Origin: an uncultured bacterium
GTDB lineage: Bacteria > Pseudomonadota > Gammaproteobacteria > Burkholderiales > Burkholderiaceae_E
Assembly: GCA_903866395.1 (NCBI GenBank)
Contig: CAIPNM010000253.1
Location: 1-36,370, forward strand
Reading direction: 5' to 3'
Length of the DNA: 36,370 nucleotides
Made by a program: the position numbers and the translations under genes. The notes under the pieces were generated by a model. The model worked only from the letters and a program-made list of their open reading frames with translations, made no database searches and was not told where the DNA came from. Positions 1 to 36,370 of the stretch are shown in pieces. Position 1 is the stretch's first letter. The number at the start of each line of letters is the position of its first letter.

Positions 1-1322
1 GAAGCCATTGACCGTTTGTTGACGATCACCTGACGCGCCTTGTAGGCCTCCAGGATGGGCATGCCGGCGATTGCCGACTTCGGATCCTTGGCGGCGGGAT
101 TCACCACATCATTGGCCCCCAGCACCAGTACCACGTCGGTGTCACCGAATTCGGAGTTGATGTCCTCCATCTCGAACACCTGATCGTAGGGCACCTCGGC
201 CTCAGCCAGCAGTACGTTCATGTGGCCAGGCATCCGACCGGCGACCGGATGGATCGCATATTTCACTGAGACGCCACGTGCGATCAGCTTGTCGGTGAGC
301 TCTTTGAGCGGATGCTGTGCACGCGCCACGGCCAGACCGTAACCCGGCACGATGATCACGCTTTCAGCATTCGACATGAGGAATGCGGCATCGTCGGGTG
401 AACCTGATTTCACCGGCCGCGCGGGCTGCGCGCCACCCGTGGCGGCTGCCGCCTCACCCCCGAATCCGCCTAGGATCACGTTGAAGAACGATCGGTTCAT
501 CGCCTTGCACATGATGTAGGAGAGGATCGCACCGGACGAGCCAACGAGTGAGCCCGCGATGATCAGCATCGAGTTGTTGAGCGAAAAGCCGATGCCCGCG
601 GCCGCCCAGCCTGAGTAGCTGTTCAGCATTGACACCACCACCGGCATGTCTGCGCCACCAATCGGAATGATGATGAGAACGCCCAGCACGAAGGCGATCA
701 CGGTCATCAACACGAAGGGCGTCCATTCCTGCGTGACCGCGAACCAGATGCCAAAGCCCAGCATGGCGATGGCCAGCGCAAGGTTCAGCATGTGCTGCCC
801 GCCGAACACCACCGGCGCGCCCTGGAACAGGCGGAACTTGTATGCGCCGGAGAGCTTGCCGAATGCGATCACCGAGCCCGAGAAGGTGATGGCACCCACG
901 AAGGTTCCGATGAAGAGCTCAATCCGGTTGGCCATGGGGATGGGCTCGCCCTTAGCCACGATGTTGAACGCCCAGGGCTCGGCGACCGCGGCGACGGCGA
1001 TGAACACGGCTGCGAGACCGATCATGCTGTGCATGAAGGCGACCAGCTCGGGCATCTTGGTCATTTCGACGCGCTTGGCCATCAGCGTGCCGATGGCTCC
1101 GCCCACCACCAGACCACCGAGCACCCAGCCCATCCCTGCCGTTGCGATTTCAGGGCTGAGTTTGTAGATGAGGGCCACGGTGGTGAAGGCGGCGATGGCC
1201 ATGCCGACCATGCCGAAGGTGTTGCCGATTCGCGAGGTGGACGGATGCGATAGGCCCTTGAGTGCCTGGATGAAAAACACCGAGGCGATCAGGTACAGGA
1301 GAACGACGACGTTCATGCTCAT
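1..1322 (-). CDS. pntB: NAD(P) transhydrogenase subunit beta (partial, C-terminus cut by window edge)
   Basis: PntB forms the larger part of the membrane channel (dII) and the NADP(H)-binding domain (dIII) of the proton-translocating transhydrogenase, which uses the proton gradient to make NADPH from NADH. The protein begins [15 protein letters not shown] at an ATG at 1322, with AAAGGGG just upstream on the minus strand. About 440 codons are visible. They comprise a multi-helix membrane half, a linker ([18 protein letters not shown]), and a dIII domain with the NADP-site pattern [15 protein letters not shown] and the run [16 protein letters not shown]. The visible end, [15 protein letters not shown], is close to the family C-terminus, so roughly 20 residues are missing. 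It is third in the operon pntAA-pntAB-pntB, with 14 bases between it and pntAB. In a phototroph this enzyme could supply NADPH from light-driven proton motive force; that link is inferred. Confidence 0.97.
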
Positions 1323-1336
1323 GGTGGTCGCCCCTT

Positions 1337-1651
1337 TCAGTGGCCGCCGGCGCCCGACTTGGGCGCCTTCTTCTTGAACATCTCAAGCATCCGGCGCGTG
1401 ACCAGGAAGCCGCCGAACACGTTGACCGCGGCGAGTGCCACAGCGAGCACACCCATGGCTTTGCCGAGCCCGGTTTCGGTCAGGGCCGCAGCCAGCATGG
1501 CACCCACGATGATGATGGCCGACACCGCATTGGTGACTGCCATGAGCGGGGTGTGTAGCGCGGGGGTGACGTTCCAGACCACGTGGTAGCCGACATAAAT
1601 GGCCAACACGAAAATGATCAGGTTGATCACGAAGGGGTTGATCGCTTCCAT
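1337..1651 (-). CDS. pntAB: NAD(P) transhydrogenase subunit alpha, membrane part (alpha-2)
   Basis: This 104-residue protein supplies the alpha-side membrane helices (dII) of transhydrogenase. It begins [21 protein letters not shown] and shows three hydrophobic segments at about residues 8-27, 36-57 and 64-84, followed by a short basic tail ending [12 protein letters not shown]. In many bacteria this region is fused to PntAA. Here it is a separate gene, as in the three-subunit type of transhydrogenase found in several purple bacteria. The start codon lies 4 bases after the pntAA stop, so the two are very likely cotranscribed and translationally coupled. Confidence 0.95.
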
Positions 1652-1655
1652 GCTG

Positions 1656-2771
1656 TCAGCTCCGCAGAACCTGGCCGTCGTGCGTGACCAGGCAGGCTTT
1701 CACGATGTCGTCTTCGAGGTTGACGGTGAACTTGCCGTCTTTGTCGAACACGAGCTTCAGAAAATCGATGACGTTGCGCGCGTAGAGCGCCGAGGAGTCG
1801 GCCGGCACGGTGGCGGGCAGATTGGGCTGTCCGATCAGGGTCACGCCGTACTTGACCACCCAGCGGCCGAGCTCGCTGATGGCGCAATTACCGCCCTGTT
1901 CGACCGCCATATCGAGGACGACCGACCCGGGCTTCATCGAGCGCACCATCTCCTCGGTCACCAGCACGGGAGCCTTACGGCCCGGGATCAGCGCCGTGGT
2001 GATCACGATGTCAGCCTGCTTCATACGATCGGCCACGGCCTGCGCCTGGCGCTTCATCCAGCTCTCGGGCATGGGGCGCGCATAGCCGCCCACGCCTTTG
2101 GCGATTTCGCGCTCTTCATCGGTTTCATAGGGCACGTCGACAAACTTGGCACCCAGCGACTCGATCTGCTCTTTCACGGCCGGGCGCACGTCTGAGGCCT
2201 CCACCACGGCGCCCAGCCGCTTGGCGGTGGCGATCGCCTGGAGACCGGCCACGCCTGCCCCGAGAATGAGCACGCGTGCGGCTTTGATGGTGCCGGCAGC
2301 GGTCATGAGCATGGGCATCATGCGGCCGTATGCGCTGGCTGCGAGCAGCACGGCCTTGTAGCCGGCGATATTGGCCTGGGAAGACAGCACGTCCATGCTC
2401 TGCGCGCGCGTCGTGCGCGGCGCGGCTTCAAGTGCGAACGCGGTGAGGCCAGCCTGCGCTAGCGCCTGCAGTCCGTCGCGATCGAACGGGTTGAGCATGC
2501 CCACCAGCACGGCGCCAGGCTTCATTTTCGCGAGTTCGGCCGGCTGGGGTGCGCGGACCTTCAGCACCATCTCGGCCGCGAGCGCTTCATCAGCGCCGAC
2601 CAGCGTTGCGCCTGCCGCTTCCAGGGCGACATCAATTTGACTGGCGGCGGTGCCGGCGCCGCGTTCGACCAGCACCTGATGGCCTGAGCCCGTCAGTTTC
2701 TTGATCGTTTCTGCTGTGGCCGCGACCCGCGTCTCGCCGTCGCGGGTTTCGGCAGGGATGCCGATTCGCAT
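1656..2771 (-). CDS. pntAA: NAD(P) transhydrogenase subunit alpha, NAD-binding part (alpha-1)
   Basis: This 371-residue soluble protein is the NAD(H)-binding domain I of transhydrogenase and belongs to the alanine dehydrogenase/PNT family. It starts MRIGIPAETRDGETRVAATA, the typical N-terminal pattern. The family Rossmann motif is clear in the middle (LILGAGVAGLQAIATAKRLG) and is followed by EASDVRPAVKEQIESLGAKF. The conserved run MAVEQGGNCAISE occurs towards the end. An AGGGAG ribosome-binding site lies just upstream of the ATG at 2771. It is first in the operon with pntAB and pntB and is divergent from nudJ. Confidence 0.97.
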   Translation of the reverse strand: MRIGIPAETRDGETRVAATAETIKKLTGSGHQVLVERGAGTAASQIDVALEAAGATLVGADEALAAEMVLKVRAPQPAELAKMKPGAVLVGMLNPFDRDGLQALAQAGLTAFALEAAPRTTRAQSMDVLSSQANIAGYKAVLLAASAYGRMMPMLMTAAGTIKAARVLILGAGVAGLQAIATAKRLGAVVEASDVRPAVKEQIESLGAKFVDVPYETDEEREIAKGVGGYARPMPESWMKRQAQAVADRMKQADIVITTALIPGRKAPVLVTEEMVRSMKPGSVVLDMAVEQGGNCAISELGRWVVKYGVTLIGQPNLPATVPADSSALYARNVIDFLKLVFDKDGKFTVNLEDDIVKACLVTHDGQVLRS

Positions 2772-2910
2772 GCGTACTCCCTGGGGAAAATTGTTGCGGA
2801 CAAGGCTTGCCCGCTCCAGACAAAACGGCGGAGTCTACACGCGGCTGCCCGTGTCCCGCTGGGTCGCCGGGGTAAAATCTGTGGTCTTTGGCCTCCCTTA
2901 TTCCCGAGCC
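2772..2910. promoter_or_regulatory. Divergent intergenic region between pntAA and nudJ
   Basis: These 139 bases separate two divergent operons and should contain both promoters. On the plus strand TAAAAT at 2873-2878 is a good -10 hexamer, but no convincing -35 lies 16-18 bases upstream. On the minus strand an AGGGAG ribosome-binding site precedes pntAA. No operator palindrome was recognised. Confidence 0.35.
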
Positions 2911-3426
2911 ATGTCCGTCTGGAAACCAAGCGTCACGGTGGCTGCCGTGATCGAGCATCAGGGCCGCTTTCTCATCATCGAGGAGAAAACGGTGGCGGGT
3001 GTGCGCCTCAATCAACCGGCCGGTCATCTCGATCCGGGCGAAACGCTGGTTCGGGCCGTGGTGCGCGAGGCGCTCGAAGAAACCGCCCATCATGTTGATG
3101 TGGTCGCAGGCATTGGCGTTTATCTCGCCCGGTTCGTTCACGAAGCGAGCGGCACCGATGTCACGTACCTGCGCTTTGCCTTTGCCTGTCGCTTGTCGGA
3201 GCGGCCAGCGGGCGCCCTAGAGGCGGGACGCAGTCTCGATCAGGGCATTCTCGCCACCCATTGGCTGAGCGCGGACGAACTGAGGGCGCGGCTTACCGAG
3301 CATCGCAGTCCGCTCGTCATGCAGGTGGTCGATGACTATCTGGCCGGTCAGCGATTCGATCCCAACGTGCTGCGGGCGGATGCAAGCTTTGCCGGGCTGC
3401 CGTTCGCGCCGCAGCAGATCGGATGA
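2911..3426 (+). CDS. nudJ: NUDIX hydrolase, NudJ-like
   Basis: This predicted 171-residue NUDIX hydrolase would cleave a nucleoside or hydroxymethylpyrimidine diphosphate. The NUDIX box spans about residues 38-60: G38-HLDPG-E44, then RE at 52-53 and EE at 56-57. The usual final glycine is replaced by alanine (A59). The preferred start is the ATG at 2911 ([20 protein letters not shown]), because earlier in-frame starts would run through the promoter region and add non-family sequence. The frame ends in a four-base ATGA overlap with mnmA. The nudJ-mnmA pair is also found in Escherichia coli, which supports the NudJ name; the exact substrate is not shown by the sequence. Confidence 0.9.
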
Positions 3427-4646
3427 TCGCGGTCGTGAGCGAGCCCCATACCGCGCTGGTCGAGGCCGAGCCCGGCGAGCGCGTGGTCGTGGGACTGTCG
3501 GGCGGCGTCGACTCCGCCGTCACGGCCTGGCTTCTCAAGGAGCGCGGTTGCGAAGTGGTCGGTCTTTTCATGAAGAACTGGGAAGACGACGACAACGACG
3601 AATACTGTTCCAGCCGGCAGGACTGGATCGATGCGGCGAGCGTTGCTGATGTCATTGGCATCGACATCGAGGCGGTCAATTTTGCGGGTGAATATCGGGA
3701 TCGGGTGTTTGCCGCCTTCCTGGCCGAATACCGCGCCGGACGCACACCCAACCCGGATGTGCTCTGTAACGCCGAAATCAAGTTCAAGGCCTTTCTCGAC
3801 CACGCCATGAGGCTGGGCGCCGAGCGGATTGCCACCGGGCACTACGCGCGGGTGCGGCGAGTCGACCAATTGGGTGTGCCGCCCCGGTTTGAACTGCTGC
3901 GGGGCCTCGACGCCGGCAAGGATCAGAGCTACTTCCTGCACCGGCTGAGCCAGGAGCAGCTGTCGCGCGCGCTCTTTCCGGTGGGAGCGCTCGCCAAGCG
4001 CGAGGTGCGAGAGATCGCGGCGCGGCTGGCGCTGCCTAACGCTACCAAGAAAGATTCAACCGGCATTTGCTTTATCGGCGAGCGGCCGTTTCGAGAGTTC
4101 CTCAATCGTTATCTGCCCACCGAGCCCGGGCCGATCATTGATGACCGCGGGCGGCGCGTTGGCGAGCATGTGGGGCTCGCGTTCTACACGCTGGGCCAGC
4201 GCAAGGGCATCGGGATCGGCGGGGCGCGCGGCGGCTCGGGTGAGCCCTGGTTTGTGGCGGCAAAACGGCGGGAGAGCAACACGCTGGTGGTGGTGCAGGG
4301 CCACGACCACCCGCTCTTGTGCAGCCGTTGGTTGCGCGCAACCGATGCGCACTGGATCGCCGGCCGGGCGCCCGATTCTGCGCGAGCCTATGGCGCGAAG
4401 ACCCGCTACCGTCAGGCTGATTCTCCGTGCGCGGTCGCTGGGCTCGATGCCGCAAAGACCGCCGGCGCCTCGGGCCTCCTTGGAAGCGCCGAAGGCGTGA
4501 CAACTGCGGTAACCGCTTCCGACGCTCAGGCCCCCTTCTGCCTCAGCTTCGAGGCGCCGCAATGGGCGGTCACCCCAGGTCAGAGCGCGGTGCTTTATGA
4601 CGGCGAGGTCTGTCTTGGGGGCGGGGTGATCGACTCCTTCGGCTGA
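3423..4646 (+). CDS. mnmA: tRNA-specific 2-thiouridylase MnmA
   Basis: MnmA inserts sulfur at position 2 of the wobble uridine in tRNAs for Lys, Glu and Gln, using ATP and sulfur relayed from a cysteine desulfurase. The 407-residue product carries the PP-loop signature SGGVDS at residues 26-31. The catalytic cysteine C115 lies in [12 protein letters not shown], and the second, persulfide-forming cysteine C216 in [15 protein letters not shown]. The typical TGHYARV and [10 protein letters not shown] motifs are present. Between the two halves of the C-terminal barrel there is an Ala/Gly/Thr-rich insert of about 30 residues (around 337-368), which makes the protein somewhat longer than the common 360-380 residues. 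It overlaps nudJ by ATGA. Confidence 0.97.
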
Positions 4647-4667
4647 CTCGTGAATTGTCTCGAAAAG

Positions 4668-4695
4668 TTGACGATTCCGGTCGAGCGTTCATAAT
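4668..4695 (+). promoter_or_regulatory. Sigma70-type promoter of the bchID operon, with a possible degenerate PpsR half-palindrome
   Basis: TTGACG (4668-4673) and CATAAT (4690-4695) are separated by 16 bases, each hexamer matching the consensus at five of six positions. Transcription would start near 4702 and lead into the small membrane protein, bchI and bchD. The sequence TGTCTCGAAAAGTTGACG at 4656-4673 fits TGT-N12-ACA with one mismatch and overlaps the -35, so PpsR/CrtJ control is possible but weakly supported. Confidence 0.6.
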
Positions 4696-4727
4696 CAGGC
4701 TCTTCCCCGCTGCGGAGTATTCGCGAC

Positions 4728-5027
4728 GTGACTGCCTGGTCCCCGGGCCCCTGGGTGCTCGATCTGGTGATCGCTGGTCTGCTGATTGAGTGGGCCGGTC
4801 TGTGGTGGCTGCACCGCGCGCGCGGCCTCGGGCCATCGCCCGCTGACCTCGCGCCGGGTCTGGGCGCCGGGATGGCGCTCATGCTGCTCTGCCGCCTCAA
4901 TCTGCATGGTCCGCTTGAACCGGCCACGCTCGCGTTTCTCGCGATTTCCGGTGTTCTTCACGTGCTTGATCTGGCCCGGCGTTGGCCGCGGCCGATTGCC
5001 CCGTTTCCTGCACAGGCTCCGCAATGA
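4728..5027 (+). CDS. Small three-helix membrane protein upstream of bchI, function unknown
   Basis: I do not recognise this 99-residue protein. It begins at a GTG (4728), with GGAG 10 bases upstream. Three hydrophobic stretches are visible at about residues 8-25, 40-56 and 66-83. They are separated by short loops with Arg residues (LHRARGLGPSPADL and LARRWPRP), and the tail is proline-rich. It overlaps bchI by ATGA, so translation of the two is probably coupled. It sits directly behind the best promoter in this part of the cluster. The context suggests a role in bacteriochlorophyll synthesis or in anchoring soluble enzymes such as Mg-chelatase at the membrane, but this is inference from position only. 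Confidence 0.8.
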   Translation: MTAWSPGPWVLDLVIAGLLIEWAGLWWLHRARGLGPSPADLAPGLGAGMALMLLCRLNLHGPLEPATLAFLAISGVLHVLDLARRWPRPIAPFPAQAPQ

Positions 5028-6061
5028 CCCGCTCTCGTCCGGTGTTTCCGTTTACCGCGCTGGTGGGCCAGCGCGAGATGCAACGCGGCCTGCTCATCGC
5101 CGCGATCGATCCACTGGTGGGTGGGGTGCTGATTCTGGGCGACCGCGGCACCGGCAAATCAACGGCGGTGCGGGCGCTCGCCGCCGTGCTGCCACCCATC
5201 CGCGCGGTGGCGTGCGCGTATCGCTGCGAGCCGCGCGCCACGGCGGGACTGTGTGAGCGCTGTACCGGAAAGTCGCGGGCCCGTCCTGCCGCCGCCGACG
5301 TGCCCGTGCCGGTGGTTGACCTGCCCCTGGGCGCTACTGAAGACCGCATCCTGGGTGCGCTGGATCTCGAGCGGCTGATGGTCTCTGGCGAGAAGGTCTA
5401 TGAACCCGGGTTGCTCGCGCGTGCGAACCGAGGGTTTCTGTATATCGACGAGGTGAATCTGCTGGAGGACCATCTGGTCGATCTGCTCATTGATGTCGCG
5501 GCGTCCGGAGAAAACCGGATCGAGCGCGAGAGCCTGAGCGTCGTTCATCCAGCCCGTTTTGTCCTGGTGGGAAGCGGGAACCCCGAGGAGGGCGAGCTTC
5601 GTCCGCAGCTGCTCGACCGCTTCGGCCTGGCGGTTGAAGTGCGAACGCCTCAGGATCTTGATCAGCGGGTGGACGTGGTTCGTCGGCGGGAGGCCTTCGA
5701 ACGCGACCCGGAGGCGTTTTGTGCCAACCATCAAAGCGCAGAGGCTGCGCTGAGGGCGCAGTTGGTGGCGGCCCGACGCGCGCTGGACCGGGTGGCGTTT
5801 GATGACGTGCTCCTCAGGCAGGCGGCGGCGCTCTGTCAGCAACTGGGCACGGATGGGTTGCGCGGAGAGCTTGCGCTCATGCGGGCGGCCAAGGCGGCGG
5901 CGGCGCTCGACGGGCGTCGGGCGGTCACACGCGAACATCTGATTGAGGTCGCGCCGATGGCGCTTCGCCATCGCCTGCGGCGCGATCCGCTCGACGAAAC
6001 TGATTCGTCGGCGCGGGTGGCGCGGGCGATCGAGCAGGTGCTGGGCGCGACCACCCCCTAG
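5024..6061 (+). CDS. bchI: Magnesium chelatase ATPase subunit I
   Basis: BchI is the AAA+ motor of magnesium chelatase, which inserts Mg2+ into protoporphyrin IX at the first committed step of bacteriochlorophyll synthesis. The 345-residue protein starts at ATG 5024 (MTRSRPVFPFTALVGQ), overlapping the preceding stop. Walker A is GDRGTGKST at residues 39-47. The typical insertion with CAYRCEP and CERC is present, and Walker B lies in GFLYIDEVNLLEDHLVDLL. The GSGNPEEGELRPQLLDRFGL segment carries the sensor and arginine-finger region. The length is normal for the family. It is cotranscribed with bchD, which starts 23 bases downstream. Confidence 0.98.
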   Translation: MTRSRPVFPFTALVGQREMQRGLLIAAIDPLVGGVLILGDRGTGKSTAVRALAAVLPPIRAVACAYRCEPRATAGLCERCTGKSRARPAAADVPVPVVDLPLGATEDRILGALDLERLMVSGEKVYEPGLLARANRGFLYIDEVNLLEDHLVDLLIDVAASGENRIERESLSVVHPARFVLVGSGNPEEGELRPQLLDRFGLAVEVRTPQDLDQRVDVVRRREAFERDPEAFCANHQSAEAALRAQLVAARRALDRVAFDDVLLRQAAALCQQLGTDGLRGELALMRAAKAAAALDGRRAVTREHLIEVAPMALRHRLRRDPLDETDSSARVARAIEQVLGATTP

Positions 6062-6084
6062 GTGGCGCCGCCAGTGGTCCAGTC

Positions 6085-8028
6085 ATGAGCGGACCCGCTC
6101 TGCCGCGCACGCAGCCCGCGCGCGGTCCCACACCGATCGACCCCGTCGATGATGCGCTGCGCGCGCTCGAGCTCTTCTCGCGCTCGCCTTTGAGTTTCGG
6201 CGGGGTACACCTGCGAGGCTGGCATGGGCCGCGGCGGCACGCCCTCCTCGGTTGGCTGCGCCGGGCCTGTGAAAGTGCGACCAGCGGGCAGTCTTCGGGC
6301 TGGTACGCGTTACCGCATCACACCGAAGCTGACCAGCTTGAGACCGGTACCGATCTTGCCGAAAGCCTGCGCCTCGGACGACCCGTGGCGCGTCCTGGGC
6401 TCCTCGCGCGGTTTGCGGGCGGCGTGGTGGTTCTGCAACGCGCCGAGCGGGTATCGCCTGGGCTCGCGGCGCGCTTGGCGGTCGCGCTCGATGCCCGGCA
6501 ACTTGCATTGATCGTGCTGGACGAGTCATTGCCCGACGAAGAGGGGCCGCCCGCCATACTGCTCGATCGGCTCGCGCTGTCACTGGATATGCGCGATGAA
6601 TCGCCGTGGCGAAGCCTGGATGCGCTGGCTGAACTGGCGCGCGCCCCGCGCGGCGCTGCTCAACGGCTGGCCGCCGCCCGACCCGTGATGCCCGCCCCGA
6701 GCGGGGAGCGCGGTTTGCTCGAACTGTGCCGCGCCGCGATGTTGTTCGGCATCGATTCAATGCGCCGGGTCGAACAGGCCTCGATGCTCGCCCGGATGAG
6801 CGCAGCCGAAGCCCTGAGAGCGCCTGCAACGGACGCGGCGGCGGGCGATACGCTAGAACCGCGCGATAGCGATCTCGCGCTCGCGATCCGGCAGGTGCTG
6901 CTGCCCCGGGCGAGGGTCATGCCCATGATGGCCGAGTCTGACGATCAACCCGCGCCCGAGCCGCCGGCCCCGCCCGATGAGCCCAACCCGCCCAGCGAGC
7001 GCGACCCACCAGAAGTGCCCGCTGATTCGGGGCCGCAGGATGCCGAGCCGCCCAGTGATCCGGCCGACCCCGACCCGACCTCCCTTCCCGACGGTGCCTC
7101 GGACCGACTGGTCGAGTCTGCGCTCTCGGCGCTTCCGCCTGGCCTGCTTGCCATGATGGCCGCTCAGATCGGCGCACGCGCTGCCGCTGCGCGCGGCTCC
7201 GGTAGCGGTCGCGAGTCCGGCAAGGGCCGCGGCCGCGCCCGCTCGGTGGGAGCCCGCCGCGGCCGCCCGCGCGGGCAGGAGCGGGTGCATCTGCTTGCCA
7301 CCTTGCGAGCCGCGCTCCCCTGGCAGCGTTTGCGTCATGCATCCACGCAGAGGGCTGATGCGGCGCCCACGGGGCCTGCGGCGTCGTCGTCTTCCATCAG
7401 CAGGCCTGTCGCGCGCCAGCCAGTCCGGTTTCACCCGGATGATCTTCATGTGCATCGCGAGCGAAGGCGGCGCGGCAGCACCACAGTGTTCGTGGTGGAC
7501 GCATCGGGGTCCACCGCCTTGCAGCGACTTGCCGAGGCCAAGGGCGCGGTGGAGCTCCTGCTTGCCGACTGCTATGTCCGTCGCGATCGCGTCGCGCTGG
7601 TCTCCTTTCGGGGCGTGGGGGCGGAGCTGCTCCTGCCTCCCACGCGCTCCCTGGTAGCCGCGCGGCGCGCCCTCACCGCGCTTCCAGGTGGCGGCGGGAG
7701 CCCGATCGCAGCCGGATTTGAACTGGCCGCCCGCGTGGCTGCGCAACTGGACCGTGCGGGTGACGACGTGACCGTGGTGGTGCTGACCGACGGCCGTGCC
7801 AACCTTTCTCGCGATGGTCTTCCGGGGCGCGAACGCGCTGCGGATGAGGCGCGACGCGTGGCGCGCGAACTCGCGCCCCTTGCCACCCATCGGGTGCTGA
7901 TCGACACCTCGGTGCGGCCCGAACCGGCTGCTCAGGCGCTTGCTATGGCGCTGGCCGCGCGCTATGTCCCGATGCCATTTGCCCGGGCGCGGGCAATCAG
8001 GGATTCGATCGCAGCCGCCACCCGCTGA
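6085..8028 (+). CDS. bchD: Magnesium chelatase subunit D
   Basis: BchD forms the second ring of the magnesium chelatase motor together with BchI. The 647-residue product has three parts. The first is a degenerate AAA+ domain (about 1-280) without a proper Walker A. The second is a low-complexity linker rich in Pro, Asp and Glu (about 285-345) followed by an Arg/Gly-rich basic stretch. The third is a C-terminal von Willebrand A/integrin I domain. The MIDAS metal site is intact: D472-A-S-G-S476, with the later threonine and aspartate in VVVLTDGRANLS. Its 3' end overlaps the 3' end of bchO by 67 bases in convergent orientation. Confidence 0.97.
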   Translation: MSGPALPRTQPARGPTPIDPVDDALRALELFSRSPLSFGGVHLRGWHGPRRHALLGWLRRACESATSGQSSGWYALPHHTEADQLETGTDLAESLRLGRPVARPGLLARFAGGVVVLQRAERVSPGLAARLAVALDARQLALIVLDESLPDEEGPPAILLDRLALSLDMRDESPWRSLDALAELARAPRGAAQRLAAARPVMPAPSGERGLLELCRAAMLFGIDSMRRVEQASMLARMSAAEALRAPATDAAAGDTLEPRDSDLALAIRQVLLPRARVMPMMAESDDQPAPEPPAPPDEPNPPSERDPPEVPADSGPQDAEPPSDPADPDPTSLPDGASDRLVESALSALPPGLLAMMAAQIGARAAAARGSGSGRESGKGRGRARSVGARRGRPRGQERVHLLATLRAALPWQRLRHASTQRADAAPTGPAASSSSISRPVARQPVRFHPDDLHVHRERRRRGSTTVFVVDASGSTALQRLAEAKGAVELLLADCYVRRDRVALVSFRGVGAELLLPPTRSLVAARRALTALPGGGGSPIAAGFELAARVAAQLDRAGDDVTVVVLTDGRANLSRDGLPGRERAADEARRVARELAPLATHRVLIDTSVRPEPAAQALAMALAARYVPMPFARARAIRDSIAAATR

Positions 8029-8891
8029 GGCGCAGCTTCGGGGAGCATGTGGCCGCCGCGCATCCTTTCGATCGCAGCGCCTGGTAGTCGATCGGAAAGA
8101 ATCGGCATGAGGGCTTTTGCGGGAATCCACGGGTCGTCGTCCGCGACCAGAAATCCGGTTGCGATCGTCTGCGTGGGGAGTTGCGGCAGACGCGCGAGCA
8201 GACCGGGCAGGTCGGTGGCCGCCATGAACTGGATGGCGCCTCGAACATGGCCGGTATCGCCAAACAGCAGGCGATAGGCCTCGCGCTGCTCGGGGTCGAT
8301 CACCGAGGCAGTGGAATCGAGTAGCCGATCGACCAGCCCGGTCGACCGGGCGAGCGCAGCGGTGGCGTTGACGCTCAGGTCAGAGCCGATCAGCGGTGCG
8401 AGAAGCGGCCCCAGCATCAGCGTGTACATCGCGGGGGGCGGCACGAGCGAGGGCGCGATACCGAGCAGGGCCTGGATCTGTAAGCCGGCAGGGCGACCCA
8501 GTGCCAGCGTCAGGGCGAGCGCTGCCCCCGCGGAATGACCCGCCACCAGATCAAGCCGGGCGAGCCCCTCCGCGCGAAGAAGCTCGATGAGCTCTGCCGC
8601 GATGTCGTTGAGCCCGTGCCGGGAATGCCCGAAGCAGCGGGTCGCGCCGTGCCCCGAGAGATCGGGCACCAGCACGCCAATTGAAGGATCCAGCTGCTCA
8701 AGGACGGGGGTCCAGCTGTGTCGCGCGCCGCCTGTGCCGTGAAGGAGCAGAAGCGTGGACCCGGCCTCGGGGAACTCGGCGCTGCGCCACCCCGACCAGA
8801 TGGTTTCGCCACAGCGGCGCTCGAACGCCACCAGCCGGCGTGGGATGCGCCGGTTGACGTGATGCAGCCAAGTGTCTAGTGTATAGGACAC
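7962..8891 (-). CDS. bchO: BchO, alpha/beta hydrolase associated with magnesium chelatase genes
   Basis: This alpha/beta-fold hydrolase of the BchO type is regularly found beside bchD; its biochemical role is not settled. The oxyanion-hole segment is LLLLHGTGGARHSW. The nucleophile elbow is GHSAGAALAL, and the catalytic histidine is in RGGHMLPEAAP near the end. The start is uncertain. The frame stays open upstream across crtE, but family similarity begins about VNRRIPRRLVAFERR. I chose the GTG at 8891 (309 residues); a GTG at 8831 or a rarer start codon are alternatives. No clear ribosome-binding site precedes any of them. It is divergent from crtE and shares its operator region, and its 3' end runs 67 bases into bchD. 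Confidence 0.85.
   Translation of the reverse strand: MSYTLDTWLHHVNRRIPRRLVAFERRCGETIWSGWRSAEFPEAGSTLLLLHGTGGARHSWTPVLEQLDPSIGVLVPDLSGHGATRCFGHSRHGLNDIAAELIELLRAEGLARLDLVAGHSAGAALALTLALGRPAGLQIQALLGIAPSLVPPPAMYTLMLGPLLAPLIGSDLSVNATAALARSTGLVDRLLDSTASVIDPEQREAYRLLFGDTGHVRGAIQFMAATDLPGLLARLPQLPTQTIATGFLVADDDPWIPAKALMPILSDRLPGAAIERMRGGHMLPEAAPQRVAAAIESLIARARANGIGT
8854..8882 (+). promoter_or_regulatory. Possible crtE promoter
   Basis: TTGACG (8854-8859) is followed after 17 bases by TAGTGT (8877-8882). The -35 is good and the -10 is weak, which suits a regulated promoter. The -10 lies inside the first TGT-N12-ACA palindrome, the geometry expected if a repressor of the PpsR/CrtJ type blocks it. 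The region would sit within bchO if bchO starts at 8891. Confidence 0.4.
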
Positions 8892-8915
8892 AATAAGTGA
8901 CAAGTGTACGTTACA
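8873..8915. promoter_or_regulatory. Paired PpsR/CrtJ operator palindromes between bchO and crtE
   Basis: Site 1, TGTCTAGTGTATAGGACA at 8873-8890, is an exact TGT-N12-ACA with TGTC/GACA ends. Site 2, TGACAAGTGTACGTTACA at 8898-8915, keeps ACA and has TGA for TGT. Read on the minus strand it starts with the strong half-site TGTAA. The gap of 7 bases (25 bases centre to centre) matches the tandem layout bound cooperatively by PpsR/CrtJ, the aerobic or redox repressor of photosynthesis genes. The pair is placed to control crtE, and perhaps bchO. Confidence 0.75.
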
Positions 8916-8933
8916 TTCACTGGAGATTCCCTC

Positions 8934-9872
8934 ATGCCGCTCCTCAACCGAATCGAAGGCGCTCTTTCGCGCAGCCTGCTGCGATGCGCGGGTGCTCCGC
9001 CCAGGCTGCAGCAGGCCATGCAGCATGCCGTATTCCCGGGTGGCGCCCGAATTCGTCCGCAGCTGTGCCTCGCGGTGGCGCTTGCCTGTGGCGATGATGA
9101 TCCCGCACTGGCAGATGCCATGGCGGCTGCGCTCGAGCTTCTGCACTGTGCTTCGCTGGTGCACGATGATCTTCCCTGCTTCGATAACGCCGACACCCGT
9201 CGCGGCCTGCCCTCGGTACACCGGGCCTTCGGCGAGCGCCTGGCGGTGCTCTCGGGCGATGCGCTCATCGTGATGGCCTTTCGCGAACTGGCGCGTGCGG
9301 GGAGCCGCCACCCCGAGCGGCTTGCCTCGGTCATGCGCTGGCTTGATGAAGGCGTGGGCCCGCCCGACGGCATCGTTGCGGGGCAGGCCTGGGAGTGCGA
9401 GCCCAGCGCCCGCCTTGATCAATATCAACGCGCCAAGACCGGCGCCTTGTTTTCAGCGGCCACGGCCGGGGGTGCCGCCGCCGCGGGCGCCGATGGTCAC
9501 GACTGGTTCGCACTGGGCGCTAATCTCGGTGAGGCCTACCAGGTCGCCGACGATATCCGAGACGTCATCTCCGACCCGGCGCTGCTGGGCAAGCCCGTGG
9601 GACAGGACATGCTGTTGGGCCGGCCAAGCTCTGCGCAGGAGCTGGGCCTGGAGGGCGCCGTGATTCATTTCGACCGGCTGATCGCCCGTGCCATCGAGAG
9701 CATTCCCGCGTGTCCAGGGGAGGCGCTGCTGCGATCGCTCGTCCTGTCGGAGGCGCGCAGGCTGGTGCCCAGCGAAGGGCCTGCGAGCGTTCAGCGCGTG
9801 GCGTCCTCGCCACTCCAGGCGCCGGTCGCTGAAGGGCGTGCCGTCACGCCGCGCGCCGTGCGTGAGCACTGA
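8934..9872 (+). CDS. crtE: Geranylgeranyl diphosphate synthase CrtE
   Basis: CrtE condenses isopentenyl diphosphate with allylic diphosphates to make geranylgeranyl diphosphate, the precursor of carotenoids and of the bacteriochlorophyll tail. The first aspartate-rich motif is DDLPCFD at residues 78-84, followed by NADTRRG. The second is DDIRD at 206-210. I chose the ATG at 8934 (312 residues, MPLLNRIEGALSRSLL), which has GGAG eight bases upstream; a GTG at 8904 would place the start inside an operator palindrome. The C-terminal 40 residues are Pro/Ser/Arg-rich and probably not part of the fold. crtF follows 18 bases later. Confidence 0.95.
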   Translation: MPLLNRIEGALSRSLLRCAGAPPRLQQAMQHAVFPGGARIRPQLCLAVALACGDDDPALADAMAAALELLHCASLVHDDLPCFDNADTRRGLPSVHRAFGERLAVLSGDALIVMAFRELARAGSRHPERLASVMRWLDEGVGPPDGIVAGQAWECEPSARLDQYQRAKTGALFSAATAGGAAAAGADGHDWFALGANLGEAYQVADDIRDVISDPALLGKPVGQDMLLGRPSSAQELGLEGAVIHFDRLIARAIESIPACPGEALLRSLVLSEARRLVPSEGPASVQRVASSPLQAPVAEGRAVTPRAVREH

Positions 9873-9890
9873 GCGCGGACGGGAGCAATC

Positions 9891-11027
9891 ATGGCTGCGG
9901 CATTAGCTGCCACCTGGTCGGCGATTCGCGATCGGCTGCTCACGAGCGCAGCCTTTCGGCGTCGCGTGAGCATGATTCCGGGCTTGCGGGCGATCAGTCG
10001 TCGACAGTCGCGTCGGCTGTTCGATCTGGTGGCGGGCTTCTCCTACAGCCAGGTGCTGCTCGCCTGCGTCAGGCTCGGTCTGTTTGACAAGCTTGCGGCC
10101 GGACCGCAACCGGTTGAGGAGATTGCACGCGAGGCGGCATTGCCGGCAGAAAGTGCCGATATCTTGCTGCGCGCCGCTATTTCGCTTGACCTGCTCGAAT
10201 GGCGGGGAAAAGGCCAGGTGGGCCTGGGCATGCTGGGCGCAGTCATGGTCGACAATCCCGCGCTTGGCGCGTTGGTGCGTCACCATCAGGCCGTCTATGA
10301 AGATCTGGTCGATCCGCTGCTCACACTGCGTGAGCCCGATCGTCCCACGCGGCTGCGCAACTACTGGGCCTACGCTCGCGATGGCCGGCACTTTGGCGAA
10401 AAGCGCCTCGACACCACCGAAGTTCGCGACTACTCCGAACTCATGTCGGCCTCGCAGCCGCTGGTCGCCGAGCAGGTGCTGCAAGCCTACGATTTTTCCA
10501 GGCACCGTTGCGTGCTCGATGTGGGTGGCGGGCAGGGCACTTTTCTCAGTCACGTGGCCCGAGCTCATCCCGCGTTACAGCTGAAGCTTTTCGATCTGCC
10601 CGCCGTGGCCGAGCTTGCTCGCGGGCGGCTGGCCGAGGCCGGGCTCGCGCACCGCATCGAGTGCACGGGCGGCAGCTTCTTCGAGGATCCATTGCCTGCT
10701 GGCGCTGATCTGATCACGCTGGTGCGCGTCGCGTATGACCATCCGGACGAGCGGGTCTTGCGCATTCTCTGCGCTATCCGAGAAGCCCTGCGCGAGCGGG
10801 GCGGTCATCTGCTGCTTGCTGAGCCCTTATCCGGTACGCCAGGTGCGCAGGCGATGGGCGATGCGTATTTCGGCCTCTATCTGCTCGCGATGGGCAAGGG
10901 GCGCGCGCGCTCCGCAGCGCGACTCACCGAACTGATGACCCAGGCGGGCTTTATCGACATCCGGGCGCTGCCCACCACCTTGCCGCTCCAAACCGGCGTG
11001 TTGCTCGCACGTGTCGCGCCAGGTTGA
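9891..11027 (+). CDS. crtF: Hydroxyneurosporene (demethylspheroidene) O-methyltransferase CrtF
   Basis: CrtF methylates the tertiary hydroxyl of 1-hydroxy-carotenoids with S-adenosylmethionine in the spheroidene/spirilloxanthin pathway. The 378-residue protein has an N-terminal helical dimerisation and winged-helix part (FDLVAGFSYSQVLLACVRLGLFDKLAAGP). The C-terminal Rossmann methyltransferase domain has motif I VLDVGGGQGTFL at about residues 208-219. It then continues with LKLFDLPAVAELARGRL and a late GGHLLLAEPLSGTPGAQAMG. The start at 9891 has GGAG upstream. Its presence implies methoxylated carotenoids, although crtI, crtB, crtC and crtD are not in this window. Confidence 0.95.
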   Translation: MAAALAATWSAIRDRLLTSAAFRRRVSMIPGLRAISRRQSRRLFDLVAGFSYSQVLLACVRLGLFDKLAAGPQPVEEIAREAALPAESADILLRAAISLDLLEWRGKGQVGLGMLGAVMVDNPALGALVRHHQAVYEDLVDPLLTLREPDRPTRLRNYWAYARDGRHFGEKRLDTTEVRDYSELMSASQPLVAEQVLQAYDFSRHRCVLDVGGGQGTFLSHVARAHPALQLKLFDLPAVAELARGRLAEAGLAHRIECTGGSFFEDPLPAGADLITLVRVAYDHPDERVLRILCAIREALRERGGHLLLAEPLSGTPGAQAMGDAYFGLYLLAMGKGRARSAARLTELMTQAGFIDIRALPTTLPLQTGVLLARVAPG

Positions 11028-11043
11028 CGCGACGACATGGGTG

Positions 11044-11071
11044 TTGACAAACCAGCCAAATGGCATAGGAT
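11044..11071 (+). promoter_or_regulatory. Promoter for bchCXYZ-puf superoperon
   Basis: A perfect -35 TTGACA (11044-11049) is followed by 16 bases and TAGGAT (11066-11071), which matches the -10 consensus at four of six positions. Transcription would start near 11078 and give a 45-base leader to the bchC GTG. The -10 abuts the first PpsR-type palindrome, so repressor binding would block RNA polymerase. Confidence 0.7.
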
Positions 11072-11113
11072 GTCAGTTCTGCGTGACACTTTGATCGTAA
11101 CTAACTTCTGACA
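11071..11113. promoter_or_regulatory. Paired PpsR/CrtJ operator palindromes upstream of bchC
   Basis: Site 1, TGTCAGTTCTGCGTGACA at 11071-11088, is an exact TGT-N12-ACA with perfect TGTCA/TGACA ends. Site 2, CGTAACTAACTTCTGACA at 11096-11113, has CGT in place of TGT. The sites are separated by 7 bases, exactly as in the crtE/bchO region. Paired CrtJ sites upstream of bchC are well described in Rhodobacter capsulatus, which supports this call. Confidence 0.82.
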
Positions 11114-11122
11114 CATTAAATC

Positions 11123-12076
11123 GTGACCATTGCCCGTAGCGCCCGCGCCATTGTCTTTGAAGGCCCCCGCCGTTTATCCAACCGGCCGGTGAGCCTGGTG
11201 TCGCGCGGGCCGGGCGAGGTACTGGTGCGAACGCTCTATAGCGGCATCAGCACTGGAACCGAGCGTCTGTTCTACAGCGGTGAGATGCCCGATTTCCCCG
11301 GCATGGGTTATCCGCTGGTGCCGGGTTATGAAACGGTGGCCGAAGTGCTGCAGGCCGAGCCGCGCTCGGGTCTGTCGGCCGGCGACCGGGTGTTCGTCCC
11401 CGGGGCCAATTGCTACAACGATGCGCGCGGCCTCTTTGGCGGCGCCTCCTCGCAGCTCTACACCGCCGCACATCGCGTCATCCCGATTGATGCAGCGCTG
11501 GGCGAAGACGCGGTCTTGTTCGCGCTTGCGGCCACCGCCTACCACGCAATCCGCCCCAGCGCGCATGCGCCGCTCCCCGATCTGATCGTTGGCCACGGCG
11601 CGCTCGGCCGACTGATTGCGCGTATCACCGTTGCGCTGGGCGGCTCGCCGCGCGTCTGGGAAACCCGAAGCGAGCGGCGCGGCGAAACCACCGGCTACAG
11701 CGTCTGCGATCCCGATGACGACACCGAGCGCCGCTTTGCGACCATCGTCGATGCAAGCGGATACGGGGCCGCGCTCGAGCGCTGGATCACGCACCTCGCC
11801 CCGCGTGGCGAACTGGTGCTCGCGGGCTTCTACACCGCAGCGCTCGGCTTCAATTTCGTTCCCGCGTTTCTGCGCGAAGTGCGGATCCGCGTGGCCGCGC
11901 AATGGCTGCCGCAGGACCTCGAAGCTGTGCGTGGGCTGGTTGCCTCGGGCGCGCTGTCGCTTGCGGGCATCGTCAACTATCGCGCACCCATGCACGACGC
12001 AAGCGATGCCTATCGCCAAGCGTTTGAAGACCCGGCCTGTCTCAAGATGGTTCTCGATTGGAGCAATGTGCAATGA
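11123..12076 (+). CDS. bchC: Bacteriochlorophyllide a dehydrogenase BchC
   Basis: BchC oxidises the 3-hydroxyethyl group of 3-hydroxyethyl bacteriochlorophyllide a to acetyl, a late step in bacteriochlorophyll a synthesis. The 317-residue protein belongs to the medium-chain dehydrogenase superfamily. The family-specific run YSGISTGTERLFYSGEMPDF-PGMGYPLVPGYE is near the N-terminus, and the cofactor domain begins LIVGHGALGRLIARI. The start is the GTG at 11123 without a good ribosome-binding site, only nine bases after the second operator palindrome. The stop overlaps the bchX start (ATGA). Confidence 0.95.
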   Translation: MTIARSARAIVFEGPRRLSNRPVSLVSRGPGEVLVRTLYSGISTGTERLFYSGEMPDFPGMGYPLVPGYETVAEVLQAEPRSGLSAGDRVFVPGANCYNDARGLFGGASSQLYTAAHRVIPIDAALGEDAVLFALAATAYHAIRPSAHAPLPDLIVGHGALGRLIARITVALGGSPRVWETRSERRGETTGYSVCDPDDDTERRFATIVDASGYGAALERWITHLAPRGELVLAGFYTAALGFNFVPAFLREVRIRVAAQWLPQDLEAVRGLVASGALSLAGIVNYRAPMHDASDAYRQAFEDPACLKMVLDWSNVQ

Positions 12077-13092
12077 ACATCACCGGCCAAGAGGCTCGTG
12101 CCACCACGGTACAGCTGATGATGAAAACCCGGCTCTCCGCCGAGGCGGCGGTTGAACCCGATCCGGTGCATGACGGCCCGGTGACCAAGACCACCCAGAT
12201 CATCGCCATCTATGGCAAGGGCGGCATTGGCAAAAGCTTCACGCTCGCCAACCTCTCCTACATGATGGCGCAGCTGGGTAAGAAAGTACTGCTGATTGGC
12301 TGTGACCCCAAGAGCGACACCACATCGCTTCTTTTTGGCGGCCGGGCCTGCCCCACCATCATCGAAACTTCCTCCCGCAAAAAACTCGCTGGCGAGCCGG
12401 TTTCGATCGGCGACGTCTGCTTCAAGCGCGATGGTGTCTTCGCCATGGAACTGGGCGGCCCGGAGGTGGGTCGTGGCTGCGGCGGCCGCGGCATCATCCA
12501 CGGCTTCGAGACGCTCGAAAAACTCGGTTTCCACGACTGGGGCTTTGACTACGTCCTGCTCGATTTCTTGGGCGACGTGGTCTGCGGTGGTTTCGGTCTG
12601 CCGATTGCCCGCGACATGTGCCAGAAGGTGATCGTGGTCGGCAGCAACGACCTGCAGTCGCTCTATGTGGCCAACAACGTCTGCTCGGCAGTCGAATATT
12701 TCCGCAAGCTCGGCGGCAACGTCGGCGTGGCCGGCATGGTGATCAACAAAGACGACGGAACCGGTGAGGCAGCAGCGTTCGCCGAGCGCGCGGGCATCCC
12801 CGTGCTCGCAGCCATTCCGGCGCATGAAGACATCCGCCGGAAAAGCGCGAGCTACGAAATCATCGGTCGGCCGGGAAATGAATGGGCGCCGCTCTTCGAG
12901 ACGCTCGCCACCAATGTGGCCGAAGCGCCACCGGTGCGACCCAAGCCGCTCTCCCAGGATGGGCTCCTTGGGCTGTTCGCCGCGGGCGCGGTGGGTCGCG
13001 ACGTGGTGCTGCAGCCGGCTACGGTCGCCGACATGATGGGTCGCGACGCGATAGAAAAGCCCTCGCTCGAAGTGGTCTACGAACAAATCTGA
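12073..13092 (+). CDS. bchX: Chlorophyllide a reductase iron protein BchX
   Basis: BchX is the NifH-like, ATP-dependent electron donor of chlorophyllide a oxidoreductase, which reduces ring B of chlorophyllide a. The 339-residue product has a family-typical 40-residue N-terminal extension and the P-loop YGKGGIGKS at about residues 47-55. The two [4Fe-4S] cysteines lie in GRGCGGRGIIHG and DVVCGGFGLPIARDM. The start is the ATG at 12073, overlapping the bchC stop, with GGAG nine bases upstream. A TTG at 12058 is not needed. Together with BchY and BchZ it forms a complete oxidoreductase. Confidence 0.97.
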   Translation: MNITGQEARATTVQLMMKTRLSAEAAVEPDPVHDGPVTKTTQIIAIYGKGGIGKSFTLANLSYMMAQLGKKVLLIGCDPKSDTTSLLFGGRACPTIIETSSRKKLAGEPVSIGDVCFKRDGVFAMELGGPEVGRGCGGRGIIHGFETLEKLGFHDWGFDYVLLDFLGDVVCGGFGLPIARDMCQKVIVVGSNDLQSLYVANNVCSAVEYFRKLGGNVGVAGMVINKDDGTGEAAAFAERAGIPVLAAIPAHEDIRRKSASYEIIGRPGNEWAPLFETLATNVAEAPPVRPKPLSQDGLLGLFAAGAVGRDVVLQPATVADMMGRDAIEKPSLEVVYEQI

Positions 13093-13107
13093 GCCCATGC
13101 ACCAGCC

Positions 13108-14676
13108 ATGAACGCGCGCCAACCCATCCCGATCCTGCCGGCAGACGAGTCTGCCGTTCAGACGGCCGCTACCGATCCGTCAGCTCAGGCGAGCACCCTC
13201 GAGGGGCTGTCCTGCCATGGCGGGCGCGACCAGATGCTCGAGGCTGCGCGGAAAGCGGGCAAGAGCGAAACACTGGCACGCTACGCAGCCGACTATCCGA
13301 AAGGCCCGCACGATCAGCCGCAGAGCATGTGCCCCGCTTTCGGGTCGCTCCGGGTGGGACTGCGCATGCGGCGTACGCACACCATCCTTTCCGGTTCCGC
13401 TTGCTGCGTATATGGCCTCACCTTCACCTCGCATTTCTACGGTGCTCGTCGCAGTGTTGGCTATGTACCGTTTAATTCCGAAACGCTGGTAACCGGCAAG
13501 CTCTTCGAAGACATCCGGGAGGCGGTCTACCGCGAGGCCGACCCCGAGCGCTATGACGCGCTGGTGATCATCAACCTGTGTGTGCCCACTGCAAGCGGTG
13601 TACCGCTTCAGCTGCTGCCGCGCGAAATAAACGGCGTTCGCATCATCGGTATTGATGTGCCGGGGTTCGGTGTACCCACGCATGCCGAGGCCAAGGACGT
13701 GCTGGCGGGCGCCATGTTGCAGTACGCGCTGAACGAAGCCCGCTCGGGTCCAGTGGCCGCGCCGCGTCAGGGGCGGGTTGCGCTCCCCACCGTTACGTTG
13801 TTGGGCGAACTCTTTCCCGCTGACCCGATGACGGTGGGTCAAATGCTTGCGCCGCTTGGGCTTGCGTTGGGCACGACTGTACCCACCCGTGAATGGCGCG
13901 AGCTGTATGCCGCGCTTGATTGCGCAGCAGTGGCCGCAGTGCATCCGTTCTACACCGCAAGCATTCGCGTCTTCGAGGCCGCCGGACGCCCGGTGGTGGG
14001 GTCGGCGCCCGTGGGCTATGAAGGAACAGCCGAGTGGCTGCGCACAATTGGCGAGGCAGCGGGTGTGGGCGAACGCGCCATCGGTGCGGCGCGTGATGCG
14101 GTCCTCCCCGGCATTCGCGCTGCGCTTGCCCGCGCGCCGATCAAGGGGCGCATCACGGTGAGTGGCTACGAGGGCTCAGAGCTTCTGGTCGCGCGCCTGC
14201 TCATTGAGAGCGGGGCTGATGTGCCCTACGTGGGTTCGGCCTGCCCGGAAACAGCGTTCAGCGCAGCCGACCGTGCCTGGCTCGAGGAGCATGGCACGCG
14301 GGTTCAGTACCGCGCCTCGCTCGAAAACGATTTGGCTGCCATCGAAGAGTACGGCCCCGATCTTGCCATTGGCACCACGCCTGTTGTGCAGGCGGCCAAG
14401 CAAAAAAGCCTGCCCGCACTGTATTTCACCAACCTGATCTCAGCGCGACCCCTCATGGGCGCTGCCGGCGCGGGTTCGCTTGCGCAGGTCATCAACGCCG
14501 CCATCGGCAACCGCGACCGGTTCGATCAGATGAAAGCGTTTTTCGGCGATGTTGGTGAGGGCGAGAAAGCCGGCGTCTGGCAAGGCGTGCCGGTTGAACG
14601 TCCCGAGTTTCGCGCGCTCACTCGACGTCGCGTGCAGAAGGCGGCCGCGCAGCGCAAAGCCGAGGAGATGGGCTGA
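13108..14676 (+). CDS. bchY: Chlorophyllide a reductase subunit Y
   Basis: BchY is the NifD-like half of the catalytic component of chlorophyllide a oxidoreductase. The 522-residue protein shows the nitrogenase-like cysteine motifs CHGGRDQML and [20 protein letters not shown], then [21 protein letters not shown]. These are in the positions expected for ligands of the bridging [4Fe-4S] cluster shared with BchZ. It ends in a one-base overlap (TGATG) with bchZ, so the two subunits are probably made in equal amounts by coupled translation. The ribosome-binding site is weak. Confidence 0.97.
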
Positions 14677-16139
14677 TGCTAGTCCTCGACCACGATCGTG
14701 CGGGCGGCTACTGGGGCGCTGTCTATGTGTTCACCGCAATCAAGGGACTGCAGGTGGTGATCGACGGCCCGGTGGGTTGCGAGAACCTGCCGGTCACCTC
14801 GGTGCTTCACTACACCGACGCATTACCGCCCCATGAACTGCCCATCGTTGTCACCGGCCTTGCCGAAGAGCAGTTGGGTCGCGAGGGCACCGAAAACGCC
14901 ATGCGGCGGGCTCACGCGGTGCTCGACCCCGACCTGCCCGCTGTGGTGGTCACGGGATCCATCGCTGAAATGATTGGGGGGGGTGTCACGCCCGAGGGCA
15001 CCACCATTCAGCGTTTCCTGCCGCGCACGATCGACGAGGACCAGTGGCAGGCGGCCAACCGAGCCATGCTCTGGCTCTGGTCCGAATATGGCCAGAGAAA
15101 AGTGCCTGAGCCCAAGCCCCGAAAGCCGGGTGAGCGGCCGCTGGTCAATCTCATTGGCCCTTGCTACGGCACCTTCAATATGCCCAGCGATCTGGCGGAA
15201 ATCCGCCGACTCGTTGAAGGCATTGGTGCCGAGGTGAATCTCACCTTTCCGCTGGGCGCACACCTGGCGGATGTCTCCAAGCTTGCGGATGCGCAGGTCA
15301 ACATCTGCATGTACCGCGAGTTTGGCGCGCTCCTCTGCGAAGCCCTTGAGCGGCCCTGGCTGCAGGCACCGATCGGGCTCCACAGCACCACGCGCTTTCT
15401 GCGTGCCCTGGGCGAGCTGTTGGGCCTTGATCCCGAGCCCTTCATCGAGCGCGAGAAGCACACCACCATCAAGCCGGTCTGGGATCTGTGGCGCTCGGTC
15501 ACCCAGGATTTCTTTGGTACCGCCAGTTTCGCCGTGGTGGCAAGCGACACCTACGCACGCGGGCTTCGCAATCTGTTTGAAGTCGAACTCGGATTGCCCT
15601 GTTCGTTCGCCGTGTCGCGTAAGCCTGGCGATAAGACCGACAACGAAGCAATCCGAAAGCTCTGTCACGAGAAAACGCCGCTGGTGATGTTCGGTAGCTA
15701 CAACGAGCGCATGTACCTCGCCGAGAAGGGCGCGCGTGCTACCTACGTGCCCGCCTCGTTCCCGGGTGCCATCATCCGCCGTCATACCGGTACGCCCTTC
15801 ATGGGCTACGCGGGCGCCACTTATCTCGTGCAGGAATTCTGTAACGGCCTGTTTGATGCGCTGTTTCACATCCTGCCGCTCGGCACCGATATGGATCGCG
15901 TTGAGCCCACGCCCACCGGCACGGTTGCTCCCGATGCACGCAGCCTCGACTGGGACGAAGATGCCCGCGAGCGCCTGGCCGAGCGGGTGGCCGACGAGCC
16001 GGTGCTGATACAGATCTCTGTGGCCAAGCGTCTGCGGGACCGCGCTGAGCGCGAAGCCCGCGAGGCTGGCGAAGACCGTGTGACTGCGGCGCGCGTTGAT
16101 CGCGCAGCCGGAGTTACTCGGAAGGCGGTAAGCGTATGA
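14676..16139 (+). CDS. bchZ: Chlorophyllide a reductase subunit Z
   Basis: BchZ is the NifK-like half of the catalytic component of chlorophyllide a oxidoreductase. The 487-residue product begins [20 protein letters not shown], with a cluster-ligand cysteine in [14 protein letters not shown]. The conserved [15 protein letters not shown] and [15 protein letters not shown] motifs follow. The C-terminal tail is charged and helical ([20 protein letters not shown]). It overlaps bchY at its start and a 47-codon frame at its end (ATGA). A run of eight G at 14976-14983 lies inside the gene and does not break the frame. Confidence 0.97.
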
Positions 16140-16279
16140 GTGCTGCCTCCCTCTCCTCGAACAAAGCCTCATTAAAGAGGCGTACCGAACGTCGTGGCAC
16201 GGTGCTGCGGCTGCCTGATCCACGCGGGCCCAGCGTGGAGTTGGCCTTCACGGCCACCTCAATGGAGAACACCCCATGA
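16136..16279 (+). CDS. Possible 47-residue basic peptide between bchZ and pufB
   Basis: This short frame starts with an ATG that overlaps the bchZ stop (ATGA) and ends with a TGA that overlaps the pufB start (ATGA). That gives gap-free translational coupling on both sides. The peptide ([20 protein letters not shown] at the start, ending ATSMENTP) is basic and lacks a membrane span. It occupies the place where many alphaproteobacteria carry pufQ, but it does not look like PufQ. GGAAGGCGG lies upstream of the start. It may be a real small gene, or a leader that carries ribosomes through a structured mRNA region; I cannot decide from one sequence. Confidence 0.4.
16166..16181 (+). other. Small stem-loop after bchZ
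   Basis: GCCTC (16166-16170) and GAGGC (16177-16181) form a five-base-pair stem around the loop ATTAAA. It lies 27 bases after the bchZ stop and has no T-run after it, so it is not a typical terminator. It could mark an mRNA processing point between bch and puf messages. Confidence 0.35.
16220..16256 (+). other. Two tandem mRNA hairpins just upstream of pufB
   Basis: CCACGC (16220-16225) pairs with GCGTGG (16233-16238) around a seven-base loop. Four bases further on, TGGCC (16242-16246) pairs with GGCCA (16252-16256) around TTCAC. The pair ends eight bases before the pufB ribosome-binding site GGAG. Structures at the 5' end of puf message segments are known to influence decay in Rhodobacter, so a 5' stabiliser for LH1 mRNA is plausible here. 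No T-run follows. Confidence 0.5.
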
Positions 16280-16419
16280 GTGGAAAGAGCGTCTCAGGGC
16301 TCACTGACGAGGAAGCCCAGGAGTTTCACACGTACTACATGCAAGGTCTGGTGGGCTTCACGGCAATCGCCGTGATCGCACACATCCTCGTCTGGGCCTG
16401 GCGCCCCTGGTTCCACTGA
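16276..16419 (+). CDS. pufB: LH1 antenna beta polypeptide
   Basis: PufB is the beta chain of the core light-harvesting complex LH1, a single-span protein that binds bacteriochlorophyll a around the reaction centre. The 47-residue product begins [18 protein letters not shown] and contains the conserved H18. The bacteriochlorophyll ligand is H36, in [15 protein letters not shown]. The C-terminal WAWRPW motif is diagnostic for LH beta chains. The ATG at 16276 has GGAG eight bases upstream. Unusually, the next gene is not pufA but a 74-residue membrane protein. Confidence 0.97.
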
Positions 16420-16441
16420 TTCCACCCGTTCGGGAATAGTC

Positions 16442-16666
16442 ATGACACCACTCAGCAATACATCGGCTCGGCATGAAGCACGAGGCGATTCACTCGCTTA
16501 CCACTTCATCTTTGCGGTCTGCTTCGTCACATTTTTGTGCGTAGCGCTGGTCGCGTCGGTGCTGTTGCTGCCGTGGCGCTCCTGGCTTCCTGGTGCGGAA
16601 GGCAGTGAAACCCTGGTGGGCGGCGTCAGGGGCGCGGTTTACACCCTGATGTCGCATCTCATCTGA
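16442..16666 (+). CDS. Single-span membrane protein inserted between pufB and pufA, faintly PufQ-like
   Basis: This 74-residue protein lies between the LH1 beta and alpha genes, which are normally adjacent. It starts MTPLSNTSARHEARGDSLAY with GGGA upstream. A polar N-terminus of about 18 residues is followed by one long hydrophobic span (about 19-45, HFIFAVCFVTFLCVALVASV). The tail carries Gly/Arg and an amphipathic end (GGVRGAVYTLMSHLI). The size, the aromatic start of the span and the Gly-Arg-Ala tail recall PufQ, which is about 70-80 residues and normally precedes pufB. The resemblance is by eye only. An LH1 accessory chain of another kind is equally possible. It is not an LH alpha or beta chain: the family tryptophan and histidine motifs are absent. 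Confidence 0.75.
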   Translation: MTPLSNTSARHEARGDSLAYHFIFAVCFVTFLCVALVASVLLLPWRSWLPGAEGSETLVGGVRGAVYTLMSHLI

Positions 16667-16680
16667 ACGGAGATTGATCT

Positions 16681-16863
16681 ATGTGGCGCGTTTGGAAACT
16701 GTACGACCCGCTGCGCGCGATGGTTGCGCAAGGCGTTTTCCTCTTTGGGCTGGCAGCAATGATTCACCTCATTCTGCTCAGCACGACCAGCTTCAATTGG
16801 CTCGATGGTATGAGCCAGGCGCAGTACAAGGCCGCTCAGGCCGCGGCTGCCGCCAAGAAGTAG
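16681..16863 (+). CDS. pufA: LH1 antenna alpha polypeptide
   Basis: PufA is the alpha chain of LH1. The 60-residue product starts [20 protein letters not shown], the canonical alpha N-terminus. The bacteriochlorophyll ligand is H29, in [19 protein letters not shown]. The C-terminus is a short Ala/Lys-rich tail. An ACGGAGA ribosome-binding site precedes the ATG. pufB lies 261 bases upstream, beyond the inserted membrane-protein gene, and the hairpin after pufA probably protects the LH1 part of the message. Confidence 0.97.
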
Positions 16864-16880
16864 GCGCAGGAAGAAAGGCA

Positions 16881-16906
16881 GGCGGTCCGGCACTCGCCGG
16901 TCCGCC
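16881..16906 (+). other. Intercistronic hairpin between pufA and pufL
   Basis: GGCGGTCCGGC (16881-16891) pairs with GCCGGTCCGCC (16896-16906) around the four-base loop ACTC, giving an eleven-position stem with one T-T mismatch. No T-run follows. A strong hairpin at this position is a known feature of puf operons; it blocks 3'-5' decay so that LH1 mRNA outlasts the reaction-centre mRNA. Confidence 0.88.
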
Positions 16907-16936
16907 GCCCGAGACGACAGCTGGGAGGGCCCGCAG

Positions 16937-17761
16937 ATGGCGATGTTGAGCTTCGAAAGAAAATATCGAGTGCGTGGAGGCACGCTGCTCGGAGGCGACC
17001 TGTTCGATTTCTGGGTCGGTCCGTTCTACGTGGGGTTCTTTGGAATCACCACGGTGTTTTTCACCTTCGTGGGTACTGCGCTTATTCTTTATGGCGCTGC
17101 CATCGGTGGCACCTGGAATCTCTGGCAGATCAATATCGCGCCGCCTGATCTGAAATACGGATTGGGGCTGGCTCCGCTCAAGGAGGGCGGGCTATGGCAG
17201 ATCATTACGGTCTGTGCGATAGGCGCGTTTGGCTCATGGGCGATGCGCGAAGTTGAAATTTCCCGAAAGCTCGGCATGGGGTATCACGTGCCAGTGGCCT
17301 TCAGTTTCGCCATCTTCGCTTATGTCACGCTGGTGGTGATCCGGCCGATTCTGTTGGGTGCCTGGGGGCACGGCTTTCCCTACGGCATTCTCAGTCACCT
17401 CGACTGGGTCTCCAACGTGGGCTACCAGTATCTGCATTTCCATTACAACCCGGCGCACATGATCGCGGTGTCGCTGTTCTTCACCACTGCGCTTGCGCTT
17501 GCCATGCACGGCGGCCTGATTCTGTCCTCCACCAACCCGGCCAAGGGTGAACTGGTGAAGACGCCCGAGCATGAAGACTCTTTCTTTCGCGACATCATCG
17601 GCTACTCAGTGGGCACGCTCGGCATTCACCGGCTGGGTCTGTTCCTTGCGCTGTCGGCGGTGTTCTTCAGTGCGGTCTGCATCGTAATCAGCGGACCGTT
17701 CTGGACCCGCGGCTGGCCCGAGTGGTGGGGCTGGTGGCTGCGGCTGCCGATCTGGTCCTGA
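16937..17761 (+). CDS. pufL: Photosynthetic reaction centre L subunit
   Basis: PufL is one of the two five-helix core subunits of the type II reaction centre. The 274-residue protein starts [20 protein letters not shown], a typical L start, with GGAGG eight bases upstream. The ligand of the accessory bacteriochlorophyll is H154 (LSHLDW). The special-pair ligand is H174 (NPAHMIAVS). The iron ligands are expected in the later MHGGLIL and GIHRLGL segments. The length is standard for the family. pufM follows 13 bases downstream. Confidence 0.98.
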
Positions 17762-17774
17762 CGGGAGACTCTCA

Positions 17775-18764
17775 ATGAAAACAACACTGTTTCCGGTCCC
17801 GTACTACCAGAACCTGTTCACCAAGGTTCGGGTCGATGCGCCGACGTATCCAGGCGTTCCGCTTGAGCGCGAGCGCGATACCGCCGAGCGCACGGGTGGC
17901 ATTCACGTGCAGGCACTCGCCTGGTTCGGCAATGCTCAGATCGGTCCGATCTATCTGGGTTTTCTGGGCATAGCCGCGCTGATTTTCTTCGTGATCGGCT
18001 TTACCGCTATCGGCTGGAACATGCTGGTGCAGGTGAACTACAGTCCGATCGAATTTGTGAAGCAACTCTTCTGGCTGTCGGTCGACCCGCCATCAGCCAA
18101 ATATGGCCTGCGCCTGCCGCCCATGAATGAAGGTGGCTGGTGGTTGTTCTCAGGCTTCTTCATCACCGTGTCCATTCTGCTCTGGTGGGCTCGGGTCTAT
18201 CGGCGGGCACGCGCACTGGGTCTGGGCACGCACATCGCCTGGGGGTTTGCGGCAGCCATCTGGCTGTTCCTGGTGCTGGGCTTTTTCCGGCCGGTGTTGA
18301 TGGGTTCGTGGTCAGAGGCAGTGCCGTTTGGAATCTTCTCCCATCTCGACTGGACCACGGCGTTCTCGCTTCGCTACGGAAACCTGTTCTACAACCCGTT
18401 CCATATGTTGTCGATCGCCTTCCTGTACGGCTCTGCGCTGTTGTTTGCGATGCATGCGGCCACCATTCTGGCGGTCGGCCGCTACGGTGGCGAGCGCGAG
18501 ATCGAGCAGATTTATGACCGGGGCACGGCAAGCGAACGCGCAGCGCTCTTCTGGCGCTGGACCATGGGCTTTAACGCCACCATGGAGTCGATTCACCGCT
18601 GGGCGTGGTGGTTTGCGGTGCTCACCTGCATCACCGGCGGCATCGGCATCCTGCTCACCGGCACGGTGGTCGACAACTGGTATCTGTGGGCGGTCAAGCA
18701 TGGTGTCGCACCCGCCTATCCCGAGATCTGGGGCCCAGTCCCTGATCCCTCGGTCGCGAAATAA
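17775..18764 (+). CDS. pufM: Photosynthetic reaction centre M subunit
   Basis: PufM pairs with PufL to bind the special pair, bacteriopheophytins, quinones and non-haem iron. The 329-residue product contains [10 protein letters not shown] near the start and [15 protein letters not shown] before the first helix. [15 protein letters not shown] carries the accessory pigment ligand, and [21 protein letters not shown] has the special-pair histidine H210 followed by an iron ligand. ESIHRWAWW supplies another iron ligand. The N-terminus is about eight residues longer than in Rhodobacter. No pufX gene follows; pufC does. Confidence 0.98.
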
Positions 18765-18776
18765 CAGGAGCCCGAC

Positions 18777-19853
18777 ATGGCGTACTTCAGAATCGCCCTG
18801 GTCGCTGCCGCAGGTGTCTTGGCGAGCGCATTGCTCGCGGGCTGCGAGCGCTTGCCCATGGATACCAAGCAGATCGGCTATCGCGGCACCGGCATGGAGA
18901 AGGTCACGAATCCAAGGATTGAAGCGGCCAATGCCTCGCGCCACGAGGCACCAGCCGCGCTTGATCCAGCCGACTCCAGCGGTCCCAAGGCCGCGCAGGT
19001 CTATCAAAACGTTAAAGTGCTGGGTCATCTCAGTGTGGGTGAGTTCACCCGCACCATGATCGCGATGAGCAACTGGGTGGCCCCCGAGCAGGGCTGCGTC
19101 TATTGCCATAACCCGGCAAATTTTGCTGATGACTCGATGCAAACCAAGGTGGTCTCGCGTCGTATGCTGCAGATGACGCAGGAGATCAACGGTAACTGGA
19201 AAAACCACGTTGCCGATACCGGGGTCACCTGCTACACCTGCCACCGCGGTAAGAACGTGCCCGAGTACAAGTGGTTCGCCGATCCACCGGCACCCACCGC
19301 AGGCCGCATGCTCGGTAACGACTTTGGCCAGAACAAAGCAGGCAAGGCCTCGGTCGGTAACGCATCGCTGCCCTACGACCCGTTTACCCCGTATCTGCTG
19401 GGCAAAGACGAGATCCGCGTCACGGCCACCACTGCGCTACCGGTAAACGCTCAGGTGCCGCTCAAGCAAGCGGAAGTCACGCACGGCCTCATGATCCACA
19501 TGTCGGAAGGCTTGGGCGTGGGCTGTGTGCATTGCCACAACACACGAGCGTTCGCCGAGTGGAATCAAAGCCCACCGGCACGCGTTCAGGCCTGGCACGG
19601 CATCCGCATGGTTCGTGATCTGAACAACGTCTTCATGGTGCCGCTCACCCCAGGGCAGCCCAAGGAGCGTTTGGGCCGCACAGGCGATATCGCCAAGATC
19701 AACTGCGCCACCTGCCATCAAGGGGCCAACAAGCCGTTGAACGGCGCGAAGATGCTCACCGCTCACCCGGAGCTTGCGAAGCCACCGGGCGCGACGGTGC
19801 GCACCTCAGCGCTGCAAACGGGCCAACCAACGCCCGACGCGCGGACCCAGTAA
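18777..19853 (+). CDS. pufC: Reaction centre tetrahaem cytochrome c subunit
   Basis: PufC is the periplasmic cytochrome that re-reduces the photo-oxidised special pair. The 358-residue precursor has a lipoprotein signal with lipobox LLAGC and predicted lipidated C23, so it is probably anchored by lipid as in Blastochloris. Four haem-binding CXXCH motifs are present: CVYCH (C107), CYTCH (C152), CVHCH (C250) and CATCH (C310). Methionine ligands are likely in the helices MIAMSNW, MLQMTQ and MIHMSEG. It is the last gene of the puf operon; a terminator lies 193 bases after its stop. Confidence 0.98.
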   Translation: MAYFRIALVAAAGVLASALLAGCERLPMDTKQIGYRGTGMEKVTNPRIEAANASRHEAPAALDPADSSGPKAAQVYQNVKVLGHLSVGEFTRTMIAMSNWVAPEQGCVYCHNPANFADDSMQTKVVSRRMLQMTQEINGNWKNHVADTGVTCYTCHRGKNVPEYKWFADPPAPTAGRMLGNDFGQNKAGKASVGNASLPYDPFTPYLLGKDEIRVTATTALPVNAQVPLKQAEVTHGLMIHMSEGLGVGCVHCHNTRAFAEWNQSPPARVQAWHGIRMVRDLNNVFMVPLTPGQPKERLGRTGDIAKINCATCHQGANKPLNGAKMLTAHPELAKPPGATVRTSALQTGQPTPDARTQ

Positions 19854-20234
19854 CCCGTAGCCGAATCATCCCCCGGGCGCATGTAGCCGCGTGTTGGCGG
19901 CGCCGCCGCCCGGTCCGTTTGCAGCAACCAAGGAGGCATACCCAGAACCTTCAGTACCGGACCTCAGGCAGGGCCCCAGACGGGGCCAGGCCGACAGTTT
20001 TGGCACAGTGTTTCATTCCTACCCATCCTCCGGTGTCTCGTGCCAGACGCCCCCGGTCTTCGGGCGGCGTCGTTTTTTTTGGGGGACGGTAGTGCGTCGC
20101 GCTGGCGGGCTGATCATGGCCATCGACTGCGATCGGCGTTGGCCCATTTCGATGCGCGCGCACGAGACAAAAATACCGGTGTCCCGCCCTTCCGCGGTAG
20201 AGTCTGGACCCATTGAAAACATGGAGAGCCAACG
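19854..20234. other. Intergenic region between pufC and the Bug gene
   Basis: This gap of 381 bases holds no convincing gene. It contains a perfect six-base-pair stem-loop (GGCCCC 19972-19977, GGGGCC 19982-19987, loop AGAC) and the terminator at 20046-20080. The remaining 150 bases lead to the Bug gene. An open frame crossing the region from 19891 has no protein-like features and runs into the Bug start, so I do not call it. No clear promoter for the Bug gene was found. Confidence 0.7.
20046..20080 (+). terminator. Rho-independent terminator of the photosynthesis superoperon
   Basis: GACGCC (20046-20051) pairs with GGCGTC (20066-20071). Inside, CCCG (20052-20055) pairs with CGGG (20061-20064) around GTCTT, leaving one bulged C. 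Eight T follow at 20073-20080. This is a strong intrinsic terminator on the plus strand and separates the puf transcript from the accessory region. Confidence 0.88.
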
Positions 20235-21248
20235 ATGCCTCTGAGTGCCTACACGCCGTCCACGCCTCGCCCCGCGCGGTTGCGCGCCCTGTTCGCCGTT
20301 GCAGCGCTCATGTTGGCAGCGCTCGCGGCTACGCCTCTCACCGCGCAGACCCGCTATCCCGATCGGCCGATCCGATTCGTCGTTCCCTATGCGCCGGGTG
20401 GTGGCACCGACATCCTGGCACGTGCGGTGGCACCGCGACTGAGCGCCGCGTTGGGGCAGCCCGTCGTGGTTGAGAACCGGCCGGGAGCCGGCGGCAACAT
20501 CGGGGCCGATCTGGTTGCCAAATCGCCGGCTGATGGCTCGGTGCTGCTCCTTGGCGCCAACACCATGCCGATCAACGCGAGCCTTCAGAAGCTGCCGTTC
20601 GACCTGCTGAAGGATTTCAGCGCGGTGGCGATGATGGCCTCGGCGCCGATGGCACTGGTGGTGCATCCCTCGGTGCAGGCGCGTACCGTTCAAGAATTCA
20701 TTGCGCTTGCCCGGTCTGCGCCCGGGCGGATGAATTACTCCAATCCGGGAAGCGGGACGCCGCAGCATCTGGCGGCGGCACTCTTCTCGCAGATGGCCGG
20801 CGTTGACATTACGCATGTCGTTTACAAGGGGGGCGGGCCTGCGATCAATGATCTCGTGGGCGGGCAGACGCAGGCTGCATTCCTCACCCTGGCGTCGGTC
20901 AAGCAGCACATCGAAAGCGGACGGCTTCGTGCGCTGGCGGTCGCGCCGGCCGAGCGCTCGCGAGCCATGCCCAATCTGCCAACGGTCGCCGAGGCGGGGG
21001 TGCCGGGTTATGCCGTAGACCTCTGGTACGGCGTGTTTGCGCCCGCAGGCACGGCCTCCGATATCGTGAGTCTTCTCAATCAGGCCATCAACTCGCAGAT
21101 GCAAAGCGCCGAGGTTCAGGAGCGGATGAACACGCTGGGCTTTCAGGCCTGGACCGGTACGCCGCAGTTGCTCGCCGAGCAGTTGCGCCGCGATCTGGTT
21201 CAGTATGCGGACATCGTTCGGCGCGGCAACATTCGCCCCGAGCAGTAA
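20235..21248 (+). CDS. Bug-family periplasmic solute-binding protein (tripartite tricarboxylate transporter type)
   Basis: This 337-residue protein belongs to the Bug (Bordetella uptake gene) family, periplasmic binding proteins for carboxylates and related compounds. The signal peptide has a hydrophobic core (LFAVAALMLAALA) and likely cleavage near residue 37 (PLTA-QT). The mature start YPDRPIRFVVPYAPGGGTDI is the family signature. VVVENRPGAGGNIGAD and YSNPGSGTPQHLAAALF follow, and near the end is NLPTVAEAGVPGY. The start has GGAGAG upstream. No TctA or TctB membrane genes are in the window, so it is an orphan binding protein, as is common in Burkholderiales. The neighbours suggest its ligand is linked to the following catabolic genes. 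Confidence 0.92.
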   Translation: MPLSAYTPSTPRPARLRALFAVAALMLAALAATPLTAQTRYPDRPIRFVVPYAPGGGTDILARAVAPRLSAALGQPVVVENRPGAGGNIGADLVAKSPADGSVLLLGANTMPINASLQKLPFDLLKDFSAVAMMASAPMALVVHPSVQARTVQEFIALARSAPGRMNYSNPGSGTPQHLAAALFSQMAGVDITHVVYKGGGPAINDLVGGQTQAAFLTLASVKQHIESGRLRALAVAPAERSRAMPNLPTVAEAGVPGYAVDLWYGVFAPAGTASDIVSLLNQAINSQMQSAEVQERMNTLGFQAWTGTPQLLAEQLRRDLVQYADIVRRGNIRPEQ

Positions 21249-21289
21249 GGGTGGAGCAGTGAGGTTGGAGCAGTGAGGGTGGAGCAGGG
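21248..21289 (+). repeat. Three tandem 14-base repeats between the Bug gene and the MmgE/PrpD gene
   Basis: Three consecutive units AGGGTGGAGCAGTG, AGGTTGGAGCAGTG and AGGGTGGAGCAGGG occupy 21248-21289. They differ at three positions in total. The array begins at the last base of the Bug stop codon. The coding end of the Bug gene (GAGCAGTAA) resembles the unit, so the array may have grown by slippage from the gene end. Each unit includes GGAG. Confidence 0.9.
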
Positions 21290-21343
21290 CATCAGGCGGT
21301 CCCAGCGAACGATACCTGTGCTGTATGTGCGACGACTACCAGG

Positions 21344-22780
21344 ATGGCGGGCTTGACCTCAAGTGAACGCGTAAGCACCAGCATGGTTGAACCGACTCCT
21401 TCCGTTGTGTTGCCGCTCACCCGGATGTACGCCGAGTTTGCTGCCAGCATGGCGGGACGCACCCTGCCTGAGGCGGTTCGCCAGGTGGCTATCCTGGGGT
21501 TTACCGACGCATTGGGCGTGATGCTTGCCGGGGCGCGGGAGCCTGCGGTCGCGCGGCTGTCGGACTGGGTGGTCGAGCAGGGCGGGGCGCCCAGGTGCTG
21601 GCTGGTCAGTCGAGCCGATCGCACCCAGGCAGGGCAGGCGGCGCTGGTCAACGCCACTGCTGCGCACGCGCTCGACTACGATGACTTCGCGTTTTCCAAC
21701 CATCCCAGCGCGGTCCTGGTTCCGGCGATCCTGGCAGCATCCGAGAGTGTGGGGGCCAATGGCGCCCGAATGCTGCGGGCGTACGCCGCGGGCTACGAGG
21801 TTTGGGCCGACGCCTTTCTGCGCGAACCTGATCTGTACTACGACAAGGGATGGCATCCCACAGCCGTGCTCGGGCCGCTCGGGGCGGCGGTCGCGGCGGG
21901 CGTCGTCTGGGGCCTGTCAGCGGCGCAGATGTCGGATGCCCTGGCGCTCGCGGCATCGAGTGCTGGCGGCGTGTTCGAAAATTTTGGCACCATGGCCAAA
22001 CCCTGGCATGGTGGCCGTGCCGCGAGCGTGGGCCTCCAGGCCGCAGGGCTTGCGCGCGCGGGTCTTGCGGCCTCGCCCAGCGCGATCGAGGGCGGGCGAG
22101 GTCTGCTGAAAGCGCTCTCGCCTGCGGGCAGGGTCGACCTGGGCACCGCCATGCCAGCTGGCTGGCGCTCAGAAAAGCTCGGCCTCAACATTAAGAAATA
22201 TCCGGTGGTGGGCGCTGCGCAGCGTGGCATCGACGCAGCCCTTGCCCTGCGGGCGGCGCAGGCGCCTGATCCCGACTGCATCACGTCTATCGTGGCCCAC
22301 GTGAGCGTGCGGCATGCTGCGGTCATGCCTTACGCGCTGCCTCAGGACAGTCTGCAGGCCAAGTTCAGCCTGCCCTTTGCGGTGAGTGCGGCGCTCGTTC
22401 ACGGTGCGGTGGGCTTCAGGGAGTTGCGCGACGAAGTGGTCCTCAGCCCGGTCATGCAGCGGCTGATGGCTTGCACACGACTCGTCACCACCGAAGCGTT
22501 TGAGCCAGGATGGCGGGATGCCGCGCCGTTTGATCAGATCTTCGTGCACCTCAGCGATGGCCGGGTACTGGAATCACCGCGGGTGCGGCGTGCTGCGGGG
22601 CACGCAGACACGCCTTTGTCGCCCTCAGCGATTCTGGACAAGTTTCTCGGCTGTACGCGGTATGCCGGGGTTGCCGATGATCGTGCGCTCGCCCTCTACG
22701 AGCAGCTCCAGAAGCTCGATCAAGTTGATCACGTCGGAGCGCTTTGTTTACCCGTGGTGGGCCCGGCTCGGGCCGCCTGA
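21344..22780 (+). CDS. MmgE/PrpD family protein (module A)
   Basis: MmgE/PrpD proteins include 2-methylcitrate dehydratase and other lyases or epimerases acting on carboxylic acids. This one has up to 478 residues. Family features are FTDALGVMLAGAREP near the start, AHALDYDDFAFSNHPSAVLV with the conserved D-Y-D-D and H-P-S, GWHPTAVLGPLGAAVAAG, NFGTMAKPWHGGRAA, and LNIKKYPVVGAAQRGID. The start is unclear: the ATG at 21344 gives the longest frame, but an ATG at 21383 is equally possible and neither has a good ribosome-binding site. It is very similar to the second MmgE/PrpD protein at 33776-35176. Divergence from true PrpD and the absence of prpB or prpC argue against propionate metabolism; the substrate is unknown. 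Confidence 0.9.
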   Translation: MAGLTSSERVSTSMVEPTPSVVLPLTRMYAEFAASMAGRTLPEAVRQVAILGFTDALGVMLAGAREPAVARLSDWVVEQGGAPRCWLVSRADRTQAGQAALVNATAAHALDYDDFAFSNHPSAVLVPAILAASESVGANGARMLRAYAAGYEVWADAFLREPDLYYDKGWHPTAVLGPLGAAVAAGVVWGLSAAQMSDALALAASSAGGVFENFGTMAKPWHGGRAASVGLQAAGLARAGLAASPSAIEGGRGLLKALSPAGRVDLGTAMPAGWRSEKLGLNIKKYPVVGAAQRGIDAALALRAAQAPDPDCITSIVAHVSVRHAAVMPYALPQDSLQAKFSLPFAVSAALVHGAVGFRELRDEVVLSPVMQRLMACTRLVTTEAFEPGWRDAAPFDQIFVHLSDGRVLESPRVRRAAGHADTPLSPSAILDKFLGCTRYAGVADDRALALYEQLQKLDQVDHVGALCLPVVGPARAA

Positions 22781-22798
22781 CTGTTCAGGAGACTGGCT

Positions 22799-24712
22799 AT
22801 GCCCTCCATTCGTGATTTTGTCCGCTATGCGCCTGTGACATCACGGCCACCCATCCAGTGGCCTGGCGGCAAGCGACTTGCAGTCTGGATCGTGCCCAAC
22901 ATCGAGTTCTATGAATACACCCCGCCCCCGGCAATCGGTCGAGAAACATGGGACCGCGTTCCGGTTCATCCCGATGTTCGCGAATATGGATTCCGCGACT
23001 ATGGCAACCGGGTCGGTCTGTGGCGCATGGATGAGGTGCTGCAGCAGTATCCGGTACGGCCCACCGTCTCGCTCAATCTGGCCCTGCTGGATCACTTTCC
23101 CGAGATCGCGTCGCTGATTCGCGAGCGTGGCTGGGACGTGATGAGCCACGGCCTCTACAACACGCGTTTTCTTTACGGCATGGATGAGGCCGCCGAGCGT
23201 GCTTTTTACCGGGACAACATAGACAGCCTCATGCGACATACTGGCATATCGCTCAAAGGCATTCTCACGCCAGCGATCACCAACACCACGCGGACGCCGG
23301 CGCTGATCGCCGAGTCGGGCATGCTCTATCACGCCGACTGGGTGCACGATGATGTGCCGGTACCTATTCGGGTGGAGGGTCACCGGTTGATTTCGCTACC
23401 GTATTCATATGACCTGAACGACGCGCCGCTATGGGACGGGCGGCCATACGGTGGCCGGTATTTTGTGCAGGCCTGTCTCGATGCCTTCGAGCGACTCTAT
23501 GCCGAGAGTGAAAGCGGAGGGCGCGTCTTCTGCATTGCGCTCCACCCCTACCAGATCGGTCAGCCCCACCATATCGGGCATCTTCGCCAGATCCTCGATC
23601 ACATTTGTGCGCGGCCTGGCGTGTGGTTTGCAACCGCAGCCGAGATGGCGCAGCACTATCTGACACACCACTATGCCGAGCATTGGGCGCACGCCGAGGA
23701 GGTGGAAGCGCGGCGGCGTGACCGGGCCTCCGCGCGTCCGGCCGTTGCCATACGCCAGGAATTTGGCCCGCCGCCGCCGTCGGGTCCTTGGCCTGGCGTT
23801 CGTCAACCGGGCTACGATCATCCACATCTCGCCTGGCAGCCGCTACCGGCGCGTGCGCCGCTTCGCTGGCAGGCGCCAGGCCAGCTTGCGGTGGTGCCGC
23901 TTCTGATCCTGGAGGCCTACGAGGATCCGCTGCCGGCCGACTGGCCTCAGCTTCGTAGCGTGGGCGGCGGGCTGATTCGGGACTTTCCCAATATTTCCAG
24001 GGTGTCAACGCGTGAGTACGGGCACCGGGTTGGCATTTTCCGTCTGCTTGAGGCCCTCAGGGTACGGGGCATTCGTCCCACTGTGGCGATTGATGCGCTC
24101 AGCGCCGAGCTGTACCCCGATCTGGTGGATCGCCTTCAGGCCGACGGCGCCGAGTTCATCGCGCACGGGCTCGCGATTACGCGACCGCAATCGAGCAAGA
24201 TGAGCGTGTCGGCGGAGCGGGCTTACATCGCCGAGACGCTCGCGCGGCTTCGAGCCTGCGCCATTGAACCGCGTGGCTGGTTCAGTCCCGACTACGGCGA
24301 ATCGACGGTGACTCCGCAGCTGATTGACGAGCAGGGGTTGTCTTATCTCAGCGACTGGGCCAACGACGAGCAGCCGTACGAAATGAATACGCCCGGGCGA
24401 TTGATTGCGACACCGCTATGGGCGGATTTTGATGACCAGACCGTGCTGATCAACCGAATGTGCAATCTCGATATGTTCGAAGATCACTTCAACAAGGCGC
24501 TCACGCAGCTCGATCGTGATGCGCGTCGGTCGGCGCGTCTCTTTCACTTCTGTGTGCGACCGTGGGTGATGGGGGCGCCACTTCGAATTGCCAGTTTCGA
24601 GCGGGTGCTGGATCATGCGCTGAGTCTTGAAAATGTATGGACCCCGCGCCTGGGTGAGGTGGTTGATGCGACCCGTACCGCCTGGGCTTCCCTTCTTATC
24701 CGCCATGATTGA
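22799..24712 (+). CDS. Fused two-domain PuuE-like polysaccharide deacetylase family protein
   Basis: This 637-residue protein contains two carbohydrate-esterase-4-like domains. The N-terminal one (about 1-300) has the PuuE-like pattern WPGGKRLAVWIVPNIEFYEY, FRDYGNRVGLWRMDEVL, MSHGLYNTRFLYGMD and ALHPYQIGQPHHI. A Pro/Arg-rich linker (about 300-337) follows. The second domain (about 338-637) repeats the order: LAVVPLLILEAYEDP, REYGHRVGIFRLLEAL, FIAHGLAITRPQSSKM, FCVRPWVMGAPLRI. The usual metal-binding aspartate and two histidines of chitin deacetylases are not conserved in the classic form. PuuE relatives hydrolyse allantoin-like cyclic amides. The start has CAGGAG upstream, 18 bases after the MmgE/PrpD stop. 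It overlaps metN by eight bases. In module B the two domains are separate genes. Confidence 0.88.
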   Translation: MPSIRDFVRYAPVTSRPPIQWPGGKRLAVWIVPNIEFYEYTPPPAIGRETWDRVPVHPDVREYGFRDYGNRVGLWRMDEVLQQYPVRPTVSLNLALLDHFPEIASLIRERGWDVMSHGLYNTRFLYGMDEAAERAFYRDNIDSLMRHTGISLKGILTPAITNTTRTPALIAESGMLYHADWVHDDVPVPIRVEGHRLISLPYSYDLNDAPLWDGRPYGGRYFVQACLDAFERLYAESESGGRVFCIALHPYQIGQPHHIGHLRQILDHICARPGVWFATAAEMAQHYLTHHYAEHWAHAEEVEARRRDRASARPAVAIRQEFGPPPPSGPWPGVRQPGYDHPHLAWQPLPARAPLRWQAPGQLAVVPLLILEAYEDPLPADWPQLRSVGGGLIRDFPNISRVSTREYGHRVGIFRLLEALRVRGIRPTVAIDALSAELYPDLVDRLQADGAEFIAHGLAITRPQSSKMSVSAERAYIAETLARLRACAIEPRGWFSPDYGESTVTPQLIDEQGLSYLSDWANDEQPYEMNTPGRLIATPLWADFDDQTVLINRMCNLDMFEDHFNKALTQLDRDARRSARLFHFCVRPWVMGAPLRIASFERVLDHALSLENVWTPRLGEVVDATRTAWASLLIRHD

Positions 24713-25481
24713 GCTCGAACAGGTCGAAAAAACATTCGGTGCCGGAGACAGCGCAGTTCACGCGCTGCGGCCCACTGATCTCACCGTTCCGGCGGGAAAA
24801 GTCTTTGGGCTTCTTGGGTTTTCAGGTGCCGGCAAGAGCACGCTCCTGCGGCTCATCAATCGTCTCGAGGAGCCTTCAGCGGGGCGAATCCGTGTCGCCG
24901 GACAGGATCTCACTGATCTGTCAGGGGCCGAGCTTCGCGAGGCGCGCCGGCAGGTCGGCATGATTTTCCAGCAGTTCAATCTGCTGAGTAGCCGCACTGC
25001 CCTTGAAAACGTGAGCTTCGCGCTCGAGGTGGCGGGGGTGGCGGGCGCACGCCGGCGCGATCGCGCTCGCGAGGCGCTGGCTGCTGTGGGGCTGAGCGAC
25101 AAGGAGTCGAGCTACCCGGCGCAGCTATCGGGAGGACAGAAGCAGCGCGTGGCCATCGCGCGCGCGCTTGCCACCGAGCCGCGAATTCTATTGAGTGACG
25201 AGGCCACCTCAGCGCTCGACCCGCACACGGCCCTATCTATCCTGAGGCTGCTCAAGCAGCTCAACCGTGAACGTGGAATGACGATGGTGCTGGTCACCCA
25301 CGACATCAAGGTCGCGCACTACCTTTGCGAACATGCTGTGGTGCTGGAAAAAGGGCGTGTGGTGGACCGCATTGACATGGCTCACCCAGCGCCGGTGAGC
25401 GCGCTGGGGCGTTTCTTTTTCGAGACCGCACGTGGCTGGACCGACCAGACCGAGTTGCCACAGGAGGATGATCTCGCATGA
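24705..25481 (+). CDS. MetN-type ABC transporter ATPase lacking the NIL domain
   Basis: This 258-residue ATPase energises import by the MetNIQ-type transporter. Walker A is GFSGAGKS (38-45), the signature LSGGQKQRVAIARAL is intact, and Walker B is ILLSDEATSALDP, the typical MetN form. Family members that import methionine are about 340 residues long with a C-terminal NIL domain that senses methionine. Here the protein ends shortly after the ATPase fold (TARGWTDQTELPQEDDLA), so that regulatory domain is missing. The frame starts inside the end of the deacetylase gene, with an eight-base overlap, and overlaps metI by ATGA. This ties the transporter to the deacetylase rather than to methionine supply. 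Confidence 0.92.
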   Translation: MIELEQVEKTFGAGDSAVHALRPTDLTVPAGKVFGLLGFSGAGKSTLLRLINRLEEPSAGRIRVAGQDLTDLSGAELREARRQVGMIFQQFNLLSSRTALENVSFALEVAGVAGARRRDRAREALAAVGLSDKESSYPAQLSGGQKQRVAIARALATEPRILLSDEATSALDPHTALSILRLLKQLNRERGMTMVLVTHDIKVAHYLCEHAVVLEKGRVVDRIDMAHPAPVSALGRFFFETARGWTDQTELPQEDDLA

Positions 25482-26155
25482 CGCCGGCAACGCTCTTCGA
25501 TGCACTGGTGCAGTTTGGTCCTGACCTCTGGAAGGCCACCACCGATACTTTTCTCATGGTGGGGGTAACGCTCATAGCGGCTGTGGTGCTTGGTACCCCG
25601 CTCGGCGTCCTGCTCTTCAGCACCTCTTCCGGGGGGCTTTTCCCGCGGCCGCTGCTCAATGGTGTCGCCGGCTATCTGGTCAATGTCCTCCGCTCGTTTC
25701 CGTTCATCATTCTGCTGGTGCTGCTCATTCCGTTTTCGCGCATCGTCGTGGGCACCAGCATCGGGCCGCGCGCTGCTGCGGTCGCCTTGTCTGTCGCGGT
25801 CATTCCATACTTCGCCCGGCTGGTCGAGCAGAACCTTCGTGATGTGCCGCGCGGGATGATCGAAATGGCGCGCGCCTGCGGCGCGAGCCCGCTACAGATC
25901 GTTTCCCGGGTGCTGCTTCCTGAGGCCTTACCGGCCATTCTTGGAAGTCTCACGGTCACTGCAACCGGCTTCATCGCCTACTCGGCGGTGGCGGGTGCAG
26001 TCGGAGCGGGCGGTTTGGGTGATCTCGCCATCCGGTACGGTTACTATCGATTTGAAACCGCGGTGATGATCTGGTGCGTGGTCATCATGTTCGTGCTGGT
26101 GCAGTGCACCCAGTATCTGGGCGACTGGCTGGTACGCCGCAGCGACCGGCGCTAA
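25478..26155 (+). CDS. MetI-type ABC transporter permease
   Basis: This 225-residue permease has about five membrane helices, as is usual for MetI. The coupling loop that contacts the ATPase is visible as MIEMARACGASPLQIVSRVLLPEALP. The family motif YSAVAGAVGAGGLGDLAIRYGYYRF follows. The size matches MetI, and it sits between the ATPase and binding-protein genes in the canonical order. Start and metN stop overlap by four bases. Substrate specificity is not shown by the permease. Confidence 0.93.
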   Translation: MTPATLFDALVQFGPDLWKATTDTFLMVGVTLIAAVVLGTPLGVLLFSTSSGGLFPRPLLNGVAGYLVNVLRSFPFIILLVLLIPFSRIVVGTSIGPRAAAVALSVAVIPYFARLVEQNLRDVPRGMIEMARACGASPLQIVSRVLLPEALPAILGSLTVTATGFIAYSAVAGAVGAGGLGDLAIRYGYYRFETAVMIWCVVIMFVLVQCTQYLGDWLVRRSDRR

Positions 26156-26238
26156 CGCAAGGGTGGTTGCTCTCTACGCTCCAGACCCATTGCTCACAAC
26201 ACTTGCATTTTCACGAAGCCCATCTGCGGAGACCCAAC

Positions 26239-27045
26239 ATGAACAAGCGACTGTTTCTTCTCACCTGTGGTGCCGCGCTGGCCGGCGCTACGAGTCTGCC
26301 CGCAACCGCGCAGTCGGTACTGCGCATCGGGTTTTTCCCCGGTCCCTATGCGGATCAGTTCAAGCGTGGGGTACAACCCTTTCTCGAAAGTCAGGGTGTC
26401 AAGGTGCAGGCCACCGAGTTCTCCAACATTCTGCAGCTCAATTCCGCATTGATGGATGGCTCGCTCGATGCCAACGTGTTCCAGAACCGTGCCTACATGG
26501 AGACCTTCAATAGTCAGCACAAGGCCCGGTTGGTCGAAGTGCTGCAGGTGCCCAGCGCACCGCTGGGGCTCTATTCGAACAAGCACAAAAGCCTGGCGGC
26601 ACTTCCAGAGGGGGGCAGGGTGGCTGTCCCCAACGATCCTACCTCGCTGGGCCGCTCGCTCGCCTTCATGCAGTCGCAGGGGCTGATCACGATCGATGCA
26701 TCGGTGCCTGCGGGCCGTGCAACGGAAAAGAACGTCACCGGCAATCCCCGCAAACTGCAGCTGGTGCTGCTTGATGCGCCCCAAATGCCGCGAGCGTTGC
26801 CCGAGATGGATGCTGCGGCGATCCTCGGCAATCACGTCATCGCGGCGGGCATGTTGCTCTCCTCGGCTCTCGCGCTGGAGGATCCTGCGCCGCAATATCG
26901 GATCATTCTGGCCGCCCGTGACGACGTTGCGAAAGGCGCGCTGGTGGCGAAGCTCGTTGAGGGTTATAAATCCGACACCTATCGCCGATTCGTCGAAAAC
27001 GACCCCAAGGCCAAGGGCTTTTCGAGACCTGAGTACTGGCGCTGA
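26239..27045 (+). CDS. MetQ/NlpA-family periplasmic substrate-binding protein
   Basis: This 268-residue binding protein of the MetQ/NlpA family would deliver substrate to the MetNI-type complex. The start (ATG 26239, GCGGAG upstream) gives MNKRLFLLTCGAALAGATSL, with a probable signal peptidase I site at PATA-Q. A lipobox is not present, although MetQ is commonly a lipoprotein. Family motifs are LRIGFFPGPYADQFK, DANVFQNRAYMETFN, VPNDPTSLGRSLAFMQSQGL, LDAPQMPRALPEMDAAAILGNH, and the tail DTYRRFVENDPKAKGFSRPEYW. The non-lipidated form and the absence of a methionine-sensing domain in the ATPase suggest another ligand. Confidence 0.9.
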   Translation: MNKRLFLLTCGAALAGATSLPATAQSVLRIGFFPGPYADQFKRGVQPFLESQGVKVQATEFSNILQLNSALMDGSLDANVFQNRAYMETFNSQHKARLVEVLQVPSAPLGLYSNKHKSLAALPEGGRVAVPNDPTSLGRSLAFMQSQGLITIDASVPAGRATEKNVTGNPRKLQLVLLDAPQMPRALPEMDAAAILGNHVIAAGMLLSSALALEDPAPQYRIILAARDDVAKGALVAKLVEGYKSDTYRRFVENDPKAKGFSRPEYWR

Positions 27046-27061
27046 TACGAGGCGCGTGCAC

Positions 27062-28054
27062 ATGAGTGCCCCAGGCTTTGACCATGTCGGTCTGATCGTG
27101 CCCGATCTTGAGCGTAGTCGCGCGCGTTTTCAGGCGATGGGATTTTGCCTCAGTGCACGTGCGGATCACACGATGTCTGATCCCCAGGGCCAGACCGTTT
27201 CAGCGGGCAGTTCGCAACATACGCTGATGCTGCCCGAGGGGTATGTCGAACTGATGCAGATCACTGACCCCGGGTCGCGGCATCCGCTTGCGGCCGCCCC
27301 GGCTGCAAGGTTTGGTCTGCATGTGCTCGCGCTGTCGGTTCGCGATGCTGAGCAGGCCCACGCAGGATTCGATTCAGCCAGCCGGCAAACAGGCGCCGAT
27401 CCGGCCGCGCGCGTCGGGGTGCTGCGTCGTTGGTCCCGGCCGATTCGCGAACCGGATCGCGAAGGGATCGCACGCTTCGCGTTTTTTGATTCGCCCTGGG
27501 ATCCAAATGATCCCTCTTACCTTTGCTTTGTCGAGCATCTCACGCCAGAACTGCTTCGATCACCCGCAGATTGTGCGCATGCCAATGGGGCGCGATCGGT
27601 GCGCGAGATCTGCTACGTCGGACCCCTCGAGGCGGTCGCGGCATTTGCACGCAGGCTCGCGGCGTTTGGACTGCCTGCGCGTCCCGATTCGGGTGCCTCC
27701 ACACTTGGCGGCCTCCGGAAGATTGGCGCGACGCCAGCGCTGCGAACGCACGGCGCCGGTCGTGCGCTCCCCGCACTCGTGATTGAAATGGGCGATACGT
27801 TGCTGCGCTTTGAGATTGACGCCGATGCTGTGGCGCTGAGGCCTGTGGCTCTGGAGTTAGGCTTCGACTCCATCGATGCCCTGGCAAGCGGATGTCGAGA
27901 GGCCGGCATCGCGTGCACGCCGTGGCCGGGCTCGGATCATTCCTCCGGGGCAGCACCATCTGGCACCGGGCGCGGCGGCGGGCGGCCGGCTGTGAGGCGG
28001 CTGGCGGTCGAAATCGGCGAGCAGTGCGGCTTGACGTTGATCGCATCAAGCTGA
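27062..28054 (+). CDS. VOC (glyoxalase-like) superfamily protein
   Basis: This predicted 330-residue protein of the vicinal-oxygen-chelate superfamily resembles the Glyoxalase_3 group. It starts MSAPGFDHVGLIVPDLERSRARFQ, the usual first beta-alpha-beta unit. A second, weaker half is present from about residue 180 (SVREICYVGPLEAVAAFARRLAAFGLPA). The metal-ligand pattern is plausible (FDHVGL, then GLHVLALSV, then FVEHLTP), but the reaction cannot be named. The gene begins 16 bases after metQ and is probably in the same operon. The extreme C-terminus is Gly/Ala/Ser-rich before VRRLAVEIGEQCGLTL. Confidence 0.8.
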   Translation: MSAPGFDHVGLIVPDLERSRARFQAMGFCLSARADHTMSDPQGQTVSAGSSQHTLMLPEGYVELMQITDPGSRHPLAAAPAARFGLHVLALSVRDAEQAHAGFDSASRQTGADPAARVGVLRRWSRPIREPDREGIARFAFFDSPWDPNDPSYLCFVEHLTPELLRSPADCAHANGARSVREICYVGPLEAVAAFARRLAAFGLPARPDSGASTLGGLRKIGATPALRTHGAGRALPALVIEMGDTLLRFEIDADAVALRPVALELGFDSIDALASGCREAGIACTPWPGSDHSSGAAPSGTGRGGGRPAVRRLAVEIGEQCGLTLIASS

Positions 28055-28088
28055 GCCAGCCGCCGCGCTCGCGCATCGATGCGCGCTG

Positions 28089-28117
28089 TTGCGGCCCCTC
28101 CATGAGTCCTATATATT
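28089..28117 (+). promoter_or_regulatory. Possible promoter of the Dpp-type transporter operon
   Basis: TTGCGG (28089-28094) and TATATT (28112-28117) are 17 bases apart; the -10 is strong, the -35 matches at three of six. It lies in the 91-base gap before the binding-protein gene, and a start near 28124 would place AAGGAG (28133-28138) in the leader. Confidence 0.45.
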
Positions 28118-28145
28118 GATTTTGCATCTGACAAGGAGATCGCGA

Positions 28146-29741
28146 ATGAAGCCGTGTGTGTCGATCAGGCCCTGGACCCGCAGTTATCTCGCAGTCACGC
28201 TCACAGCGATCGCGTTGCTCGCGTCGGCGTCGGGCGTCGCTGCGCAGCAGACGCTGGTGGTGGCCGCTCCTCAGACCCCCACCGGATTTGACGGCGATAT
28301 TCCCAAAGTTGCCACCCGCCAGATGATCGTGCAGGCAAACGAAAGCCTGGTGCGATTCAAGCGGATTCAAGGCGCGGACGGTCGCACTCAGCTCGACCCC
28401 ACCCAGGTGGAAGGTAACCTGGCTGAGAGCTGGACCGTATCGCCTGATGGAAAAACCTATGTGTTCAAGTTGCGCCAGGGCGTGAAAAGCGCCTGGGGTA
28501 ACGAGATGAAAGCCGATGACATCGTCTGGAGTCTCGAGCGCGCCTGGACGATCAAGCGCACCTCGTTCTTTCTCTACAACCTGATCGGTGTGGCGGAGTT
28601 CAAGAAAACCGGCGAGTACGAAGTCAGCATCGCGATGAAGCAGCCCACGCGGCTGCTGCTCCCCATGCTCACGATGTACTTCCCCACCCTTCACGATAAA
28701 ACCCAGGTCCTCAAGCACGCGACCGCAGACGACCCCTTCGGCAACAAATACATTGATCAGAATCTGGTGGGGTTTGGCGCTTACTACATCGATTCCTACA
28801 AGCCGGGCGAGCAGGTGGTGCTGCGCGCCAATCCCAATTATTTCCGCGGCAAGCCCTATTACGATCGGGTGATTTATCGCGAGGTGCCGTCGCTTTCCAA
28901 TCGGGTTGCGCTCTTGAAGACCGGGCAGGTTCAGTGGCTGGAAGACACTCCGCTCAAGCAGGTGGCTGACCTTAAACGCGATCGCACGGTCAAGGTCGAA
29001 TCAGTCACGGGCACTCAGCCGGCGGCGGTCAAGTTCAACATGGGGATCAAGCCCTTCGACGACCGCCGGGTTCGCGAGGCGGTCATGCTGGCCACCGACT
29101 TCGACTCATTCAACAAGTCGGTATTCGAGGGGTTAGGCGTTCCCGTGACTTCGATTGTTCCGCCGACCGTGCCTGGACATGTCGCTGCGTTCAAACGTCC
29201 GGGGCGTGACGTTGCCAAGGCGAAAGCACTGCTCTCCGAGGCGGGCTACCCCAACGGAATCGATCTGCCCTATCTTTATGCCGGCACGTACTGGTGGATG
29301 GAGCCAGTCAGCATTCAGCTGCGCAGCCAATTGGCCGAGGCAGGAATTCGCCTCAATATCCAGCGTATTCCCGATCCGGAGTTCGTCAATCGCGGGTTGA
29401 TCAAAACGCGCGACATGCCGATGTTTCCAAGCGGAGACGCCACGTTCGTTCTTGATCCTGTCTTCACTGCCTGGATCTTTGCTTACCATAGCGGCGTGGC
29501 CAATCGCAATGCTTACAAGAACGACGAAGTCGAGAAACTGATCGGCGCCGCTCTGACCGAACTCGATGAAGGCAAGCGCAACGACCTGATCGCTCGCACG
29601 CAGCGTCTGCACGCTGCAGATAATGACTGGCTGTATCTCTACTACCCGGGCATCCACCAGGTCATGAACCCATGCATCAAGGGCTGGATCTGGCACCCCG
29701 ATGACTGGCCGCGATTCTCCGATCTGCGTTGCGAGCGTTGA
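28146..29741 (+). CDS. Dpp/Opp-type ABC transporter substrate-binding protein
   Basis: This 531-residue periplasmic binding protein of family 5 carries peptides or other small molecules to the permeases encoded next. The signal peptide ends at about residue 34 (ASGVAA-QQ). Family motifs are NLAESWTVSPDGKTYVFKLRQGV, ADDIVWSLERA, GFGAYYIDSYKPGEQVVLRANPNYF, YDRVIYREVPSLSNRVALLKTG, FNMGIKPFDDRRVREAVMLATD, and AKALLSEAGYPNG. The length is normal. AAGGAG is seven bases upstream of the ATG. A 130-base gap with a hairpin follows before the first permease. Confidence 0.93.
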   Translation: MKPCVSIRPWTRSYLAVTLTAIALLASASGVAAQQTLVVAAPQTPTGFDGDIPKVATRQMIVQANESLVRFKRIQGADGRTQLDPTQVEGNLAESWTVSPDGKTYVFKLRQGVKSAWGNEMKADDIVWSLERAWTIKRTSFFLYNLIGVAEFKKTGEYEVSIAMKQPTRLLLPMLTMYFPTLHDKTQVLKHATADDPFGNKYIDQNLVGFGAYYIDSYKPGEQVVLRANPNYFRGKPYYDRVIYREVPSLSNRVALLKTGQVQWLEDTPLKQVADLKRDRTVKVESVTGTQPAAVKFNMGIKPFDDRRVREAVMLATDFDSFNKSVFEGLGVPVTSIVPPTVPGHVAAFKRPGRDVAKAKALLSEAGYPNGIDLPYLYAGTYWWMEPVSIQLRSQLAEAGIRLNIQRIPDPEFVNRGLIKTRDMPMFPSGDATFVLDPVFTAWIFAYHSGVANRNAYKNDEVEKLIGAALTELDEGKRNDLIARTQRLHAADNDWLYLYYPGIHQVMNPCIKGWIWHPDDWPRFSDLRCER

Positions 29742-29805
29742 GGTCGCGATCGCCGAACGCGTCGCGAAGATGGGTGCCCAGGGGCTGGGGATGGGGCGTT
29801 CGCTG

Positions 29806-29834
29806 CGCCGTCCCCGCGCCTCGGGGCTGCGGCG
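29806..29834 (+). other. Hairpin between binding-protein and permease genes
   Basis: CGCCG (29806-29810) pairs with CGGCG (29830-29834), and CCCCG (29812-29816) pairs with CGGGG (29822-29826), around loop CGCCT with a 1/3 internal loop. No T-run follows. Hairpins at this point often stabilise the upstream mRNA so that binding protein exceeds permease. Confidence 0.5.
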
Positions 29835-29871
29835 GTCGCTCAGCGGCCCGCGCTGATCTCGGCTGTTTCCC

Positions 29872-30894
29872 ATGCTTGCTGTCCTGCAACTGATCCTGCG
29901 CCGGCTCGCGCTCGCGCTGCCCATTCTGTTCGGCGTTCTGTTGTTTACCTTCATGCTGGTGCGGCTGGGCGATAGCGACCCGGTGGGCATGCTGGCCGGA
30001 CCTACGGCGAGCGAGGCTGAAATCGCTGCCATTCGTGCCACCTATAAGCTCGACCAGCCGCTGCTCACTCAATTTTTTGAATATGTCCGCCGCGTTGCGC
30101 ATGGCGACCTGGGTATTTCGTGGCTCTCGAATCGCCCGGTGCTCACCGAGTTATTGCAGCGCCTGCCCGCCACGCTTGAACTGGTCCTGGTGGGGTCCGC
30201 TGTGGGAGGGCTTGTGGGTATTTGGTCGGGTATGCGGGCAGCCCGTTCGGTCAATGGCCGCTTCGATCAGCTGAGTCGCCTCCTGTCCCTGTTTGGATTC
30301 GGTATGCCCACGATCTTCCTCGGACTTGCCCTCATTTTTGTGTTCTTTTTCATTCTGGGGTGGGCCCCGCCACCGATGGGAAGGATTGATCTCATGATCA
30401 CGGCGCCGCCCGTGATTACCGGCAGCTATCTGATTGATGCGCTCCTTGCCCGGGATCTTCAGGCTGCATGGTCGGCGGCCGGTCGAATGGTGTTGCCGTG
30501 CGCGGTGGTGGCGATCGTGTTTGCTGCGCCCATGCTCAAGCAAACACGTGCGATTGCGCTCGATGTTCGGGCAAGTGATTACGTTCGGTATGCGCGGGCG
30601 GCCGGCCTCCCGCACAGCATGGTCGAGCGGATGGTGTGGCGTAATTCGGCGGTTCCCATCATCACCTACGGCGCCACCGAGCTCACCGCCCTGTTTGGCG
30701 CCGCATCGGTGCTTGAACTGATCTTCTCCTGGGGTGGCGTGTCGCAGTTTGGTCTGACCGCCATCCTCAAGGCTGACTTTGCCGTGGTCCAGGGCTATGT
30801 CCTGCTGATGTCAGCGCTCGCGATGCTGGTGTTTGCCCTCGGTGATCTGCTGGTGCTCAAGCTCGAACCCCGCGCTCACGAGGTGAGCCGGTGA
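29872..30894 (+). CDS. Dpp/Opp-type ABC transporter permease, DppB-like
   Basis: This 340-residue inner-membrane permease has about six helices. It begins MLAVLQLILRRLALALPILFG, then FMLVRLGDSDPVGMLAG and the DppB family segment IRATYKLDQPLLTQFFEYV, followed by GDLGISW. The coupling loop is VRYARAAGLPHSMVERMVWRNSAVPII. A large periplasmic loop precedes it. The stop overlaps the next start as GTGA. It forms a heterodimer with the DppC-like protein encoded next. Confidence 0.93.
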   Translation: MLAVLQLILRRLALALPILFGVLLFTFMLVRLGDSDPVGMLAGPTASEAEIAAIRATYKLDQPLLTQFFEYVRRVAHGDLGISWLSNRPVLTELLQRLPATLELVLVGSAVGGLVGIWSGMRAARSVNGRFDQLSRLLSLFGFGMPTIFLGLALIFVFFFILGWAPPPMGRIDLMITAPPVITGSYLIDALLARDLQAAWSAAGRMVLPCAVVAIVFAAPMLKQTRAIALDVRASDYVRYARAAGLPHSMVERMVWRNSAVPIITYGATELTALFGAASVLELIFSWGGVSQFGLTAILKADFAVVQGYVLLMSALAMLVFALGDLLVLKLEPRAHEVSR

Positions 30895-31757
30895 ACGGCC
30901 GCGTCAGTTTGTGGCAGTTGCGAACCGTTGCGCTGGTCCGGGCCTCACCCACCGGTGCGGTGGGGCTGGCCATCATGCTGGCATTCGCGCTTCTTGCGGT
31001 CTTGGCGCCTGTGTTTGCGCCCTACGATCCGGTCAAACCTTTCGCCGATCATGTGCTGGCTGAGCCCGGCACGCGCTTTCTGCTTGGCACTGACGGCAAC
31101 GGCATGGATGTGCTGTCAAGAACCTTCTATGGCGCACGCTACGCTTACGGCATCGCAATACCGGTGCTGCTGTTCGGTTTTCTGGTGGGTGTGCCGATCG
31201 GCTTGTATGCGGGGTTTCGCGGCGGCTGGTTTGATGAAATCACGCTGCGCATCATGGACGCGCTGCGGGTGTTTCCTTCGATCATTCTTGCGCTTGCGAT
31301 TGTCTCGGCGACCGGGCAATCGCTTGCCAACGTCGTGCTGGTGATTGGCATGCTTGATGTGCCGGTCTTCGCGAGGCTGGTCCGTGCGGAGGTGCTGGCG
31401 CTTCGTTCCAGTGGATTTGTCGAGGCTGCGATCAATGCCGGCAATCCAACCTGGCGAATCGTGTTTGTCCACCTGTTACCCAACTGCATTCGCGGCGCCA
31501 TGGCTCAGATGCCGATCCGAATGGCCTGGGCGGTGAGGGTGTCGGCGACGCTTGCCTTCATCGGCGTTGGCATTCAGGCGCCCACACCCGAGTGGGGTGC
31601 CATGATCCGTCAGGGCGCCGAATACATGGTGAGCGGCGAGTGGTGGGTCTCCATCGTGCCGGGCCTCGCGCTGGTCATTCTGATCATCGGGTTTTCAATG
31701 TTCGGTGACGGGCTCGAGGAACTTCTCGATCCGCGCCGAAACAAGACCAGCCGATGA
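30891..31757 (+). CDS. Dpp/Opp-type ABC transporter permease, DppC-like
   Basis: This 288-residue permease starts at a GTG overlapping the previous stop. Features are the first helix with AIMLAFALLAVLAPVFAPYDP and the family signature FLLGTDGNGMDVLSRTFYGAR. The coupling loop FVEAAINAGNPTWRIVFVHLLPNC comes next, and the end is DGLEELLDPR. Six helices are expected. It pairs with the upstream permease, and the first ATPase gene starts 7 bases downstream. Confidence 0.93.
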   Translation: MNGRVSLWQLRTVALVRASPTGAVGLAIMLAFALLAVLAPVFAPYDPVKPFADHVLAEPGTRFLLGTDGNGMDVLSRTFYGARYAYGIAIPVLLFGFLVGVPIGLYAGFRGGWFDEITLRIMDALRVFPSIILALAIVSATGQSLANVVLVIGMLDVPVFARLVRAEVLALRSSGFVEAAINAGNPTWRIVFVHLLPNCIRGAMAQMPIRMAWAVRVSATLAFIGVGIQAPTPEWGAMIRQGAEYMVSGEWWVSIVPGLALVILIIGFSMFGDGLEELLDPRRNKTSR

Positions 31758-31764
31758 GAGCGTC

Positions 31765-32742
31765 ATGAGCCTGCTCCGGGTGCGCGATCTGCATGTCCAC
31801 TTCGTGGCGCGTGACCGCTACGATCAGGTGCGCGTTGCGCGAGCGCTCAACGGGGTCGACCTCAGCGTCGACCGCGGGGAGATTTTTGGATTGGTGGGCG
31901 AAACCGGTGCCGGTAAATCCCTCACAGCGCATGCAATCATGGGACTGCTGCGAGAGCCCGCACGGCGGGTAGGTGGCAGTATCGAATTCGACGGTCGTGA
32001 ACTCACGGTGATCAGCGATGACGAGCTGAATTCAATTCGTGGCGATCAGATTGCCATGGTTGTCCAGTCGCCACGAACGTCGCTCGATCCGCTCACCCGT
32101 GTGGGTGAGCAGATCGCCCGCATCCACCGGGTGCACCGTGAGGCAAGCGCGGAGCAGGCGCAGGCCCGCGCCCTTCAGATGATGCAGGCGGTCGGTATCC
32201 CCGATCCCCAGGCGCGTATGCGGGCATGGCCGCATCAGTTCTCTGGCGGCATGGCGCAACGCGTGCTGATTGCAATGGCACTCGTCAATGATCCGCAGCT
32301 CCTGATCGCAGACGAACCCTCGACCGGTCTGGATGTCACCGTTCAGGCACAAATTCTGGATTTGTTGCGAGCCAGTGTGCGGGAGCGACAGTTGGCTGCG
32401 CTCCTCATCACGCATGACCTGGGTGTGGTGGCCCAGGTGTGTGACCGGGTCGGCGTGATGTTTGCAGGCGTGGTGGTCGAGGCTGGCCCGGTCGAGCAGG
32501 TATTCACCCAACCGCTTCATCCCTACACTCGGCATCTGATCGGCAGCTCCCCGGATCGGCTGACACTGGGGCGGGGTGCGGTGCGCGCTGGTGCGGCGCC
32601 CGACCTCTACAACCTTCCTCCGGGGTGTCCGTATCAGAATCGCTGCCCGCGCGCGCAGCCGGTCTGTCAGGGCGAGCTGATGCCATTACCCGTTGACGAG
32701 GCGCATGGTGCGCGCTGTCATTTCCCGGAGCCTGGGCCATGA
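31765..32742 (+). CDS. Dpp/Opp-type ABC transporter ATPase, DppD-like
   Basis: This 325-residue ATPase has Walker A GETGAGKS, the Q-loop VVQSPRTSLDPL, signature FSGGMAQRVLIAMAL, and Walker B LLIADEPSTGLDV. A C-terminal oligopeptide-transporter domain follows. Its cysteine cluster, CPYQNRCPRAQPVC, may bind an Fe-S cluster as in relatives. I chose ATG 31765 (MSLLRVRDLHVHFVARD), since an earlier start at 31705 would overlap the permease gene widely. The stop overlaps the next gene by four bases. Confidence 0.94.
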   Translation: MSLLRVRDLHVHFVARDRYDQVRVARALNGVDLSVDRGEIFGLVGETGAGKSLTAHAIMGLLREPARRVGGSIEFDGRELTVISDDELNSIRGDQIAMVVQSPRTSLDPLTRVGEQIARIHRVHREASAEQAQARALQMMQAVGIPDPQARMRAWPHQFSGGMAQRVLIAMALVNDPQLLIADEPSTGLDVTVQAQILDLLRASVRERQLAALLITHDLGVVAQVCDRVGVMFAGVVVEAGPVEQVFTQPLHPYTRHLIGSSPDRLTLGRGAVRAGAAPDLYNLPPGCPYQNRCPRAQPVCQGELMPLPVDEAHGARCHFPEPGP

Positions 32743-33704
32743 CTGCCGCGCTGCAACTCGATCAGGTCGTCAAGCACTTCTCCGGACCACGGCGCGGCAC
32801 CAAGGTACACGCTGTCAACGATGTTTCATTCAGCGTCGCGCCTGGCGAGACCGTGGCGCTGGTGGGTGAATCGGGCTCCGGCAAGACCACACTGGGACGG
32901 CTCGCGCTCCAGCTTGAACGCGTCACCTCGGGTCGTGTGCTGCTTGAAGGGCGCGATATCACGCAGCTCAGCCAGTCGGCTCTGCGAGCGCTGAGGCCCC
33001 ATATGCAGATGGTGTTTCAGGATCCCTGGGCAACGCTCAACCCTCGAATGAGGATCCGGTCAGTGCTCGAGGAGCCGCTCAAGCTGCACACCCCGCTCAG
33101 TGCATCCGAGCGGCTCGCGCGCATGGTGGGCATGGCTGAGCGGGTGCATCTCGGCGGCAGTCTTCTTGATCGTTTTCCGGCGCAGCTCTCGGGCGGTCAG
33201 CTGCAACGTGTCGCGCTGGCCCGGGCGCTCATGACCCAACCTCGGCTGGTGGTCCTTGATGAGCCCACCAGCTCGCTTGATCTATCGGTACGCGCCGAAA
33301 TTCTTGAGCTCCTTGCCGAGCTCCGCGCGCAGAGCCAGGTGTCGTACCTGTTCATTACGCATGACCTGGGTACGGTCCGTCTGATTGCTGATCGGATCGT
33401 GGTGCTCTACCTGGGCGCAATCGTCGAGAGCGGACCCACCGCTCAGATTTTCAATGAGGCCCGCCATCCTTATACGCGGGCCCTGTTCTCGGCGCAGCTC
33501 TCCACCGATGTGCGCGAACGTCGAGAACGGGTGGTGCTGCAGGGAGAGATCCCCAGCCCGGTCAATCTTCCCCGGGGCTGCAGCTTCGCTGGCCGCTGCC
33601 CGGCCGCGGACGATCGCTGTCGAGTGGAGCGACCGCCGCTGGTAACCGAGCGGGCGGTTCAGATTGCCTGCTTCAAACCGGGTGTCGCGATTACAGCACG
33701 TTAA
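32739..33704 (+). CDS. Dpp/Opp-type ABC transporter ATPase, DppF-like
   Basis: This 321-residue ATPase is the partner of the preceding one. Walker A is GESGSGKTTLGRLAL, Q-loop VFQDPWATLNPRMRI, signature LSGGQLQRVALARAL, and Walker B LVVLDEPTSSLDLSV. The C-terminal domain again has a cysteine cluster (CSFAGRCPAADDRC). It completes a five-gene importer. The MmgE/PrpD gene follows after 71 bases, with no terminator in between, so a common transcript is likely. Confidence 0.94.
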   Translation: MTAALQLDQVVKHFSGPRRGTKVHAVNDVSFSVAPGETVALVGESGSGKTTLGRLALQLERVTSGRVLLEGRDITQLSQSALRALRPHMQMVFQDPWATLNPRMRIRSVLEEPLKLHTPLSASERLARMVGMAERVHLGGSLLDRFPAQLSGGQLQRVALARALMTQPRLVVLDEPTSSLDLSVRAEILELLAELRAQSQVSYLFITHDLGTVRLIADRIVVLYLGAIVESGPTAQIFNEARHPYTRALFSAQLSTDVRERRERVVLQGEIPSPVNLPRGCSFAGRCPAADDRCRVERPPLVTERAVQIACFKPGVAITAR

Positions 33705-33775
33705 GATCATTGAGATTTAGCTGCCGGGCCGTGGCGAGCCGCGCGCAGGGCAGCGGAGCTAACGGGAGAATCCTC

Positions 33776-35176
33776 ATGGCAGGACCGACGGTAGCGGCTG
33801 CGGGCGATGACTGCGCCCCCCTCACCGAGCAGATCGCGCGGTATGCCTGCGAAATGACGGCTCGACAGCCGTCGGCGCGCAGTCTGGAGATTGTTCGGCT
33901 GGGCTTTACCGACGCCGTGGCAGTGATGTTTGCGGGCCTGGACGAGCCCGTTACCCGGGTGGTGCAGCGCCTGGTCAGGCAGGATCCTGGCTCGCCTCGG
34001 GTCGCGCGGCTCCTGCTTACGCGCGAACGCGTTGGCGCCCCCCAGGCGGCACTGGTCAACGCGGTTGCCGCCCACGCAACCGACTGGGACGACTACGCCT
34101 ACTCCAATCACCCGAGCGCGGTATTGGTTCCCACACTTCTCGCGGTCGGTGACGCAACCGGTGCGACGGGTATGCGGCTTGCATCTGCTTATGTGGCGGG
34201 CTATGAGGTCTGGGGCAATCTGATGCGGCGCGAGCCAGATCATCTGCACAGCAAAGGCTGGCATCCGACCGCGGTCCTGGGGCCGGTGGCGGCAGCGGTG
34301 GCGGCTGGTGTGGTTCTCGGCTTGGCCCCGCGAGCCATGCGTGATGCGATCTCGCTCAGCGCCTCGTTCGCGGGCGGCGTCATGGCGAACTTCGGCACCA
34401 TGACCAAGCCCCTTCATGCGGGTCGGGCAGCGCAGTCGGGCATTCAGGCCGCGCTCTGGGCACAGGGCGGGCTTGAGGCGGGTGCGGTCACACTGGAAAG
34501 TCCGGTTGGCCTGATGCGCGCGCTATCGCCCGGGGGCCGGGTTGACCTCAAGACGCCATTCCCAGATGCTGCGGCGCCGGCGCTCATCGAGACGCTGGGG
34601 CTCAACATCAAAAAATATCCCACGGTGGGGGCCTCGCAGCGAATCATCGATTCCATGCTGTTTTATCTCGCCCGCCAGCCAATTGATGCCGATCTGGTGG
34701 TCGAGGCGATCCCCCGGGTCAGCGAAAAATTCGCTTCAGTGATGCCGTTCCATGCACCGCGAACCGCGCTTGAGGCGAAGTTCAGTCTGGAGTTTGTTGT
34801 GGCGGCCAGCCTGCTTCGAGGCAAAGTGGGCCTTGCCGAACTGAGCGATGATTTTGTGGCGAGCGGGGCGGTTCAGTCACTGATGCGCCGTGTACGTATC
34901 GAACGTACCGCAGAGTCTGATCCTGGTTATCCCAATGCCGCGCCGGTGGATTATGTTCGGTTGCGGCTCAGCGATGGCCGCGAACTACGAACCGATGAAA
35001 TCCATCGCGCAACCGGCCATGCCGATCTTCCCCTGGGGCGCGAGCAGATCGCGGCAAAATTTGCCGAGTGTGCGGCTGCTGCATCAATCAGCGAGGGCGT
35101 CGCGACGCGCCTCTTCGACGCCCTGCAGACCATTGATCGTTGGCGGGGTACCGAAGACCTGCCCGTTCTTGCATGA
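33776..35176 (+). CDS. MmgE/PrpD family protein (module B)
   Basis: This 466-residue MmgE/PrpD protein is a close relative of the one at 21344-22780. Shared runs include QAALVNA-AAHA, SNHPSAVLVP, GWHPTAVLGP, NFGTM-KP and LNIKKYP-VGA-QR. By eye about half the residues match across the central region. The start is the ATG at 33776 (MAGPTVAAAGDDCAPLTEQI), with GGGAG seven bases upstream. An in-frame start at 33710 lacks support. It is followed by two PuuE-like deacetylase genes, whereas the module A copy is followed by the fused form. The substrate is unknown. Confidence 0.92.
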   Translation: MAGPTVAAAGDDCAPLTEQIARYACEMTARQPSARSLEIVRLGFTDAVAVMFAGLDEPVTRVVQRLVRQDPGSPRVARLLLTRERVGAPQAALVNAVAAHATDWDDYAYSNHPSAVLVPTLLAVGDATGATGMRLASAYVAGYEVWGNLMRREPDHLHSKGWHPTAVLGPVAAAVAAGVVLGLAPRAMRDAISLSASFAGGVMANFGTMTKPLHAGRAAQSGIQAALWAQGGLEAGAVTLESPVGLMRALSPGGRVDLKTPFPDAAAPALIETLGLNIKKYPTVGASQRIIDSMLFYLARQPIDADLVVEAIPRVSEKFASVMPFHAPRTALEAKFSLEFVVAASLLRGKVGLAELSDDFVASGAVQSLMRRVRIERTAESDPGYPNAAPVDYVRLRLSDGRELRTDEIHRATGHADLPLGREQIAAKFAECAAAASISEGVATRLFDALQTIDRWRGTEDLPVLA

Positions 35177-35219
35177 CGCCTGCCAAACTTTCCCTTACGC
35201 CACTGGGAGCCGCCTACTC

Positions 35220-36122
35220 ATGAATGAAGACCCGCAGCTCTATCCCTATCTGCCCAGCATCGCGCGGCCGAAAATCAGCTGGCCGGGGGGCGCACGACTG
35301 GCCGTCTGGGTCGCGCCCAACATCGAACACTATGAATACGATCCACCGCCCAGTCCGGTTCGAAGCCCCACGCCACGTCCCGCGCCCGACATCAACTGGC
35401 TCACGCTTCGAGACTACGGCAATCGCGCTGGTGTCTGGCGAATGATGGAGGTGATGGATCGATATGGCGTGCGGGGTAGTGTCTCGCTCAACGTGGGCGT
35501 GTGCGATCACTATCCCGAGATCATCGAGGCCTGCGTCAAGCGTGGCTGGGAGTTGTTCTCACATGGTGTCTACAACACGCGCTATCTCTACGGCATGGAT
35601 ACCGATCAGGAACGCGAACTGATCGAAGACGTGAAGGCCACCATTTACCGCGCCTCCGGGCAGCCCTTGTCGGGATGGCTCTCGCCCGCGCTGTCCAACA
35701 CCGTGGACACCATGGATCTGCTGGCTGACGCCGGTGTGCTCTATACCTGCGACCTGATGCATGACGATCAGCCGCTTCCCGTCAAGGTCAAGTCAGATCA
35801 CCGCCTGATCAGCATGCCTTATTCGCTCGAGGTCAATGACTATACCTGCCTGGCGCTCAAGCGGATGACGCCACGCCGCTATACCGAGACCATCAAGGCG
35901 CAGTTCGATCAGCTTTGGGAGGAGGGTGCGGACAATCCGCAGGTGATGTGTCTGCCGCTCCATCCGTGGCTCATCGGACTGCCGCATCGATTGCGTGAAT
36001 TCGACGAGGCGCTGCGCTACATCACCCGTCGCGACAAGGTATGGCTTGCAACCGGTCGTGAAATTGCGCAGTGGTACCTCGCCAATCACTATGACCCGGT
36101 TGCGAGCGCGCTTGGCGCATAG
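35220..36122 (+). CDS. PuuE-like polysaccharide deacetylase family protein (single domain)
   Basis: This 300-residue protein corresponds to the N-terminal domain of the fused protein at 22799-24712. Matching motifs are WPGGARLAVWVAPNIEHYEY, LRDYGNRAGVWRMMEVMDRY, FSHGVYNTRYLYGMD, WLSPALSNT and LPLHPWLIGLPHRL. The frame starts at ATG 35220 (MNEDPQLYPYLPSIARP) with GGGAG about ten bases upstream. PuuE relatives are allantoinases of the carbohydrate-esterase-4 fold; whether this copy acts on a ureide, another cyclic amide or a sugar derivative is not shown. The next gene begins 12 bases downstream. Confidence 0.9.
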   Translation: MNEDPQLYPYLPSIARPKISWPGGARLAVWVAPNIEHYEYDPPPSPVRSPTPRPAPDINWLTLRDYGNRAGVWRMMEVMDRYGVRGSVSLNVGVCDHYPEIIEACVKRGWELFSHGVYNTRYLYGMDTDQERELIEDVKATIYRASGQPLSGWLSPALSNTVDTMDLLADAGVLYTCDLMHDDQPLPVKVKSDHRLISMPYSLEVNDYTCLALKRMTPRRYTETIKAQFDQLWEEGADNPQVMCLPLHPWLIGLPHRLREFDEALRYITRRDKVWLATGREIAQWYLANHYDPVASALGA

Positions 36123-36134
36123 AAAGGACCTCTC

Positions 36135-36370
36135 ATGACGCTGCCCCGCTCCTACCTTGAATATCCCCGTCGTGCGCCTGGCATGGACCATGACCGCTAC
36201 GACTATCGCAATCTGTTCCGGCACAAGAAAATTGTTTGGCCAGGCGATGCACGCATCGCGCTGGTGGTGGTGCCGGTGGTGGAGTTTTTCCCGCTGAACA
36301 TGAATCCAGCACAGATGGTGGTCAAAGCGGTGGGTGGCATGGAGCGCCCCTACCCTGACTACTGGAACTA
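36135..36370 (+). CDS. Second PuuE-like deacetylase family protein (partial, cut by window end)
   Basis: Only 78 codons are visible. The start MTLPRSYLEYPRRAPGMDHD is at ATG 36135 with AAAGGA upstream. The segment YRNLFRHKKIVWPGDARIAL-VVVPVVEFFPLN aligns with the beginning of the second domain of the fused protein at 22799-24712 (LAWQPLPARAPLRWQAPGQL-AVVPLLILEAYE). It therefore probably encodes the partner of the preceding single-domain protein. Confidence 0.8.
   Translation, partial: MTLPRSYLEYPRRAPGMDHDRYDYRNLFRHKKIVWPGDARIALVVVPVVEFFPLNMNPAQMVVKAVGGMERPYPDYWN

Follow-up and report, generated by a model that had tools for sequence, protein, structure and literature searches.

The photosynthesis operon on the stretch of Burkholderiales DNA analysed here (36,370 nucleotides, hereafter the window) raises the question of what the small gene lying between its two antenna genes encodes, and what the product might do in the light-harvesting apparatus. 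The genes are arranged on one strand in the order bchX-Y-Z-pufB-ORF74-pufA-L-M-C. The identities of pufB (16276–16419, +), which encodes an LH1 beta chain of 47 aa with a short C-terminus, and pufA (16681–16863, +), which encodes the 60-aa LH1 alpha chain, are certain, both passing their NCBIfam cut-offs (85.3 vs. 61 bits and 65.3 vs. 35 bits, respectively). Downstream are pufL (16937–17761, +), pufM (17775–18764, +; named from sequence and position) and pufC for the tetraheme cytochrome subunit (18777–19853, +; named from its CxxCH motifs and position). The first-pass annotation had described a 74-residue single-span gene between pufB and pufA, and we confirmed this open reading frame, ORF74, as 74 codons running from ATG to TGA at 16442–16666 (+), with one hydrophobic span in its product. 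The ribosome-binding site of its own that had also been attributed to it is well supported in the family, in which 89% of the members have an upstream Shine-Dalgarno match of at least 4 nt, compared with 30% of shuffled upstream sequences, but is weak in the window, where GGA/GGGA precedes ORF74 whereas pufB and pufA have GGAG.

The two antenna genes had been expected to be neighbours almost without exception, but in Burkholderiales an insert between them is the usual state. A sample of 399 genomes from across the order included 47 with a puf antenna gene by our reading; about 39 of these phototrophs carry ORF74, five have a single long PufB in its place and three have a PufQ-type gene together with a short PufB. 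Convincing relatives were found in many of 101 related genomes searched, and a scan of genome contigs gave 191 coding stretches related to ORF74; the 80 that were retrieved include those of Rubrivivax gelatinosus, Rvi. benzoatilyticus, several Roseateles, Piscinibacter and Ideonella, as well as small-genome freshwater and marine lineages, while plasmid records yielded no ORF74. Homologues in related puf operons, on whose existence the earlier proposal had been made to depend, are thus present in more than 110 sampled loci (R. gelatinosus included) with the same place, size and frame, and essentially every one of these loci has the order bchZ-pufB-ORF74-pufA-pufL. The start codon is ATG in 115 of 116 sequences and the length is 74 codons in 87 of the 116. 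Judging from substitution rates, the gene is under purifying selection, with dN/dS below 1 (median 0.51; 0.09–0.28 within the genus), although this is about threefold the value of its neighbours (0.16 for PufB and 0.15 for pufA). Because place, size and frame are kept in so many loci, the start is conserved and dN/dS is below 1, ORF74 is not a chance open reading frame. A PufL tree, poorly resolved and with the operon types mixed, neither places the origin of ORF74 nor separates transfer from loss. Three contigs titled Bordetella parapertussis (L031, L037 and L084) also carry puf operons and match metagenome-assembled genomes of freshwater Burkholderiales; that species label looks wrong.

No named family in Pfam or NCBIfam was recovered above cut-off for ORF74. 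In the first scans, an antenna protein was hinted at only by an LHC/PufB match below threshold, which covers residues 21–49, and the LH1 beta models scored 9.3 bits against a cut-off of 23 (PF00556) and 14.1 bits against 61 (NF040862). Compared profile to profile, ORF74 and PufB aligned with E-values of 1.2e-19 for a set of mostly short PufBs and 1.5e-20 for long PufBs (hhalign), and the homology covers the membrane span and the WRxW turn of ORF74. Since two single-span proteins can resemble each other by composition, a shuffle control was run on the long-PufB pair, with columns permuted separately inside and outside the span so that the membrane pattern was kept; the real pairs with PufB scored 96–100, and the 100 column shuffles 24 at most. 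In a search of the PDB sequences with the ORF74 profile, all 42 matches were antenna chains, essentially LH1 or LH2 beta (best E = 2.2e-15), a deeper profile matched beta-type antenna chains only (best E = 8e-17), and nothing but antenna chains appeared among all PDB sequences up to an E-value of 10. The best-scoring matches are all LH1 beta chains, and the closest of these are long-tail forms (8z81_B, 7xxf_B from Rhodopila globiformis, and 9m8m_B), and neither of the two profile searches found a PDB chain that is itself an ORF74. In a tree of 117 sequences, the ORF74s grouped in a single clade (100/94), which lies with PufB; when LH2 beta (PucB) was added as a root, PufB was no longer one group.

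What ORF74 shares with LH1 beta is the single span, the WRxW(L/F)P motif, the GAEG-containing tail, the operon and the profile homology, and what it lacks, besides scores above the family cut-offs, are the histidine that ligates bacteriochlorophyll (BChl) and the SGLxxxEAxEFH motif at the N-terminus of PufB. In the window, His36 of PufB (codon at 16381–16383, +) corresponds to Ser39 of ORF74 (16556–16558, +), and at this position histidine is found in 121 of 121 PufBs but in none of 100 ORF74s, which have Gln (76), Thr (7), Ser (6) or other residues; the glutamine present in 76% might still be able to hold a chlorophyll. The WRxW motif is kept as part of WRSWLPGAEG (16574–16603, +), which has counterparts in the WRPW of PufB and in long-PufB tails and in which W45, R46 and W48 are invariant and P50–E53 near-invariant across the family. 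An AlphaFold2 model, of low confidence overall (pLDDT 66), places a transmembrane helix at residues 17–40 (16490–16561, +; pLDDT 77–80 for this block) and a mildly amphipathic C-terminal helix at residues 58–73 (16613–16660, +); Foldseek found no structural match with this model, and the charges flanking the span do not decide between topologies. Taken together, the profile, motif and ligand comparisons make it very probable that ORF74 is a diverged homologue of LH1 beta (PufB) that lacks the pigment ligand.

The stretch modelled as the C-terminal helix is the tail that the neighbouring PufB is missing, and the two proteins are complementary in this respect throughout the survey. PufB ends no more than three residues past WRPW in 91 of 91 non-redundant loci with ORF74, tails of 21–33 residues after WRPW occur solely in loci without it, and the Burkholderiales that have neither ORF74 nor PufQ have a long PufB. 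The tail of ORF74 itself has about 25 residues, with 41% identity to the tails of Burkholderiales (beta-lineage) PufBs, 25% to those of other PufBs and 16% to those of PufQ-type proteins. This pattern points to the division of a long PufB into two copies, one short and pigment-binding, the other without pigment and bearing the tail; a tandem duplication of pufB followed by divergence of one copy into ORF74 would amount to subfunctionalisation, which would be the simplest account of the tails. The direction may also have been the opposite, with a later fusion in the long-PufB lineages instead of a duplication, and part of the complementarity could come from the shared ancestry of Burkholderiales puf operons. 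A divergent ORF74 at locus L127 (1910–2209), whose contig ends just after it, has the C-terminus AANSVIPLMFM, which is like the tails of long PufBs and PufQ; it is possibly an intermediate form.

As to function, we lean towards ORF74 being a structural, pigment-free, beta-type subunit of the RC-LH1 complex. ORF74 would have kept the beta-type span and the WRxW turn on the periplasmic side without the BChl histidine, and as the ligand is lost, it should insert beside LH1 beta and alpha without that pigment. Occupying a place between the beta chains, or in place of some of them, with its turn and tail at the periplasmic face, it might stabilise the LH1 ring or leave a break in it for quinone exchange. 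In Roseateles depolymerans, the major puf transcript, of 1 kb, carries ORF74 together with pufB and pufA, and no other loci responded to carbon starvation as strongly as these three, which were induced (PMC10037100), a behaviour that fits a structural component; being on the pufB-pufA messenger, ORF74 is expected at antenna levels. The first-pass annotation had proposed a new LH1 assembly or ring-shaping subunit made in step with the antenna, a proposal that gains support from the LH1-beta homology, the loss of the ligand, the tail complementarity and this co-transcription, and from such evidence we infer the function, that is, a pigment-free state, the N-in/C-out topology of a beta chain, membership of RC-LH1 and an effect on the ring. 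By analogy, ORF74 may work like PufX, protein W or the gamma and gamma-like subunits, which lack pigment, cross the membrane once and give the LH1 ring its shape or act as its gate (PMC10214105; PMC9640540), although it differs from them in its LH1-beta derivation, in being encoded inside pufBA and in having no sequence match to them; the PufX model, in particular, gave no match to ORF74 in Pfam-A at E ≤ 10. On the other hand, a dN/dS of this size denotes less constraint than expected of a tightly packed ring subunit, and a PufQ-like regulator or assembly factor would give the same sequence picture.

The main competing explanation sees in ORF74 the Burkholderiales equivalent of PufQ, either moved from its usual place or sister to it, which would steer tetrapyrrole flux toward bacteriochlorophyll, possibly by binding ferrochelatase, instead of being a part of the ring. 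PufQ of Rhodobacter (PF05398) is likewise a protein of about 74 aa with one span and no BChl histidine, encoded in the puf operon. The first-pass annotation had also suggested a displaced PufQ, which on balance is disfavoured. The Pfam model has no match to ORF74 or to 14 of its relatives even at E ≤ 10, and PufQ-type proteins form one clade (100/99) from which ORF74 is excluded in the tree of 117 sequences; nevertheless, ORF74 is remotely homologous to the proteins found in the PufQ position (hhalign E = 8.3e-12, score 60 vs. a null maximum of 24), nearly all of which also lack the histidine ligand, and a joint ORF74 and PufQ group was not rejected in an AU test with LH2 beta added (p = 0.59, from only 74 columns). 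The two genes do not occur in one operon at any locus surveyed, and a search of ORF74-bearing genomes turned up no other PufQ-like gene, but this mutual exclusion may reflect phylogeny, since many phototrophs carry neither. ORF74 does not occupy the place of PufQ, the bchZ-pufB interval, in which a family of the same order (f22) retains an ordinary PufQ-type gene, and it is closer to PufB not only in the tail but also in the span (33–40% identity vs. 26% to PufQ), while it shows little of the basic N-terminus seen in PufQ (1.9 Lys and Arg residues vs. 3.9). For these reasons we regard a PufQ counterpart as unlikely. A comparison of ferrochelatase N-termini, based on the residue test of the PufQ paper and on a set to which the window's own ferrochelatase does not belong, showed that the motif tracks the alphaproteobacterial lineage and not the presence of PufQ.

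Less probable still is a transient role in LH1 assembly, after which ORF74 would no longer be present in the mature complex; as a mimic of beta that carries no pigment it might, for example, seed or space the assembly of alpha and beta. Such a role would suit a pigment-free, single-span protein that resembles beta, is produced from the antenna transcript (PMC10037100) and evolves faster than the antenna chains. Factors of this kind, however, are as a rule required in low quantity, and ORF74 is on the most abundant puf transcript; its complementarity with the tail of PufB also suggests a position next to beta. A functionless pufB duplicate in decay could likewise be read from the lost ligand and a dN/dS above that of the neighbours, yet a frame that is intact at over 110 loci from several families, the conservation of W45, R46, W48 and P50–E53 as well as of the start and the Shine-Dalgarno sequence, and a dN/dS below 1 make this extremely improbable.

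The proteins in the PufQ position also bear on the ancestry of PufQ itself. Among 398 genomes of the phylum, PF05398 matched strongly in a single family only, apparently Rhodobacteraceae, but unnamed small proteins occupy the same place (bchZ-X-pufB) in alphaproteobacteria, gammaproteobacteria and, within Burkholderiales, family f22; the Pfam model misses these proteins (loci L133, L132, L183, L118 and L240 among them), and the one in Thiodictyon syntrophicum is annotated as hypothetical only. They link to Rhodobacter PufQ with E = 8e-7 and to LH1 beta with E = 3e-17 (hhalign) and E = 4e-11 (PDB profile search), and since they bridge the two, PufQ looks like a remote relative of LH1 beta. One of them, G471 at locus L132 (1132–1332), differs from the rest in still having a histidine close to where LH1 beta has its ligand (FAHFMPKKWRGW). 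A broader reading, which we offer tentatively and hold to be rather doubtful as a whole, is that in purple bacteria LH1 beta repeatedly gave rise to pigment-free helpers, once to PufQ, encoded upstream of pufB, and once to ORF74, encoded between pufB and pufA, the latter being an integral RC-LH1 subunit of Burkholderiales that forms a break or a cap in the ring and gates the exchange of quinones; if so, the problem solved elsewhere by PufX and protein W would have been answered from within the antenna itself.

ORF74 had already been listed by that name, without a function, in Roseateles depolymerans (PMC10037100). The gene of strain 61A (RD2015_RS05155) has the same place, name and length as that of the window, and neither homology nor function is given for it in the sections of that report considered here. 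In the open-licence papers searched we found no account of the homology of ORF74 to LH1 beta, the loss of the ligand, the conservation across the order, the tail complementarity or an LH1-beta ancestry of PufQ. No solved RC-LH1 structure contains ORF74, even though it is encoded in a model species, R. gelatinosus, and in many freshwater Burkholderiales. If ORF74 is a ring subunit, the core complexes of these bacteria differ from every one solved to date, and a light-harvesting chain would have lost its pigment and become a scaffold or a gate; the ancestry of PufQ, which has been unclear, would in turn gain a sequence-based origin.

The bchZ-pufB interval of the window has an element of another kind, a conserved structured RNA leader directly upstream of pufB (16192–16275, +), with three stems and compensating changes. 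Its 20 consensus pairs were derived from 18 loci, 10 of the 20 show double-sided compensating changes, and Rfam has no match to it. As a candidate for a displaced PufQ, ORF47 (16136–16279), which overlaps bchZ and pufB at their ends, was discarded, as it has no hydrophobic span, its frame is lost in near relatives and the stretch is that of the RNA leader. Similarly, a stem-loop between pufA and pufL (16877–16909, +) was dismissed as a special element, being no stronger than shuffled sequence (z = −0.77). Farther along the window, two similar gene pairs (21344–24712 and 33710–36122) flank transporter genes, and by eye each consists of a gene for an MmgE/PrpD-like protein followed by one for a polysaccharide-deacetylase-like protein.
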